DNA of 64,000 bases from Thermosipho japonicus (GTDB lineage: Bacteria > Thermotogota > Thermotogae > Thermotogales > Fervidobacteriaceae), in NCBI RefSeq assembly GCF_014201655.1, contig NZ_JACHEX010000004.1:124001-188000 (forward strand), in the 5' to 3' direction. Below are positions 1-64,000 of the stretch, piece by piece. Positions within the stretch are counted from its first letter, which is position 1. Every line of letters begins with the position of its first letter. The notes beneath the pieces were generated by a model that did not search any database, was not told the DNA's origin, and saw nothing but the letters and a program-made list of their open reading frames with translations. The position numbers were made by a program, and so were the translations under genes.

Positions 1-483
1 AGTTTCAAGAACGTAAGCTTCATTAAAATCTGCAATTAGATATGAGTTGTCATAATATAAATTCTTGGAATATCCGCATTTCCCACCTTGACCATATTTT
101 TCTAAAAGCTTGATAATTGTATCAACAGCTTCTTTTGCAGTTTTTGATCTTTCAAGTGCCAATCTAACATAATCCATTCCTATTAAAGATTCTTCCTTAG
201 AAATAAGTTTAGTAAACACAGCCTCATTGCCAACAACAACTCCATACTCGTTTACACCCATTTCTGCTCCCCAAATCCAAGAAGGTTTAAATAATATACA
301 TGAATAAGTTTCCGGTACTTGTTCTATTTCTATATATGTACATTTTACCTTTTTTTCTTGATGTTTTTTCCTTTCAATATAAATTCCTATATGAGGTTCA
401 TTTGGTTCTCTATCACTGTTTTTTGCAAAGATTATTGAACCATCAACTGTTGCATTTTGCAATGCAACCATAGTATCACACAT
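1..483 (-). CDS. Peptidase family C69 (secernin/PepD-type) dipeptidase, 3' end cut by window edge
   Basis: The frame reads leftwards from an ATG at 483 and runs off the window, giving 161 residues of the N-terminal part. The protein begins Met-Cys-Asp-Thr. This matches the N-terminal-nucleophile hydrolases of family C69, in which the Met is removed and Cys becomes the catalytic nucleophile. It continues with NATVDGSIIFAKNSDREPNE, the family's typical substrate-loop region, then WIWGAEMGVNEYGVVVGNEA and GMDYVRLALERS, also typical. Members cleave dipeptides or act as self-processing amidohydrolases; substrate cannot be told from this fragment. The SD GGAGG lies 7 nt upstream of the ATG. It is a lone gene read in the same direction as the next upstream gene. 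The truncation is only the window edge. Confidence 0.82.
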   Translation of the reverse strand, partial: MCDTMVALQNATVDGSIIFAKNSDREPNEPHIGIYIERKKHQEKKVKCTYIEIEQVPETYSCILFKPSWIWGAEMGVNEYGVVVGNEAVFTKLISKEESLIGMDYVRLALERSKTAKEAVDTIIKLLEKYGQGGKCGYSKNLYYDNSYLIADFNEAYVLET

Positions 484-507
484 AAAAATTCCTCCAATTT
501 ATTCATT

Positions 508-1647
508 TTAAAAGATAGTAGATAGAGCTATTATAAGTTGAGCTAAAAAATACGTTCCTAATATAATTATCTCAGAATATTTTATTTTTCTTACAAACTT
601 TTCAATAGCAATTAAAAAATCGGAGAAAACAAATAATCCACCAGCCAGTGGCAACATAAATCTTAAATAATATATATCTTTAAATGCAGGGGAAAATGTA
701 AAGGAAAACATTATGCCAATAGCAATTGTGTAGATTAAAATTGGAATTTTAAAGTTTTTTGACTTTTTAAATAATATAACAAAATAGAGAATTAATAAAA
801 TAGAGAGTATTATAAAAAATACTAAAATATTTGGAAGGCCAAATTTCATTAAAAAGGATAGTAAATAAAAGATATGACCAATTAAAAATGAAACCATTCC
901 ATGCAAAAATTTATCTTCAAATTCCAAAAGAAAGTCTCCTAACATTCCAAAAAAAAGTCCAGCAACAATTAGAAATTCAACACCTGAGGAGTTCAATAGT
1001 GAAATAAGAAATATCGTAAAAGTTGTTAGTACTTTAAAAATAACCTTACTTTTTGATTTTTTCTTAAAAAAAACTGTTAAAACAAAAAAAAGAAAAACTA
1101 TTAAGGTGAGAACAAACGTAGTAATAAGCTTTTTATTTTTATGCCAACTAAAAAATTGTTCAACATCTCTTCTAGTTCCAACAAGATTAGTGGGGAAATA
1201 AGTTATATAGTTTGTATTAGGAAGAGGTTTATTTGAAAACATATGATTCCAGGTAGAAACGTATATTACTAATTTTTCTCCATCATTTTCAAAAACATCA
1301 GTTGATAATTCCTTATAATTATGCAAATTTTCTGTTTGAAAATATGATTGAGAATTGCAATAATCATCTTCAAAAATCACTCTATCATCTAAAATAAAGA
1401 ATGTTTCAATGTCATAAAATCTTCCCCATTTAAAAAAACGATATATATCATAGATGAAATCAATAAATAAACTGGGATGATCTTCATCCCAGAAAACTAC
1501 AGTTACTTCAAGTTTATCTGGATATTCAAATGTGTAAATTTGATAAACACCATTTTCTTTATCGTAAGCTGGTAATCTAATCTCAAATTGATTTGCGAAA
1601 AAGGTTGTGGTAATTATAACAAATAATATAAAAATGATCTTTTTCAT
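508..1647 (-). CDS. YhhN/TMEM86-family (lysoplasmalogenase-like) membrane protein with extracytoplasmic N-terminal domain
   Basis: The protein has 379 aa. Residues 1-20 form a signal peptide or anchor (KKIIFILFVIITTTFFANQ). Residues 20-170 are a polar domain of unknown type predicted outside the membrane. Residues 175-379 contain about eight hydrophobic segments. This second half has the YhhN signatures GMLGDFLLEFED, FLIGHIFYLLSF and a C-terminal FVFSDFLIAI followed by TYFLAQLII. TMEM86 relatives hydrolyse the vinyl-ether bond of lysoplasmalogens; activity here is inferred from family only. Most YhhN proteins are about 210-220 aa, so the 170-residue N-terminal addition is unusual. The start is fixed by a GGGGGG SD 8 nt before the ATG. 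Confidence 0.72.
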   Translation of the reverse strand: MKKIIFILFVIITTTFFANQFEIRLPAYDKENGVYQIYTFEYPDKLEVTVVFWDEDHPSLFIDFIYDIYRFFKWGRFYDIETFFILDDRVIFEDDYCNSQSYFQTENLHNYKELSTDVFENDGEKLVIYVSTWNHMFSNKPLPNTNYITYFPTNLVGTRRDVEQFFSWHKNKKLITTFVLTLIVFLFFVLTVFFKKKSKSKVIFKVLTTFTIFLISLLNSSGVEFLIVAGLFFGMLGDFLLEFEDKFLHGMVSFLIGHIFYLLSFLMKFGLPNILVFFIILSILLILYFVILFKKSKNFKIPILIYTIAIGIMFSFTFSPAFKDIYYLRFMLPLAGGLFVFSDFLIAIEKFVRKIKYSEIIILGTYFLAQLIIALSTIF

Positions 1648-1698
1648 TCTTTTAACCCCCCTATCCCCGTACGTTAATTATATCAAATGCATTAATTT

Positions 1699-1725
1699 AA
1701 AAAAATTCCTCCTAATTAGGAGGAA
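1699..1725 (-). terminator. Intrinsic terminator of the 57-aa gene
   Basis: A perfect 20-bp palindrome (TTCCTCCTAA and its complement) at 1706-1725 spans the stop codon of the small gene. On the minus strand it is followed by a run of seven T. Confidence 0.75.
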
Positions 1726-1889
1726 GATTGCTTTTTCCTTTCAGAAAAAACAGAAGTAATATAATCAATTAAAAGTCCAACGCCAGTTCCGATTAATAAT
1801 GAACCAATAAATTTTAAAGGTGAATCAGTAAAAAATCCAATTCCTAACCCTAATAAGGTTGTAGCTCCAACAATTTCTCCCCTTTTCAT
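1716..1889 (-). CDS. Small (57 aa) hydrophobic membrane protein, unknown
   Basis: A short reading frame with an excellent SD (AAGGGGG, 7 nt before ATG), its own promoter at 1928-1957 and its own terminator. The product starts MKRGEIVGATTLLGLGIGFF, has a second glycine-rich hydrophobic stretch (FIGSLLIGTGVGLLIDYI) and ends in a charged tail ERKKQSSS. It therefore looks like a two-helix hairpin membrane protein, resembling the many short 'GxGxG' membrane proteins of unknown role. I do not recognise a family. Its complete transcription unit argues that it is a real gene despite its size. Confidence 0.6.
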   Translation of the reverse strand: MKRGEIVGATTLLGLGIGFFTDSPLKFIGSLLIGTGVGLLIDYITSVFSERKKQSSS

Positions 1890-1927
1890 AACAATCCCCC
1901 TTAATAATTTTTTTGTTAATCAGTTAA

Positions 1928-1957
1928 ATTATAGCAAATTAATTTAATATAAGTCAA
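1928..1957 (-). promoter_or_regulatory. Promoter of the 57-aa gene
   Basis: On the minus strand, -35 TTGACT (1957-1952) is followed after 18 bp by -10 TATAAT (1933-1928). The -10 lies 38 bp before the ATG at 1889. Confidence 0.65.
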
Positions 1958-1972
1958 TTTTTTTAGTTGTTT

Positions 1973-2015
1973 TGTTTTTTGGATGATATTAAAAATTGTT
2001 GAACAAATATATATG
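1973..2015. repeat. 43-bp intergenic element, copy 1
   Basis: Gap-free match to 5545-5587 with 39 of 43 positions identical by eye. It begins TGTTTTTTG, then ATGATAT, then a core ATTGTTGAACAAATATAT that contains the odd palindrome TTGTT-G-AACAA. The function is unknown. Confidence 0.7.
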
Positions 2016-2098
2016 CATATAATTTTCAAATAAATGGTTTTATTTGTATATTTTCCTACTTATTACTCTATTTATATATATCTACCCATCTCATTTTA

Positions 2099-2120
2099 AA
2101 TTTCTAAGCAATTTCTAAGC
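2099..2120. repeat. 11-bp direct repeat, two perfect tandem copies
   Basis: AATTTCTAAGC occurs twice in succession. An 11-bp period with tandem orientation is the usual spacing of OmpR/PhoB-type response-regulator half-sites, so this may be an activator site for the downstream secreted protein. That role is inference. Confidence 0.4.
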
Positions 2121-2192
2121 TAACTTTAAGTACTTATTAAATATTTAAGAGTATCATTATTAATGTCAATCAAATTATTTGGAGGTGTTATT

Positions 2193-2747
2193 ATGTTAAA
2201 AAAGTTTAGTGTTATATTATTATCATTACTTGTTTTATCAGTAAGTATCTTTGCATATGGGCCTTGGAATAATTCTAATCAATCAAACAGCGCATCACAG
2301 AATTTCTCTACACCTCTCTTTCAAAATTTACCAGAAGGTGCTAAGGTTTCAGACGTTACTTTTTCTGGTGTAGTTAAAGAAATTAACTTAGTACCTGGTC
2401 AAGGCTCTGAAATTCTAATTGATGCTGATGATGAGGTATACAAAGTTCATTCTGGACCTATTTGGCTTTTCAAAGATTATTTAGAAACTGGCAAAACTAT
2501 CGAAGTTTCTGGAAAGTTAGTTACACTTCAAGATGAAATATTTATTGTTCTAGAAAAGGCAGTAATAAATGGAAATGAATTTGTAGCTAGAAAAAATGGA
2601 TTTCCAACATTTGCAAAAAAAGGTAATAACAAAAGAGGTAACATAACCCAAAGAAATAACGTAGGTAGACCAAATCAAAATGGTAGGTCAAAAAGAGGCA
2701 ATCAAAGACATGATGGATACGAAAATAGACCTTGTAGACATAGATAA
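2193..2747 (+). CDS. Secreted OB-fold-like protein with basic Asn/Arg-rich tail
   Basis: The protein has 184 aa. The start is the ATG at 2193 because GGAGGTG lies 5 nt before it; an in-frame ATG at 2163 has no SD. Residues 1-22 are a signal peptide (MLKKFSVILLSLLVLSVSIF, then AYG). Residues 45-120 alternate strands and short loops (FSGVVKEINLVPGQGSEILI, KTIEVSGKLVTLQDEIFIVL) like the small beta-barrel OB-fold proteins of bacterial periplasms. The last 50 residues are rich in Asn, Arg, Gly and Lys and probably disordered. No family is assigned. The gene is monocistronic between a divergent promoter region and a strong terminator. Confidence 0.55.
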   Translation: MLKKFSVILLSLLVLSVSIFAYGPWNNSNQSNSASQNFSTPLFQNLPEGAKVSDVTFSGVVKEINLVPGQGSEILIDADDEVYKVHSGPIWLFKDYLETGKTIEVSGKLVTLQDEIFIVLEKAVINGNEFVARKNGFPTFAKKGNNKRGNITQRNNVGRPNQNGRSKRGNQRHDGYENRPCRHR

Positions 2748-2770
2748 TAATTTATCCCCTCTTTTACTAA

Positions 2771-2798
2771 AAAATCTCGCCAAAAATGGCGAGGTTTT
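2771..2798. terminator. Bidirectional terminator between convergent genes
   Basis: The stem CTCGCC...GGCGAG (2776-2781 / 2788-2793) is flanked by AAAA on the left and TTTT on the right, so it can serve the plus-strand secreted-protein gene and the minus-strand transporter. Confidence 0.8.
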
Positions 2799-2822
2799 AC
2801 TTTGTTAATAATCTATATATTC

Positions 2823-3686
2823 TCACTTTTTTATCTTAACTCTTTCTAAAATTGGAGCTGCAACAACAAATGAAAATCCTAAAACCTTTAAAATATTGAA
2901 GATTTCATCAAAAAATATAAATGATAAAATACTTGCAAATACAATTTCAAGGGGCATTATTAAAGATAAAGTTGTAGAATTAATTTTTCTTAATGAAAAA
3001 TAATTTAGAGTTAAAGGAATTAATGTAGAAAATACTGCAAGTAGTAAGCCGTAAATGTAATAATCTAATTTTAAAGTATATAATTCTTTATTCGCAATAG
3101 AGATTATAAAATACAAAATTGTTACACCCAAAAAAGTATAAAAACTGCTTTCAAAGGGGTTTAATTTTAGTTTTTTTATTTTATCCCCAACTAATGTAAT
3201 AAATAATGCGTTAAAAATTGCTGCAAGGATAACTAAGAAGCTTCCAAATATCAAATTTTCGGATCCACCAATTCTTTTTTCTGCTAAATTTGATAATATA
3301 ATTCCAGTAAAAGATAAAACTACTGCAATTAAATTAAAGACACTGAAATTACCTTTATATATAAGTTTTTGAAATATTAGTACAAATATTGGATTTGAGA
3401 AAAACAAAACTGTAGCATATGCTGGATTCAAAAATTTTAAACCATAAAAGAAAAGATAAGCTGCAATTCCATAATTAATAATTCCAAAAGTTCCAAAAAA
3501 CATTAAATATTTAATGTTAACTTTCTTTTTTAATAATACAAAAAACACTCCTGAAATAATAAGTGAAAAAAAGAATCTTAAAAGCAATATCTGAAGCGCT
3601 GATGCTCCCACATTTAATGATAACTTACCAAAAATAGAGGTTACTGATGATGAAAAAGCAGACATTATTGCTGTAATATAATGCAT
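2823..3686 (-). CDS. EamA-family (drug/metabolite transporter superfamily) permease
   Basis: The protein has 287 aa with ten hydrophobic segments in two EamA repeats (about residues 3-135 and 147-285). The second repeat ends with LIMPLEIVFASILSFIFFDE, the conserved helix of this family. DMT transporters export amino acids, metabolites or drugs; the substrate cannot be told. Two in-frame ATGs lie at 3692 and 3686. GGAGG is only 1 nt from the first but 7 nt from the second, so the second is taken. A promoter lies at 3746-3773, and the gene ends at the bidirectional terminator at 2771-2798. Confidence 0.8.
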   Translation of the reverse strand: MHYITAIMSAFSSSVTSIFGKLSLNVGASALQILLLRFFFSLIISGVFFVLLKKKVNIKYLMFFGTFGIINYGIAAYLFFYGLKFLNPAYATVLFFSNPIFVLIFQKLIYKGNFSVFNLIAVVLSFTGIILSNLAEKRIGGSENLIFGSFLVILAAIFNALFITLVGDKIKKLKLNPFESSFYTFLGVTILYFIISIANKELYTLKLDYYIYGLLLAVFSTLIPLTLNYFSLRKINSTTLSLIMPLEIVFASILSFIFFDEIFNILKVLGFSFVVAAPILERVKIKK

Positions 3687-3745
3687 AATCATTCCTCCAC
3701 TATTTCAGAATTTTTTAATTTTATCCTAATTTATTTTACCATCTA

Positions 3746-3773
3746 TATATAACATAAATCCCAAATTTTTCAA
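3746..3773 (-). promoter_or_regulatory. Promoter of the EamA gene
   Basis: On the minus strand, TTGAAA (3773-3768), a 16-bp spacer, then TATATA (3751-3746), 60 bp before the start codon. Confidence 0.5.
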
Positions 3774-3843
3774 GATTTATAATTGCTAAATTTTACAATT
3801 GGGTATATTATTTTATTAGACATAGATTTAAAGGGGGAATTAA

Positions 3844-4767
3844 ATGATATACGAATACGATAAAACAATTCCATTTAATCTTGAAATTGAAAAATATGAA
3901 AATTATTCTCTACTTAAGTTTGATACAGTATATGAGCCTGACATACCTGAATCAAAGAAAATCCATGTCTATAAATATAATTCAAAAAAACCATGGGCTA
4001 GATTAATATTTTTACATGGTATTGGAAATGGTCATATACCATATTTAATGTGGTTTGCTGAAAAGTTTTCAAAAATGGGTCTTGAAACATACTTTTTAAT
4101 ACATCCATACCATCAAAAGAGGGCAAAACCTGATTGGGAAGGTGGCGAGCCGTTTTATCATCATTCACCTGCTCACTGTGTTGTAAGATTTCACCAGGCA
4201 GTTAAAGATGCTAGAAGAACAATTGATTTAATTGAAGAGATAGAAAATAAATTACCTATTGGTATAATGGGATTTAGCTTTGGTGGAATGATAGCTACCA
4301 TAAGTATGGCTTTAGATAAAAGAATAAAAGCCGGAGTTTTAAGTTTCACAGGTGGTGATTGGCGATGGATAAATTGGTACTCACCATATCTGGAACCAGT
4401 AAGGGAAGGATACAAAAAATATAGTAATGAATGGGGATGTAAAGACGAGGATAAATGTGTAAAACTTAGAAAAGAAGGTTTTAACAAACTAAATGAATTA
4501 AAAAATATAGATGAAATTTTTTCTTTAAAGCCTGGATGTTTTCATTACGATCCAATTTCATACGCTAAATTTGTAAATCAACCTGTTTTGTTCTTCAAAG
4601 GAATGTTTGACAAGATAATGCCAAAAAAGGCATCCAACAATCTATACAATAGATTACAAAATGCTAGAAAAGTTACAATCCCTTCTGGTCATAAATCATC
4701 TTACTTTTTTAGGAGATTGATTGCAAGAAAAAGCTTACATTTTTTCAAAAACTCATTGTATAAATAG
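3844..4767 (+). CDS. Alpha/beta hydrolase
   Basis: The protein has 307 aa, soluble, with no signal peptide. LIFLHGIGNG at residues 54-63 is the oxyanion-hole strand. IMGFSFGGM at 141-149 is the nucleophile elbow, with Ser145 in G-F-S-F-G-G. The Asp in GMFDKIMP (about 256) and the His in PSGHKSS (about 283) complete a plausible triad. A His-rich cap region (PYHQ, PFYHHSPAH) lies at 88-111. It could be an esterase or peptidase-like enzyme; substrate unknown. The SD is GGGGG, 6 nt before ATG. Its stop codon directly abuts the stop of the convergent permease gene, leaving no space for a terminator. Confidence 0.75.
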   Translation: MIYEYDKTIPFNLEIEKYENYSLLKFDTVYEPDIPESKKIHVYKYNSKKPWARLIFLHGIGNGHIPYLMWFAEKFSKMGLETYFLIHPYHQKRAKPDWEGGEPFYHHSPAHCVVRFHQAVKDARRTIDLIEEIENKLPIGIMGFSFGGMIATISMALDKRIKAGVLSFTGGDWRWINWYSPYLEPVREGYKKYSNEWGCKDEDKCVKLRKEGFNKLNELKNIDEIFSLKPGCFHYDPISYAKFVNQPVLFFKGMFDKIMPKKASNNLYNRLQNARKVTIPSGHKSSYFFRRLIARKSLHFFKNSLYK

Positions 4768-5505
4768 TTATAATATGTATTTTATAGCTGAGATTACAAT
4801 CATCAAAAACACAAATATTCTAACGAATTTGGCACCTGTTTTTAGTGCTGTTTTTGTACCTGAATTAGCACCTATCATTGTCCCTGCAGCAAGAACAAGA
4901 CCTTTTAATATATCAACTTTCCCATTGAATAAAAAAATAAGAAATGAAAATACAGTATAATTTAAAACAACAAATACTTTTAAGGCATTAGTTTTAATAA
5001 TATTATTTCCTTCAACTAAAACTAATCCAAGAATTAGAAAAAATCCTACACCAGCTTGAATAAAACCGCCATAAAATCCTATTGCAAAAAATACTATAAA
5101 AGTAATTAGATAATTTCTTTTTACTATTTTACCCTCTTCCCATAGTTTTGGTTTATACAATATAAAAAAACTCATAATCAAAAAAATAGTACCTATAATC
5201 TTTTCAAGAAGTTCTTTGTTTAAATTTAAAACAGTAAAAGTACCAAAGATTGCACCAATAGTTGCAGGCAAAGCAATTAAAAAGCCCTCTTTTAATGTAA
5301 AAAGTCTATGTTTTTTAAAATTTTTTGTTGCAATTATGTTTTGAAGTAAAATGCCTACCCTGTTAGTACCATTTGCAACAGAAATATCAAGCCCAAGTAA
5401 TGTTAATACAGGTAGCGTAAGCATTGAACCACCACCAGCAAGAACATTTATAAAACCTGCTGCAACTCCTGCAAAAAAAAGAAATAAGTATAACAGTATT
5501 GTCAT
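4768..5505 (-). CDS. TauE/SafE-family (TSUP) permease
   Basis: The protein has 245 aa and about eight membrane segments. The first segment is followed by FINVLAGGGSMLTLPVLTL and NGTNRVGI, the classic TauE/SafE (formerly DUF81) N-terminal motif. The second half has the matching GFYGGFIQAGVGFFLILGL. Family members export sulfite, sulfoacetate or other organosulfur anions; no neighbour here narrows the substrate. The SD AGGGGGC lies 6 nt before ATG. A TATAAT -10 (5541-5536) lies about 30 bp upstream, and copy 2 of the 43-bp element covers the expected -35 position. Confidence 0.85.
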   Translation of the reverse strand: MTILLYLFLFFAGVAAGFINVLAGGGSMLTLPVLTLLGLDISVANGTNRVGILLQNIIATKNFKKHRLFTLKEGFLIALPATIGAIFGTFTVLNLNKELLEKIIGTIFLIMSFFILYKPKLWEEGKIVKRNYLITFIVFFAIGFYGGFIQAGVGFFLILGLVLVEGNNIIKTNALKVFVVLNYTVFSFLIFLFNGKVDILKGLVLAAGTMIGANSGTKTALKTGAKFVRIFVFLMIVISAIKYIL

Positions 5506-5544
5506 TTTTCAGCCCCCTGTTTTTTGTTTTTATATATTATACAC

Positions 5545-5587
5545 TGTTTTTTGTATGATATGAAATATTGTTGAACAAATATATGTG
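5545..5587. repeat. 43-bp intergenic element, copy 2
   Basis: Partner of 1973-2015, 39 of 43 positions identical. It sits immediately upstream of the -10 box of the TauE gene, so it covers that promoter's -35 region. The core is ATTGTTGAACAAATATAT with the TTGTT-G-AACAA palindrome. Confidence 0.7.
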
Positions 5588-5652
5588 ATAATATTTTTTT
5601 ATGTTTTTATCTTACATATAAATATATCTACAAAAACTTTCTTAATAAAAAC

Positions 5653-5677
5653 AAAAAAAGCCAAGCATTTGCTTGGC
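5653..5677 (-). terminator. Terminator of the winged-helix-like gene
   Basis: The stem GCCAAGC/GCTTGGC (5660-5677) with a 4-nt loop is followed on the minus strand by seven T. It lies 24 bp after the stop codon at 5702. Confidence 0.8.
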
Positions 5678-5701
5678 AGGTTTTCCTGTCGATAAAATTA
5701 T

Positions 5702-6157
5702 TTAATCATCAAACAGCTTTAATTGATCCTTCATAGCTTTTTCTTTTCTTGATTTAAACCTTTTTATAACAGATACAAATGTTTTTGAATTTTCATCCAG
5801 TACTAAATCATCAAATATTGATGATTCTTCCAAATCAACAAAAATAAATTCACCATTAACATATTCAGGAACATTTACAATATATTTTTGCCCATATCCT
5901 CTCTTATTCTTTCTAGCAATTGGAACAATTGCATTTAATCTTTGCAAAAGTCTCATCGAAAGCTCTATGGTTCCATATTTAACACCAAAATAATCTGCTA
6001 AATCTCTATATGAAATCCACGGAGTCACCTTTTTCCCTACTGCGATCGACATAGAATAAAGATATAAATACGCTCTACCAGCATTTGCTGGCCTTGCTTT
6101 CATTACAAATTGCATAACTGGCATTGGAACGATAACAAATCTAGATTTTACTACCAA
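5702..6157 (-). CDS. Predicted helix-turn-helix / winged-helix DNA-binding protein
   Basis: The protein has 151 aa, starting at TTG with GGAG 7 nt upstream. The central part WISYRDLADYFGVKYGTIEL then RLLQRLNAIVPI (about 48-83) has the helix-turn-helix pattern. RGYGQKYIVNVP then looks like a beta wing, as in replication-initiation and DnaD-like winged helices. The N-terminal 45 residues are hydrophobic-basic, and the C-terminus is charged (KRFKSRKEKAMKDQLKLFDD). I do not recognise a named family. A 24-bp perfect palindrome sits between the preceding ftsI gene and this start, which fits autoregulation. It is the last gene of the rsmH-ftsL-ftsI run and has its own terminator. Confidence 0.5.
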   Translation of the reverse strand: MVVKSRFVIVPMPVMQFVMKARPANAGRAYLYLYSMSIAVGKKVTPWISYRDLADYFGVKYGTIELSMRLLQRLNAIVPIARKNKRGYGQKYIVNVPEYVNGEFIFVDLEESSIFDDLVLDENSKTFVSVIKRFKSRKEKAMKDQLKLFDD

Positions 6158-6180
6158 TTTCTCACTCCTTCTTTATCAAC

Positions 6181-6204
6181 GCAATATAAGGTAACTTATA
6201 TTGC
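6181..6204. promoter_or_regulatory. 24-bp perfect inverted repeat (candidate operator or RNA hairpin)
   Basis: Arms GCAATATAAG and CTTATATTGC (10 bp each) are separated by GTAA. It lies 16 bp downstream of the ftsI stop and 23 bp before the TTG start of the HTH gene. No T run follows on either strand, so it is not a normal terminator. Confidence 0.6.
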
Positions 6205-6220
6205 ATTTTAATTAACACAT

Positions 6221-7954
6221 TCATTCACCTAAGTAAACAATAATTTCATCGCTAAAGCTTCCAGGGTCTGGAAACTGTTTTTTTACGTATAATCCTTTTC
6301 CTAAAATTTTTATTTTAAAATATTTTTCTAAAACAAATACTTGTCTAATATTCCATCCTACAATATTAGGAACTAAACCAGGTGTTACGTAAATCATTCT
6401 ATTATTTTCTGAATAATATTCCTTTAGTTTTAAAACTACTTGTTTAAATATAGGAGCTGCTACATAACTAGAAAGAGAATATCCTTCAGGATTTGTAACC
6501 CAAACTAAAGCAGTATAATCTATGCTATTTAAAGAAAAATTACCTTCAAATGTCATAATGTAACTTCCTTCTTTACCTGGAATTTCACTCGTACCGGTCT
6601 TACCATAAATATCCATTCCAGGAATTTTTGCAAAAATTCCCGTACCATGTTCTACAACATCTTTCAAAAATTTTTTCATCTTATCAGCTGTATTAGAAGA
6701 CATTACTCGGTATTTTTTAGGAGTACTATTTTCAATTAAAGTTGGTTTTATTAATATCCCATCATTAAAAATACTATTAAATGCTGTTATTAATTGTAAT
6801 GGGGTTACTCCAATTGAATATCCTATTGGTAAATATGCCCATTCAATTTTTGACCATTTATCTGGAGAATTTAAAACTCCCTCAATTTCATTCGGTAGCT
6901 CAATACCAGTTTTTTCACCAAAACCAAAAGTTTTAAAAATATTATATAAAGTTTCATTATTGTATTCTTCTACTATCCTTTTAGAAGTTAAAACCGCAGC
7001 TACATTACATGATTCTGAAATTGCTTCTTTTAAATCAAGCAAACCATGGGGATGAATATCACTAATTTTTATATCTAACTCACTATCTGGATAAATATAA
7101 CCTTTGCATACAAATGTCGAATCTTCTGTAATCACACCAAGATCAAGTGCTGCAGAATAAAACATTGGTTTCATCGCCGAACCTGGCTCAATATACCCCA
7201 TAAAATAGTCAGGCCAATTATTAGTTGTTACTAAAGCTCTTATTTTACCTGTCTTTGTTTCCATTAAAATTATTCCAACATTTTCTGCATGATAATTAAT
7301 TTTTGAATTAAATGCTATTTCATACAATATTTTTTGTATATCCGTATCTAATGATAAAACTATTGATTCACCATTAATTGGTGGAATATATTGAATTATT
7401 GATGCTTCTTTAGTAACACCACCTGAGACTTTTAAATTAATTTCACCATCTTGTTTCTTTGACAATAAGTCATCAAAAAACTTTTCTATACCGTTTACAC
7501 CTTTTCCATCTCTAACAATTCCTATTATTTGATCCAATCCAAAATTTTCTAATCTCAGCCTTTTTTCATTAATACTAATATTAACAAACTTTCTTAATTC
7601 AAAAGGTATTTTTTGTTTTATTACATTTATATCAAAAGATTCTCCTAATTTAACAAATCTTTTATTAAAATCTATTTTCACATTAAATCGACTTTCAAGA
7701 AGCTTAATATCAAAATCATAAGAAGGATTGTACAATCTTTTTAAAAAATCAACATCAAAATATGCAACATATAATGGGAGGCTAGTTGCAAGAAGTTGAT
7801 TATTACAATCATAAATTTTACCTCTCAATGAAGGTATTTTTTCATAAACTATAGTATTTTCTTCAATTTTATTAACCTCAAAAAGTTTAATTACCTCAAT
7901 AAAAATTAAAATGACAAATATAAAATACAAGAATATTACTCGCGGATTTTTCAT
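6221..7954 (-). CDS. ftsI: Penicillin-binding protein, FtsI/PBP2-type septal transpeptidase
   Basis: The protein has 577 aa. One N-terminal membrane helix (about 7-24) is followed by the PBP dimerisation domain (SLRGKIYD at 42-49) and the transpeptidase domain. Catalytic motifs are visible: S259-A-M-K262, S315-C-N317 and K452-T-G454. The C-terminus (about 525-577, GLVPNIVGWNIRQVF...VKKQFPDPG) looks like a PASTA module. It crosslinks septal peptidoglycan with a cognate SEDS glycosyltransferase. Position directly after rsmH and an FtsL-like gene supports FtsI over an elongation PBP2. ATG start; 4 bp separate it from the ftsL-like gene. Confidence 0.85.
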   Translation of the reverse strand: MKNPRVIFLYFIFVILIFIEVIKLFEVNKIEENTIVYEKIPSLRGKIYDCNNQLLATSLPLYVAYFDVDFLKRLYNPSYDFDIKLLESRFNVKIDFNKRFVKLGESFDINVIKQKIPFELRKFVNISINEKRLRLENFGLDQIIGIVRDGKGVNGIEKFFDDLLSKKQDGEINLKVSGGVTKEASIIQYIPPINGESIVLSLDTDIQKILYEIAFNSKINYHAENVGIILMETKTGKIRALVTTNNWPDYFMGYIEPGSAMKPMFYSAALDLGVITEDSTFVCKGYIYPDSELDIKISDIHPHGLLDLKEAISESCNVAAVLTSKRIVEEYNNETLYNIFKTFGFGEKTGIELPNEIEGVLNSPDKWSKIEWAYLPIGYSIGVTPLQLITAFNSIFNDGILIKPTLIENSTPKKYRVMSSNTADKMKKFLKDVVEHGTGIFAKIPGMDIYGKTGTSEIPGKEGSYIMTFEGNFSLNSIDYTALVWVTNPEGYSLSSYVAAPIFKQVVLKLKEYYSENNRMIYVTPGLVPNIVGWNIRQVFVLEKYFKIKILGKGLYVKKQFPDPGSFSDEIIVYLGE

Positions 7955-7958
7955 ATAA

Positions 7959-8231
7959 TTATCTTATGTTTTCAAGTCCAATTGTAAGAGATTCAATCGA
8001 TTTGTTGAGATTGATTAATTTAGTATTTAACTCAACCAATTCTTTCTGATATGCCTCCTTTTGAGTTTGGATTTCTACATTAAGGGTGGAAAAATGAATA
8101 ACAACATAAACCATCGTAAAAATAATCAACGCTGGAATAGATACCAAAAAAAACTTTTTCAAAAGAGTTAATAACGATAACTTTGATAACTTTTCTACTC
8201 TGCTCCGCTTCGCTTGAACACTAACTGCCAT
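7959..8231 (-). CDS. FtsL-like cell-division protein
   Basis: The protein has 90 aa. A basic cytoplasmic N-terminus (QAKRSRVEKLSK) precedes a single membrane segment (about 26-49). A heptad-rich coiled coil (TQKEAYQKELVELNTKLINL, about 53-90) follows. Size, topology and position between rsmH and ftsI match FtsL, which bridges FtsB/FtsQ and FtsW/FtsI. Sequence conservation in this family is low, so the call rests mainly on context. The SD GGAGG lies 7 nt from ATG. Confidence 0.65.
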   Translation of the reverse strand: MAVSVQAKRSRVEKLSKLSLLTLLKKFFLVSIPALIIFTMVYVVIHFSTLNVEIQTQKEAYQKELVELNTKLINLNKSIESLTIGLENIR

Positions 8232-8247
8232 AAAAATTCCTCCCCCC

Positions 8248-9141
<894 letters not shown>

Positions 9142-9160
9142 CTAAATTAACTCATTTTCT

Positions 9161-9188
9161 ACTATAACATTTTAATATTCTATTTCAA
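9161..9188 (-). promoter_or_regulatory. Promoter of the rsmH-ftsI run
   Basis: On the minus strand, TTGAAA (9188-9183), 16-bp spacer, TATAGT (9166-9161), 38 bp before the GTG start. Confidence 0.55.
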
Positions 9189-9198
9189 AATTAAAATT

Positions 9199-9247
9199 AA
9201 AAAAACGAGCAGCCTTTAAGCTTTTATTCATAAGCCTTGCTGCTCGT
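9199..9247 (-). terminator. Terminator of the purine-related operon
   Basis: The stem ACGAGCAGC/GCTGCTCGT (9205-9213 / 9239-9247) with an inner small stem (AAGGCTT/AAGCTT) is followed on the minus strand by a T-rich tail. It lies 45 bp after the stop codon at 9292. Confidence 0.85.
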
Positions 9248-9291
9248 TTCTAATTTAATAACAAAAGTATACATTTATATTACAATTAAAG

Positions 9292-10653
9292 TTACAATAA
9301 AATTCCTGCCTTTTTCAACAATTTTTTTGAGATCATATTATGTTTTTCTAAAAAATCAGAAATCTCAAAGTTTGTAAATTCACTATTTAATATTTTTATT
9401 TCTCCATTAATTACAGATAAATCAACCTGCTTTGGATCACAAAGCAATATTGAATTTATTGGATTATGTAATCCTCCAGCAAATTCAACCTTATCTAACT
9501 TAAAACCTATAAAATCTGCAGCCATTTCTGGTGCTATTTTTCCAATATAATCATCCATTTTTAAAACACCTGCTCCACCTATAGTTGCCATTTTTAAAAC
9601 TTCCCTAACAGTTAAAGCATTGGCACCATATTTTGCTCTCTGGAGTAATAGTGCATTTCTTGCTTCCATTATCATGTTATTTGTATCATTACTTGCACTA
9701 CCATCTACAGCAATTCCTATTCTGATTTTATTCTTTAACTCACTTACTGGAGCAATTCCAGATCCTAATCTCATATTTGAAGAAGGGCAATGTGCCATTC
9801 CAACATTATTTTTTGAAAGCTTTTCCATATCTTCTTTACTCAACCAGACCATGTGAGCAAACCATACTTTGTTGTTAAGCCAACCAAGTTCTTCCATATA
9901 GTCTACGGGCCTTTTTCCAAACTTTTCAAGACAATATTCTTCTTCATCTCTTGTTTCAGCAAGGTGTGTATGAAGTAGAACATCATATTTATTAGCAATT
10001 TTTACAGTCTCCTTCATCAAATATGGCGTCACCGAAAACGGCGAACAAGGAGCAAGCGCAACTCTAAGCATAGAATATTTGCTTGGATCATGATATTTTT
10101 CTATAACTCTAACACTTTCTTGCAATATTTCATCGTCAGTTTGAACAACACTATCTGGAGGAAGACCTCCGTTTTTTTTACTAAGCGACATACTCCCTCT
10201 TGTAGGATGAAACCTTACACCTATCAATTTTGCAGCTTCTATTTCAGCATCAAAAAGCTTGTTATTTCCATATGGGTAAAGATAAAGATGGTCTGTTGTT
10301 GTTGTAACTCCAGTTTTAATCATTTCATAGAGTGCTATTAAACTACTTACATAAATTGCCTCTTCATCTATAAATTTCCATATTTCATAATGAAAAACAA
10401 GCCAATCAAAAAGCTTTTTGTCTGCAGCAAGTCCTCTAGTAAGTGATTGAAACATATGATGATGTGTATTTACAAAACCGGGGATAATCATATATCCATC
10501 TAAATCGTAAATTTCATCTGCTTCAATATTTTCCCAATTTCTTCCAACCTCTTTAATTACATTATCTTCCACTAAAATATAACCATTCTCAATATCTCCA
10601 ATTTTTTCATCAAATGTATAAACATAAGAAATATTTTTAAACAATTTTCTCAC
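9292..10653 (-). CDS. Amidohydrolase-superfamily aminohydrolase (SsnA / 8-oxoguanine deaminase / chlorohydrolase-like)
   Basis: The protein has 453 aa. Metal-binding motifs are in order: NTHHHMFQSLTRG (HxH, near residue 63), LLHTHLAET (near 231), FAHMVWLS (near 267) and AVDGSASND (near 316). This is the cytosine/guanine-deaminase-like branch that includes SsnA, 8-oxoguanine deaminase and atrazine hydrolases. Substrate is probably a purine or related heterocycle, given adenine deaminase and a molybdenum hydroxylase in the same operon. I take the GTG at 10653 as start because AAGGTGGT lies just before it; an upstream in-frame TTG at 10674 would overlap the preceding gene. Last gene of the operon. 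Confidence 0.75.
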   Translation of the reverse strand: MRKLFKNISYVYTFDEKIGDIENGYILVEDNVIKEVGRNWENIEADEIYDLDGYMIIPGFVNTHHHMFQSLTRGLAADKKLFDWLVFHYEIWKFIDEEAIYVSSLIALYEMIKTGVTTTTDHLYLYPYGNNKLFDAEIEAAKLIGVRFHPTRGSMSLSKKNGGLPPDSVVQTDDEILQESVRVIEKYHDPSKYSMLRVALAPCSPFSVTPYLMKETVKIANKYDVLLHTHLAETRDEEEYCLEKFGKRPVDYMEELGWLNNKVWFAHMVWLSKEDMEKLSKNNVGMAHCPSSNMRLGSGIAPVSELKNKIRIGIAVDGSASNDTNNMIMEARNALLLQRAKYGANALTVREVLKMATIGGAGVLKMDDYIGKIAPEMAADFIGFKLDKVEFAGGLHNPINSILLCDPKQVDLSVINGEIKILNSEFTNFEISDFLEKHNMISKKLLKKAGILL

Positions 10654-10663
10654 ATTACCACCT

Positions 10664-12082
10664 TCAATCTTCAAAATATATTTTCATAAGTTCATCATAA
10701 TGTTTTTTTCTATATTCAAGTATTTTTTCATTTACTTCATAAACTTTTTCTTGTTGCTTAATCCAATAACTCTGATCCTTCTGCGCATTTAGCTCTTCTA
10801 CTGTTTTTCCTTGCTGCTCAACCCAGGTATAATATTTTAAATTATGCCATCTTTCTCTAGAATATTTATCACCTTCAAAGATCCAAGAAGGCTCTTTGTA
10901 TAATAAAATTCTTTCAGTTCGTGCTTTAGCTTCTGCTCTATCAAGTTTTCCAAACTTTTCCTCTAAATCTTTCATAACTGAATAATATCTCTCAATTGAA
11001 TCAGTAGCAACAATAAAAATATTATCATCAGACGTAAAGTTATAATACTTTGCTACTTTTATTGCTCCAATCAAATTAGCAACTCCCGAAATCCCAAATT
11101 TGTCTGATATAAAATCAACCATATCTTTTGGAGCAAATTCTTTCAAAAATTCAATTCCCACTGGATCGCTTAAAACTTGAAGCATTTTCTTTGATTCCAT
11201 ATCGTCAACTAAAACAACTGCGTCATTATTCATAACATTATGAATCCATGTAACATGTTTATCACCAATACCTTGAATATCGTGACCACCATATCCGTTA
11301 AGAGAAATTGTTGGACATTGTAATGGCTCAACAGCAACTACTTTAGCTTCTGAAAATTCTTGTTTTACTCTATCACCAGATGCTATTGTTCCAGCAGAAC
11401 CTACACCTAAAACAACTGCCGAAATTCTAGAATTTCCAATTTTTTTATTTTTTACTAATTCGATCATTGTATTTCCTGTAACATAGTAATGAAATCTATA
11501 ATTGCCAAATTCTTCAAATTGGTTTAATATTCTTACATGTTCAGGATCCTTATTATATAGTTCTTTTGATTTATCGTATATTTCTTTAACATTTGATTCG
11601 CACCCAGGTGTTGCAATAACCTCAGCTCCATATTTTCTAATAATTTCAAATCTTTCTTTACTCATAAGTTCTGGAAGTAAAACAATAGATCTATAATTCA
11701 TTCTAGATGAAACCCAAGCTCCTCCAATTCCATAATTCCCGGTTGATGGCCAAATTAATGTATGTTTCAATGGATCCACTTCTCCGTAAACAGTTTTTTC
11801 TGCCAACACTGAGTATGTTGCACCAACTTTATGACTTCCTGATGGAAATTCTTTTGCATATAAAACAATTATATTAGCATCAACTCCTGTAATATCTTTC
11901 GGAACTTCAAAATAATAAATTTCATTATTTTCATCTTTCCATGTGATATTAAACAAGTTAATTGGATGAAGTGGATCTTTCTTTTTCATTTCAATAGCTC
12001 TTTTCCTAATTTTTGGATCAATCTTTTCTGGATTAAGCATTTCTTCAAAAGTTGGTCCAATAACAGGAACCTTTCTCATCAT
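10664..12082 (-). CDS. Fold-type II PLP-dependent enzyme (cysteine synthase / diaminopropionate ammonia-lyase-like)
   Basis: The protein has 472 aa. The PLP lysine is predicted in FPSGSHKVGATY (Lys85). PSTGNYGIGGAW (112-123) is the substrate/cofactor loop, and VVLGVGSAGTIASGD (about 224-238) is the phosphate-binding glycine loop. This is the tryptophan-synthase-beta fold shared by cysteine synthases, threonine synthase and diaminopropionate ammonia-lyase (YgeX). The C-terminal 90 residues are a family-specific helical addition. Its place between a molybdenum hydroxylase and an SsnA-like hydrolase recalls ygeX in anaerobic purine-degradation clusters, but identity is not proven. The ATG at 12082 overlaps the preceding stop as ATGA, with GGAGGG 7 nt upstream. 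Confidence 0.7.
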   Translation of the reverse strand: MMRKVPVIGPTFEEMLNPEKIDPKIRKRAIEMKKKDPLHPINLFNITWKDENNEIYYFEVPKDITGVDANIIVLYAKEFPSGSHKVGATYSVLAEKTVYGEVDPLKHTLIWPSTGNYGIGGAWVSSRMNYRSIVLLPELMSKERFEIIRKYGAEVIATPGCESNVKEIYDKSKELYNKDPEHVRILNQFEEFGNYRFHYYVTGNTMIELVKNKKIGNSRISAVVLGVGSAGTIASGDRVKQEFSEAKVVAVEPLQCPTISLNGYGGHDIQGIGDKHVTWIHNVMNNDAVVLVDDMESKKMLQVLSDPVGIEFLKEFAPKDMVDFISDKFGISGVANLIGAIKVAKYYNFTSDDNIFIVATDSIERYYSVMKDLEEKFGKLDRAEAKARTERILLYKEPSWIFEGDKYSRERWHNLKYYTWVEQQGKTVEELNAQKDQSYWIKQQEKVYEVNEKILEYRKKHYDELMKIYFED

Positions 12083-14361
12083 AATTTTCCCTCCTTAGTA
12101 TTTTTAACTATTTCCTCTAAAGAAATAGGTATCTTATTTAAAAAACTACCTATAGCATTTGAAACTGCATTTAAAACTGAAGGTGGTGAAGTCATTAGCG
12201 ATGGTTCACCCAATCCTTTTGCACCGAATGGTCCTTCTGAGAATTCCTCTTCCACAAAATACACATGTATTTTCTCAGGAATGTCTTTGATAGTTGGGAT
12301 TAAATAATTATTGAAATTAGTAGTGAGTATTTTTCCACTATTTTGCTTTATTTCTTCCATAATAGCGTATCCCATCCCTTGAATTACCCCACCTTGAACC
12401 TGACCAACAGCACCTTCTAAGTTTATAACTTTACCAATATCATGACAAACCCAAGCTTCTTTCAATGCAACTTTTCCAGTTAACAAATCAACTTCAACAA
12501 GAGAAAGTTGCGTTGCAAAACTGTATGTTATATATGCCTCACCAATTCCATTTTCGTGATCAAAATGTAATTTAGGAGATTTATACCATCCAACCTCAGA
12601 CAACTTAACGTTATTGTCGTTACATAACTTTGCAATCTCCTCAAAAGAAAATACTTTTTCTCTTATAAAAACTTTTCCATCTAAAAAACTAATTTCATTT
12701 TCACCTACACCAAAATAAGAAACTAGAAATTCAACTATGTTCTTTTTTAATTTCTCAGTTGCTATTTTTAAAGCATTACCACTAAAGAATGTAGTCCTTG
12801 AAGCTACAGTCGGCCCACTATCTTGAATAAACAATGTCTCAGGTTGCAAAACCCTAATCTTTGAAATATCTTGTCCCAATATTTCCGATACTATTATCGC
12901 CATTGTTGTTTTTGCACCTTGCCCCATTTCGGTATTACCTATCATTACATTAATAGTACCGTCTGATTGAACATTAATTGTTGCAGTAGCACCATCAAGA
13001 TGTTGACCACCTGCTCCTAAACTTACACCATAAAAAATATGGGACCAACCTAATCCTAGTTTTTTTAATTTAGAGTTTTTATTATATTCTAAAACTTCTT
13101 TCTTTAAAATTTCATAATTTGATGCCTTATAAATTTTTTCCAAAGTTTTTTTTGCCCCAACTGATTGAGTTAGCACATGTCCGGTTGACGTTTCTTTATT
13201 CATATCAAGTGCATTTCTCATTCTTATTTTATACGGATCAATATTCAACTTTTTTGCCGCACGATCCATTATCGATTCAATCGCTACTAAAACTTGAGGC
13301 GAGCCAAAGCCTCTAAAAGCTCCACAAGGCACTTTATTTGTATATACTCCATATACATCAACACTTACATTTTTTACTGAATAAGCTCCACTTGCATGTA
13401 CCATTGTCCTATACATAACTATTGGGGAAAGAGTTGAATAAGCACCCATATCTAAATAAACTTTTGTCTTGATTCCCAAAATTTTTCCATCTTTTGAAAA
13501 TGCAACTTTGTAATATGACTTACTAGGATGTCTTTTACTTGTTTCTTTAATATCCATTTCTCTTGTATAGATTAATTTAACAGGTCTTTTTGTAATATAT
13601 GATAAAAGAGCAGCCTTTGATGCTATGTAGGATGGAACATCTTCTTTTCCACCAAATCCTCCTCCAGTTTCAGTCTGTATTACATTTAATCTATTTAATT
13701 CTATTCCCAATATTTTTGCTACGTCTTTTTGAACATAAAATGGGCATTGCGCACTAACATAAATTTCCATTACCCCTCTTGGAGTATAATTTGCAACAAC
13801 ACCTTGTGTTTCCAAATATGAATGTTCTTGATACCCTGTTTCAAATTTTTCATCTATAATAAGATCCGCTTTTGAAAAAGCATCATCAACATTTCCTCTT
13901 CTAATTTTTCTATGAAAACCAATATTTGATTTTCCATTAACAATTATTTTATCTTTTATCGCTTCATCTATCGATAAAACAGGTGGTAACTCCTCAATTT
14001 CTACTTTTATTAATTTCCTAGCTTCTTCAATTGCATGCTTAGATTCAGCAGCAATCAGTGCTAATACATCTCCTTCAAATCTAATTTTTTCCCCTACAGG
14101 AACAAGAAAATTCATATCATCTATAACATGACCAAATTTATTAACTCCTGGAACATCTTTGTATGTCGCTATGTATACTACTCCAGGAATTTTCTTTGCT
14201 TCCGAAATATCTATATTTTTCAATATTCCATGTGGAACATTAGCATAAACTACTCCTGCATATAACATATTTTCAAAATAATAATCTGCTACGTATTTAG
14301 AAATTCCATAGGCTTTTTCTAATCCATCGATTCTCTCTACTTTCTTTCCAATTACATTCAT
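12079..14361 (-). CDS. Xanthine dehydrogenase-family molybdopterin-binding (large) subunit
   Basis: The protein has 760 aa, only the Mo-cofactor subunit. GGGFGGKED (233-241) and GAFRGFGSPQ (347-356) are the molybdopterin-contacting loops. GNTEMGQGAKT is the third cofactor loop. GLGEPS near the end places the catalytic Glu at 719. The enzyme family hydroxylates purines or other N-heterocycles using water. The usual FAD and 2Fe-2S subunits are not fused to it or encoded beside it. The SD GGAGGTG precedes the ATG, 3 bp after adenine deaminase. Its last codons overlap the next start. Confidence 0.88.
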   Translation of the reverse strand: MNVIGKKVERIDGLEKAYGISKYVADYYFENMLYAGVVYANVPHGILKNIDISEAKKIPGVVYIATYKDVPGVNKFGHVIDDMNFLVPVGEKIRFEGDVLALIAAESKHAIEEARKLIKVEIEELPPVLSIDEAIKDKIIVNGKSNIGFHRKIRRGNVDDAFSKADLIIDEKFETGYQEHSYLETQGVVANYTPRGVMEIYVSAQCPFYVQKDVAKILGIELNRLNVIQTETGGGFGGKEDVPSYIASKAALLSYITKRPVKLIYTREMDIKETSKRHPSKSYYKVAFSKDGKILGIKTKVYLDMGAYSTLSPIVMYRTMVHASGAYSVKNVSVDVYGVYTNKVPCGAFRGFGSPQVLVAIESIMDRAAKKLNIDPYKIRMRNALDMNKETSTGHVLTQSVGAKKTLEKIYKASNYEILKKEVLEYNKNSKLKKLGLGWSHIFYGVSLGAGGQHLDGATATINVQSDGTINVMIGNTEMGQGAKTTMAIIVSEILGQDISKIRVLQPETLFIQDSGPTVASRTTFFSGNALKIATEKLKKNIVEFLVSYFGVGENEISFLDGKVFIREKVFSFEEIAKLCNDNNVKLSEVGWYKSPKLHFDHENGIGEAYITYSFATQLSLVEVDLLTGKVALKEAWVCHDIGKVINLEGAVGQVQGGVIQGMGYAIMEEIKQNSGKILTTNFNNYLIPTIKDIPEKIHVYFVEEEFSEGPFGAKGLGEPSLMTSPPSVLNAVSNAIGSFLNKIPISLEEIVKNTKEGKL

Positions 14362-14364
14362 AAA

Positions 14365-16089
14365 TTACACCTCCACAAACAAATCAACTATTTTCTGTTT
14401 TTCAACGTCAATTAGTCCTTTATCTGTAATCTTTAATTTTGGTATTACAGCAAGTTGTAAAAAGTGTATTTGCATTAGGATATCACTATTTACCCCAATT
14501 TCTACTAAAGAATTTTTTAATTTCCTCAATTCTTCAACCACAAAACCATAGTTTTTGTCTGACATTAACCCCGCTATTGGAAGTGACAAAGAAGCTATAA
14601 GCTTTTTATTTTTTACAACAACGATTCCTCCATTTAACTCCTTTATCCTACTTATTGCATAATTCATATCCTCGTCATTTGTTCCAACAACAGTCAAATT
14701 ATGAGAATCATGACCAATTGTAGTTGCAATTGCCCCATTTTTGATTGAAAGTCCGTGAACAAAGCCAATTGAATAACCGCTTGCTTTATGTCTATCAAAA
14801 ACTGCTATTTTTATAATATCTCTGTCAATGTCTGAAACTACGTAACCTTTTTCAACCTTTGGCTCAAATATTAGTTCATCTGTTAAAAGAGTCCCAGATT
14901 TTACAGATATCACACGTATTTTTCTATTCCTATTTTTAATACTTAAAGAATAGTTTTTTACAATATTTATTTTTCCTAAAGTATTTGGAATATTACGAAT
15001 TATACTTTCAACATTCATATTGATTCTTCTGTCCTCAACTACAATCTTTGAATCTTTAATAACAAACCTTATATTAAAATCTTTTAAACTATCTACAAAA
15101 ACAATATCTGCTTTATAACCAGGCGAAATTGCACCCATACTTCTCAAATTAAAATATTTAGCAGTATTAATTGTTGCCATCCTAATTGCAATTATTGGAT
15201 CAATTCCATTATCAATTGCACTTTTAATAATTCCATTTATATGACCTCTCTCAATTATGTCATTTGGGTCTCTATCATCAGTACAAAAAGAGAAGAAAAA
15301 GTGGTTCATTTCATTTACTGCTGGAAGTAATGCATTCAGGTTTCTGGCTGCTGTCCCTTCTCTAATAAATATTTGCATTCCTTTTGAAAGTTTTTCTAAT
15401 GCTTCTTGCTTTGTTTCACATTCATGATCAGATCGAACAAAAGCATCAATATATGCATTTAACTCTTTTCCAGTTAATCCTGGTGCATGGCCATCAATCT
15501 TTTTATATTTATGTCTTAATATCTCAATTTTTGTAATGAGCTCTCTATCACAATTTAAAACACCAGGATAATTCATAACTTCTCCTAAAGCGATAATTCT
15601 AAACGGATATTTTTCAACTAAGCTCACCATATCTTCAGCACCAAGTGTTGCTCCTGATGTTTCAAGATTTGTTGCGGGCACTGCAGATGGAATTGCGAAA
15701 TAGACATTTAACGGTATACCTTCAGTTGCCTTAATCATGTATTCAATACCTTCTACACCTAAAACATTTGCAATTTCATGTGGATCTGCAATAATTGTTG
15801 TCGTACCAAAAGGAAGGATTAATTTTGCAAACTCAGTAGGCGAAAGCATAGAACTTTCAATATGAACATGAGCATCAATAAGTCCAGGAATTGCAAATAG
15901 GCCTTTTGCATCAATAACTTCCTTTCCAACTTTATAATCATCTCCAATTCCTGCAATTCTTTTTTTATAAAGAGCAACATTAGTTTTTTCAATTTTTCCT
16001 GTAAAAACATTCACAAGATTAACATTCTTTATTAATACATCAGGCATTTTTTTTCCCAAAGCAACAGGAACAATTTCATATATTTTCAT
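14365..16089 (-). CDS. ade: Adenine deaminase
   Basis: The protein has 574 aa, the usual Ade length. GLIDAHVHIESSMLSPTEFA (near 71-90) holds the first metal histidines. ALGEVMNYPGV, IDGHAPGLTG and FCTDDRDPND are Ade signatures, and the C-terminal domain has GHDSHNLTVVGTND. It converts adenine to hypoxanthine plus ammonia with a dinuclear metal centre. First gene of the four-gene purine-related operon; GGAGGG lies before the ATG. A TATAAT (near 16112-16117) between the flagellin terminator and this start could be its -10, but no good -35 was found. Confidence 0.95.
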   Translation of the reverse strand: MKIYEIVPVALGKKMPDVLIKNVNLVNVFTGKIEKTNVALYKKRIAGIGDDYKVGKEVIDAKGLFAIPGLIDAHVHIESSMLSPTEFAKLILPFGTTTIIADPHEIANVLGVEGIEYMIKATEGIPLNVYFAIPSAVPATNLETSGATLGAEDMVSLVEKYPFRIIALGEVMNYPGVLNCDRELITKIEILRHKYKKIDGHAPGLTGKELNAYIDAFVRSDHECETKQEALEKLSKGMQIFIREGTAARNLNALLPAVNEMNHFFFSFCTDDRDPNDIIERGHINGIIKSAIDNGIDPIIAIRMATINTAKYFNLRSMGAISPGYKADIVFVDSLKDFNIRFVIKDSKIVVEDRRINMNVESIIRNIPNTLGKINIVKNYSLSIKNRNRKIRVISVKSGTLLTDELIFEPKVEKGYVVSDIDRDIIKIAVFDRHKASGYSIGFVHGLSIKNGAIATTIGHDSHNLTVVGTNDEDMNYAISRIKELNGGIVVVKNKKLIASLSLPIAGLMSDKNYGFVVEELRKLKNSLVEIGVNSDILMQIHFLQLAVIPKLKITDKGLIDVEKQKIVDLFVEV

Positions 16090-16121
16090 CTTATCCCTCC
16101 TTCTTTTTAGGAAGATTATAT

Positions 16122-16156
16122 AAAAAAATCACCCTTATAAAAAAGGGTGATTTTTT
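16122..16156. terminator. Terminator of flagellin (bidirectional form)
   Basis: The stem AAAAAATCACCC/GGGTGATTTTTT (16123-16134 / 16145-16156) has a 10-nt AT loop. It lies 46 bp after the flagellin stop on the minus strand. Confidence 0.85.
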
Positions 16157-16202
16157 ACCTTATTTAATAATAAATTCTAAAAATTATGAAATATTATCCT
16201 TT

Positions 16203-17369
16203 TTAACCTCTCAGTAATTGTAAAATATTTTGTGGAAGTGTATTTGCCTGAGCAAGCATTGCCATCCCTGATTGAATTAATATCTGCTGTTTTGTAAAGA
16301 ACATCATTTGTTTAGCCATATCAGCATCTCTTATTCTACTTTCTGACGATGTTAGATTTTCTGATGAAACACCTAAATTAGCAATTGTATGTTCCAATCT
16401 ATTTTGCATTGCTCCTAATTTTGAGCGAATTCCACTTACTTTATCTATTGCAGCATCTATTAAACTTATTACCCTTTCTGCTCCATCTTGCGAGGTAACA
16501 TCAATTAAACTAGTGATAAGTCCCAAATTTTTTGAATCAACAGCGTCAATTCCACCAACCATATTTGCTCCCTCATTTGCACCAATCTGGAAAACCAAAT
16601 AATCAGAACCAGTGTATTTCCCTTCAATTCTTGCAACCGCAGCATCAATAACTTCACCACTTGGTAATCCATTATAATTTGAAATTGATATGACAGTTGA
16701 ATCCCATCTTAAAGTAACCCCACCTACTACAACATATCCTTGAGAAAAAGAAGTAACAATTGTGCTATAAACAGATGAACTTGTTACTAAAGTTATTCTT
16801 ACATCCAATGCACTTGTAGGTGAACCTCTAAATTGTCCTACCTCAACCAAATAAGTACCTTCTTTAGCATTTTGATTTAAAGTGTTAATTGTTAAATCTA
16901 TTATTCCACCATTTACAATATCTGCTTCAGCATTTGCTCTAAAACCTTCTAAACTTCCATTCAAAAGCTTTTTTGTATTAAATTCAGTTGAACGGGCTAT
17001 TCTATCAATTTCTTGACGTAATTGTTCTATTTCAGCTTGAATATTTTCTCTATCAACATCAGTATTTGTATCACTTGCTGCTTGAACTGCAAGTTCCCTC
17101 ATTCTCTGAAGTATTGAATGAACTTCATTTAATGCACCTTCTGCTGTTTGAATTAAAGATATAGCATCTTGTGCATTCTTTCTTGCCATATCAAGTCCTT
17201 TAATTTGACCTCTCATCTTTTCACTTATTGCAAGTCCAGCTGCATCATCAGCTGCTCTGTTAATCCTTAATCCTGATGATAATTTTTCCAAAGTTTTTGT
17301 CATATTTGAATTAGTTAATGAAATTTGCCTCCAAGCATTTAAAGCACTTAAATTATGATTTATTCTCAC
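16203..17369 (-). CDS. Flagellin
   Basis: The protein has 388 aa. The conserved N-terminal D0/D1 region is residues 1-150 (RINHNLSALNAWRQ, SSGLRINRAADDAAGLAISE, LRQEIDRIA). The central 150-290 region is variable and exposed. The C-terminal D1/D0 region is 300-388 (LGAMQNRLEHTIANL, ESRIRDADMAKQMM, ANTLPQNILQLL). It is secreted by the flagellar export system and polymerises into the filament. The GTG start has GGAGGTG 6 nt upstream. It stands alone between two strong terminators, so it is monocistronic. I could not find a convincing sigma-28-type promoter in the 60 bp before it. Confidence 0.95.
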   Translation of the reverse strand: MRINHNLSALNAWRQISLTNSNMTKTLEKLSSGLRINRAADDAAGLAISEKMRGQIKGLDMARKNAQDAISLIQTAEGALNEVHSILQRMRELAVQAASDTNTDVDRENIQAEIEQLRQEIDRIARSTEFNTKKLLNGSLEGFRANAEADIVNGGIIDLTINTLNQNAKEGTYLVEVGQFRGSPTSALDVRITLVTSSSVYSTIVTSFSQGYVVVGGVTLRWDSTVISISNYNGLPSGEVIDAAVARIEGKYTGSDYLVFQIGANEGANMVGGIDAVDSKNLGLITSLIDVTSQDGAERVISLIDAAIDKVSGIRSKLGAMQNRLEHTIANLGVSSENLTSSESRIRDADMAKQMMFFTKQQILIQSGMAMLAQANTLPQNILQLLRG

Positions 17370-17430
17370 TTTTTACACCTCCTATTCTTTTTCTAACAAA
17401 TTTTTCTTTATTAATTATTTATTTTCCTAA

Positions 17431-17469
17431 AAAAAAATAGCATCTCACCATAAGGTGAGATGCTATTTT
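17431..17469 (-). terminator. Terminator of the opp operon
   Basis: A perfect 16-bp stem (AAAATAGCATCTCACC, 17434-17449, with its complement at 17454-17469) has an ATAA loop and a T run on the minus strand. It lies 14 bp after the oppF stop. Confidence 0.9.
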
Positions 17470-17482
17470 AAAGAAATTCTTA

Positions 17483-18625
17483 TTATTTTAACGATCCAGG
17501 GAAATGACAAGCTACAAAGTGACCAGGTGATACTTCTTTCAATTGTGGCTCTTCTTTAGCACAAATTTCTTTTGCTACAGGACATCTTGGATGAAATCTA
17601 CATCCACTTGGTGGATTAACAGGACTTGGAACATCTCCTGTTAAAATTATCCTCTTTTTCTTATATTCTGGGTTTGGAACCGGTATAGCACTCATTAATG
17701 CTTTTGTATATGGATGTAATGGATTATCAAATAATTCTTTCTTTGAAGCATTTTCAACAATCTTTCCTAAATACATAACGACAACTCTATCAGAAATATA
17801 TTTAATGACTGATAGGTCATGTGAAATAAATAAATAAGTTAAATTATGTTTCTTTTGAAGTTCAAGCATTAAGTTAATAACTTGAGATCTAATGGAAACA
17901 TCAAGTGCTGCTACTGCTTCATCGGCAACTATTAACTTTGGATTCATTAATAATGCCCTTGCTATTCCTATTCTTTGACGTTGCCCTCCTGAAAATTGGT
18001 GAGGAAATCTATACATATGTTCTCCATGAATACCAACTTCTTCTAAAACTTCTTTTACCTTATCTACTACTTCAGATTTTTTTATCAGACCATGCAATAC
18101 AGGTCCTTCAGAAACAATTGTCTTAACTCTAATTCTTGGATTAAGAGAACTATATGGATCCTGAAAAACTATTTGCATCGTTCTTCTAAAATCTCTTCTC
18201 TTTTCAGTAATATTATCTAAAAGTTTGCTATAAAAACCACTTTCGCCTAGTTCGTCATATATTTCATAGTATTCTTTATCAATTCCTGTAAATTTTGATG
18301 GATCTTCTTTTTTAAATTTCTCTATATACATTTTCTTTAAATATTTCTTTGCCTTATAACGTGGCATAAAATAATATGTTGTATCCTTTCCGTCTACTAT
18401 AATTCTTCCAGATGTAGGTTCATAAAGTCTTAAAAGCGTCATTCCGGCAGTAGTTTTTCCACAGCCTGATTCACCAACAAGCCCAACAGTCTCCCCCTCA
18501 TAAATTTCAAAGCTGATGTCATCTACTGCTCTAACCCATGCTACAACTCTTTTAAATACTCCTGCACGAATTGGAAAATACTTTACAAGATTATCAACTT
18601 TAACTAATACTTTTTTTTCACTCAT
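17483..18625 (-). CDS. oppF: Oligopeptide-type ABC transporter ATP-binding protein OppF
   Basis: The protein has 380 aa. Walker A is GESGCGKTT (50-58), the Q-loop is [13 protein letters not shown], the ABC signature is [15 protein letters not shown] and Walker B is [12 protein letters not shown]. The C-terminal oligopeptide-transporter domain has [14 protein letters not shown] with clustered cysteines. Between Walker A and the Q-loop is an extra 50-residue charged insertion (about 80-140). It pairs with OppD to energise OppB/OppC. In Thermotogales such operons often carry oligosaccharides rather than peptides, so the substrate is open. ATGA overlap with oppD. Confidence 0.88.
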
Positions 18626-19638
18626 GCACTTTCACCAGCCTTTTTGAGTTTCTGAGCCTCTTCAATTTTTTTATAATAAAAACATCTTGAATAATGATTT
18701 TTTCCAACTTCATATAACGGTGGAATTTCCTTTTTACATCTTTCATCTGCAAACTCACATCTAGTATTAAATCTACATCCTGGTGGAAAATGCAATGGAT
18801 CAGGAACAATTCCAGGAATATTATAAAGTTTATCCTGCTCAATATCTAACCTTGGAATTGAATTCAAAAGTCCCCAAGTATATGGATGCCTCATTTCTTT
18901 AAATAATTCTTTTACATCAGCTGTTTCCATAACCATTCCACCATACATTACAACAACTCTATCGGCATTTTCTGCAATAACACCAACATCATGCGTAATT
19001 AAAATTATAGCCATTCCATACTCTCTTTGTAATTCCTTCATTAAATCAAGGATTTGCGCTTGAATAGTAACATCAAGTGCGGTTGTTGGTTCATCAGCAA
19101 TTAATAATTTTGGCTTACATGAAAGTGCCATTGCAATCATTGCTCTTTGCCTCATACCACCAGATAATTCATGTGGATATTCATCAACACGTTTTTCTGG
19201 TTCAGGTATTCCAACTTTTCTTAGCATGTCAATTGCCATTCTTCTAGCTTCTTTTTTATCAACATCTTGGTGCAACAAAATTGCTTCCATAATCTGCTCA
19301 CCAATTGTAAAAACTGGGTTTAAAGCTACCATTGGTTCCTGAAAAATCATTGCAATATCATTACCTCTAATTTTTCTCATCTCATCTTCTGATAGCTCTA
19401 AAAGATTCTTTCCTTCAAAAATTATTTGACTTCCTTCTAAAATTTCACCATTTGGATCCAACAATCTTAAAATTGATAATGAGGTAACACTTTTTCCACT
19501 ACCGGATTCGCCAACAATTCCAAGTGTCTCGCCGGGATAAACTTCAAAATCCACACCGTCAACTGCTTTAACAATTCCATCTTCTGTATGAAAATAGGTC
19601 TTTAAATTCTTTACTTCTAATAATGGTTTTTTTTCCAA
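18622..19638 (-). CDS. oppD: Oligopeptide-type ABC transporter ATP-binding protein OppD
   Basis: The protein has 338 aa. Walker A is [10 protein letters not shown], the Q-loop is [12 protein letters not shown], the signature is [15 protein letters not shown], Walker B is [12 protein letters not shown] and the C-terminal cysteine motif is [14 protein letters not shown]. The start is taken as TTG at 19638 because GGAG lies 8 nt upstream; the in-frame GTG at 19647 overlaps the SD itself. Middle gene of oppBCDF, 14 bp after oppC. No binding-protein gene lies in the window. Confidence 0.88.
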
Positions 19639-19652
19639 CTCAATCACTCCTT

Positions 19653-20567
19653 TTATTTCAATTTCGGATCAAAGACATCTCTTAAAGCATCACCTACTAA
19701 ATTCCATGCTAATACAAACAAAACCATTGCCATGCCAGGATAAAAAACCGTATACCAGTAAGCTAGTGCTTGACCACTAGCACCTAATATATAGTTTCTT
19801 GTATAGTTAAGCATTGAACCCCAATCAGCATAACCAATTGGAGCACCAAGTCCTAAAAATGAAAGTGCAGCAGCTGTAATAACCAAAGAACCTAATCTCA
19901 TTGTAGCTTGAACTAAAACTGGAAAGATTGTGTTTGGAAGCACATGTCTTACAATTATAATAAAGTTTTTTATTCCAAGAGCTTTTGCAGCTAGAACGAA
20001 TTGTTCTTCTTTAACTTGCAATATATTTGCCCTAATTAATCTTGCGACAGCCATCCAACCAAAAACTGTCATTGCAATCATAACTTTATCTAAACCACTT
20101 CCTAATATTGTTGTTAATACCATTGCAGCTAATAAAAATGGAATTGATAAGAAAATATCTGTAACCCTCATTAGAATTTCATCTATCCAACCACCAAAAT
20201 AACCAGCAATTGATCCTATTATTAAACCAATTATTGTTGATAAAGTAACAACTGTTAAACCAATTTTAAAAGCAGTTCTTGTACCCCAAATTACTCCGTA
20301 ATAAATGTCTCTACCTGCAATCATACCAAAGGGATGATCTTTACTTGGTGGTACTGGATCTGAATTCCAAGAAAGAATTGGCATTATGTATGGATCTTCA
20401 AGTTTCATTGGATTTCCATTTTCATCTGGAAACATTGGATTAACAGGCGGTGCAAGCAATGGCGCAAATGCAGCAATCAAAGCAAAAAATATTAACAATG
20501 AAAATCCTAGAACTGCAGAAGGATTTCTAAACAATTTTCTCATTGTTCTTTTAAACTCTGTATTCAT
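19653..20567 (-). CDS. oppC: Oligopeptide-type ABC transporter permease OppC
   Basis: The protein has about 304 aa. An N-terminal OppC_N helix (about 14-34, [20 protein letters not shown]) is followed by a periplasmic loop and five more helices. The ABC-permease EAA loop is [20 protein letters not shown]. The last 25 residues include [13 protein letters not shown], typical of DppC/OppC. The ATG at 20573 lies only 3 nt from GGAGG, while the ATG at 20567 is 9 nt from it, so the latter is preferred. Heterodimer partner of OppB, 14 bp downstream of it. Confidence 0.88.
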
Positions 20568-20581
20568 CAACATCCACCTCC

Positions 20582-21619
20582 TTAACCTAGTCTGATTCTT
20601 GGGTCTAATATTGCGTATAGTATATCGATTATTAAATTTCCAACCACAAGCAATGTTGAATAAAATAAAGTACTACCTAAAATTGCTGCATAATCAAGCT
20701 GAGTTGCTGCCTGAGCTGTAAATCTTCCCATACCGATTCTATTAAATATAACTTCAACAATAACAGTTCCTGCAAGCAAGCCAATAACCATCGCTCCTGC
20801 TACAGTTACAACAGGAATCATCGCATTCTTTTTGGCATGTTTGTGTATAACTTCTTTTTCAGGAACTCCTTTTGCCCTAGCCGTTCTAACATATTCTTTA
20901 CCAAGAACTTCAAGCATACTCGATCTTGTAATTCTTAACAAATACGCCCACCAAAGCCAAGAAATTGTTAGAATAGGTCCAATTAAGTGTCTCAATGCAT
21001 CCCAGAAAATATCAAGCCTACCATTTAATAATGAGTCAATTGTTAATAGATGTGTTATCTTATGAAAACTATCTGATTTTACAATTGAATCTGCCCAATC
21101 ACTCAAAGTTCCTGGTGGAAACCATCCAAGAACTGAATAGAAAATCATCAATATTATCAATCCGAATACGAAATCTGGAAGTGACCATCCAACTATTGCA
21201 AAAATCCTTATAAAATGATCTATAAACTTGTCTCTATTAACCGCAGCAGTAACACCTAACCAAATACCAACAGCAATAACCGGTATAAATGCATATAGTG
21301 CAAGCTCAATCGTATAAGGAATTCTTTCTTTAATAGCATCAGCAACTGGTTGTTTTGCCGTAACAGACCAACCTAGATCTCCTTTTAAAACTCCACCAAG
21401 CCATTTAAAATATCTTGTCCACATTGGATCTTTTAATCCATATTTTTCAATTAATTTATCAATTTCCTCATTTGATAGCTTATCAAAAAGATTTGGATTA
21501 ACGTATGCTGAAATCATTTTTTCAGGGCCTAAGATCTCTGTAAAACTAAATATTATCAAAGTAACACCAAACAAAATCAGTGGAAGTAGCAAAAGTCTCC
21601 GAATAATATACGCCGTCAA
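20582..21619 (-). CDS. oppB: Oligopeptide-type ABC transporter permease OppB
   Basis: The protein has 345 aa and six helices. It begins with the typical IIRRLLLLPLILFGVTLIIF. The EAA loop is VRTARAKGVPEKEVIHKHAKKN, here flanked by YVR on the N side, and the C-terminus DILYAILDPRIR is the DppB/OppB hallmark. The TTG at 21619 is the likely start with AGGAGG 8 nt upstream; a GTG at 21628 overlaps the SD. First gene of the operon, with a promoter at 21660-21687. Confidence 0.88.
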   Translation of the reverse strand: MTAYIIRRLLLLPLILFGVTLIIFSFTEILGPEKMISAYVNPNLFDKLSNEEIDKLIEKYGLKDPMWTRYFKWLGGVLKGDLGWSVTAKQPVADAIKERIPYTIELALYAFIPVIAVGIWLGVTAAVNRDKFIDHFIRIFAIVGWSLPDFVFGLIILMIFYSVLGWFPPGTLSDWADSIVKSDSFHKITHLLTIDSLLNGRLDIFWDALRHLIGPILTISWLWWAYLLRITRSSMLEVLGKEYVRTARAKGVPEKEVIHKHAKKNAMIPVVTVAGAMVIGLLAGTVIVEVIFNRIGMGRFTAQAATQLDYAAILGSTLFYSTLLVVGNLIIDILYAILDPRIRLG

Positions 21620-21659
21620 GTTTAACACCTCCTGAATTTTTTAAGTTTACATCAATATT

Positions 21660-21687
21660 ATTATAACAGCAGTAAAAAATGTTTCAA
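21660..21687 (-). promoter_or_regulatory. Promoter of oppBCDF
   Basis: On the minus strand, TTGAAA (21687-21682), 16-bp spacer, TATAAT (21665-21660), 41 bp before the oppB start. Confidence 0.65.
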
Positions 21688-21738
21688 GTCTGAATTAAAC
21701 TTAATTTTAATTTAAATCTTGTAATTTTTAATAAATAC

Positions 21739-23394
21739 TTACAAATATTCCTTTAAACGTAACGCTATCTTTTTACCAACTATCTTCGAAAGTTCATCAA
21801 GAGGTGCCATTTTTATATTTTCTATACTTTTATACTTTTTAAGCAGTAATTTTTTCCTTTTTGGTCCAATTCCTGGAATATCGTCTAGCTTGCTTAATGT
21901 ATAATTTTTTAACTTTAAGCTACCACTAAAACTATTTGCCACTCTATGTGTTTCATCACGTATTGCTATTAAAGTACGCAAAACTTCATCATTTTCTTTC
22001 AATTTAAATTCTTTATTTTTTGTAACAATTATTTCTTCCTTTTTAGCAATACCAATTACATCAACATTTAGTCCCAATTCATTAAATGCTTCAATTGCAG
22101 CATTGACCTGTCCTCTTCCTCCATCTACAAAAATAAGATCAGGTACTTCATGTTTTGTATATCTTTTCCTTACAAACATCCTGATACTTTCAAAATCATC
22201 CAAAATATCACCAAGTTTATACCTTCTATATTCTTCTGGCTTTGGTACTCCATTTTCAAATACTACCAAAGATGCAACTGTAAATTTTCCATTTCTGTGA
22301 GAAATATCTGTCCCTTCAATTCTATATGGAATCTTTTTCAACCCTAATATTTCTTTAATCTTTTTTAAAGTATCTTTTCTCAGCCTTTTTGCTTTGAAAT
22401 GTTCCTTTAAATTTTCATATGCTATTTCAAGTAAATATCTATCACTATCATCTAAAGAAACATTTATAGGTATATCAAACTCTATTTTATTTAAATTATT
22501 ACTTTCGAATGTAACTATTTTTGTTGGTAAATCACTTTTCATTCCATAGTAAAATTGATATAAAAATTCTTCAAATGATAAATTTGCTTCATAAAAAAGC
22601 TTTGATAATAAAACTCCACCACGAACCTTTAAAACTAAAAAAACTCCTTTTGAATATGCAATATAGTCAACACATCTTTTATCTTTTAAAATCACACCTT
22701 GTGTGTTTAACAGTTTTTCAAATGATAATAACAAATCTCTATATTTAGCAGCATTTTCAAAATCAAGCATTTTAGAATGATAATTCATCTTTTGTTCAAT
22801 GTAGTCTTTTACAAATTCAAAATCTCCTGATAAAACCTTTTTCAAATTATTTATTGCTGACATATAAATATTTTTATTTTCAAATCTACATGGTGCTAAA
22901 CATGTTTTTAAATGGTATTCAATACAAGGTTTCTTAATTTTAGATAAATCTTTTTTGCAAGTTCTAAAACCAAAAATTTTTTGTAAAATCTCTAACAATA
23001 ATCTTGTAAAAGTTATATTAGTAAAAGGGCCAAAAAATATTCCTGAACTTTTCCTACTTCTTGTAACTTCAACATACGGATATTCATCATCTGATATCCT
23101 AATATATGGATATCGTTCACCTTCTTTTAGCATTATGTTATACTTTGGTTTATGTTTAAATATTAAGGTAGCTTCTAATAATAATGCCTCTTTTTCATTT
23201 TTTACAACAATAACTTCTAGACTATTTGATTCCTCAATAATTAGCCTACTCTTTTCTTCTTTAAATGAAAAATGTGAACTAAGCCTTCTTTTTAAATTTT
23301 TTGCTTTTCCAATATAAATATATTCACTTCCATTCTTAAAGATATACACTCCAGGTTTTTCACTAACGTTATATAAAACACTTTTGTCTAACAT
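21739..23394 (-). CDS. uvrC: Excinuclease ABC subunit C
   Basis: The protein has 551 aa, slightly short for UvrC. Residues 1-90 are the GIY-YIG nuclease domain (KPGVYIFKNG, YIYIGKAKNLKRRL). About 175-225 is the UVR motif that contacts UvrB. About 340-480 is the RNase H-like nuclease domain (EGTDISHRNG, VFVDGG-like FVDGGRGQVNA). The C-terminus has the tandem helix-hairpin-helix LDDIPGIGPKRKKLL. It makes both incisions in nucleotide excision repair. The start at 23394 is set by GGAGG 6 nt upstream. An in-frame ATG 54 nt further up would place the upstream terminator inside the gene. Confidence 0.95.
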   Translation of the reverse strand: MLDKSVLYNVSEKPGVYIFKNGSEYIYIGKAKNLKRRLSSHFSFKEEKSRLIIEESNSLEVIVVKNEKEALLLEATLIFKHKPKYNIMLKEGERYPYIRISDDEYPYVEVTRSRKSSGIFFGPFTNITFTRLLLEILQKIFGFRTCKKDLSKIKKPCIEYHLKTCLAPCRFENKNIYMSAINNLKKVLSGDFEFVKDYIEQKMNYHSKMLDFENAAKYRDLLLSFEKLLNTQGVILKDKRCVDYIAYSKGVFLVLKVRGGVLLSKLFYEANLSFEEFLYQFYYGMKSDLPTKIVTFESNNLNKIEFDIPINVSLDDSDRYLLEIAYENLKEHFKAKRLRKDTLKKIKEILGLKKIPYRIEGTDISHRNGKFTVASLVVFENGVPKPEEYRRYKLGDILDDFESIRMFVRKRYTKHEVPDLIFVDGGRGQVNAAIEAFNELGLNVDVIGIAKKEEIIVTKNKEFKLKENDEVLRTLIAIRDETHRVANSFSGSLKLKNYTLSKLDDIPGIGPKRKKLLLKKYKSIENIKMAPLDELSKIVGKKIALRLKEYL

Positions 23395-23410
23395 TTGATC
23401 CCTCCATACA

Positions 23411-23439
23411 AAAAATGTGGGGATTCCCCCCACATTTTT
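23411..23439 (-). terminator. Terminator of the gcvH/membrane-protein pair
   Basis: The stem AAAAATGTGGGG/CCCCACATTTTT (23411-23422 / 23428-23439) is followed by T on the minus strand. A second inverted repeat (ATAAGCAAA/TTTGCTTAT, 23441-23460) overlaps the stop codon just before it. Confidence 0.8.
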
Positions 23440-23456
23440 CATAAGCAAAACTTTGC

Positions 23457-23897
23457 TTATTCTATATTTCGATTTTTAATACCAAAAATCAAAGTTATAA
23501 CATATGCCCAACCGATAGAAAATAAAGCAACAAATGCAGCATCTTTAACCCAAATTAAATCAATTATCAAGAAGACAATCATTATTATTGAAAATAGTAT
23601 AGCTTTTCTCATTGCCTTGCGAATATTCAACTTTGAAATATCACTTGCGGCTAGCATTGAGTAAATAGCAATCACCAAATATGCGACTGGCGATATTGAC
23701 AATCCAAGTTTCGAGTAAAAATTTACAAAACCACCAGATACAAAAAATGCTAGAGAAACAACAAAAAATACCCATGAAACTACACTTGAAATGCCAAATG
23801 ACGATTTAGCTTGTTGAATCACACCAAGCAATAATACAATTCCAATCACTATATTCATTATAAAAACCAAAACTGCATATGCGGTAACACCTAGCAT
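23457..23897 (-). CDS. Small integral membrane protein, unknown
   Basis: The protein has 146 aa with about five hydrophobic segments (6-28, 38-58, 66-86, 97-114, 121-138) and a charged tail GIKNRNIE. I recognise no family. It begins at an ATG that overlaps the gcvH stop (TAATG), with AAGGTGA upstream inside gcvH. It is therefore translationally coupled to gcvH and ends at a strong terminator. No functional link to glycine cleavage is evident. Confidence 0.65.
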   Translation of the reverse strand: MLGVTAYAVLVFIMNIVIGIVLLLGVIQQAKSSFGISSVVSWVFFVVSLAFFVSGGFVNFYSKLGLSISPVAYLVIAIYSMLAASDISKLNIRKAMRKAILFSIIMIVFLIIDLIWVKDAAFVALFSIGWAYVITLIFGIKNRNIE

Positions 23898-24265
23898 TAA
23901 TTATCACCTTCACTGCTAAGAAATTCCTTATATTCTTCCTCTGTCATCAATTCATCAAGCTCTGAAGGATTTGAAATTTCAATTTTTACCAACCATCCTT
24001 GACCTTCAGCATCTTCATTAACAAGTTCTGGCCTTGCATCAAGCTCACTATTTATTTCTACAATTTTTCCGCTAACTGGTGCATAAACATCACTTGCTGC
24101 TTTAACACTTTCTATTGATAACAAAACATCACCTTTTTTAACTTCTTTACCAACTTCTGGCAAATCAACATAAACAATATCTCCAAGCTCTTCTTGTGCA
24201 TGCGAACTTATTCCAACATACCCGTTTTCATCTACCCATTCATGAGTTTTTGTAAATTTTTTCAT
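23897..24265 (-). CDS. gcvH: Glycine cleavage system H protein
   Basis: The protein has 122 aa, normal length. The lipoyl-carrying lysine is Lys54 in IESVKAASDV. THEWVDENGYVGIS, GDIVYVDLPEVG and the C-terminal WLVKIEISNPSELDELMTEEEY are typical. It shuttles the aminomethyl group between P, T and L proteins. The other glycine-cleavage genes are not in the window apart from lpdA at 41.5 kb, which could supply the L protein. GGAGGGG lies 5 nt before ATG. A minus-strand promoter TTGAAA-16-TAGAAT can be read about 50 bp upstream. Confidence 0.93.
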   Translation of the reverse strand: MKKFTKTHEWVDENGYVGISSHAQEELGDIVYVDLPEVGKEVKKGDVLLSIESVKAASDVYAPVSGKIVEINSELDARPELVNEDAEGQGWLVKIEISNPSELDELMTEEEYKEFLSSEGDN

Positions 24266-24396
24266 GAAAACCCCTCCTTGATTTTATTTGTTCAATAATA
24301 TTCTAACATATAAACTAACTATTTCAACTATCTAAAGAAAGTATATAAGTTTAATTCCAATAGAAAATTTGTAATTTTCCTGTATTAATAAAATTA

Positions 24397-24425
24397 TTGA
24401 AATGTCATAAATCAAATGATAAAAT
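24397..24425 (+). promoter_or_regulatory. Promoter of the thioredoxin-like gene
   Basis: TTGAAA (24397-24402), 17-bp spacer, TAAAAT (24420-24425), 39 bp before the ATG. Confidence 0.6.
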
Positions 24426-24464
24426 GGACAATGTTTGGAAGAATTAAATCATGGAGGTGATTTA

Positions 24465-24734
24465 ATGAAGATAGAATACTTTAAGAACGACAAATGCAAT
24501 GTATGTAAAGCTATGCTTCCCAAAATCCAAACTATAGCAAAAAACTTTGATATTGATATTGAGGTAATTGACATTATAGAAAATCCTTCTTATCCAGCTC
24601 AAAAACTAGTATTTACAGTACCAACAGTAATAATATTGGATGAAGAATTTGAAATTAAACGATTTGCAAGAAATTTTAGTATTAGTGAGGTAATAAATAC
24701 AATTGAAAGATACCTAGAAATAAGTAAAAAATAA
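24465..24734 (+). CDS. Thioredoxin-like protein with CxxC motif
   Basis: The protein has 89 aa. The motif KCNVCKAM at residues 10-17 gives the redox CNVC pair after the first strand. VPTVIIL at about 58-64 is the cis-proline region of the thioredoxin fold. It is shorter than classical thioredoxin (about 105 aa), closer to glutaredoxin-like or mini-thioredoxins. The role is probably thiol-disulfide exchange in the cytoplasm; partner unknown. The start at 24465 follows GGAGGTG by 6 nt; an ATG at 24435 lacks an SD. Monocistronic. Confidence 0.75.
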   Translation: MKIEYFKNDKCNVCKAMLPKIQTIAKNFDIDIEVIDIIENPSYPAQKLVFTVPTVIILDEEFEIKRFARNFSISEVINTIERYLEISKK

Positions 24735-24760
24735 GGCTAATAGGGAAATCCCTATTAGCC
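24735..24760. terminator. Bidirectional terminator between thioredoxin-like gene and feoB
   Basis: A perfect 11-bp stem GGCTAATAGGG/CCCTATTAGCC with loop AAAT. The feoB stop codon lies inside the right arm. Confidence 0.75.
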
Positions 24761-26701
24761 TATAATTAATTTTCCTACATTTAAGAAGATAAAGGACAAT
24801 ATATATGCTATCAAAAAACTATATATTACAGAAAAAGCAACCCACTTCCAACTTCCAGTTTCACTTTTTATGGCCGCAATTGTTGCAAAACAAGGAATAT
24901 ATAACATTACAAAAACTAAAAACGCATAAGCATTTACACTATTTAAAGACGCACCAAGAGCAATTTTTGCACTAACCATATCTCCCTCTGCAAATCCATA
25001 TAACATAGACATAGTGGAAACTATTACTTCTTTAGCTACACCTCCAAAAAATAATGCTGTTCCAATTTTCCAATCAAAGCCTAAAGGTCTTAAAATATAT
25101 TCTAGAGCTTTTCCAATATATGATGCATAACTTGTTTCAACATCTCCTTTATTTGGAAAATATGTAAGTCCCCAAACTAAAATGCTTGCAATTAGAATTA
25201 TTGTTCCTGCCTTCTTTAAAAAATGACTTCCTTTATTCCACATATAAATTGCTATATTTCTAATTGTAGGTATTCTATACCTTGGCAATTCCATTACTAA
25301 TGGCACACTTTCACCCTTGAAAAATACTTTATTGACAAAAAAAGCCGTAAAAGCTGTAACCAAAATACTTATAGCATAAATACTAAACAAAACCTCAGCT
25401 TTATATCTTGGAAAAAATATACTGATTATCATCATATAAACTGGTAATCTCGCACTACATGAAATAAATGGCGCAGAAAGTATAGTTCCCAATCTTTCTT
25501 TCTCATCTGGTAATCCTCTTGCAGTCATGATAGATGGAACATTACACCCAAAACCTAACAGTAAAGACATAAATGATCTTCCAGAAAGTTTCATTTTATA
25601 CATTATTCTATCCAATACAAATGCTGCTCTGGGCAAATATCCTGTCTCTTCTAAAATACCTAACGCAAAAAACAATGCAAAAATATTAGGAACAAATACT
25701 AAAATGCCACCAACACCACCAATTAAACCATCCGCAATTAACGAAGTGAATAAACCATCACCAAAAGATTTTACATAATCTGCAAGTTGACTAAAAGAAT
25801 AATCCAATATATCAGACAATGGCTGTACAACATCAAAAGTAAATTTAAATATTATATACATAATAGCTACTAAAATTGGAATACCAAATATTTTGTGTGT
25901 TAAAATATGGTCTATCTTATCATTTAAGGTCTTTATATACTCAATTTTGTTTCCTGAATAGGCTTCCTTTATTACATATTTTACATATTCATATCTTATT
26001 TTTGGAATTTGGCTCATTGCCTTCTCTTTAATAGTATTATCAATTTTTACTATATTTTCAAGTTTACTAACAAAATATTCATCTCCTTCTAAATATTTAA
26101 GAGCTGCATATCTTTTATTTTTAAATAAATCATCTGGAATTTGATCTTCAATATCTACAATTATCTTTTCATATTCTTTATAATCAAAAATAACATTTTT
26201 AATTTTTTTACCTTTTGCTATATCAACTATCATATCTTTTAACTCACTAATTCCTTCTCCAGTTTTTGCGGAAGTAAAAACCACAGGGACTCCAAAATGT
26301 TTTTGAAGTTCATACTTATCAATTTTTATCTTTTGCCTTTTAATTTCATCATAAGAATTCATAACTAAGATTACGCTTTTTGTAATCTCCAAGGTTTCTA
26401 TTAAGAGATAAAAACTTTGTTCAGGATTTAAAGAATCAGCTATTAATAAAGTCACATTTGGAGGTGAAAAAAATAAAAAATCTCGAGTAACCTTTTCATC
26501 AATCGATTTTGATGACAATGAATACGTTCCAGGGAGATCTATAAAATGTAACGTATTTCCTTTCCATTCGGTTGCACCCTCAATTTTACTTACAGTAACT
26601 CCGGGCCAATTTGCAACATATTGCCTTGCACCGACAAGCCTATTAAAAATACTTGTTTTACCAACATTTGGATTTCCAACTAAAGCTACGGTCACAACCA
26701 T
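24755..26701 (-). CDS. feoB: Ferrous iron transport protein B
   Basis: The protein has 648 aa. The N-terminal G domain has G1 GNPNVGKTS (8-16), G3 DLPGTYS and G4-like MNSYDE where classical NxxD is NSYD. A helical GDI-like region reaches about 260. The membrane part has the two Gate motifs (LLLGFGCNVPSIMTAR, FSVIYSF region) and NFAMP-like LPRYRIP. It moves Fe2+ across the inner membrane. ATG with GGAGG 7 nt upstream, 1 bp after feoA. Its stop is inside the shared terminator. Confidence 0.93.
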   Translation of the reverse strand: MVVTVALVGNPNVGKTSIFNRLVGARQYVANWPGVTVSKIEGATEWKGNTLHFIDLPGTYSLSSKSIDEKVTRDFLFFSPPNVTLLIADSLNPEQSFYLLIETLEITKSVILVMNSYDEIKRQKIKIDKYELQKHFGVPVVFTSAKTGEGISELKDMIVDIAKGKKIKNVIFDYKEYEKIIVDIEDQIPDDLFKNKRYAALKYLEGDEYFVSKLENIVKIDNTIKEKAMSQIPKIRYEYVKYVIKEAYSGNKIEYIKTLNDKIDHILTHKIFGIPILVAIMYIIFKFTFDVVQPLSDILDYSFSQLADYVKSFGDGLFTSLIADGLIGGVGGILVFVPNIFALFFALGILEETGYLPRAAFVLDRIMYKMKLSGRSFMSLLLGFGCNVPSIMTARGLPDEKERLGTILSAPFISCSARLPVYMMIISIFFPRYKAEVLFSIYAISILVTAFTAFFVNKVFFKGESVPLVMELPRYRIPTIRNIAIYMWNKGSHFLKKAGTIILIASILVWGLTYFPNKGDVETSYASYIGKALEYILRPLGFDWKIGTALFFGGVAKEVIVSTMSMLYGFAEGDMVSAKIALGASLNSVNAYAFLVFVMLYIPCFATIAAIKSETGSWKWVAFSVIYSFLIAYILSFIFLNVGKLIIG

Positions 26702-26702
26702 A

Positions 26703-27131
26703 TCAGATCCTCCTTAATATTATTTTGTTTTTCATCCCCTCACCTAAATGAATTTTACTATTATCCAAAAAAATTTCACCATTTTTCACTTGAATAATTT
26801 TTCCTTGCAAAATCCCCAATCTACTAACCTTATATAAAAATCTTCTTCCTCCACAAAATTTAACAACTTCATATTCACCATCATTTGCTAAAGATAATGG
26901 AATTAAATCATCTAACAATTCAACTTCAATAGTAGAAGCCTCTGAATTTCTCATAGATATTAATTTATTAAAAACTCTGTACATTCTTGGATCTCCCATA
27001 GGAGAGGCCCTAACAACTTCTATTATACTTTCAGGAATTAATCCCAAACCCAAAAGTCTGTTTTTAATTTTAGAATCTTTGATTGATACAATTTTCACTT
27101 TTACACATTCCGGTATTTTATCTAAAGTCAA
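26703..27131 (-). CDS. feoA: FeoA-domain protein with two tandem FeoA modules
   Basis: The protein has 142 aa, twice the usual FeoA. The first module is about residues 3-75 (VKVKIVSIKDSKIKNRLLGL, GDPRMYRVFNKLISMRNSEA). A second, weaker SH3-like module follows (GEYEVVKFCGG, RLGILQGKIIQVKNGEI). FeoA modulates FeoB. The start is TTG at 27131 because GGGGGAG lies 5 nt upstream. The longer frame from 27200 contains the promoter itself (TTGACT-17-TAAAAT), so it is not coding there. Confidence 0.82.
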   Translation of the reverse strand: MTLDKIPECVKVKIVSIKDSKIKNRLLGLGLIPESIIEVVRASPMGDPRMYRVFNKLISMRNSEASTIEVELLDDLIPLSLANDGEYEVVKFCGGRRFLYKVSRLGILQGKIIQVKNGEIFLDNSKIHLGEGMKNKIILRRI

Positions 27132-27171
27132 ATCTACTCCCCCTTTCTTATTGAAAATAATTCTCAACAAG

Positions 27172-27200
27172 ATTTTATCAAAAGTTTTAGTTAAAGTCAA
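27172..27200 (-). promoter_or_regulatory. Promoter of feoAB
   Basis: On the minus strand, TTGACT (27200-27195), 17-bp spacer, TAAAAT (27177-27172). A TATAAT for the divergent plus-strand gene (27208-27213) lies within 10 bp, so the two promoters nearly overlap. No obvious Fur box was seen. Confidence 0.7.
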
Positions 27201-27242
27201 GTAGTGATATAATTTATATAGGACTAAAAAGGGGGAGATTTT

Positions 27243-27629
27243 ATGAATGACAAATTAAAATGGCTAGTCATAGCAATTTCACTGACTTTTACTATAGTTA
27301 GTATGATCACGGTTACGCTTTTTTCAAAAGGAATAATTCAATATTCTTGGATTTTAAAAGTTCCTGGAAGAATTTCTGGAGGACAATTTATACCTGGAAT
27401 GGAAAAGTTGTATACTAAACTCTTTCTCAGCTTTTTATTCAATACATTGGCAATTCTTACTTTATCCACATTATTTAGCAAATTTAATAATAAAATTACC
27501 GACGAAATTTCACTTGTTCTTGGTATGTTTTTTTTATTTGTTTCATTATTATCTTTTTACAATATTTTTCAACTAATAGCATTCCTTTTTTCTTTATTTT
27601 TGCTATATTTTATATTTTCAAAACGCTAA
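27243..27629 (+). CDS. Small integral membrane protein, unknown
   Basis: The protein has 128 aa with four hydrophobic segments (about 8-29, 58-79, 88-104, 106-126) and a short outside loop containing GRISGGQFIPGMEK. I recognise no family. GGGGGAG lies 6 nt before ATG, and a TATAAT -10 lies 30 bp upstream, divergent from feoAB. The 3' end overlaps the end of the ComEA-like gene on the other strand by 12 bp. Confidence 0.6.
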   Translation: MNDKLKWLVIAISLTFTIVSMITVTLFSKGIIQYSWILKVPGRISGGQFIPGMEKLYTKLFLSFLFNTLAILTLSTLFSKFNNKITDEISLVLGMFFLFVSLLSFYNIFQLIAFLFSLFLLYFIFSKR

Positions 27630-28175
27630 ATAATTTTTAATCTTTTTGAGTGTTTTCGGACCTATTCCATTAACATTTAGAAGTTCATCTAAAGACTTAA
27701 ACTTACCATTTTTTTCTCTATACTCAATTATTCTTTTTGCTTTTGTAGGGCCAATTCCTGGTAATTTCTCAAGCTGTTTTCCATTAGCTTCATTAATATT
27801 TATCTTTTTAAATTCATTATTCTCATTAACTTGCACCTCATTTGTTTTAGAAACAATCAGATAATCTCTTATTTTTTCAAGTGTTGATGGACCAATTCCA
27901 GTAACATTTATTAAATCATCAATTGAATTAAAATTTCCATGCACTTGTCTGTAGGAAATAATTTCTTTTGCTTTTACTGCTCCAATCCCAGGAAGGCTCA
28001 TTAACTGCTCAAAACCTGCCTTGTTAAGATCTATTCTTTGTGATTCATAGTTCCTCTTAATTTCCTTACTAGTTACATTATTATATTGTTTTTCATGAAA
28101 TAAAACTGAACTTATTATAATAAAAAGTGTGAATATAATTATAAATTCTTTAAAATATTTTATCTTGCTATTCAA
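27618..28175 (-). CDS. ComEA-like membrane-anchored protein with two helix-hairpin-helix domains
   Basis: The protein has about 185 aa. One N-terminal membrane segment (FKEFIIIFTLFIIISSVLF) is followed by two ComEA-type DNA-binding repeats. The first is DLNKAGFEQLMSLPGIGAVK...VTGIGPSTLEKI. The second is NINEANGKQLEKLPGIGPTK...VNGIGPKTLKKI. ComEA is the surface DNA receptor of natural transformation and usually has one such domain; the duplication is unusual. The start is uncertain: TTG at 28175 (GGTGAG upstream) or ATG at 28202 overlapping the Memo gene. It is the last gene of the pilus run, which strengthens the DNA-uptake reading. Confidence 0.75.
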   Translation of the reverse strand: MNSKIKYFKEFIIIFTLFIIISSVLFHEKQYNNVTSKEIKRNYESQRIDLNKAGFEQLMSLPGIGAVKAKEIISYRQVHGNFNSIDDLINVTGIGPSTLEKIRDYLIVSKTNEVQVNENNEFKKININEANGKQLEKLPGIGPTKAKRIIEYREKNGKFKSLDELLNVNGIGPKTLKKIKNYLAF

Positions 28176-28179
28176 AATC

Positions 28180-28968
28180 TCACCATAAAACAAAGCTTGC
28201 ATACCCTACAGTAAAGGAATAATCCTTTGAATATTCTGCACTAGTTGTGTGATATACAAGCTTTACATTATCAAAATACATTGTTACAACTGACATTGGC
28301 CCTATTCCGCAAGCACTAATTGATTCTCTCAGTGAATAAATTCCTTCTATATCTCTTTCTAATATCTTTTCAATTAATTTTTCATCTTTTCTAAGAGTGA
28401 TTTCATGAGACTCGTAATGATTAAAATCAGATGAAGCAACCAAAAGAGTATTTTTTAAATCTATCTTTTTTAATAATTCAACTATCTTTATTGTGTTTTC
28501 ATAAGATTGATAATTATAAATAATCGGTACAAATTTAAAGCTACCAAAATAATATTTTAAAATCGGCAATAAAACTTCAATTGAATGCTCTAATATATGA
28601 GCTTTATAGTTCTCTTCAAAAATTTCATTTTTTAACAAATAATTATTTAATTCTTCGTCAATCTCAACATATCCAAAGGGAGTATTCCATCTTCCTCTTG
28701 GCCATAATGAACAAATATTTCCAGCAATTCCAGTATGATTTGTTCCAATGATAATTATTCTTTCAGTCTTTCCAAAATCCAAAGCTTTACATATTGCATA
28801 CAAAGCCGTTTTACCACTATAAACGTATCCTGCATGAGGCAAAATTAAACCAAAATTAGTATTTGTATTTTTAATTTCTTTTGCTTTGCAAAATTGGTTA
28901 AAAAATTTTATTAATAATTCAGAATTTCTAGAATAAAATTTATCAGCATAGTACATTTCTCTTTCCAT
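28180..28968 (-). CDS. MEMO1-family protein (AmmeMemoRadiSam system protein B)
   Basis: The protein has 262 aa, normal for bacterial Memo. Conserved motifs are in order: ILPHAGYVYSG, IIGTNHTGIAG, EHSIEVLLPILKYYFG, VASSDFNHYE and CGIGPMSV; the His, Asp and Cys residues of the dioxygenase-like pocket are all present. Memo usually co-occurs with an AMMECR1 protein and a radical SAM enzyme; neither is in this window. The biochemical role is unknown. Start ATG overlaps the secretin stop as TAATG, so it is part of the pilus operon. Confidence 0.88.
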   Translation of the reverse strand: MEREMYYADKFYSRNSELLIKFFNQFCKAKEIKNTNTNFGLILPHAGYVYSGKTALYAICKALDFGKTERIIIIGTNHTGIAGNICSLWPRGRWNTPFGYVEIDEELNNYLLKNEIFEENYKAHILEHSIEVLLPILKYYFGSFKFVPIIYNYQSYENTIKIVELLKKIDLKNTLLVASSDFNHYESHEITLRKDEKLIEKILERDIEGIYSLRESISACGIGPMSVVTMYFDNVKLVYHTTSAEYSKDYSFTVGYASFVLW

Positions 28969-31900
28969 TATTTCACAACCTTCGCTGAAATAAATATAAC
29001 TATATTACGTTTAACTTTATCAGATTTTTCAGAAACAAAGAATCTTCCAATAATTGGTAAATCACCTAAAATTGGAATCTTTGAAATCGTTTTGCTATTT
29101 TCCTCTCTAGAAAGTCCTCCAATTACTAAAGTCTGATTTTCTTTCAATAATATCTTTGATGAAAATTCCCTTGTTCTTTCAACTGGTAATGAGAGCGAAT
29201 ATTGGCTCTTTAAATCCCAATCAAAACTACTTACTTTAATATTAAGTTCCAAATCAATAGTATTATCCGCATTAATATATGGAGTAATTTCAAGTGTTAC
29301 TCCCGATTCAATGTATTTAATTTCTTGAGTATTTTCAGTAGTTGTTAAAACTATAGGAATCTTATCACCTATTAAAATACTTGCTTTTTCTCCACTCTTT
29401 GCTACTACGTTTGGACTTGCTAAAACATTTGTATTTTTATTAGTTACATTATTTCCATTACCTATCTCAATATTTAAATTACTATTACCATCACTTCCAA
29501 TAGACAATAACTTATTTATAATTCCTTCAATGCTCAAATCACTCAATGATAATTTAACGTTAAAATCATCATTTGATAAAGTTCCCAAATCTGACGTTAT
29601 TTTCCCCAAATTATACTCAAAATTATCTGATAACTCTTCATCTACTACTTTAACTTCTATCAATGCAAGCTTTGCATTTAAATTTTGCTTAATATAACTT
29701 CTGACCTCTTCAGCAACTTTTGCATCAATTCCTGTTGCAATAACAACTCCTGCCGAAGTATCAACAAACGATTGACCACCATAAAACTCTATTAATTCTT
29801 TTACTTTATCTACATTTTGAGAAACTGAAAATACAAATGTTGTTGTTGTCTTTGTTGAACTGCCTGTTATCATATCAAAGATGTAAATACCGTTTTCTTT
29901 TTTTATTGCTACATTATAATTACTTAAAATTGTTTCAAAATCATCAAAAGTAATATCTTGAACATATATATTAGCGATTGAATTAATTTCTCTTGAAATA
30001 ACTGCAGAGTATTTATAACCCTTTACAACCTGTTCAATTATATTTTTAAGTGGGACATTTTCTGCGTTTATTGTAATTAAACCATCTTCACTTATATTCA
30101 CATTTTTTCCACTAACATTTGGAACATTTTCTTGCCCTTTTGGTTTTATATATACCATACTTCCTTCTTTTGTTATATCAACTTTCGAACTTATAATATT
30201 TTCAAATTCGTCCAGACTCGAATCTTCTAAAACAATATTCAAATTATCGGTTACAGAATCAATCAAAACCGAATAACCAAATTTTGGATAAATTTCTCTA
30301 GCAAGTTGTTCTATTGAAATATTAGTAGCATTAATAGTAATTTTATTATCAACAACCTCTACAAATTGTGATTTTAATTTTCTTCCAACATGTAAAAATC
30401 CGTTTTCTTCTCTAACAAAAATACCGTATTCGTTTAATAATTTCTCAAAATCTTCTACAGATGCGTTTGACAATTTTATATCTACTTTCCTATTCACTAC
30501 TTCATCGAATATTACCGTCTTTTTAGAAGCTAATAAAAATACTTTTTTAATTAGTTTGTTTAAATCATAATCTTTGACATCTATATATAATTTACCATTT
30601 TCGAAACTTATTTCACTTTTCGAAAATTCTTTTAATAATTCTAATGCTTTATAAACTAATTTTTCATTACCCTTCAAATAAAACTTATCGTCTATTTTTT
30701 TAGCAATTATGCTATTTCCAAAGTAAAGATTTAATATCTCATCAATCTTTCCTTCATCTAAATCACTTTCCAAGGAAACTATTGTCGAATCATTAGTCAA
30801 ACTTTCAAGCAAAGTTTCTGCTTCGTCGATCTCGGACTGACTACCAAAAAGCAATAGATTATTGTTTATTTTAAATACCTTTAATTCTCCCACTTCTTTT
30901 AATAATTCATCAATTCCATCAAAATAAACATTATTCAAAATCTTGATACTCTTACCTTGCGAATATTTTCTTACAAAATCTTTTGCTTTTTCTAAGCTTT
31001 CACTACTTCCATTAAGTATTAATATTTGACTTTTTGGATAATATTCCATATTCACTTTAAATAACTGTGATATTACTTCTTGAAGTTCTTCGTAATTTTG
31101 AAGGTTTATTTTCTCTAAATAATATTTATTTTCACTACTGCCAAAATAATTATTTATAAACTCAAAAGCCTTGGAAATTTGCCTTCCCTTTAGAATAACA
31201 CCTTTGTCAGTATTAATAACATCAATGTTATATAAATCTTTTAATATCTTTGATTGAGATTCGTTAAGATAAATATTTTCAATAAACTGTATCTTTTCTC
31301 CGTAACTTTCTCTAATTTCCTTTACCTTGTTTTCCATATCATTATTTACATTATTAAAAACCAGCAAATTATCTGTTTCGTAGACTGGTAAAGCATCCAA
31401 AAGTGCTTTAAATACTGATTTTGGTGGATCAAATGGAGTTATTTCTAAAACATATTTTGAATTTAAAGTGTTATCAGCAATTATTTCATCAATAACTTTT
31501 TCTTTTCCCCTAATTAATAAACTACCATCTGAAAATTCTTTTAAAATTTCCACATCGTACGGTTTTAAATTTTCTTTATTAATTTTTACCCTCAATGTTT
31601 TTTTACTTGCAAGTTCTAAAAATTGCATAAATCTAGAATAAACTTGTTTAGTTGCAAAAAGAGTTACGAAAACTTTTCCATTAACTTCTAAAACCTTACC
31701 GTTTTCTTCAGAAATATTTAAATACTCTAAAGCCCTTTTAACTGTATCAATATTTATATCTTCAAAAACCATCCTGTAAGGATTACCTATTGTTCTATCA
31801 TTATTTAATCTAATTACAACATCTTTAAACTTCTCTGGAACTTTAATATTTTGACCTAAAGATTTAAATGGAATATTTAAGCTTTTTAGAATAGTTTTTA

Positions 31901-32924
31901 TTCTTTCTGGATATCCGACTTCAACAGTTACATAATCAAAAAATGGATCGTCAAAACTATCTTTCAAAATTGAGATTAAGTAACCAATAGTATTAGCAGA
32001 TTCATTATCTGAATATATCGCAACTTGTCTTAAGCCATACAAAATAGAATATTTAAAATCATATATATTCGAAATATTAGTTAAAAAATCTTCTAAAACC
32101 TCTTTACTAACATTAAATTTAAAGTAATACCATGACTTACTTGGTTGTTGAGATATAGCATCAGCTATTAACCTGTGTTCCCTAATGCCTCCATATACAA
32201 ATAATTTGCTCTTATCCTTTATATAATTAGCAAACGTTCCAGCACCAAGCAACAATCTTATTTTTTCAGAATCAACTTCTTCATCATAAATTTGCCAATA
32301 ATATGCAAAATTCTTTTTAATTTCATTTTCTAATCCCAAATAAAGCGTCCCATCCGGTCCATACGCATAACAAACATCAGGATTATTTAATAGCAGCAAC
32401 CTTAAAGCATCTTCAATAGAAACATCTTTGACTTCAAGATTAACATTTTTATTTCTAACTCCATCGTATAACGAAATATTAACACCAATTGCATCAGAAA
32501 AATCTCTAATAACAACATCTAATGGAGCATTCAAAAATGAAAAACTATATTTCTTATCAGAAACACTTACAGGCATTGTAAGAACTATTTTATTACCCAT
32601 AACAATCCAATCAACCTTAACTGGTACAAGATAAAACAAAAATACATTGGTATCATTATTAATAGTTACTATTTGTAATCCCTCTAAAGGCCCTTTGGAT
32701 ACCGGTAAAAAAGAATTTTTAGAAATTATATTTTTCAAGGTTAAATAATAAACATTTAGTGAATCATTCCAACCAAAATCAACTTCAGAGGGTTGAAGAT
32801 TCCTATCATTCTCTATTATCAACTGCATCTTATTACCATTTATGTAATAATCAACGTTAACTAAATTAGCAATCAAATTTAAAGACATAGCTAAAAATAC
32901 AATAATTGTAAACTTAATTTTCAT
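28968..32924 (-). CDS. Very large secretin (type IV pilus PilQ / type II GspD family)
   Basis: The protein has 1318 aa, about twice a typical PilQ. It has a signal peptide (1-20) and an AMIN-like N-terminus. STN-like modules lie at about 125-200, 773-847, 860-927 and 944-1020, the last three in tandem. Between 200 and 770 are several more alpha/beta repeats resembling secretin N-domains. The C-terminal secretin domain is 1080-1318, with LVIGGLSREE, IPILGDLPIIGRFF and VIFISAKVV. It would form the outer-membrane pore for the pilus. ATG at 32924 with GGGGGG 7 nt upstream; overlaps the PilP-like gene by 11 bp. Confidence 0.85.
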   Translation of the reverse strand: MKIKFTIIVFLAMSLNLIANLVNVDYYINGNKMQLIIENDRNLQPSEVDFGWNDSLNVYYLTLKNIISKNSFLPVSKGPLEGLQIVTINNDTNVFLFYLVPVKVDWIVMGNKIVLTMPVSVSDKKYSFSFLNAPLDVVIRDFSDAIGVNISLYDGVRNKNVNLEVKDVSIEDALRLLLLNNPDVCYAYGPDGTLYLGLENEIKKNFAYYWQIYDEEVDSEKIRLLLGAGTFANYIKDKSKLFVYGGIREHRLIADAISQQPSKSWYYFKFNVSKEVLEDFLTNISNIYDFKYSILYGLRQVAIYSDNESANTIGYLISILKDSFDDPFFDYVTVEVGYPERIKTILKSLNIPFKSLGQNIKVPEKFKDVVIRLNNDRTIGNPYRMVFEDINIDTVKRALEYLNISEENGKVLEVNGKVFVTLFATKQVYSRFMQFLELASKKTLRVKINKENLKPYDVEILKEFSDGSLLIRGKEKVIDEIIADNTLNSKYVLEITPFDPPKSVFKALLDALPVYETDNLLVFNNVNNDMENKVKEIRESYGEKIQFIENIYLNESQSKILKDLYNIDVINTDKGVILKGRQISKAFEFINNYFGSSENKYYLEKINLQNYEELQEVISQLFKVNMEYYPKSQILILNGSSESLEKAKDFVRKYSQGKSIKILNNVYFDGIDELLKEVGELKVFKINNNLLLFGSQSEIDEAETLLESLTNDSTIVSLESDLDEGKIDEILNLYFGNSIIAKKIDDKFYLKGNEKLVYKALELLKEFSKSEISFENGKLYIDVKDYDLNKLIKKVFLLASKKTVIFDEVVNRKVDIKLSNASVEDFEKLLNEYGIFVREENGFLHVGRKLKSQFVEVVDNKITINATNISIEQLAREIYPKFGYSVLIDSVTDNLNIVLEDSSLDEFENIISSKVDITKEGSMVYIKPKGQENVPNVSGKNVNISEDGLITINAENVPLKNIIEQVVKGYKYSAVISREINSIANIYVQDITFDDFETILSNYNVAIKKENGIYIFDMITGSSTKTTTTFVFSVSQNVDKVKELIEFYGGQSFVDTSAGVVIATGIDAKVAEEVRSYIKQNLNAKLALIEVKVVDEELSDNFEYNLGKITSDLGTLSNDDFNVKLSLSDLSIEGIINKLLSIGSDGNSNLNIEIGNGNNVTNKNTNVLASPNVVAKSGEKASILIGDKIPIVLTTTENTQEIKYIESGVTLEITPYINADNTIDLELNIKVSSFDWDLKSQYSLSLPVERTREFSSKILLKENQTLVIGGLSREENSKTISKIPILGDLPIIGRFFVSEKSDKVKRNIVIFISAKVVK

Positions 32925-33378
32925 CACTAATCCCCCCTAACTTTTTTGAAACTATTAATTTAATGCTTCCATCTTTAATGTCTAATACAACAAGATTATT
33001 TCCCGAAATATTTAATATATAGTACCTATTTAATAGAAGCTGTTTGGGATCAAATTTCAATAATTGCTTTTCATTTCTTAAATATACAACAGAAGTACCT
33101 GACTCATCGTAATAACCTAAATATTCTAAATCTTCTACAATCGAAAAATTACCCAGTTTCGAGTAATTTCCATCAATTTTCAAGTAATATGGCTCAAAAA
33201 AACTTACGTTTTTTACATTAATAAAGTTGAAATAATAATCTTTTATTTTAACAACATTAACAGAACTTAAAACTTCAACTTCTAAACTTTTCCTCAAATT
33301 TAAAATAGAAATGAAAAAAATTACTACAATTAAAATTAACACTAAAAAAATAAATAAATATTTCTTATTTAACGTCAA
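32914..33378 (-). CDS. PilP-position inner-membrane protein of the pilus operon
   Basis: The protein has 154 aa. One N-terminal membrane helix (about 7-27) is followed by a beta-rich periplasmic domain of about 125 residues (VSFFEPYYLKIDG, VYLRNEKQLLKF, GNNLVVLDIKDGSIKLI). Sequence similarity to PilP is not obvious. The call rests on its place between a PilO-like gene and the secretin, where PilP links the inner-membrane platform to PilQ. No lipobox is seen, unlike classical PilP. TTG start; overlaps the previous gene by 14 bp. Confidence 0.5.
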   Translation of the reverse strand: MTLNKKYLFIFLVLILIVVIFFISILNLRKSLEVEVLSSVNVVKIKDYYFNFINVKNVSFFEPYYLKIDGNYSKLGNFSIVEDLEYLGYYDESGTSVVYLRNEKQLLKFDPKQLLLNRYYILNISGNNLVVLDIKDGSIKLIVSKKLGGISDEN

Positions 33379-33805
33379 TTATATCACCAACCTCTAAATC
33401 AAACGAAATATTTGCTTTACTTTTGGAATTAAATATTATTGGAAAATCAACATTTACATCAACATTTAATTTATTAATAATTATAGATTTTGAGTTAAGC
33501 AAATTATAGAAAAACTTTTCAAATTCTTCCCTTTCAAGTGTATCAGATAAACATTTGTTTTCATCTAAATACTTAGCTATCTCACTACTAAAATGACTAT
33601 CGTTTTTTAAAAACAACTTTGCATTATTATACTGATTTAATAAAATTTTAAAATCACTAATTTTCCTATCTAAAATTATAGTTTTTTGATTAAACTTTTT
33701 TAAAAACCCAATTTTAATAAATAAAAAATCATACAATGCAAATAAAATACCAACCAAAAAGGTTATAATTAAAATCAAATTAGCAATTTTTAATTTTAAA
33801 CTCAC
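33365..33805 (-). CDS. PilO-like pilus assembly protein
   Basis: The protein has 146 aa. A membrane helix (about 9-32) is followed by a coiled-coil-prone stretch (about 40-75) and a small alpha/beta domain (LEREEFEKFFYNLLNSKSII...ISFDLEVG). This is the PilO/GspM plan. Assignment is mainly by topology and gene order. The GTG start overlaps the PilN-like stop as GTGA, with GGAGG 7 nt upstream. Confidence 0.55.
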   Translation of the reverse strand: MSLKLKIANLILIITFLVGILFALYDFLFIKIGFLKKFNQKTIILDRKISDFKILLNQYNNAKLFLKNDSHFSSEIAKYLDENKCLSDTLEREEFEKFFYNLLNSKSIIINKLNVDVNVDFPIIFNSKSKANISFDLEVGDIIDVK

Positions 33806-34365
33806 AACTCTCCCTCCAATTGAAACTCATACATCTTAAAATTCTCATATACATTTTTAATATCAGTAACTTTAAGATCAACATTTTTATAATATTTACT
33901 TAATTTTTCTTTTATTGCTTTAGGTACAATAGGATTTTCCGAATATTCATAGAAAGTTATCAAAAAACTCTTACCATCAAATTCAATATTTTTTATAAAA
34001 AAATATTCATTAATATTAGATATTTCATCTACTAAAACTTGAAGAAAATACTTTGAAAAGAAAGATTTATTCAATGAAGTTTTTAAATGTCTAATTTTAT
34101 TAATCAAAGTATTTATTTTAGAATCATATTCTGAAATCTTTAAATCAACAATGTCAGGAATTTCTGTTAACTCATTAAAAGAAATTTCATTAAACACCAA
34201 TGGATGACTTCTAATTATATTAGCTATATTTGAAAATAAAAAATATTGAGAAAAATAATACAATGAAAAGAAAGGTAGAAACGATATAACTAAGTATATT
34301 AAAAATCTCTTTAGTGAAATTCTCTTTTCTTTATTTTTGTATAAATTTAAATTTTCCAAACTCAA
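33802..34365 (-). CDS. PilN-like pilus assembly protein
   Basis: The protein has 187 aa. A short cytoplasmic N-terminus with the PilN-like stretch ENLNLYKNKEKRISLKR precedes a membrane helix (about 21-43), a coiled coil and a ferredoxin-like periplasmic domain. PilN's N-terminus normally inserts into the PilM groove through an INLLP motif; here ENLNL is in that place. It starts at TTG within the end of the PilM-like gene (35-bp overlap) after a run of seven G. Confidence 0.6.
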   Translation of the reverse strand: MSLENLNLYKNKEKRISLKRFLIYLVISFLPFFSLYYFSQYFLFSNIANIIRSHPLVFNEISFNELTEIPDIVDLKISEYDSKINTLINKIRHLKTSLNKSFFSKYFLQVLVDEISNINEYFFIKNIEFDGKSFLITFYEYSENPIVPKAIKEKLSKYYKNVDLKVTDIKNVYENFKMYEFQLEGEL

Positions 34366-35272
34366 ATCCCCCCCTTGTGATTAACCCTAAAGTTCCTAAA
34401 TACCTAGGTTTCATAACAGGATATTTAAAATTACGAGCTGTGAAAATTTTCTTAAAAATTTCAGAATCTGTATAATGTTCAAAAATTAACTTATTCACTA
34501 ATTCTGAATCAGTATATACAAATCCAGATTGTATATCTTCAATAGTTAATTGTTTTTGAGAAGAATTTAAACTAACAAAAATCTCACGTTCAATCAATGA
34601 AAACATGTCTCCTAGAAAATTATATAAAAATCTACTAACATCCTCTTTTAAGGCCTCTTCATCCAAATCTTCGACTTCATACAAACTATAACCAAATTCA
34701 TCATTACACAAATCATTTAAGTATTTTAAACTTAATTCTGAATACCTCACTGATTCTAAATTATCTCCATTAAAAATTATAAGCCCTGAATATTCTGAAT
34801 TTATGAAAAATTCAATATTATAACCTGGAAATTTTGAAAGCAATAGCGATTCTTTAAAAAAATCTGGATAAACAACATCTGGTTCCGGTATCTTCATAGA
34901 TTCTAATTTGTGAAAATACTCATTTAACTCAGCTTTTCTTACAATAAATACTTCTAAGCCATTTGAAGTTTTTAAAAAATCAAAGCTAAATTCAGTTCTT
35001 TCTAAATTAAAATTTTGTGAAACTTCTAAAACTATATAATTTTCAATATCTTTCCTTTTTTTTATCATTGGCATTTGAAGATTCAAATTTAAAATCAAAT
35101 CCCAAGGTATATTCACTATAATCAAATCATCTACTTCAAATTCAAAATCTCCATTATATTCTCTTAATTCGTTAATTTTGATTTTTCCAAAAAAATACTC
35201 TCCAACCGCTTGATATACATTACTACCAATTATATCAAATCCAACCAATCTTCTACTTAAAAGATTCGACAA
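34331..35272 (-). CDS. PilM-like actin-fold pilus assembly ATPase homologue
   Basis: The protein has 313 aa, cytoplasmic. It starts RRLVGFDIIGSNVYQAVGEY, matching the PilM/FtsA phosphate-1 strand (VGIDIGS...). VYPDFFKESLLLSKFP and GLIIFNGDNL follow the actin-like layout, and GTLGLITRGGFE ends it. PilM couples the PilN/O complex to the motor. Sequence divergence is large, so the family call leans on gene order. TTG start with GGGGGG upstream, 14 bp after the pilin-like gene. Confidence 0.65.
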   Translation of the reverse strand: MSNLLSRRLVGFDIIGSNVYQAVGEYFFGKIKINELREYNGDFEFEVDDLIIVNIPWDLILNLNLQMPMIKKRKDIENYIVLEVSQNFNLERTEFSFDFLKTSNGLEVFIVRKAELNEYFHKLESMKIPEPDVVYPDFFKESLLLSKFPGYNIEFFINSEYSGLIIFNGDNLESVRYSELSLKYLNDLCNDEFGYSLYEVEDLDEEALKEDVSRFLYNFLGDMFSLIEREIFVSLNSSQKQLTIEDIQSGFVYTDSELVNKLIFEHYTDSEIFKKIFTARNFKYPVMKPRYLGTLGLITRGGFEFGKFKFIQK

Positions 35273-35286
35273 AAAACTTCCCCCCT

Positions 35287-35643
35287 TTATTTTACAGATA
35301 CATCAAATGAAATAGGTTCAATCTTAAAATTTCCAAAAGTCCCAGAAGTAACGCTTTTTCTTGGAATTATTCTCAAGTTATTATCCTCAAAATAATCTCC
35401 AAAATATATCTTCTTCCTTATTAGTATTTCTTTCTTTGTAAATAACGAGTAATAAATCTTGACAGTGTCAGCATTATACTCAATCATATCAGCATTAGAT
35501 TTCCACAATCCACAATATACAATCGTTTTAAATAATTCTTCTTCTAGCACAACTTTATCAAGAATCGAAAATAAAGAAAAAATTGAAACAGAAAAAACTA
35601 TTAACGAAATAACAATAACAATTAAAACCTCAACATATGTCAT
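35287..35643 (-). CDS. Pilin-like protein lacking a leader peptide
   Basis: The protein has 118 aa. The ATG at 35643 has GGTGG 5 nt upstream and follows the pilC stop by 1 bp. The product starts MTYVEVLIVIVISLIVFSVS. Compared with mature type IV pilins (FTLIELLIVI...), the conserved Glu5 falls exactly at position 5, but there is no leader and no Gly before the cleavage point. The helix is followed by a small beta-rich domain (VKIYYSLFTKKEILIRKKIY, VTSGTFGNFKIEPISFDV). It may be a minor pilin or a pseudopilin-like platform protein. Confidence 0.6.
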   Translation of the reverse strand: MTYVEVLIVIVISLIVFSVSIFSLFSILDKVVLEEELFKTIVYCGLWKSNADMIEYNADTVKIYYSLFTKKEILIRKKIYFGDYFEDNNLRIIPRKSVTSGTFGNFKIEPISFDVSVK

Positions 35644-35644
35644 A

Positions 35645-36841
35645 TTAACCACCAAAAGTAGATTGCATTTGAAAAATAGTAGAATACATTGCATAAGCTA
35701 AAAATGCAATAAACAAACCTACAAAAGCAATCATTAAAGGTTCAAGCATTGATAAAAGCTTTTTTGTATCCTGTTGAATCTGCTCGTCAAAAAAGTCCGC
35801 CACTTTTTCCATAATCGTGTCTAACTTACCTGTTTCCTCTCCAGTACCAATCATTTCATATATAATCTGAGGAAAAACTTTTTCACTTTTCAAAGCTTGT
35901 TTTAAAGTACTTCCACTTTTTACTTTTTCAGAAACATTTTTTATTTTCATAATAAACTTTAAATTATTTGAAGCTTTTGCTGCCATTTCCAACGAATCAA
36001 TTATTGAAACACCACTTGCAATTAAAACTCCAAATGTTCTACAAAATCTTTCATATGTAATTTTCTCCTGTAATTTCCTAATTGGTGGAAATAATCTTCC
36101 GAAAAATTCTTTTGTTTTTTTGCCTGATTCAGTCCTTAAAAATAAAAACATTCCAACTAATAAAGAAATTATAACAAAAACTACCATAAATGGATTGCCT
36201 GTCACAATTTTATTGACACTAATTAAAAAAGAAATTATACCCCCCGTCGGTATAGTTCCAAAGACATTGAAAAGCTTAGGAAGAATAAAAACACTGATTA
36301 CTACAACAACTATAACAGCAAATCCTAAAATAAATGTAGGATAAACCATAGCAGATTTTACCTGTTGATTTGTTCTATTTAAATTCTCATAATAACTAGC
36401 TAATTTTTCGAGAGTTTCCTCTAAAACCCCACCTTCTTCCCCAGCTTTAATCATATTGATAAATACGTCATCGAAAACTTTTTGCTTTTTAAACGCTTCT
36501 GAAAGAGACGTTCCAACATCTAATTCACTAACTATATTAACTAAAATTCTTCTAAACCTTTTTGAAAATATCTCTTGATTTGACAAGATATAAATTGCCT
36601 CTCTTAACCTTAATCCGGCTTTTACCATAGTTTCTAATTGCCTTGTAAAAAAAACTATATCTTTTAATCTTATACTAAATATATTAATATTAAATTTCTT
36701 TACTTTACTTGCTTCTTTTACATCTATAACAATGTAACCACTAGATTTTAACTTTGATAAAGCTTCCTGAAGGTTGTATGCTTCAATTTCCCCTCTTACC
36801 TTTTTCATTTCTTTATCGTAGGCTTTATAAGCAAATTTCAA
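35645..36841 (-). CDS. Type IV pilus / type II secretion inner-membrane platform protein PilC/GspF
   Basis: The protein has 398 aa, the normal length. The first T2SSF domain (about 63-190, FFTRQLETMVKAGLRLREAI, EGGVLEETLEKLASYYE) and the second (about 265-390, FCRTFGVLIASGVSIIDSLE, TGEETGKLDTIMEKVADFFD) are clear, with three membrane helices. It is the rotor-like platform of the pilus. The start is TTG at 36841 overlapping the EcfA-like stop (TTGA) with GGGGGG upstream. No PilB or PilT motor gene is in the window. Confidence 0.92.
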   Translation of the reverse strand: MKFAYKAYDKEMKKVRGEIEAYNLQEALSKLKSSGYIVIDVKEASKVKKFNINIFSIRLKDIVFFTRQLETMVKAGLRLREAIYILSNQEIFSKRFRRILVNIVSELDVGTSLSEAFKKQKVFDDVFINMIKAGEEGGVLEETLEKLASYYENLNRTNQQVKSAMVYPTFILGFAVIVVVVISVFILPKLFNVFGTIPTGGIISFLISVNKIVTGNPFMVVFVIISLLVGMFLFLRTESGKKTKEFFGRLFPPIRKLQEKITYERFCRTFGVLIASGVSIIDSLEMAAKASNNLKFIMKIKNVSEKVKSGSTLKQALKSEKVFPQIIYEMIGTGEETGKLDTIMEKVADFFDEQIQQDTKKLLSMLEPLMIAFVGLFIAFLAYAMYSTIFQMQSTFGG

Positions 36842-37518
36842 AATAATTCCCCCCTGTTTACAGGAAATAACCTTCCATCTACAATTTCAAAAATTTTACC
36901 TTTAAAGTCAGAAAATTTTTCAAGATCATGTGTTACTATTATCAAAGATTTATCGTTTTTACTGACCCAAAGTTTCAAAAATTCAATCAATGACTTTTCA
37001 GATTTATAATCCAAACTTACAGTAGGCTCGTCTAATATCAGGAGTTCTGGATCATGTGCAATTGCACTAGCTAATGCGACTTTTCTTTGTTGACCACCAG
37101 AAAGCTGAAATGGAGATTTCTTCAATAAATCATCTTCTAATTTCATTAATTCCTTAATTTCATCCAATCTTTCTTTGGGATTTTCTAGTTCAAAATTTTT
37201 AATTGAAAACATAATTTCATCCTCTACAGTCTCAGAAAAAAACTGCTTTTCTGGAAACTGAAAGGCAAAACCTATTTTTTTTCTAAATTTATGAGGGTTA
37301 GTATAAGGATCCTCGCCATCAACAACTATTTCTCCAAAAGTAGGTTTCAAAAGAAAATCCAATAAGTATAACAAAGTAGTTTTACCACTTCCCGATTTGC
37401 CAATTATGAAAATAATTTCATTATCATTTATTCTAAAGTTTATGTCTTTTAAAACGTGCTTTTGAAATACTGTTTTATAATTATAAATATAATTTACATT
37501 TTTTAATTCAAGCGTCAT
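36838..37518 (-). CDS. EcfA/CbiO-type ABC transporter ATP-binding protein
   Basis: The protein has 226 aa. Walker A is GKSGSGKTT (38-46), the Q-loop with EcfA-specific FQFPEKQFFSETVEDEI is at about 85-105, the signature is LSGGQQRKVALASAI and Walker B is LLILDEPTVSLD. The FPE-Q-F stretch is the hallmark of energy-coupling-factor ATPases that take up vitamins and metals. No EcfT or S component is next to it, so it must work with proteins encoded elsewhere. ATGA overlap with the methyltransferase gene and a 4-bp overlap with pilC. Confidence 0.82.
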   Translation of the reverse strand: MTLELKNVNYIYNYKTVFQKHVLKDINFRINDNEIIFIIGKSGSGKTTLLYLLDFLLKPTFGEIVVDGEDPYTNPHKFRKKIGFAFQFPEKQFFSETVEDEIMFSIKNFELENPKERLDEIKELMKLEDDLLKKSPFQLSGGQQRKVALASAIAHDPELLILDEPTVSLDYKSEKSLIEFLKLWVSKNDKSLIIVTHDLEKFSDFKGKIFEIVDGRLFPVNRGELF

Positions 37519-38111
37519 AATTTTTTAGAACTATATACCCTTATTCCTCCTTCTTTACACAATTCTTCAACATTTCCAAAAATTGTTCTCATATATTCTT
37601 TTATTCTTTTTCCACCTTTATTATGATATGCAACAAGTTCTAATGTACCGCCATCTCTAAGCTTTTCAAATGCACCCTCAATTAATTTCATCCAAACTTG
37701 TTTTCCAGCAACTATTGGAGGATTAGATATAATATGATCAAAATTTACATTATCCCACGGTTCATATAAATATCCATGTCTGATATCAGCTTCAATATTG
37801 TTATCTTTACTATTAATTTTTGAAAACTCAACTGCACGTTGGTTTATATCACTCATATAAAGATTAATGTCAGGATTTTCTTTCTTCAAAGTTATTCCAA
37901 TCACTCCATATCCACAACCAATATCTAATACATCTCCATAATTAATTCTACTATTTTCAATCAAAATTTTTGTTGCTCTATCAATCTTTCCAAAAGAATA
38001 GACTCCACTCGGACTTTTAAATCTGTATACGTGTCCATTTTTTAATTTTAATTCAACAATCTTTACCTTTAAAATACTTGTTGGTTTTTCAGTATAGTAA
38101 TGCTCAAACAT
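37515..38111 (-). CDS. RsmC-like class I SAM-dependent methyltransferase
   Basis: The protein has 198 aa. VLDIGCGYGVIGI at about 60-72 is motif I, DINQRAVEF is motif II and HIISNPPIVAG carries the NPP catalytic motif of N-methyltransferases acting on rRNA guanine or adenine, or protein glutamine. The short single-domain form matches 'MTS domain' proteins related to RsmC. FRSPSGVYSFGKID-like FKSPSGVYSFGK at about 35-46 is the usual N-terminal substrate loop. Target not provable. It begins at the ATG directly after the flavin reductase stop. Confidence 0.82.
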   Translation of the reverse strand: MFEHYYTEKPTSILKVKIVELKLKNGHVYRFKSPSGVYSFGKIDRATKILIENSRINYGDVLDIGCGYGVIGITLKKENPDINLYMSDINQRAVEFSKINSKDNNIEADIRHGYLYEPWDNVNFDHIISNPPIVAGKQVWMKLIEGAFEKLRDGGTLELVAYHNKGGKRIKEYMRTIFGNVEELCKEGGIRVYSSKKL

Positions 38112-38567
38112 TTAATCCCTCCAAAATTTATGTTCTCCATACAATAAAACTTTTTCATTATTAATAATCTCTTCAAAATTAACTTTGCCTAAAAATATAT
38201 TATGATCTCCTGCTTCAAAATCTCCAATTTTTTCACATTCTAAATACGCTACTACACCATTTAATATTGGAATTTTATTTTTACTCATTTTAAAGTTAAT
38301 TCCTTCAAATTTGTTAAAATTTCTTTCAGAAATAGTTCCAAAATGTTTTGCAATATTTATCTGATTGACACTAAGCAAATTTATACCAAAAAAATTGACT
38401 TTTTTCAAAAGTTCATAGCTATATCGCTGTTTACCTATCGAAATTGCCAAAATTTTTGGATTTATTGAAGACCTCATTATCCAAGCTACAGTAATTCCAT
38501 TTAAATTACCATTATAATTCATTGTTACAACTGCTACAGAGTTATATATTTTGGACGAAGCATCCAT
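38112..38567 (-). CDS. Flavin reductase-like FMN-binding protein
   Basis: The protein has 151 aa. VAVVTMNYNGNLNGITVAWI (about 12-31), then INPKILAISIGKQRYSYELL and FGINLLSVNQINIAKHFG are the flavin reductase split-barrel motifs. YLECEKIGDFEAGDHNIFLG matches the C-terminal dimer strand. It binds FMN and may reduce it or act as a flavoprotein oxidoreductase. First gene of the twelve-gene minus-strand run. GAGGTGA lies 4 nt before ATG, with TATAAT about 20 bp further upstream. Confidence 0.85.
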   Translation of the reverse strand: MDASSKIYNSVAVVTMNYNGNLNGITVAWIMRSSINPKILAISIGKQRYSYELLKKVNFFGINLLSVNQINIAKHFGTISERNFNKFEGINFKMSKNKIPILNGVVAYLECEKIGDFEAGDHNIFLGKVNFEEIINNEKVLLYGEHKFWRD

Positions 38568-38620
38568 AAAATCACCTCAGAATATATTATAACATAGTAA
38601 TTTTTATAACAATATTTTTA

Positions 38621-38649
38621 CTGAAAATTTGTTTTTCATTTGGTATAAT
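38621..38649 (+). promoter_or_regulatory. Promoter of transketolase
   Basis: CTGAAA (38621-38626), 17-bp spacer, TATAAT (38644-38649), 35 bp before the TTG start. A minus-strand TATAAT for the flavin reductase run lies about 50 bp to the left, so this is a divergent promoter region. Confidence 0.55.
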
Positions 38650-38683
38650 ATATTGAGGTAAAATGAAGGAGGTGTATATTTTG

Positions 38684-40543
38684 AATTTAAATCTTGAAGA
38701 AATTTCAAAAAAATGTAGAGGAGATATTTTGACCATGACCACCGTAGCTCAATCCGGACATCCAGGTGGTTCTATGTCATCAATTGACATTTTAGTTAGT
38801 TTATACTATTTTGCACGAGTTTTTCCAAATGATCCTTGGAACGAAGATAGAGATAGAATCATAGTTAGCCATGGTCACATTTCACCTGCAGTATATAGTA
38901 CACTTGCAGCGTATGGATTTATTAATAGAGAAGAAGTTTTAACTGGTTTTAGACATCCATCAAGCATTTTTGAAGGACATATCACAAGAGGAATTCCTGG
39001 TGTCGAATGGACAACTGGAAATCTTGGTCAAGGACTTTCTGCAGGCGTTGGGATGGCTTTAGCTGGAAAATTAAAAAACAAAGGCTATCATGTATACGTT
39101 GTCATGAGTGACGGCGAAAGTGCAAAAGGCCAAGTAGCAGAAGCAAGAAGAACTGCAAATAAATATAATCTTGATAACTTAACTGTTATTATTGACTACA
39201 ACGACATTCAAATCAGCGGAAGAGCAAGTGAAATAATGTATGTGAATCTAAAAAAAGAATATGAAGCAGCAGGATGGAATACTTTGGAAATAAACGGACA
39301 CGATTTCGAACAAATACTCTCGGCACTAAAAATTGCTAAAAATGATGGAAAACCAACAGCAATAATTGCACATACTATTATAGGAAAAGGCGTAAGCTTC
39401 ATGGAAGATACACCAAAATACCACGGTAAACCATTATCAATTGAAGAATTTAAAAATGCTATTCAAGAACTTGGATTAAATATTGATATAGATAAATACA
39501 TTGAAAATAGAAAAAAGCTGCCAATTTCAGAACATAAAAAATTGTTTTTAAAATACGATGTAAATATCAATACTGGAAAATTTAGAACTTACACAGAAAA
39601 AATTGATAATAGATCAGCGTTGGGAAGAGCTATTGCTGATCTTGCATTAATAAATGATGACGTTGTAGCTGTTGATTGCGATCTCAAATCTTCTGTAAAA
39701 TTAGATTTTCTTGACAAAGAAAGAAAGGATAGACTAATTGAAATTGGTGTTCAAGAACATAATGCTGCTGCATTAGCAGGTGCACTAAGTGTTGAAGGAT
39801 TTATTACATTTTTCGCAGATTTTGGAGTATTTGGGATAGATGAAACATTTAATCAACATAGATTAAACGCAATTAATAATACAAACCTTAAGGTTGTAGT
39901 AACACACTGTGGAACAGATGTTGGTGAAGATGGAAAAACACATCATGCGTTAAATTATGTTTCTGCACCTCTATCATGGTTTGGATTCAAAGTCATTGTT
40001 CCTGCAGATCCTAATCAAACTGATAGAGCAGTAAGATATGTTGCTTCAGAATATGGAAATTTTGTAATAGCTATGGGTAGAAGTAAATTAGAACCTATAA
40101 AAAAAGAAGATGGAAGCATATTCTTTGATGAAAATTACGAATTTAAATATGGAAAAATTGATATATTAAGAGATGGAGAAGATATTGTAATTATTACGAT
40201 GGGTTCAGTAATTCCTTCAGCATTAAAAGCAGTAGATGAATTAAGGAATGAAGGAATCAAAGTAGGTTTACTTAATGTATCTTGTCCACTTGATTTAGAC
40301 GAGGAAGTTCTTACAAGATACGCACGAAACAAAGTGATTGTAATTGAAGATCATAATATTTACAATGGTCTTGGAACATTAATAGAAAACAAACTCTTCA
40401 ATCTAAAAATAATTCCTGACAAATTTGTTAAGATTGGTATTGACAGGTTCCCAGTATCTGGTAATAGCAATTACTTATTCAAAATTTATGGTTTTGATAG
40501 TGATAGTATTAAAAATAAAGTTAAAGAAATATTAGAAGACTAA
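38684..40543 (+). CDS. tkt: Transketolase
   Basis: The protein has 619 aa with both halves fused. The N-terminal TPP domain has QSGHPGGSMSSIDI, TGNLGQGLSAGVGMALAGK and SDGESAKGQVAEA. The pyrimidine domain has RSALGRAIADLAL and EIGVQEHNAAALAGAL, and the C-terminal domain follows from about 490. It transfers two-carbon units in the pentose phosphate pathway. The start is TTG at 38684, 6 nt after AAGGAGGTG. An in-frame ATG at 38663 would put this SD inside the coding region and is less likely. Monocistronic. Confidence 0.92.
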   Translation, partial: NLNLEEISKKCRGDILTMTTVAQSGHPGGSMSSIDILVSLYYFARVFPNDPWNEDRDRIIVSHGHISPAVYSTLAAYGFINREEVLTGFRHPSSIFEGHITRGIPGVEWTTGNLGQGLSAGVGMALAGKLKNKGYHVYVVMSDGESAKGQVAEARRTANKYNLDNLTVIIDYNDIQISGRASEIMYVNLKKEYEAAGWNTLEINGHDFEQILSALKIAKNDGKPTAIIAHTIIGKGVSFMEDTPKYHGKPLSIEEFKNAIQELGLNIDIDKYIENRKKLPISEHKKLFLKYDVNINTGKFRTYTEKIDNRSALGRAIADLALINDDVVAVDCDLKSSVKLDFLDKERKDRLIEIGVQEHNAAALAGALSVEGFITFFADFGVFGIDETFNQHRLNAINNTNLKVVVTHCGTDVGEDGKTHHALNYVSAPLSWFGFKVIVPADPNQTDRAVRYVASEYGNFVIAMGRSKLEPIKKEDGSIFFDENYEFKYGKIDILRDGEDIVIITMGSVIPSALKAVDELRNEGIKVGLLNVSCPLDLDEEVLTRYARNKVIVIEDHNIYNGLGTLIENKLFNLKIIPDKFVKIGIDRFPVSGNSNYLFKIYGFDSDSIKNKVKEILED

Positions 40544-40544
40544 T

Positions 40545-40572
40545 AAAAAGCCTGGCATCAGCCAGGCTTTTT
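40545..40572. terminator. Bidirectional terminator between tkt and the BTAD-type regulator
   Basis: The stem AAAAAGCCTGGC/GCCAGGCTTTTT with loop ATCA lies 2 bp after the tkt stop and 8 bp after the stop of the convergent gene. Confidence 0.9.
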
Positions 40573-40579
40573 TGAATAG

Positions 40580-41344
40580 TTAAAGCTTTTCAATTATTTT
40601 AATATCATCATTAAATCTAAACTTTAATACATTTTCCAAAGTTTCACTGTCAGATTTTCCAGATTCAAATAATATCAAATATGTATTTTTGGAAACTTTC
40701 ACGTAAAAGTCACTTTTTCTAATTTTTGAACTAATATCACTCTGTGACTTTATAAGTAAGGGAATAAACATTGGATTTCTTCTTTTTTTATCCAAAACTA
40801 TTAGTTTTAAAGCAAGATCCATTGGTATTTCATTTTTAGTAGGTAACTCAGTAAGTTTTTCCAACAAATTCAAATCATTCTTCTTCAATTGTTGAGTGAT
40901 CATTAAAATCTGCATTTCACACAACTCGCGATAAGGAATGACCCACTCTTCATCTAAACCTTCCAAAAGCTCACCTTTATAAATCTTTGCAATTTCATCT
41001 CTTGTTTTTTTTGAAGGATTTTTATCCATAAGCTTTTGAAACAAAATATAATCAATCTTCAACTTCGAAACATCCAAATATACAACATTTCTATCAATTT
41101 TTAGAGAATCTTTTGTTAAATTTAATCCTTTTCTCAACATATACAAAAGTGTATTAAGATTCTTCCGAGAATAACTTTCATCATATCCTTCAAAAAAAAC
41201 GTTAAGAATTTCACTAACAAATACTTTTCTTTTATAATTCAAAATTAAATAATATAAAATATGCTCTGCCTTTTTACTTTTTAAAACAATTTTTTCTGAC
41301 TGAAAATAAACACCATATTCCTTTCCAAACAGTCTAATTTCCAT
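40580..41344 (-). CDS. BTAD/SARP-type transcriptional regulator
   Basis: The protein has 254 aa. Residues 1-95 form an OmpR-like winged helix of the SARP type (MEIRLFGKEYGV, AEHILYYLILNYKRKVFVSE, RKNLNTLLYMLRKGL). About 100-160 is the start of a BTAD helical domain (FQKLMDKN, YKGELLEGLDEEWVIPYREL). The C-terminal 90 residues diverge from BTAD and are not recognised. Such proteins activate transcription by binding direct repeats. GGGGGG lies before ATG. Neighbours do not reveal the target; divergent lpdA is a candidate. Confidence 0.7.
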   Translation of the reverse strand: MEIRLFGKEYGVYFQSEKIVLKSKKAEHILYYLILNYKRKVFVSEILNVFFEGYDESYSRKNLNTLLYMLRKGLNLTKDSLKIDRNVVYLDVSKLKIDYILFQKLMDKNPSKKTRDEIAKIYKGELLEGLDEEWVIPYRELCEMQILMITQQLKKNDLNLLEKLTELPTKNEIPMDLALKLIVLDKKRRNPMFIPLLIKSQSDISSKIRKSDFYVKVSKNTYLILFESGKSDSETLENVLKFRFNDDIKIIEKL

Positions 41345-41439
41345 TAAATCCCCCCCAACATTTTATATTTTATCATATTTTATATAAAAATTTTAACATA
41401 TTTACCAATTTTTTCCATTCTCTCCAAAAATTAATCCTG

Positions 41440-41468
41440 TTGCCAAAAATAAGATTATATTATATCAT
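41440..41468 (+). promoter_or_regulatory. Promoter of lpdA
   Basis: TTGCCA (41440-41445), 17-bp spacer, TATCAT (41463-41468), 34 bp before the ATG. Confidence 0.55.
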
Positions 41469-41501
41469 AAGTTATAAGAACAAGTAAAGGAGGTAGTAAC
41501 G

Positions 41502-42845
41502 ATGTATGAAGCGATAGTAATAGGTGGAGGGCCTGGAGGATATGTTGCAGCGATAAGGCTTTCACAGCTTGGTAAGAAAGTTGCAATTGTTGAAAAAGAA
41601 GAATTTGGTGGCACTTGTACCAATAAAGGTTGTATTCCTACTAAAGCTATGCTTACAGCCTCACACCTTTTTACTGAGATAAATGAAAAGGCTAAAAAAT
41701 TTGGTATTTTAGTTGATAATGTTTCATATGATCTATCACTAATCATGAAACACATGCAAAAGTCTGTTACTATGTCTAGAAAAGGTATAGAGTTTTTGAT
41801 GAAAAAGAATAAGATTGAAGTATTTAAAGACAAAGCAATATTGAAAGACAAAAATACTATTTTACTTGAAAAGAGTGGACAAGAAATAGAAGGAGAAAAC
41901 ATAATTTTAGCACATGGTTCTGTACCAGTTGTATTTCCACCATTTGATCAGATAGAAGGTATATGGACGAGTGATGATGTATTTAAGATGGAAAAGATGC
42001 CAGAGTCGATATTGATAATAGGCGGAGGGGTAATAGGGGTAGAGTTTGCAACATTCTTTTCAAGCTTTGGAATAGATGTAACGATAGTAGAACTTGCAGA
42101 GCATATCTTACCAAACGAAGATAGTGATGTAGCAGAAGAAATAAAAAAGGCATTAAAGAAGAACAAAGTAAAAATAATAGAAGGAGAAAAGGTAGAAGGA
42201 GTGGAAAAGAAAGGCGAAAAATACATTGCAAAGGTTGCAGGAAAAGAAATAGAAGTTGAAAAAGTATTACTTGCAGTAGGAAGAAGACCGAATATAAGTG
42301 AAGATATAAAAGGACTTGGCATAGAAATAGAAAGAGGAGTAAAAACAGACAAACGTATGAGAACAAATATAGATAACATATATGCAATAGGAGATATAAG
42401 AGGGCAGATAATGCTAGCACATGTTGCAATGTATGAAGGGATAGTAGCAGCGCACAATATAGCAGGAGAAGAAATAGAAATGGACTATAGAGCAGTACCA
42501 TCAATAATCTTTTCAAATCCAGAAGTAGCAAGTGTAGGAAAAAGAGAAAAAGAAGTGGATAGAGAAAAAGTAAACATATATAAATTTCCGGTATCAGCAA
42601 ATGGAAGGGCAAGAACAATGGAAGAAAGATTAGGATTTGCAAAAGTGATAGAAGAAAAAGAAACAGGGAAGGTCTTGGGAGTAACGATAGTCTCAGCAAA
42701 CGCAACAGATATGATAATGGAGGGAGTATTGGGAGTAAAATATGAAATGGTTACAGAAAAAATAGCAGAGGCAATACATCCACATCCAACACTAACCGAA
42801 ACACTCCTTGGCGCTTTTGAAGGTAATTGGGCTATTCATATTTGA
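41502..42845 (+). CDS. lpdA: Dihydrolipoamide dehydrogenase
   Basis: The protein has 447 aa. FAD loop GGGPGGYVAAIRL at 8-20, redox disulfide GGTCTNKGCIPTKAML (about 38-53), NAD loop GGGVIGVEFATFF at about 174-186, second FAD motif YAIGDIRG at about 290 and the C-terminal HPHPTLTE His-Glu pair are all present. It reoxidises lipoyl groups, for example of GcvH or a 2-oxoacid dehydrogenase. GGAGG lies 8 nt before ATG. Codon use changes abruptly near 41940: from there to about 42790 Ile is nearly always ATA, and Val, Ala and Gly are mostly GTA, GCA and GGA. The first 430 bp and last 60 bp resemble neighbours. Confidence 0.92.
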   Translation: MYEAIVIGGGPGGYVAAIRLSQLGKKVAIVEKEEFGGTCTNKGCIPTKAMLTASHLFTEINEKAKKFGILVDNVSYDLSLIMKHMQKSVTMSRKGIEFLMKKNKIEVFKDKAILKDKNTILLEKSGQEIEGENIILAHGSVPVVFPPFDQIEGIWTSDDVFKMEKMPESILIIGGGVIGVEFATFFSSFGIDVTIVELAEHILPNEDSDVAEEIKKALKKNKVKIIEGEKVEGVEKKGEKYIAKVAGKEIEVEKVLLAVGRRPNISEDIKGLGIEIERGVKTDKRMRTNIDNIYAIGDIRGQIMLAHVAMYEGIVAAHNIAGEEIEMDYRAVPSIIFSNPEVASVGKREKEVDREKVNIYKFPVSANGRARTMEERLGFAKVIEEKETGKVLGVTIVSANATDMIMEGVLGVKYEMVTEKIAEAIHPHPTLTETLLGAFEGNWAIHI

Positions 42846-42862
42846 AATAAAGCGGTGATGCT

Positions 42863-43480
42863 ATGATAGAAGAAATTAAAAAAATTTATTTTGATGCTAA
42901 AGAACTTGTTGAAAATCGTTGGAATGAATTTTTAAAATTAAAAAACAGTAATGATGAACTTTTACTATTTTCCGAGTTATCCTTTTGTGTTTTAACTGCA
43001 AACTGGTCTGCTTCCGGTGGTATTAAAGCCCAAAAAGAAATTGGAGAAGGTTTTTATACTCTTTCACTTTCTGATCTTGAAATAGCTTTAAAAAAAGTTG
43101 GACATCGTTTCCCTAAAGCTCGCGCAAAATATATATATGAAAACAGGTGGATTGTAGGAAAGTTAATTGATCTTATTAACAGTTATGATGTATATACCTT
43201 AAGGGAATATCTTGTAAAAAACATAAAAGGTATTGGATGGAAAGAAGCTTCACACTTTTTAAGAAATATAGGTTTTTGTGAAGTTTCTATTTTGGATAAA
43301 CATATTTTAAGAATGCTGTATAAATATAATTATATTGATGAAATTCCAAAATCATGGAGTAAAAAAAGATACCTTCAGATTGAAAAAATTTTTAATGAAA
43401 TTTCAAATGAATTTGGTGAATGTCCTGGAAAATTTGATTTATATGTTTGGTATTATATTAAAGGGAAAGTCGAAAAATAG
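42863..43480 (+). CDS. ogg: 8-oxoguanine DNA glycosylase/AP lyase, Ogg2 (archaeal/Thermotoga) type
   Basis: The protein has 205 aa. The helix-hairpin-helix GPD fold is shown by LVKNIKGIGWKEASHFLRNI with catalytic Lys127 and by SILDKHILRML with Asp145. The short length and lack of an N-terminal TBP-like domain match the M. jannaschii / T. maritima TM1821 class rather than Ogg1 or AGOG. It excises 8-oxoguanine and nicks the backbone. Seventeen bp after lpdA, likely cotranscribed with it and with the DUF364 gene that follows. Confidence 0.88.
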   Translation: MIEEIKKIYFDAKELVENRWNEFLKLKNSNDELLLFSELSFCVLTANWSASGGIKAQKEIGEGFYTLSLSDLEIALKKVGHRFPKARAKYIYENRWIVGKLIDLINSYDVYTLREYLVKNIKGIGWKEASHFLRNIGFCEVSILDKHILRMLYKYNYIDEIPKSWSKKRYLQIEKIFNEISNEFGECPGKFDLYVWYYIKGKVEK

Positions 43481-43491
43481 GAGGGATTATT

Positions 43492-44268
43492 CTGACACTT
43501 TCTAAAAAATTATACGACGAAGCTCTTAAATTTATTAACAATGAAACACTTGAAGATTACGTAATAGGTCTTGGCCTCTCTGCAGCTATATTAAGTGATG
43601 GAAGATGTGGTGTAAGCTATACATTACGTGAAGATACTCTCGGAAAATGCGAAGAATTTTTCAAATGTACTGGTGATTTTGGAAACCCAGTAAGCAAGAT
43701 AAATCCAGGAATGAAAGTAAAAGATATCCTAAATATTGGTCTATTTTCTCCTGATCCTTTAATAAGATCTGTTGCTTATGCAACATTAAATGCCGTATTT
43801 TCAACTCCAGAAATTAAAAATATGTATTCTCCAGGCGATCTAAGCCAATATATTAATGTAGGCCTTGATGACACAATAGGATTTATAGGTAGAATTGATC
43901 CTTTAATAAACTCATGGAAACCTAAAGCTTGGGATATATTAATATTCGATAGAAATAGAAAAGGTAGTGATGAAGTTTTACCTGATTGGGCTATAGTTGA
44001 TCTACTTCCCAAATGTTCAGTTGTTGTTATATCAGGTTCTGCGATTGTAAATGGCTCTATAGATTGGATACTAAATTATGTAAAAACTGATAATGTTGCA
44101 ATCGTTGGGCCTTCTACTTCTTTAGCCCCCAATGTTTTTCCAGTTAAATTACTTGCAGGAATTAATGTTTTAAACTCAGATAAGTTATTCAAACTAATAT
44201 CACATGGAGCTGGTACTAAAAAAATCATTGCTGAAAAAGCAGTTGAAAAAGTCGTGTTAGTTCAATAA
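43492..44268 (+). CDS. DUF4213/DUF364-family (putative heavy-metal chelation) protein with a CTG start
   Basis: The protein has 258 aa. The N-terminal half (EALKFINNETLEDYVIGLGL, GRCGVSYTLRED) is the DUF4213 enolase-N-like part. The C-terminal half (WAIVDLLPKCSVVVISGSAI, AIVGPSTSLAPNVF, GAGTKKII) is the Rossmann-like DUF364 part. Family members are often linked to metal or cofactor handling; function unproven. No ATG, GTG or TTG occurs in frame before codon 74 (43711), which lies inside the conserved region. AGGAGGG at 43479-43485 is 6 nt before a CTG at 43492, so CTG is the likely start; ATT at 43489 is the alternative. Confidence 0.78.
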   Translation: MTLSKKLYDEALKFINNETLEDYVIGLGLSAAILSDGRCGVSYTLREDTLGKCEEFFKCTGDFGNPVSKINPGMKVKDILNIGLFSPDPLIRSVAYATLNAVFSTPEIKNMYSPGDLSQYINVGLDDTIGFIGRIDPLINSWKPKAWDILIFDRNRKGSDEVLPDWAIVDLLPKCSVVVISGSAIVNGSIDWILNYVKTDNVAIVGPSTSLAPNVFPVKLLAGINVLNSDKLFKLISHGAGTKKIIAEKAVEKVVLVQ

Positions 44269-44299
44269 TATTTGTTTTTCATAAAATATCACTAAAATA

Positions 44300-44327
44300 A
44301 CCCCATCCAATATAAATTGGATGGGGT
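44300..44327. terminator. Hairpin terminator between DUF364 gene and lepB
   Basis: A perfect 12-bp stem ACCCCATCCAAT/ATTGGATGGGGT with loop ATAA. The T run is weak on the plus strand and moderate (TTATTTT) on the minus strand. Confidence 0.7.
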
Positions 44328-44361
44328 ATTTAGTTGACTCATAAATTTTCTCAAAATTATT

Positions 44362-45234
44362 TTAATCACTTAATCTTGGCAACGGCTGAACTGGTCCAAA
44401 ACTTTGGAAAGGCCAAATTCTCAATATAGGTCTTCCAATCACTGCTTCTTTTGGAACAAAACCAAAATATCTACTGTCTAAACTTTCCTTTGAATTGTCG
44501 CCCATGAAAAAGTAAAAACCTTTTGGAATTTTAATATAAACCTCTCCATTTTCAGTCCAGACATAATCATCAAAATCTATATTCTTTGGTTTTAAATATT
44601 CATCTACATATTCATGATATGGTATTCCATATGGGACAGGATCCATTCCTCCAATTATGCTGAATATAGTATTCGCAAGTTCAGTTCCATTATTAAGTGC
44701 GATATTATACAAAAAATTTCTATATTCAGTTTTATTATCTCTTAACCTACTTGCTTGGTCTAAATATTTCCACAAATTAGGATATTTAAAAATACCATCA
44801 GGTTGATAATTAACATTCTTTAAGTTTTCTGGAATTTTGCCGTTAACAAATAATTTCCAATTACCATCTACATTCTTTAAAGTAATTATGTCCCCTTCTT
44901 TAGCAACTAATCTTTTTACATATTTTACATGTCCCTTAAATTTAGATGGAGCAAATAAATCCATAAACTTGTCAAATGCTCTTAACATTTGCTCTGCTCT
45001 TTCATCTCTAAATGGAGTCCAAAATACCACAATTTCACCAATTTCTGGCTCACGTGCTTGATATGTAATTTTTTCAATAAAAAGGCGGTCCCCAATATTA
45101 ATCGTTGGGATCATAGATCCTGTGGGGACCAACATAGTTTCAAAAACAAATAATCTAATAATAGTTGCTGCAACAATTGCATACAAAAGTGTAATCACAA
45201 CTTCTTTGGCAATTTCTTTAGGAGATTTTTTCAT
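44362..45234 (-). CDS. lepB: Signal peptidase I
   Basis: The protein has 290 aa. One N-terminal membrane helix (about 11-33) precedes catalytic Ser40 in VPTGSMIPT and general-base Lys107 in KYVKRLVAKEGD. Box E is MGDNSKESLDSRYFG. Between these, about residues 130-225, is a larger than usual insertion in the external domain. It removes signal peptides from exported proteins. Last gene of the ffh-to-lepB operon, 6 bp after rplS. Confidence 0.94.
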   Translation of the reverse strand: MKKSPKEIAKEVVITLLYAIVAATIIRLFVFETMLVPTGSMIPTINIGDRLFIEKITYQAREPEIGEIVVFWTPFRDERAEQMLRAFDKFMDLFAPSKFKGHVKYVKRLVAKEGDIITLKNVDGNWKLFVNGKIPENLKNVNYQPDGIFKYPNLWKYLDQASRLRDNKTEYRNFLYNIALNNGTELANTIFSIIGGMDPVPYGIPYHEYVDEYLKPKNIDFDDYVWTENGEVYIKIPKGFYFFMGDNSKESLDSRYFGFVPKEAVIGRPILRIWPFQSFGPVQPLPRLSD

Positions 45235-45240
45235 TGTTAA

Positions 45241-45588
45241 TTACCTTCTCTCCTTAATTTTCACCTTTCCGCGTACTTCTCTTAAATAGTATAATTTTGC
45301 TCTTCTTACCTTTCCTCTTCTAACAACTTCAATCTTTTCAATTATTGGAGCATACAATGGGAAAATTCTTTCTACACCAACACCATTTGCACCAATTCTT
45401 CTAACTGTAAAAGTTTTGCTAATACCAGAACCTCTCATAGAAATTACAATTCCTTCAAATGCTTGTGTTCTTTCTTTGTTTCCTTCTTTAAATCTAACAT
45501 AAACTTTTACTGTATCACCAGGTCTAAATTCTGGAACATCCTTAATCTGATCTTTTTCAATAATTCTAACAAGGTTATCCATACTCAT
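45241..45588 (-). CDS. rplS: 50S ribosomal protein L19
   Basis: The protein has 115 aa. [59 protein letters not shown] and the tail [20 protein letters not shown] are all typical. It sits at the 30S-50S interface. GGAGGG 6 nt before the ATG at 45588 sets the start; an in-frame ATG at 45624 lies inside the intergenic region. Confidence 0.97.
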
Positions 45589-45607
45589 GTTAATCCCTCC
45601 CTTTATA

Positions 45608-46900
<1,293 letters not shown>

Positions 46901-46904
<4 letters not shown>

Positions 46905-47437
46905 TCCAACCACTCCGGTACTTTAACAACAATTTTTTTATTTTTCTTGTCTAAAGTTAAAATATAATCATAAATCACAGGTATCAAAATTTCATCTTCT
47001 TTATTTTTATTAACTACTATTACATCATTACTACCTGTTTGTATAACTTCATCAACAATTCCTAAAACTTTTCCCGTCTCATCTATAACTTGGCTTCCAA
47101 CTATTTCAAAGAAATAATATTCATCATCCGATAAATTTGGTAATTCATCCTTATTAATATAAACTTTTGAACCTACAAATTTTCTAGCATTTTCAACATT
47201 TTCAACACCATTTAGTTTAATAATGTAGTAACCATCAGCTAATCTTAAATTTTCTACAGTTGCAACCATAAACTGTTTTGTATTTTCATTATAAAGAAAA
47301 ATATCTTCCAAAGACTCAATAATTTCTGGAAAATTAGTAAACGGATGCAATTTTAACTCTCCTTTGAGCCCATGTGTTTTTCCTAAAATTGCAACTGCAA
47401 CCTTTCCGTTCAAAAGCTCCCGGAGAGTTTTTATCAT
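46901..47437 (-). CDS. rimM: 16S rRNA processing protein RimM
   Basis: The protein has 178 aa. The N-terminal RimM domain (VAVAILGKTHGLKGELKLHP, LADGYYIIKLNGVENVENAR) is followed by a PRC-barrel (about 95-175, YFFEIVGSQVIDETGKVLG, VEIL-like DEILIPVIYDYIL). It binds S19 and aids 30S head maturation. ATGA overlap with khpA. Confidence 0.95.
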
Positions 47438-47658
47438 CTTACCACCTTCAAAATAAAATTATTCTCATCCGTTATAGAAGATAACAAAATTTTTATTGAC
47501 TTTATTGTTCTCCCATCTTTTCCAATAACTTGACCGACATCCTCAGGATTAACGGATATTTCAAACACTTTTTTTCCATTTTCTTCAAACTCCAATACAA
47601 CAACCTCATCGGGATTTTTTACAATCCCCTTGAGCATATACTCAAGGAGTTCTTTCAT
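47434..47658 (-). CDS. khpA: KH-domain RNA-binding protein KhpA
   Basis: The protein has 74 aa with a single KH domain. The RNA-binding loop is [13 protein letters not shown] (GxxG as GKDG). [19 protein letters not shown] is the standard start. It pairs with KhpB/EloR in other bacteria and is linked to sRNA and cell-size control. ATGA overlap with rpsP. Confidence 0.93.
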
Positions 47659-47939
47659 TTATTTTCCTCCTTCTTTGTTCTCTTAAGCTCATCAACCTTT
47701 TTAAATACTCCTGCTTTTCTTAATAAATTCCTTACAGTATCACTTGGCTGTGCTCCTTTCATAATCCATTCTACAGCCTTATCAACATCAACATTCAAAA
47801 TATATGGATCCTTAATCGGATCATAGTAACCTAAACTTTCAATGTATGCACCGTCTCTTCTCTTTCTTTGATCCACAACAACAATTCTGTAAAATGGTTG
47901 TTTTTTCTTTCCCATACGAGTTAATCTTATCCTTACCAC
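47655..47939 (-). CDS. rpsP: 30S ribosomal protein S16
   Basis: The protein has 94 aa. [39 protein letters not shown] and [18 protein letters not shown] are typical of S16. The start is GTG at 47939, 6 nt after GGAGGTG; an ATG at 47957 precedes that SD. It stabilises the 30S body. Confidence 0.97.
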
Positions 47940-47962
47940 TCTAAACACCTCCATCAAATTTT

Positions 47963-49270
47963 TTAAATTTTAAATCCTTTTAGATTGAATGGTAATTTTC
48001 CTTTCTTAAATATCTTCATCATTTTTTTCATTTCCTCATAGTTTTTAAGAAGTTTATTCACTTCTTGAACGCTTGTACCGCTACCTTTTGCTATTCTTTT
48101 TTTTCTGCTAGCATTTAAAATTTTTGGATTTCTTCTCTCTTCAGGTGTCATTGAATTAATTATTGCTTCAATTACTTTTAATTCTTTTTCACTCTGATTT
48201 ATATCCACTTTCGGACTACCTGGCAACATCTCAACAATTTTTGATAATGAACCTAACTTTTTTATCTCTTTTAATTGCTCTTGAAAATCTTCAAGTGTAA
48301 ATTCTGCATTAAGCATCTTTTTACCTAGTCTTTGCATTTTATCTTTATCAAGTTCTTGCTCAGCTTTCTCAATTAAACTTAAAACATCTCCAAGACCTAA
48401 AATTCTACTAGCAATCCTTTCAGGATGAAACTCTTCTAAGTCTTCTATCTTTTCTCCAACTCCAATAAATTTTATTGGTTTATTAGTAATATACCTTATC
48501 GAAAGTATCACGCCACCTCTTGCATCTCCATCCATCTTTGTAACTACATATCCTGTAACATCCAATCGTTCATTAAAAATCTTTGCAGAATTTACAGCAT
48601 CTTGCCCAGCCATGGCATCCACAACCATCAATATTTCATCTGGATTAAGAATATCCTTTATTTCTTCCAATTCATTCATCATTTCATCATCAATATGCAA
48701 ACGCCCCGCAGTATCAAAAATTACAACATTGTATCCACTATCTTTAACTTCTTTTATAGCCTCACGAACTATTTTAACTGGATTTTTTCGATCGCCACAA
48801 AAAACTGGCACATCAATTTTCTTTCCTAACGTTATTAATTGGTCTATCGCAGCAGGTCTATATGTATCAGCAGCAACCAAAAATGGCTTTTTTCCTTTTT
48901 TCTTAAGCAAATTTGCAAGTTTTGCCGCCGATGTAGTCTTACCACTTCCCTGAAGTCCAACCATCATAATGTAAGAGGGAGAATGTACAAGACTTAATTG
49001 GGATTTTTCTCCCATAACCCTAATTAATTCATCTCTTAAAATTTTAATAAACATCTGATCCGGGGTTAACGACTTTAATACTTCCTCACCTGTGGCTTTT
49101 TCAGTTACCTCTGCAATAAATTCCTTTACTACCTTGTAATTTACATCAGCTTCTAACAATGACAACTTTACCATTTTTATTGCTTCTTTTATATTTTTTT
49201 CAGTGATTTTTCCTTTTCCCGAAAGCGTCTTAAAAGCTTTAGAAAGTTTTTCTTGTAAACCTTCAAACAA
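47963..49270 (-). CDS. ffh: Signal recognition particle protein Ffh
   Basis: The protein has 435 aa. N domain 1-85. The G domain has [37 protein letters not shown] and KMDGDARGG. The C-terminal M domain is methionine-rich ([41 protein letters not shown]). It targets nascent membrane proteins with SRP RNA and FtsY. Start TTG at 49270 ([10 protein letters not shown], matching the usual MFE-L start) with AGGTG 7 nt upstream. First gene of the ffh-lepB operon. Confidence 0.96.
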
Positions 49271-49297
49271 CTCCAATCACCTTCCTTCACTTTCATT

Positions 49298-49325
49298 AGT
49301 ATATAATACTTTTTTACTAATTCAA
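49298..49325 (-). promoter_or_regulatory. Promoter of the ffh operon
   Basis: On the minus strand, TTGAAT (49325-49320), 16-bp spacer, TATACT (49303-49298), 28 bp before the TTG start. Confidence 0.6.
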
Positions 49326-49378
49326 TTAAATTTTTGTAGCCGATTGAAAAATTATCCAAAATTATATGTAACAATCAT

Positions 49379-49424
49379 GTTAAGCAAAACTTGTCGCTTA
49401 ACTTAACTGATAGTTTTTAGTTAA
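49379..49424. promoter_or_regulatory. Two adjacent inverted repeats with TTAAC half-sites
   Basis: GTTAAGC-10 nt-GCTTAAC (49379-49402) is followed at once by TTAACT-10 nt-AGTTAA (49403-49424). Both have 10-nt spacers. They lie between the ffh promoter and the TPP-riboswitch promoter. Role unknown. Confidence 0.4.
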
Positions 49425-49456
49425 CTTTATAGTAACAAATTATAGAAAATATTTTA

Positions 49457-49485
49457 TTGATGTACTTTATAAGATATAGTATAAT
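49457..49485 (+). promoter_or_regulatory. Promoter of the TPP-riboswitch/thiBP transcript
   Basis: TTGATG (49457-49462), 17-bp spacer, TATAAT (49480-49485), a few bases before the riboswitch. Confidence 0.65.
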
Positions 49486-49490
49486 AGAAG

Positions 49491-49588
49491 CATCCCAAGG
49501 GGAGCTCCACAATCCGGGGCTGAGAGGAAGGTGGAAACCTTCGACCCTTAGAACCTGAACCGGGTAATACCGGCGGAGGGATGGGATG
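49491..49588 (+). promoter_or_regulatory. TPP riboswitch (THI element)
   Basis: The aptamer is complete. P1 pairs CATCCCA with TGGGATG at the two ends. The conserved core GGGGCTGAGAGGAAGG and GACCCTTAGAACCTGAACCGG then GTAATACCGGCGGAGGGA are the pyrimidine- and pyrophosphate-binding parts as in other THI boxes. It controls the thiamine transport genes that follow. The expression platform is a transcription attenuator (next entry). Confidence 0.97.
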
Positions 49589-49593
49589 CAAAA

Positions 49594-49619
49594 TCCCTCC
49601 AAAAAGGAGGGAATTTTTT
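49594..49619 (+). terminator. Riboswitch-controlled terminator with mutually exclusive antiterminator
   Basis: Terminator stem TCCCTCC (49594-49600)/GGAGGGA (49606-49612) with loop AAAAA, then a T run. The same left arm, extended as ATCCCTCC (49593-49600), is an exact complement of GGAGGGAT (49575-49582) in the 3' part of the aptamer. TPP binding should hold the latter in the aptamer and allow termination. Confidence 0.9.
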
Positions 49620-49639
49620 ATTTTAAAAGGAGGGGTTAT

Positions 49640-50617
49640 ATGAAAAAAGCACTTATTTATTTAATATTAACTATCTCAGTAATTTCATTATCAGTAGAAA
49701 AACTTGTCGTTTATACATATGACAGTTTTGTATCTGGTATTGGTAAAGAAATTGTTCCAATTTTTGAAAAAAAGTATGGTTGTAAAGTAGAACTTTTATC
49801 TTTTGGTGATGCTGGAACTGTGCTTTCAAGACTTATGCTTGAAAAAAATAATCCTAAAGCTGATGTAATAGTTGGTCTTGATCAAGCGTTATTAATTAGA
49901 GCCATCGAAAATGATCTAGTTCAAAAATTTAAACCTGAAAATTTATCTTTGCTAAAATATCCAGAATTGTATAATGAATACGGCACTCCATATGATTTTG
50001 GTGCAATTGCTATTGTTTATAACAAGGAAAAAATTAAAAATCCACCAAAAAGCTTTAACGATCTTTTAAAAGATGAATTTAGAGGAAAAATCGTTGTTGA
50101 AGATCCTAGAACTTCAAGCACTGGTCTTAGCTTTCTTCTATGGACTATTGCGGCATTTAATGAAAAATATTTGGATTTTTGGTCCAAATTTAAAGACAAT
50201 TTACTGACAATAACACCAGGATGGGACGAAGCATTTGAAATGTTAGAATCAGGCGAAGCTGATATCATGGTTAGCTATGCAACCGATGGTGCATACAGCT
50301 ATTATTACTATGGCAACGTCAAATACGTTCCAGTAATTTTAGATGAAGGTGCATTTGTTCAAGTTGAATATGCTTCACTTGTAAAAAATGCTAAAAACGT
50401 AGAACTTGCAAAAAAATTCATAGAATTTCTACTTTCAGATGAATTTCAAGAAAAAGTTCCTTTAAATCAATGGATGCTTCCTGTTACAAATGTAAAGTTA
50501 CCTGAAGCTTTTAAATATGTTCCTGAAATAAAAAAAGTTCTTGAGATAAAAAATGATATTTATAAGAATCAAGAAAGGATTTTAAAAGAATGGTCAAAAG
50601 AAGTAATTGGTGGCTAA
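49640..50617 (+). CDS. thiB: Thiamine ABC transporter substrate-binding protein
   Basis: The protein has 325 aa. Signal peptide about 1-19 (KKALIYLILTISVISLS). LVVYTYDSFVSGIGKEIVPI, GDAGTVLSRLMLEKNNPKAD and VVEDPRTSSTGLSFLLWTI match ThiB/TbpA, which binds thiamine, TMP and TPP. There is no obvious lipobox Cys. The start at 49640 follows AGGAGGGG by 4-5 nt; an in-frame ATG at 49586 lies in the riboswitch and is rejected. Directly controlled by the TPP switch. Confidence 0.9.
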   Translation: MKKALIYLILTISVISLSVEKLVVYTYDSFVSGIGKEIVPIFEKKYGCKVELLSFGDAGTVLSRLMLEKNNPKADVIVGLDQALLIRAIENDLVQKFKPENLSLLKYPELYNEYGTPYDFGAIAIVYNKEKIKNPPKSFNDLLKDEFRGKIVVEDPRTSSTGLSFLLWTIAAFNEKYLDFWSKFKDNLLTITPGWDEAFEMLESGEADIMVSYATDGAYSYYYYGNVKYVPVILDEGAFVQVEYASLVKNAKNVELAKKFIEFLLSDEFQEKVPLNQWMLPVTNVKLPEAFKYVPEIKKVLEIKNDIYKNQERILKEWSKEVIGG

Positions 50618-52137
50618 TTCCAATTACATTTATAATGGGAGGAGTTGTCCTCCCATTTACTTTTTTATTTATAAAGATAGGTGGTATAAATATCAAATCA
50701 ATTTCTGATAACTTTAATATTATCAAATTCACTATTTATCAAGCTTTTATCTCATCTATATTAGCAACCGTTATAGGCCTTCCTGGAGCATATATCGTTG
50801 CTAGAACAAAAATGAATAATTATTTAAAATCCACTTTTAGAATACTGTCAGCCATTCCTTTTATTTTACCGGGAGTAACAATGAGCATAGGTTTTTTAAT
50901 GACATTCGGAAACAATGGATTAATCACAAAATTTCTTAAGTTATTTGGTTTTAACCAACGACTACTTTATACTTTTTCTGCTATAATTATCGGCCATGTT
51001 TTTTACAATTTTCCACTTTTTATCCGCATAGTTGGAGAAACTTGGGAAAAAATAGATTCTAGTATTATAGAATCTGCAAAATTAGATGGCGCAAATAATT
51101 TATTAATCTTTTTTAAAATTGAATTTCCATTAATTCTTTCATCAATTTTAAAGGCCTTTCTTTTGACGTATGTATATACATTTACGAGCTTTTCAGTTGT
51201 ACTAATATTAGGTGGCATAAAATATTCTACAATCGAAGTTGCTATTTATATGTATACAAAAATCTTGTTTGATTTTAAAAGTGCACTTACTTTATCGATA
51301 GTCCAAATAATATCAATATCGCTCATTTCATATATTTTATCATTCGAAAAGCACACATTCTTATCAGGAAAATCTTTGAAAGAAAAATTCCCAATTTGGG
51401 GTTATTTTTATCTATTTTTAACAACTATATTTATATTTATTCCTCTTATTTACTCTCTGCTTTCTGGTTTTATTAAATATGGCGGTGGATTTGGGATTGA
51501 AAATTTTAAATTACTATTTTCTTTAGATCTTAAACGCTATATTGGAACTAGTTTTCAATCGATGATCATTTTTACCCTAATATTTTCAATATCTGCATCT
51601 TTACTTACAATATTAATATCAACCATCGCTTCTTATTATAACATTAGAAAAAAATTAAAACTAGAATATATAATGTTAATACCTGCAGCAATTTCACCTG
51701 TAACACTTGCATTTTCATATATTGCTATAGGAATAAGTCAATTTATTGCAATACCAATAATTTACTCACTTATAAGTCTTCCTATTGTTTTTGGGATTAT
51801 TTCCAGTGGTTGGAAAACATTAGATGAGTTTTCAGAAGAAGCAGCACTAATTGATGGAGCTAATTCATTTATTTTAAATTTCAAAATTAGAATTCCTCAA
51901 ATGAAATATCATATACTTACCGCTTTTGTTTATGCATTTACGCTTTCTTTAGGAGAAATGTCTGCAACCATTACATTATCTACTCCACCGGTTTCTACCT
52001 TCTCCATTTCAATATATAGACTTCTTAGTTCAAGGAAAATCCCTCAAGCAAGAGCTCTTAACTCCATTTATTCTATAATAGTGTTAATTTTGTTTTTAAT
52101 AATTGAAATTTTGAGAAACAAAAATAAAAATGACTAA
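50590..52137 (+). CDS. thiP: Thiamine ABC transporter permease
   Basis: The protein has 515 aa with about twelve membrane segments in two fused permease halves. Each has an EAA loop: ESAKLDGANNLLIFFKIEFP (about 158-177) and EEAALIDGANSFILNFKIRI (about 417-436). This two-in-one design is the ThiP/FbpB type. The ATG at 50590 overlaps the end of thiB by 28 bp; the SD is weak (AAAGGA). The 3' end overlaps the convergent VIT-type gene by 4 bp. No thiQ ATPase gene follows. Confidence 0.88.
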   Translation: MVKRSNWWLIPITFIMGGVVLPFTFLFIKIGGINIKSISDNFNIIKFTIYQAFISSILATVIGLPGAYIVARTKMNNYLKSTFRILSAIPFILPGVTMSIGFLMTFGNNGLITKFLKLFGFNQRLLYTFSAIIIGHVFYNFPLFIRIVGETWEKIDSSIIESAKLDGANNLLIFFKIEFPLILSSILKAFLLTYVYTFTSFSVVLILGGIKYSTIEVAIYMYTKILFDFKSALTLSIVQIISISLISYILSFEKHTFLSGKSLKEKFPIWGYFYLFLTTIFIFIPLIYSLLSGFIKYGGGFGIENFKLLFSLDLKRYIGTSFQSMIIFTLIFSISASLLTILISTIASYYNIRKKLKLEYIMLIPAAISPVTLAFSYIAIGISQFIAIPIIYSLISLPIVFGIISSGWKTLDEFSEEAALIDGANSFILNFKIRIPQMKYHILTAFVYAFTLSLGEMSATITLSTPPVSTFSISIYRLLSSRKIPQARALNSIYSIIVLILFLIIEILRNKNKND

Positions 52138-52994
52138 ATTTCAATATTAAATAATTTCTTTGCAATAATACCTATAATAAATGATACAATCATTACGCCA
52201 AAACTAATTAAAAACATTTCTAAAAAATATTGTTTAAATGTCTTTTCTTGAACAACAGAAACAAAATACGAAAACAATAATATAACAACTATTGCATTTA
52301 CAATTAAAAAAGATAAAGAAATCATTGGATTTGAAAAAATAAGATAAGGTATTACAAGAAATATAACCGTTAAAATATAAGCAATTCCAGTATATATAGC
52401 TGCTTTTAATGGATTTTGAGAATTCTTATCTGCTTTTTGAGATAAATATTCAGATGCTGACATTGAAAGTGATGCTGCAATTCCTGTAATAATTCCAGAT
52501 AATGCCACCATTCTTGAATTTTGAAAAGCAAAAGTCAATCCAGCAAGCGTTCCAGTAAGTTCAACAAGTGCATCATTCAATCCTAATACCATTGAGCTTA
52601 TATAATTTATCTTTTCTTCATCAATTAGTGATAAAAGCTCCTTTTCATGAATATTTTCATCGTTAATTATTTCATTTATTTCATTTATTTTTCCAATTAA
52701 ATCTTTATACTTCTTTTGTGCCGATTCTTCACCTTTTTCCATTGCATTTAATGCAAAAGTTAAGCCAAATAAAAATGACAAGAATGTATACCACCATACT
52801 TTAAAAATATTTGGTTTTAATTCTTTATTTGTGTATTTTTTAAAATAATAATAATGCTTTAATTCATCATCTGCTATTTTTATTAAAACGTTTTTATTTC
52901 TCTTATTTTTAGAAAAACTAGCAAGTTTTTTATAAACATAATATTCTGTAATCTCATTTTTCTGAAACTGAATTAAGTACTTTTCTTTATACAT
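52134..52994 (-). CDS. Ferritin-like domain fused to VIT1/CCC1-type iron/manganese transporter
   Basis: The protein has 286 aa. Residues 1-125 form a rubrerythrin/ferritin-like helical bundle with metal ligands in NEITEYYVYKKL, ADDELKHYYYF and ENIHEKELLSLI. Residues 130-286 form the VIT transporter (YISSMVLGLNDALVELTGTL, GIAASLSMSASEYLSQKA) with about five helices. This architecture resembles membrane-bound ferritin proteins that export or store iron or manganese. GGAGG lies before ATG. Direction of transport is not shown by sequence. Confidence 0.83.
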   Translation of the reverse strand: MYKEKYLIQFQKNEITEYYVYKKLASFSKNKRNKNVLIKIADDELKHYYYFKKYTNKELKPNIFKVWWYTFLSFLFGLTFALNAMEKGEESAQKKYKDLIGKINEINEIINDENIHEKELLSLIDEEKINYISSMVLGLNDALVELTGTLAGLTFAFQNSRMVALSGIITGIAASLSMSASEYLSQKADKNSQNPLKAAIYTGIAYILTVIFLVIPYLIFSNPMISLSFLIVNAIVVILLFSYFVSVVQEKTFKQYFLEMFLISFGVMIVSFIIGIIAKKLFNIEI

Positions 52995-53023
52995 TTAAAC
53001 ACCTCCTAATATTTATTTTAGCA

Positions 53024-53051
53024 TAAAAAACGCCGAGCTAAATAGCTCGGC
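53024..53051 (-). terminator. Terminator of glgP
   Basis: The stem GCCGAGCTA/TAGCTCGGC (53032-53040 / 53043-53051) is followed by T6 on the minus strand. It lies 18 bp after the glgP stop. Confidence 0.85.
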
Positions 53052-53069
53052 AACAATATTATTTTATAT

Positions 53070-55562
53070 TTATATACTTTTAACTTTCCAAATATCTTTA
53101 GCATACTCTCTTATAGTTCTATCACTAGAGAACATACCAACTCTTGCAACATTCAGAAGCGCTTTTTTATTCCATCTATACTTATCTCTGTATATAAAAT
53201 CAATCTCTTTATGTCTCGTTTTATAACTATCAAAATCTGCAAGTAGCATATATTCATCTGCTTGAGCTCCATTTAAACCGAACAAAAGTGATTGGAAAAT
53301 ATCTTTAAAAAGATCCGGATCTTTTTTATTAAAATAACCGTTATTAATAGCATCTAAAATCTTTCTTATATTTTCGTTTCTTAAATATATCTCATATGGA
53401 TTATACAACCTACTTTCCTTGAGTTTAGCTACTTGTTCTGCAGTCAATCCAAAAATGAATATATTTTCATCACCAACACACTCTTTTATTTCTATGTTTG
53501 CTCCATCAAGAGTCCCAATTGTTAACGCTCCATTCAATGCAAACTTCATATTCCCAGTTCCAGAAGCTTCTTTACCAGCAGTCGAAATTTGCTCACTAAC
53601 ATTTGCGGCTGGAATTATTATTTCTGCAAGAGATACATTATAATTTGGCACAAAGACTACTTTTATCTTATCTGCAATTTCTTTATCATTATTTATTACA
53701 TCTGCTACACTATTTATTAATTTTATAATTAATTTTGCCATTCTATACCCTGGGGCTGCTTTTGCTCCAAAAATAAACGTTCGTGGATATATATCTTGCT
53801 CAGGATTTTCTTTTAACGTTTGGTATAAATAAATTATGTGCATTACATTCAATAATTGCCTTTTATATTCATGGAGTCTTTTGACTTGAACATCAAAAAT
53901 AGAGTCAGGATCTACATCAATATTCAATTCCTTCTTAATATAATTTGATAATCTAATTTTATTATTCTGTTTAACTTTATAAAATTCATTCAAAAAAACT
54001 TTATCGTCTGCATATTTCTCTAAATTTTTAAGATGATCTAAATTAACAATCCATTCATCACCAATCGTATCAGTAATCAACCTTGAAAGTTCAGGATTAC
54101 TTTGTAATAGCCAACGCCTTTGAGTAATACCGTTAGTTTTATTATTAAACTTTTCTGGCCATATATCATAAAAATCTTTAAATACACGTTCTTTTAATAT
54201 ATCAGTATGAAGTTTTGAAACACCATTTACTGAAAATGATCCAACTACAGACAAATTAGCCATTCTCGCTTGTTTAACATGACCTTCTTCAAAAATTGAA
54301 ACATTTCTAATCTTCTCAACATTTCCAGGATAATACTTTGAAACATTATCTAAAAATCTTGCATTAATTTCATACATAATTTCCAAATGTCTTGGTAGCA
54401 ATCTTTCTAAAAGATGAACTTCCCATTTTTCCAATGCTTCAGGCATAACAGTATGATTGGTATAAGCAAAAGTTTTTGTTGTTATTTCCCAAGCTTTCTC
54501 CCAGGGTAAGAATTCTTCATCTACAAGTATTCTCATTAACTCTGGAATTGCCAATGCTGGGTGGGTATCATTAAGCTGGATTACATTCTTTTCAGGGAAA
54601 ATGTCAAAATTATTGCCAAATTGAGCCTTAAATCTTCTAATGATATCTTGAATTGAAGCTGAAACAAAGAAATATTCTTGTTTTAACCTCAACTCTCTTC
54701 CTGCATAAAATGCATCATTAGGATACAACACTTTTGAAATTGCACCAGCTATTGCTTGAGACTCAACAGCTTTTACGTAATTTCCTTTTTGGAAATTATC
54801 AAAATCAAACTCAGTAATTGGCTTAGCAGACCATAATCTTAATGTATTTGCAACGTCATTACCATATCCAACAACAGGAGTATCATACGGAAGAGCTATT
54901 ACATCATATGTATCTACCCATCTAAATCGAGTATTTCCTTCTTTATCCTTATAACTTTCAGTTCTACCAAAGAATTTTACTTTAACTGCTCTATCTTTTC
55001 TCTCTATCTCCCATGGATTTCCGTTTTTTAGCCAGTCATCAGGAACCTCGACTTGAAATCCATCCTTTATTAGTTGCTTAAAGATACCATATTCATATCT
55101 AATACCATATCCGTATCCTGGATATGATAAAGTAGCAATTGAATCTAAAAAGCAAGCAGCTAATCTTCCAAGACCACCATTCCCAAGGCCTGCATCAGGC
55201 TCAATTTCAGAAAGCTCATCAAGACTAAGTCCAATTTCATCCATTGCTTTTTTTATTTCTTTATCAATTTTTAAATTTAAAATATTATTGTATAAAAGAC
55301 GTCCCATAAGGAATTCAATAGATAAATAATATACCCTTTTAACATCATTCGATTCATAATATTTTTTCTGAGTTTTTAACCATCTTTCCAAAACCCTATC
55401 TTTGACTACCAAAGATAATGCAAAAAACTTATCCCACATCGTTGCATTTTTAAAATCTTTCCCTAGAGTTAAATTGAGATGATCAATAAAATTTTCTTTT
55501 AAATCCTTTACCTTTTTTGAAGTTCTGTATTTCTCATCTTTTAATTTTTTTGAAACGTCCAT
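53070..55562 (-). CDS. glgP: Glycogen/maltodextrin phosphorylase
   Basis: The protein has 830 aa, normal for GT35. VYYLSIEFLMGRLLYNNI, EPDAGLGNGGLGRLAACFLD, VIQLNDTHPALAIPELMRIL and the PLP-lysine motif EASGTGNMKFALNGALTIGT (Lys in NMKF) are all present. It releases glucose-1-phosphate from alpha-1,4-glucans. The start at 55562 is set by GGAGG 8 nt upstream; the longer frame covers the operator. A LacI-type operator at 55580-55591 and a promoter at 55619-55647 suggest sugar-responsive repression. Monocistronic. Confidence 0.95.
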   Translation of the reverse strand: MDVSKKLKDEKYRTSKKVKDLKENFIDHLNLTLGKDFKNATMWDKFFALSLVVKDRVLERWLKTQKKYYESNDVKRVYYLSIEFLMGRLLYNNILNLKIDKEIKKAMDEIGLSLDELSEIEPDAGLGNGGLGRLAACFLDSIATLSYPGYGYGIRYEYGIFKQLIKDGFQVEVPDDWLKNGNPWEIERKDRAVKVKFFGRTESYKDKEGNTRFRWVDTYDVIALPYDTPVVGYGNDVANTLRLWSAKPITEFDFDNFQKGNYVKAVESQAIAGAISKVLYPNDAFYAGRELRLKQEYFFVSASIQDIIRRFKAQFGNNFDIFPEKNVIQLNDTHPALAIPELMRILVDEEFLPWEKAWEITTKTFAYTNHTVMPEALEKWEVHLLERLLPRHLEIMYEINARFLDNVSKYYPGNVEKIRNVSIFEEGHVKQARMANLSVVGSFSVNGVSKLHTDILKERVFKDFYDIWPEKFNNKTNGITQRRWLLQSNPELSRLITDTIGDEWIVNLDHLKNLEKYADDKVFLNEFYKVKQNNKIRLSNYIKKELNIDVDPDSIFDVQVKRLHEYKRQLLNVMHIIYLYQTLKENPEQDIYPRTFIFGAKAAPGYRMAKLIIKLINSVADVINNDKEIADKIKVVFVPNYNVSLAEIIIPAANVSEQISTAGKEASGTGNMKFALNGALTIGTLDGANIEIKECVGDENIFIFGLTAEQVAKLKESRLYNPYEIYLRNENIRKILDAINNGYFNKKDPDLFKDIFQSLLFGLNGAQADEYMLLADFDSYKTRHKEIDFIYRDKYRWNKKALLNVARVGMFSSDRTIREYAKDIWKVKSI

Positions 55563-55579
55563 CTTATATACCTCCATTC

Positions 55580-55591
55580 GGAATCGTTTCC
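55580..55591. promoter_or_regulatory. LacI-family-type operator before glgP
   Basis: GGAATCGTTTCC is a 12-bp near-palindrome with central CG, the typical form of LacI/GalR-family sites. It sits 28 bp downstream of the -10 and 18 bp before the start codon, where a bound repressor would block transcription. Confidence 0.6.
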
Positions 55592-55618
55592 AATATATTT
55601 TTACCAAAAACTACTACA

Positions 55619-55647
55619 ATTTTATAATTATTATCACAAAATGTCAA
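55619..55647 (-). promoter_or_regulatory. Promoter of glgP
   Basis: On the minus strand, consensus TTGACA (55647-55642), 17-bp spacer, TAAAAT (55624-55619). Confidence 0.75.
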
Positions 55648-55684
55648 GAAAAAAGAAGATTTTAATTACATTTTTCAAATAAAA

Positions 55685-55711
55685 CAAAAAAACCGGCTAA
55701 AAAGCCGGTTT
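55685..55711 (-). terminator. Terminator of htrA
   Basis: The stem AAACCGGCT/AGCCGGTTT (55690-55698 / 55703-55711) is followed by a T run on the minus strand, 11 bp after the stop. Confidence 0.85.
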
Positions 55712-55721
55712 ATTGAAAAAA

Positions 55722-57083
55722 TTAGTATCCGAATGAAAAGATACCTGTAGCTCCTTTATAATAATAGAAGAAAGCAACATAATCTCCTTTTTTAACATTT
55801 TTTATTGTATTATTCCAGTCATTTATATTTTCAATCTTGTATGTTTTTCCACTTATAGCCATTTTGTAAATTACATATCCTTCTTTTATGAATCCATTTT
55901 TACTTTTTACTACAATTACACCATTTACTTCCTCGGGTATCTGATACTTTTCTCTATCAGCCCTGTCAATATCTTTTACAATAATCCCTGCAAATTCCTG
56001 GGCTTCTACCTCTTCTTCAAAGCTTTCCTCGACTCTACCTAAAATGACTTCAAGCTCAATTTCCTTGCCCCTTCTATCAATTTTTATTTTTATTTTTGAG
56101 CCCGGGGTATAATTGTGAATAATAGATGCAAGTTCACCTGCAGAAGATACTGACATATTCTCAACTTCTAGTATAACATCTCCCTCTTTCAAACCGGCTT
56201 TTTCTGCTGGAGAATTTTTAACAACTTGTGCTATGTAAACACCTTTACTAACTTTTAATCCTAAAGCCTTCTTTAATTCATCAGTCACTGTTTGCATATA
56301 CACACCAAGATATGCTTTTTCAACTTTACCTGTTTTTATAATGCTATCAATAAATCTTTTTGCTGTATTAATTGGAATTGCAAAACCTATATTCATCGCT
56401 TCAGAAGGTGCAATAATTGCAGTATTTATACCTATTACTTGACCATGTATATTCAACAATGGACCTCCACTATTACCAGGATTAATTGCAGCATCAGTCT
56501 GGATTAAATTTGTATAATAACCTGAATTATCCGGCTTTGGTATTTTTCTACCAACAGCTGAAACTACACCCAAAGTTACTGTATGTTGAAACCCTAATGG
56601 ATTCCCTATAGCAATTGCCCATTCTCCAATTTTTATTTTATCAGAGTCCCCAAATTCTAGAACTGGTAAATCCCTATCTTTGGGATCAATTTTTAAAACA
56701 GCTATATCTAATTCTTTATCTCCACCAATATATTCAGCTTTATATTCTGTTCCATCCAACAAACTCACTTTAATTTCCTCAGCACCGTCAACAACATGGA
56801 AATTCGTTAAAATATACCCTTCTTTATCAAATATAAAACCCGAGCCTAGACTTGTTCCTTTTTGTTGATATTGTTTTGGAATATCGCCAAACCACCTTTT
56901 AAAGAAATCTTCAATAAATGGATCAATATATGAGGTTGAATAAACTGTTGCCTCAACTTTAACAACTGCCGGTGCAGCTTCTTCAACTACCTTTGTAACT
57001 GGGCTGACATAATCAGGATTTACATACGAAAAAATCATTAATGAAAAAAAACCTAAAATAAGCATAACAGAAAACTTCTTCAC
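55722..57083 (-). CDS. htrA: HtrA/Deg-family periplasmic serine protease
   Basis: The protein has 453 aa. A signal peptide (about 1-20) is followed by a trypsin-like domain with catalytic His96 (TNFHVVDG), Asp126 (LDIAVLKI) and Ser205 (NPGNSGGPL). PDZ1 is at about 250-345 (YLGVYMQTV, GVYIAQVVKNSPAEKAGLKE). A second, degenerate PDZ-like region runs to the end. It degrades or refolds damaged envelope proteins. The start is GTG at 57083, 6 nt after GGAGGTG. The upstream frame from 57098 covers the SD. Monocistronic. Confidence 0.92.
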   Translation of the reverse strand: MKKFSVMLILGFFSLMIFSYVNPDYVSPVTKVVEEAAPAVVKVEATVYSTSYIDPFIEDFFKRWFGDIPKQYQQKGTSLGSGFIFDKEGYILTNFHVVDGAEEIKVSLLDGTEYKAEYIGGDKELDIAVLKIDPKDRDLPVLEFGDSDKIKIGEWAIAIGNPLGFQHTVTLGVVSAVGRKIPKPDNSGYYTNLIQTDAAINPGNSGGPLLNIHGQVIGINTAIIAPSEAMNIGFAIPINTAKRFIDSIIKTGKVEKAYLGVYMQTVTDELKKALGLKVSKGVYIAQVVKNSPAEKAGLKEGDVILEVENMSVSSAGELASIIHNYTPGSKIKIKIDRRGKEIELEVILGRVEESFEEEVEAQEFAGIIVKDIDRADREKYQIPEEVNGVIVVKSKNGFIKEGYVIYKMAISGKTYKIENINDWNNTIKNVKKGDYVAFFYYYKGATGIFSFGY

Positions 57084-57249
57084 AAATATCACCTCCACTT
57101 TCTATAATATCGATTTTTCAACGATTATTTACAATTTCTGAACTATTTGACTTTAAATATCACTTTTAAGTTCTAAAATATTGTTTTCAATTTTTACATA
57201 TTATGTTATAATGTAAATGTAAGGTAACAATTATTCGGAGGTGATAATT

Positions 57250-58314
57250 ATGAAGGTTGAAATGATGGTAAAAGATAAAATTGTTACAATAACCGATGAA
57301 TCACCATTGTATATTATGTTGAGAGATTTGTTTTATGGTGGAGATTGGTATAATATGAAAAAAGATTTTAATGACAAAGCATTTTTAAACGAGATCGAAA
57401 ACCTAGAATTTATAGAGAAAAACATAACCATCTTGAATGATTCATTTTATTCACCAATAATTTGGTCTGAGCTTGTTTCTTTCTTCAATGAAAAAAACAT
57501 AACACCTGAACTTTTTCAGCATGCAACTGTTGATGGGCTTTATGAATTATCTATAGAATATGCTGATAAGGATCTACTTGGTGATGCTAAAAATATCTTA
57601 GAATTTGCTATTAAGGTTGACAAAAATTTTGCCCCGGCTTATGATTTTCTAGGAAGCATACATATCGAATTAGGAAATATTGAAGAAGGAATAAAATTTC
57701 TTAACAGGGCTGTTGAAATAGATCCTTGGCTCGTACAATCATATTCAACATTAGGTGAAGTTTACTATAACCAAGGAGATTATGAAAAAGCTATCAGCTA
57801 TTGGCTTAAAGAAATTGAATATTCTCCAAATGACATATTCACTTATTTCATGATTGCAGATGCATATACAAGAATGAAAAATTATGAAAAAGCTGCAAAT
57901 ATTCTAAATAAACTTTTAGAAATTGACAATAATAACATTATTGCGATGTATGAATTATCTCAAATTTACAGAGAAATGGGCAAAACTAAAGAAGCTGAAA
58001 CAGTTGAAAAAGAAATACTTAATGCAAAACCAATTGATCCAAATGGAATTGAAATATGGGCTAAAATAAAGATGAAGTATAATAAATATGATGAAATTGT
58101 AGAAGTAATTGAACCAATGATTGATAACACAGTTGATTCACTTCATCTAAAAGCATTATTAGTTGTTCCTTACATAAAATTGGGAAAAATAGAAGAGGCA
58201 AGAAAATATTATGAAGAACTCAAACAAAATGATTTTTGGTATTTGTTTGGTAAAAAGGAAATCTTTGATAAATATCTAACAAAAAAGGAGAAAGAACTTT
58301 GTGGTATTTTTTAA
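57250..58314 (+). CDS. Tetratricopeptide-repeat protein
   Basis: The protein has 354 aa, no signal peptide. The first 85 residues are a non-repeat domain. TPR-like repeats run from about 95 to 265 (AKNILEFAIKVDKNFAPAYD, GIKFLNRAVEIDPWLVQSYS, AISYWLKEIEYSPNDIFTYF, AANILNKLLEIDNNNIIAMY, ETVEKEILNAKPIDPNG). It is probably a cytoplasmic scaffold; partner unknown. ATG at 57250 with GGAGG 8 nt upstream (a GTG at 57241 overlaps the SD). TATAAT at 57207-57212 gives a likely promoter. First gene of the run to gpsA. Confidence 0.8.
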   Translation: MKVEMMVKDKIVTITDESPLYIMLRDLFYGGDWYNMKKDFNDKAFLNEIENLEFIEKNITILNDSFYSPIIWSELVSFFNEKNITPELFQHATVDGLYELSIEYADKDLLGDAKNILEFAIKVDKNFAPAYDFLGSIHIELGNIEEGIKFLNRAVEIDPWLVQSYSTLGEVYYNQGDYEKAISYWLKEIEYSPNDIFTYFMIADAYTRMKNYEKAANILNKLLEIDNNNIIAMYELSQIYREMGKTKEAETVEKEILNAKPIDPNGIEIWAKIKMKYNKYDEIVEVIEPMIDNTVDSLHLKALLVVPYIKLGKIEEARKYYEELKQNDFWYLFGKKEIFDKYLTKKEKELCGIF

Positions 58315-58997
58315 ATTTTCTCTTAGGAATAATTTTAGGTAGTTTTTTAAATGTAATTATTTATAGAAGCGTGGAGGGTATTAAAATTTATGATCCTCCA
58401 CGTTCTTTTTGCCCTATCTGCAAACATCAATTAAAATGGTATGATAATGTTCCATTGTTAAGTTATCTTTTACTTAGAGGAAAATGCAGATATTGTGGTT
58501 CAAAAATTCCTTTTAGGTATTTTTTTGTTGAATGCATTGTTGGAGTTCTTTTCCTAATTCATAGTATTCTTTTTAATTATACAGAAGCAATATTGTTAAA
58601 TATTATTGTATTTGCTATAATTCCAGCCATATTCATTGATTTTTCAATAATGATGATACCTGATTTTTCATGGATTTTAATATGGACAGTAAGTATTATA
58701 GACTTATTACTAAGATATGAATTATGGTATCTTAAAACTCTTTCTTTAATTACAATAATGATTATTTTTTTAGTAATAAAAAAAATATACAAAGAAGGCC
58801 TAGGGGAAGGAGATATATATCTAATTGCACCATTTTCATTTCTCTTAATCCCTCCTTTAAGTATCTATTTATTGCTATTTTCATCAATTTCAGCTTTAAT
58901 TTATGCCATTATTAAAAAGAATAAAATCATTCCATTTGGGCCTTTTATTTCAATTTCAGGATATTTTCTATATTTTTTTATGTTAAAATATTACTGA
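58299..58997 (+). CDS. Prepilin peptidase (PilD/GspO type)
   Basis: The protein has 232 aa. The N-terminal methylase-like domain has FLLGIILGSFLNVIIYRSVE and the zinc cysteines CPICKH and CRYCGSK. The aspartic protease residues are in FIDFSIMMIPD and GLGEGDIYLIAPF. It cleaves and N-methylates prepilins. Start TTG at 58299 with GGAG 8 nt upstream, overlapping the TPR gene by 16 bp. It is 20 kb from the pilus run but likely serves it. Confidence 0.92.
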   Translation: MWYFLNFLLGIILGSFLNVIIYRSVEGIKIYDPPRSFCPICKHQLKWYDNVPLLSYLLLRGKCRYCGSKIPFRYFFVECIVGVLFLIHSILFNYTEAILLNIIVFAIIPAIFIDFSIMMIPDFSWILIWTVSIIDLLLRYELWYLKTLSLITIMIIFLVIKKIYKEGLGEGDIYLIAPFSFLLIPPLSIYLLLFSSISALIYAIIKKNKIIPFGPFISISGYFLYFFMLKYY

Positions 58998-59007
58998 GGT
59001 GAATAAT

Positions 59008-59487
59008 TTGAGATTTTTCATCTTATTAATTTCTCTTCTTATAATAACTTGTATATTCTATTTATACGAGTTATACCCTTTAAAGTATATTGAACTAATA
59101 CCAAATAGTAGTTTCGATAAATTATTAATTTTGAGTATTATTAAAGTAGAAAGTAGTTTTAAAACTAATGCTATTTCAAATGTCGGTGCCTACGGATTAA
59201 TGCAAGTTCTACCTTCGACCGCTGAATGGATCAACAATAAATTTAATACAAATTACAATTTAAAAGTTCCAAAAGATAATATCTTATTAGGGATAACATA
59301 TTTGGAATATCTTTATAATATTACTAAAGATTTACAAAAAACAATTAGTTATTATAATACCGGACCTAATGCTTCAAATGAAATTGTAAAAACAGCTGGT
59401 TCAAATTATTACAACAAAGTAATGAAAGCTTATTTTTTATACAAATTCCTATATAGGAGTGATATTTATGAGACTAGTAACAAGTAA
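59008..59487 (+). CDS. Lytic transglycosylase (SLT family)
   Basis: The protein has 159 aa. An N-terminal membrane anchor (about 2-20) precedes the SLT domain with catalytic Glu in IIKVESSFKTNAISNVGAYG, then LMQVLPSTAEWIN and ITYLEYLYNI. It cleaves glycan strands of peptidoglycan, perhaps for pilus or flagellum insertion. The start is TTG at 59008, 8 nt after GAGG; a GTG at 58999 overlaps the SD. Ten bp after the prepilin peptidase gene. Confidence 0.88.
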   Translation: MRFFILLISLLIITCIFYLYELYPLKYIELIPNSSFDKLLILSIIKVESSFKTNAISNVGAYGLMQVLPSTAEWINNKFNTNYNLKVPKDNILLGITYLEYLYNITKDLQKTISYYNTGPNASNEIVKTAGSNYYNKVMKAYFLYKFLYRSDIYETSNK

Positions 59488-60976
59488 TGAAATTAAAATG
59501 TTAGACGAGAGAGCAATAAAAGACTTCGGAATAAATAGTTTAATTTTAATGGAACGAGCGGGTATTTCAACAATTGAAGTAATGTGGAATGAATTTAAAA
59601 ACCTCGAAAAATATAGTTATGCTGTATTTTGTGGCCCCGGAAATAATGGTGGAGATGGTCTAGTTATAGCAAGAGAATTATTAAACTATACAGAAGCAGT
59701 TAAAGTAATATTAATTTCTGAAAAACTTACTTCAGAGGCTACAACAAATTTAAATATATTTAAAAGCCTTGGTGGAGAAGTAACTAAATTAAAGAATGAT
59801 AACATACTAGAAGTTGTTGATATAATAAAAAGTTCTGACATTATTATAGACGCCATTTTTGGTGTAGGACTTTCGAAAAATGTAGAAGGAATATATGCGG
59901 AAATTATTAATTTTATAAACCTATACTCAAACTATACCGTCTCTGTCGACATTCCTTCAGGAATTTCAGCTGATACAGGTAAAATTTTAGGTACAGCAAT
60001 TAGGAGTGATCTAACGGTAACTTTTGAATTTCCAAAAATTGGCCATATTTTATTTCCAGGAAGGGAATTTTCCGGAAAACTTAAAGTTGCTAAAATAGGC
60101 ATACCAAAAGTACTTCAAGATTTGAACCCATGCGATAAAATTTTACTAACTAAAGAACATTTCAACATCCCAAAAAGATTAAAAGAAAGTAATAAAGGAA
60201 CATATGGCAAAATTGTTATTATCGGAGGTTCAAAAGATTATATTGGCGCACCTGTTCTTAGCTCAATAGCAGCTATTAGATCAGGTGCTGGAAAAATCAT
60301 GCTTTTCTCTACAGAAAAATCAGCTGCTGTTGCTTTAAATCACGAACTTGGAATTATACCTATAACAATTAGTAAAGATTATTTTGATAAATCTCATATT
60401 AACTTAATTCTTCCATATATTGATGAAAAAACTTCGGTTGTAATAGGTCCTGGTATAGGTAGAAATCCTTCTACGGAAGAATTTATTGTAAAATTATTAA
60501 AAAATATAAATTCTCCTGTTGTTATTGATGCAGATGCAATATATTTATTAAGAAAGCATAAGAATATACTTTCTGAAAAAAAGAATATAGTTATTACTCC
60601 ACACCCTGGTGAATTATCAAAATTTTTAGAACTTGATTTAGATTCTGTAAAATACAATTATAAGCTTGTCAAAGAAACTGCTGAAAAATATAATCTTTTG
60701 CTAGTTTTAAAAGATGTTACTACAATTATTTCTGATGGAGAAAAAATATTTTTCAATGTAACGGGAAACACATCACTTTCAAAAGGCGGAAGTGGCGATA
60801 TACTTAGTGGGCTAATTGGAGGTTTTTTGGCGCAAAGCGGTAATGTTTTGGAAAGTAGTTTAGCAGCAGTTTATATTCTTGGAATTGCTTCTGAGATTTA
60901 TGAATACGAAGGTTACAACCTAATAAGCGAAATTTTAAATAATATCCCAAAGGCCATATCGGAGGTGAAAGAATGA
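59468..60976 (+). CDS. nnrD: Bifunctional NAD(P)H-hydrate epimerase / ADP-dependent dehydratase
   Basis: The protein has 502 aa. The N-terminal YjeF epimerase domain (1-210) has FCGPGNNGGDGLVIARELL and DIPSGISADTGKILG. The C-terminal ribokinase-like CARKD domain (215-502) has GSKDYIGAPVLSSIAAIRSG, VVIGPGIGRNPSTEEF, VITPHPGELSKFL and GNTSLSKGGSGDILSGLIGG. It repairs hydrated NAD(P)H. ATG at 59468 is 8 nt after GGAG, overlapping the SLT gene by 20 bp. Confidence 0.94.
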   Translation: MRLVTSNEIKMLDERAIKDFGINSLILMERAGISTIEVMWNEFKNLEKYSYAVFCGPGNNGGDGLVIARELLNYTEAVKVILISEKLTSEATTNLNIFKSLGGEVTKLKNDNILEVVDIIKSSDIIIDAIFGVGLSKNVEGIYAEIINFINLYSNYTVSVDIPSGISADTGKILGTAIRSDLTVTFEFPKIGHILFPGREFSGKLKVAKIGIPKVLQDLNPCDKILLTKEHFNIPKRLKESNKGTYGKIVIIGGSKDYIGAPVLSSIAAIRSGAGKIMLFSTEKSAAVALNHELGIIPITISKDYFDKSHINLILPYIDEKTSVVIGPGIGRNPSTEEFIVKLLKNINSPVVIDADAIYLLRKHKNILSEKKNIVITPHPGELSKFLELDLDSVKYNYKLVKETAEKYNLLLVLKDVTTIISDGEKIFFNVTGNTSLSKGGSGDILSGLIGGFLAQSGNVLESSLAAVYILGIASEIYEYEGYNLISEILNNIPKAISEVKE

Positions 60977-62100
60977 ATTATAACTTAATAAAATTTGTAA
61001 GAAAACTACTTAAAGATAGGCAATTTGAACTTGCTAAAAATATCATTGATATAATTGAAGCTGAATACCCTTTCTTAAAATTCGAATACAATCTATTTAT
61101 TAAAAATTTTGAAGAAGCACTCGAAATTTTTAAAAATCTTTCTCATTCAGATCTAAAATCACTTTATAATATTGAAAATCTTGAAAATCTAAATTTAGAA
61201 GAATTGTTAAACAAAATTTACTCATCAATCGATGATAATATTAACTATGATGAAATAAAAAGTGAAATCCCAGAAATATCTCAACTCATAATTTTTGAAC
61301 TTGAAAAAGCCACTAAAGAAAAAAATAAATCAAATGAGCAATATTTAAAAGATTTGCTTTCAAAATTTGAAAAAAACAATTATTTTCTTAAAGAAGAAAA
61401 ATCTAATTCTTCCAATTTTAGTATTATTTTTATGAGCCTTTTGGTAGTAACATTAATTTTTACAATTATTTCATTATTTAATCCTGTATTTTTTTCTATC
61501 AAAAATTCAATAAATAATATAGAATCAAACATTACATCAAACTATTACAATATTAAAAGTGAACTCTCAAAACTAAATAATATAGCAAATGAGATTTTCA
61601 AGAACACTTCTTCTTTAGTTGAAAGTAACCAAAAAATGCTAGAAAAAGACAATAGTTCAATCATTAACAATTACTTTGAAGAACTAAAAAACGAAATTGA
61701 AAAACTAAAAGCACAACTAAATTATATGTCCACTAAAATATCGACTAGTTCTCCATTAAAAAATGAAAATAACCAGATCACCTTATTTGAAAAATTTGAT
61801 CCTAATTCAAATGAAACTTTAAGATTTATGTGGTTAATAGCATATCAATACTATAAACAAAAGAACTACCTTATGGCTAAAAATATCCTAGAAACTATCA
61901 TTGATAAAGCGTTATCAAATAATCTTAATTATTTATATTTTATTGATGATGCTTATTATTATAGAGCTTTAATTTACTATGAAATGGGAGATTTTGAAAA
62001 TTCCTATCTTTTATTTAATGATTTTATTGAAAGATTCCCAAATAGTACTTACAAAAAACATGCAGAATATTTTATAAAGATCTTAGGAGGGTTGAAATGA
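60973..62100 (+). CDS. Membrane-anchored coiled-coil protein with C-terminal TPR (YbgF-like plan)
   Basis: The protein has 375 aa. A helical cytoplasmic N-terminus (1-145) is followed by a single membrane segment (about 150-172, FSIIFMSLLVVTLIFTIISL). A Ser/Asn-rich coiled coil lies at about 180-265 and TPR-like helices at about 280-375 (YYKQKNYLMAKNILETI, YEMGDFENSYLLFNDFIERF). The last part recalls CpoB/YbgF. Not otherwise recognised; a role in envelope organisation is a guess. ATGA overlaps at both ends link it to nnrD and trmB. Confidence 0.65.
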   Translation: MNYNLIKFVRKLLKDRQFELAKNIIDIIEAEYPFLKFEYNLFIKNFEEALEIFKNLSHSDLKSLYNIENLENLNLEELLNKIYSSIDDNINYDEIKSEIPEISQLIIFELEKATKEKNKSNEQYLKDLLSKFEKNNYFLKEEKSNSSNFSIIFMSLLVVTLIFTIISLFNPVFFSIKNSINNIESNITSNYYNIKSELSKLNNIANEIFKNTSSLVESNQKMLEKDNSSIINNYFEELKNEIEKLKAQLNYMSTKISTSSPLKNENNQITLFEKFDPNSNETLRFMWLIAYQYYKQKNYLMAKNILETIIDKALSNNLNYLYFIDDAYYYRALIYYEMGDFENSYLLFNDFIERFPNSTYKKHAEYFIKILGGLK

Positions 62101-63026
62101 TTTATCCTGAGTACGAGTTAAAACCTCAATTTTATGAAGAATTTCCATTACAATGGAAAAAAATATTTGGTAATAATAACCCACTTCATGTTGAACTTGG
62201 ATTTGGCAATGGAGAATTTGCAGCATATTATACTCAAAAACATAAAAATATAAATTATATTGGATTTGAACTTTCAATTACTTCTATAGTAAAGGCTCAA
62301 AGAAAATTAAAAAGAAACAATGCAACAAATGCAAAATTAATATTATGTGATGCAAGATTTGGATTAAGAGAATTCTTTGATACCAATTCAATAGAAAAGG
62401 TTATTATGAACTTTCCAGTTCCATGGTATAAAAACTCACAGGCACATAGACGAATTATAATTCAAGATTTTTTTGAAACTTTAGCAGATGTTCTGATTGA
62501 AAATGGAGAATTTGAACTTTTAACCGACCAAGAATGGTATGCAAAAGAAGCTTTTGAAAATGCAAAAAATTCAGGATGCTTTGAAGTATTTGACATTGAA
62601 AAAAATCCTAAACGTGAATTTTTAACTCGTTATGAAAAAAAATGGATAAAATTCAATAGAGATATATTCAAACTTGTAGTTAAAAAAATAAAAGACGTAA
62701 AGGTTAATAGATTAATCGGAGGTGTTAACGAAATGCCACATGCATCTGGAAAAATAAACGAAGAAAAAATAAAACTACTTAAAGGTAGAGTATTCAAAGA
62801 AAATAATAAAGTTTTTGTGATAAAAAATATATATAAAGAATTAGATTCTAACTCTCATATATTTAAAGTTATTTCTTCTGACGGTGATTTTTCACAACAC
62901 TATTTCTTAGTGCTCTATCAAAAAGATAATGAAAATTGGGTAATAAAACTAGATAGTGAATCAAATCCATATAGAACTCCTGCAGTTAAATGGTCTGTAA
63001 AAAAAATTATGGGGGTGCTTCAGTGA
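62097..63026 (+). CDS. trmB: tRNA (guanine(46)-N7)-methyltransferase with C-terminal extension
   Basis: The protein has 309 aa against about 210-240 in most bacteria. HVELGFGNGEFAAYYTQKH (about 31-49) is the SAM loop, NYIGFELSITSIVKA follows, and MNFPVPWYKNSQAHRR replaces the usual FPDPWPKKRHHKRR. LLTDQEWYAKEAFE is typical. Residues 205-309 are an added alpha/beta domain (SGKINEEKIKLLKGRVFKEN, KLDSESNPYRTPAVKWSV) seen in Thermotogales TrmB. It methylates G46 of tRNA. ATGA overlap with the preceding gene. Confidence 0.9.
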   Translation: MIYPEYELKPQFYEEFPLQWKKIFGNNNPLHVELGFGNGEFAAYYTQKHKNINYIGFELSITSIVKAQRKLKRNNATNAKLILCDARFGLREFFDTNSIEKVIMNFPVPWYKNSQAHRRIIIQDFFETLADVLIENGEFELLTDQEWYAKEAFENAKNSGCFEVFDIEKNPKREFLTRYEKKWIKFNRDIFKLVVKKIKDVKVNRLIGGVNEMPHASGKINEEKIKLLKGRVFKENNKVFVIKNIYKELDSNSHIFKVISSDGDFSQHYFLVLYQKDNENWVIKLDSESNPYRTPAVKWSVKKIMGVLQ

Positions 63027-63991
63027 AATTCGGAATACTTGGTGCTGGAAGTTGGGGTTGTGCATTTGCAAATTTATTAGTTGAAAATGGCCATGATGTG
63101 CTTGTTTGGGCTAGAAGAAAAGAAGTTGTAGATGAAATAAATAATTACTCTAAGAATTCTTATTTACCCAATGTCAAACTAAATTTTAAAGCAACAAATG
63201 ATTTAAATGAAATCATCGAGTTTTCAGAGTTTCTAGTTATAGCTATTCCTGTTCAATTTATTAGAGACGTGATTAAAAACATTAAAGTATGGAATATTAA
63301 AGGGATTTTAAATCTTTCAAAAGGGATTGAAAATAAAACTTTGAAAAGAGTTTCAGAAATTATTGAAGAGTTCACGAATACCCCATATTCAATACTTTCG
63401 GGGCCATCTCATGCTGAAGAAGTAGCAAATAAAATACCAACGGCAGTTACAGTTTCAGGAAGTAATGCAAAACTCTTTCAATCTCTAATTAGTAATGATT
63501 ATTTTAGAGTTTATACGTCAGAAGATATAACTGGAGTTGAAATAGCAGGTGCACTTAAAAATGTAATGGCTATTGCTGCAGGAATATTAGACGGGCTAGG
63601 TGGATGGGATAATTCCAAAGCTGCTTTAATGACAAGAGCGCTTCATGAAATGATTAAATTTGGAAAAATATTTGGAGCAGATGAAAAAACGTTTTTTGGG
63701 CTCCCAGGCGTTGGTGACTTAATGGTAACATGTAATAGTAGCCACAGTAGAAATAGAATGTTTGGAGAACTAATAGCAAAAGGAACTACTTTAAACGAAC
63801 TAATAAAAAATAACAAAATGATTGCCGAAGGAATTTACACAGTAAAAGCCGTTGTTGAAATTGCAAAGAAAAAAAACATTGAAATGCCAATTGCAAATGA
63901 AGTTTACGAAATATTATATAATAACAAAAATCCTAAATATTCTATGGTTGAACTCATGAGGAGGCCTTTAAAAAAAGAATGGCTCATATAA
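63023..63991 (+). CDS. gpsA: Glycerol-3-phosphate dehydrogenase (NAD(P)+)
   Basis: The protein has 322 aa. KFGILGAGSWGCAFANLL is the Rossmann dinucleotide loop. LNLSKGIE and YSILSGPSHAEEVANKIPTA, EIAGALKNVMAIAAGILDGL (catalytic Lys in LKN) and GVGDLMVTCNSSHSRNRMFG are all conserved. It makes sn-glycerol-3-phosphate for phospholipids. The start is GTG at 63023, sharing GTGA with the trmB stop and preceded by GGGGGTG. The stop lies 9 bp before the window end. Confidence 0.95.
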   Translation: MKFGILGAGSWGCAFANLLVENGHDVLVWARRKEVVDEINNYSKNSYLPNVKLNFKATNDLNEIIEFSEFLVIAIPVQFIRDVIKNIKVWNIKGILNLSKGIENKTLKRVSEIIEEFTNTPYSILSGPSHAEEVANKIPTAVTVSGSNAKLFQSLISNDYFRVYTSEDITGVEIAGALKNVMAIAAGILDGLGGWDNSKAALMTRALHEMIKFGKIFGADEKTFFGLPGVGDLMVTCNSSHSRNRMFGELIAKGTTLNELIKNNKMIAEGIYTVKAVVEIAKKKNIEMPIANEVYEILYNNKNPKYSMVELMRRPLKKEWLI

Positions 63992-64000
63992 TAAATATAT

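Follow-up and report, generated by a model that had tools for sequence, protein, structure and literature searches.

A probable CTG start codon in a DUF4213/DUF364 gene of Thermosipho japonicus, and other apparent near-cognate starts in Thermotogota

In the window analysed here, a stretch of 64,000 nucleotides from the genome of the heat-loving bacterium Thermosipho japonicus (hereafter G000), a gene of the DUF4213/DUF364 family is probably translated from a CUG codon at position 43492 by way of an extended Shine-Dalgarno (SD) sequence, which would give a protein of 258 residues at a low, SD-dependent level. We infer initiation at CUG in vivo from the sequence of the site and of its relatives; the CTG is taken as the start of the gene, and the ATT next to it is less likely to serve as such. 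The features concerned are collected in Table 1.

Table 1. Coordinates, strands and supporting evidence of the features discussed, numbered from the first letter of the window
Feature	Position	Strand	Evidence or remark
8-oxoguanine DNA glycosylase/lyase (Ogg-HhH), ogg	42863..43480	+	PF22175 E 2.5e-66; NCBIfam NF002305
SD sequence AGGAGGGATT with extended motif AGGGAT (AGGNAT)	43479..43488	+	sequence; pairing energy; also in G002
ATT, alternative near-cognate start, less likely	43489..43491	+	in frame, 4 nt past AGGAGG
CTG, proposed initiation codon	43492..43494	+	same CTG in sister species G001; start column of relatives
DUF4213/DUF364 protein, 258 aa	43492..44268	+	Pfam; orthologues
DUF4213 domain, residues 8-102	43513..43797	+	PF13938 E 3.1e-14; mostly lost with a start at ATG 43711
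ATG, codon 74, first canonical codon in frame	43711..43713	+	an ATG/GTG/TTG-only caller would start there (185 aa)
DUF364 domain, residues 120-245	43849..44226	+	PF04016 E 3.4e-27

The DUF364 reading frame is closed by a TAA ten codons upstream of the CTG and is open from there. Between this TAA and ATG 43711 there is no ATG, GTG or TTG in frame, as the initial annotation had claimed, and therefore a gene caller limited to these three codons would drop the first 73 residues; the open reading frame taken mechanically from ATG 43711 indeed has the 185 codons that had been foreseen for automatic callers. The AGGAGGG said to lie 6 nt upstream of the CTG was found at 43479-43485, separated from it by the six nucleotides ATTATT. 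The pairing of this SD with the anti-SD is worth -13.6 kcal/mol. Of the canonical starts tested (699, from 850 kb of sampled genome sequence), some 81% have a weaker pairing. Three features by which a non-canonical site can be recognised are thus found together at this locus, i.e. the absence of a canonical start in frame before codon 74, a near-cognate codon at a conserved column in more than one species (CTG in G000 and its sister G001, and ATT in six more genomes), and a strong, extended SD (AGGAGGGATT) at a proper spacing, 7 nt from AGGAGG to CTG. RNA structure at the CTG start was of no significance (z -0.76), and the sampled stretches contain one tRNA-Met(CAU), which is unremarkable.

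The claim that the sequence from CTG 43492 onward encodes DUF4213 was borne out by a domain match at residues 8-102 (E 3e-14), and both domains of the protein exceed their curated cut-offs (53.4 bits vs 23.5, and 95.3 bits vs 23). Codons 1-73 have 70% identity to the proteins of G002 and G003 of the same genus, compared with 62-65% for the remainder, and their differences from these two species are in excess at third positions, as in coding DNA. Judged from these comparisons, codons 1-73 are protein-coding, match or exceed the remainder in conservation and bear most of DUF4213. It is therefore very unlikely that the product is made from ATG 43711 only, with the upstream part an untranslated relic: that codon is the first canonical one in frame, but it would leave unexplained the protein-level constraint on the 73 codons before it, and the SD precedes the CTG. 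A -1 frameshift in the last part of ogg, giving an Ogg-DUF364 fusion that makes an internal start unnecessary, is highly improbable. The ten open codons of the DUF364 frame do overlap the end of ogg, where there is an A run (AAAAATAG), but the gene has its own conserved SD and start column, relatives have ordinary starts there, and DUF364 lies apart from ogg in other lineages; the fusion was rejected on these grounds.

Structures have been determined for two relatives of DUF364, i.e. 3npg and 3l5o (Dhaf4260), which have in common with the protein studied here the DUF4213 and DUF364 architecture and a putative role in heavy-metal chelation, although the phmmer alignment is limited to the C-terminal domain and the function is putative on both sides. 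In 3l5o, some of the conserved residues at the proposed active site come from the N-terminal enolase-like domain, and a role of DUF4213/DUF364 proteins in metal chelation or as enzymes has been proposed from structure and context (PMC2954201). The product of the T. japonicus gene is likewise a putative metal-handling enzyme. In the genomes of family f5, the DUF364 gene sits behind a solute-binding protein and a two-domain ABC permease, a transporter context that is compatible with the proposed metal-handling role.

Orthologues were sought in 103 Thermotogota genomes, 45 of which have the gene; a single related-locus scan gave one locus only, and one relative with 64% identity is a Thermosipho MAG. 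The start codons of the orthologues, proposed earlier as a check on the CTG, agree with it, as the ATG, GTG or TTG of relatives falls in the CTG column. This column holds ATG in G002 and G003, and TTG, GTG or ATG in other genera of the family, where the codon may also stand one position beside in the alignment. The sister species G001 (92% protein identity) has an identical ATT-ATT-CTG-ACA. The CTG of G000 is thus beyond chance, being common to the sister species and falling in the column of its relatives' starts. A base-calling error at 43492 can hardly be entertained, since the same CTG stands in the independent genome of another species, barring an error common to both genomes. Initiation at the adjacent ATT 43489, or at both ATT and CTG, is a more serious alternative but still an unlikely one. 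The ATT is in frame, adjoins the CTG and is of a kind that appears to start DUF364 in f5 and f7 genomes and infC in G000; however, it lies merely 4 nt past AGGAGG, against 7 nt for the CTG, and it is with the CTG that the start column of the relatives coincides, for which reasons the CTG is preferred.

In six orthologues from families f5 and f7 (G046, G052, G054, G064, G065 and G067), ATT stands where G058 and G066 have ATG; the context is ATG AAC AGA TAC in the latter two and mostly ATT AAC AGA TAC in the former. The ATT of these six lies a few nucleotides downstream of GGAGG or GGGGG, and in 4/6 of them there is no in-frame canonical codon between the preceding stop and the ATT, while G052 and G065 have an in-frame ATG ten codons upstream of it. 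On the protein tree, the CTG appears as a single event on the branch of G000 and G001, and the ATT group, which contains a nested ATG (G066) and a nested GTG (G048), is placed elsewhere; a near-cognate start has therefore been fixed at least twice in the DUF364 family. Altogether the start codons of the family vary among ATG, GTG, TTG, CTG and ATT, and the tree shows 13 or more such changes. In G001, the SD region reads AGGGGTGATT, by which an in-frame GTG arises three codons ahead of the CTG, so that the CTG need not be the start in this species, which may be returning to a canonical one; an ATG/GTG/TTG-limited caller gives 261 aa in G001 vs 185 aa in G000. The SD AGGAGGGATT is common to G000 and G002 and is thus probably ancestral.

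The ogg gene stands directly upstream of DUF364 also in G001, G002, G003, G006, G007, G010, G012 and G014. In G000, its stop codon TAG (43478-43480) overlaps the DUF364 SD and ends 11 nt before the CTG. Termination-reinitiation has been reported for a tight stop/start window of -8 to +6 nt, and a 5-nt stop/start overlap is said to be incompatible with NTG starts (PMC10666635). The DUF364 loci resemble such short overlaps in having a stop near the start, and some relatives overlap directly, as ATTAA in DUF364 and CTGA in an AroB-like gene; on the other hand, the gap of 11 nt in G000 is outside the window and DUF364 has an SD of its own. Moreover, a comparably close upstream stop is found in 48% of the strong-SD genes of this genome. 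The coupling to ogg is for both reasons not distinctive, and a hand-over from ogg in G000 is plausible from the layout. Among the ATT orthologues, stop and start lie within this range in 5/6, the junction of G046 being read by sequence only. The permease stop leads into the DUF364 start as TAA-A-ATT in G052, G065 and G067, and by sequence only in G046, and the two genes form a 5-nt overlap ATTAA in G054 and G064 (loci L023 and L044), which is possible because the start is ATT and not NTG. Downstream of the DUF364 gene in the window, between it and the convergent lepB, there is a strong, bidirectional terminator-like hairpin (44300..44327, +) with a 12-pair stem and a T-rich tail that matches the consensus.

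The mechanism is most likely that described in Staphylococcus aureus, where ribosome profiling in 2026 revealed conserved AUU and AUA starts set by extended SD motifs (AGGNAT etc.), which yield about 10% of the output of AUG (PMC13009471). By this analogy, the strong extended SD helix (AGGAGGGAUU) would position the 30S subunit at the correct distance from the CUG, and fMet-tRNA would pair with the CUG despite the first-position mismatch; ribosomes ending at the ogg UAG within the SD might be handed over locally to the DUF364 start. The output may then be low and SD-dependent, roughly a tenth of that of AUG as judged from the measured S. aureus sites, and would be expected to respond to IF3. 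The S. aureus sites (PMC13009471), i.e. cvfC1 (AUU), ccpN (AUA) and infC (AUA), likewise have a near-cognate codon and a strong AGGNAT-type SD in more than one species, and ATT is found at the DUF364 start in distant orthologues; unlike them, the site studied here has CUG as its codon, belongs to another phylum, keeps its CTG in two species only and is known from sequence.

When 721 genes in 850 kb of this genome were scanned intrinsically for near-cognate starts and the candidates were compared with their orthologues, four more genes remained that have upstream no canonical codon fit for use, i.e. infC, a PLP aminotransferase gene, cbiL and the gene for a TPR protein. In the infC of G000 there is no canonical codon in frame; the gene opens with GGAGGGATGA-ATT, AUU being its apparent start. 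In E. coli, infC starts with AUU and is subject to autoregulation by IF3. The DUF364 gene shares with infC a near-cognate start and an SD, and the scan recovers infC in both E. coli and G000; unlike in infC, no autoregulation is expected at DUF364, since its product is not IF3. When 300 kb of E. coli were scanned in the same way, infC alone stood out with a clear margin. The apparent start of the PLP aminotransferase gene is ATT ATT in G000, ATT ATA in G001 and ATT ATT in G003; at this gene (L249:7188 (-), L308, L309) a strong SD and no canonical start nearby were observed in the three species, with the nearest downstream ATG 11 codons away. The cbiL/cobI-like methyltransferase gene (L194:18928 (+), L218, L219) has an apparent ATA start past GGAGGTGA in G000 and G001; in G003 this ATA is also present, but a GTG stands in frame three codons before it. 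The TPR-repeat protein (L254:6840 (+), L265:18339 (-)) appears to start with ATC in G000 and ATT in G003. The remaining near-cognate sites tested have an SD pairing at or above the canonical median. An AroB-like gene (L226-L231) of family f5 has a CTG start in 6/6 genomes of three genera, which in 4/6 overlaps the upstream stop as CTGA; a fourth genus has TTG in 3/4 genomes, and G062, of a sister genus, has TTA in place of the TTG of its relatives.

With decoy codon sets, many of these genes are flagged again, along with some false ones. The scan thus reveals a missing canonical start near an SD and not the codon used, and our figure of some 0.5-1% of genes with near-cognate starts is for this reason a rough one. 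The rarity ascribed to such starts by the initial annotation holds in general, but not so fully here: in G000 and related genomes a few further genes seem to start with AUU, AUA or AUC, and ATT occurs in the six Thermotogota orthologues above, so that the DUF364 CTG is one of a small class and not a singleton. As candidates for near-cognate starts, pyrC, rseP, rsmE and ruvB were set aside, having an in-frame GTG within or just past the SD. This is a recurring layout, in which GGAGGTG is followed 1-3 codons later by CTG or ATT at normal spacing (ruvB, rsmE, rseP, pyrC and others; loci L250:2178, L253:3739, L253:6295, L253:11684, L272:16293 and L299:2852). The dihydroorotase gene pyrC (L322-L324) has the in-frame GTG within its SD in G000 and G001, is without a canonical codon near its start in G003 (ATT) and G002 (ATA), and has ATG in Fervidobacteriaceae relatives.

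Controls were taken from 30 genomes that have the gene: near the column where the start is expected, a canonical codon stands in 30/30 for an rRNA-methyltransferase-like gene (45608-46174) and in 22/23 for ogg. The exception, ogg of G010, was rejected as a start-less gene, since an apparent one-base indel in this draft genome shifts the GTG of its relatives out of frame. In the ogg of the Thermosipho MAG (L100 / L026 near 2294-2370), the usual GTG is one base out of frame, by an indel in the draft genome or with an ATT start. The trmD gene was left out of the controls, as a motif-based search for its start missed it in several f5 genomes.

As to why a CTG stands at the DUF364 start, we see an about even chance that it reflects tolerated, near-neutral drift and not a regulatory setting, a strong SD being sufficient and the codon wandering among NTG and near-cognate forms. 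The free turnover of DUF364 starts on the tree, and the drift of starts in other genes of the genus, speak for this explanation. However, the retention of ATT across several f5 and f7 genera and the uniform CTG of the AroB-like gene suggest some constraint, and the published rates of start switches to CUG or AUU are of the order of 1e-5 to 4e-4 per gene, though drawn from annotations biased against such starts (PMC5622118).

A wider reading, which we hold tentatively and regard as doubtful, is that in Thermotogota, and above all in this genus, about 0.5-1% of genes start with AUU, CUG, AUA or AUC, which are there either tolerated or put to use, with strong SDs, at sites of which some are conserved between species or genera and some lie in stop/start overlaps including the 5-nt ATTAA; the independent fixation of a weak start at least twice in DUF364 would then suggest selection for a dosage that is low compared with that of the upstream gene and sensitive to IF3. 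A literature search found no paper on near-cognate starts in Thermotogota. The CTG case is a further example of the known non-canonical starts, and its main interest lies in the small, partly conserved class to which it belongs in this phylum. For the gene itself, the correction restores 73 residues that an ATG/GTG/TTG-only caller loses, most of a domain contributing to the proposed active site. Furthermore, the family offers a natural series, in which related genomes have ATG, GTG, TTG, CTG or ATT at the equivalent position of one gene; the cost of a start codon and selection on weak starts could be studied in it. If the wider pattern is true, the stringency of start-codon choice in Thermotogota would be below what annotation assumes, and N-termini of this kind would need to be re-annotated.
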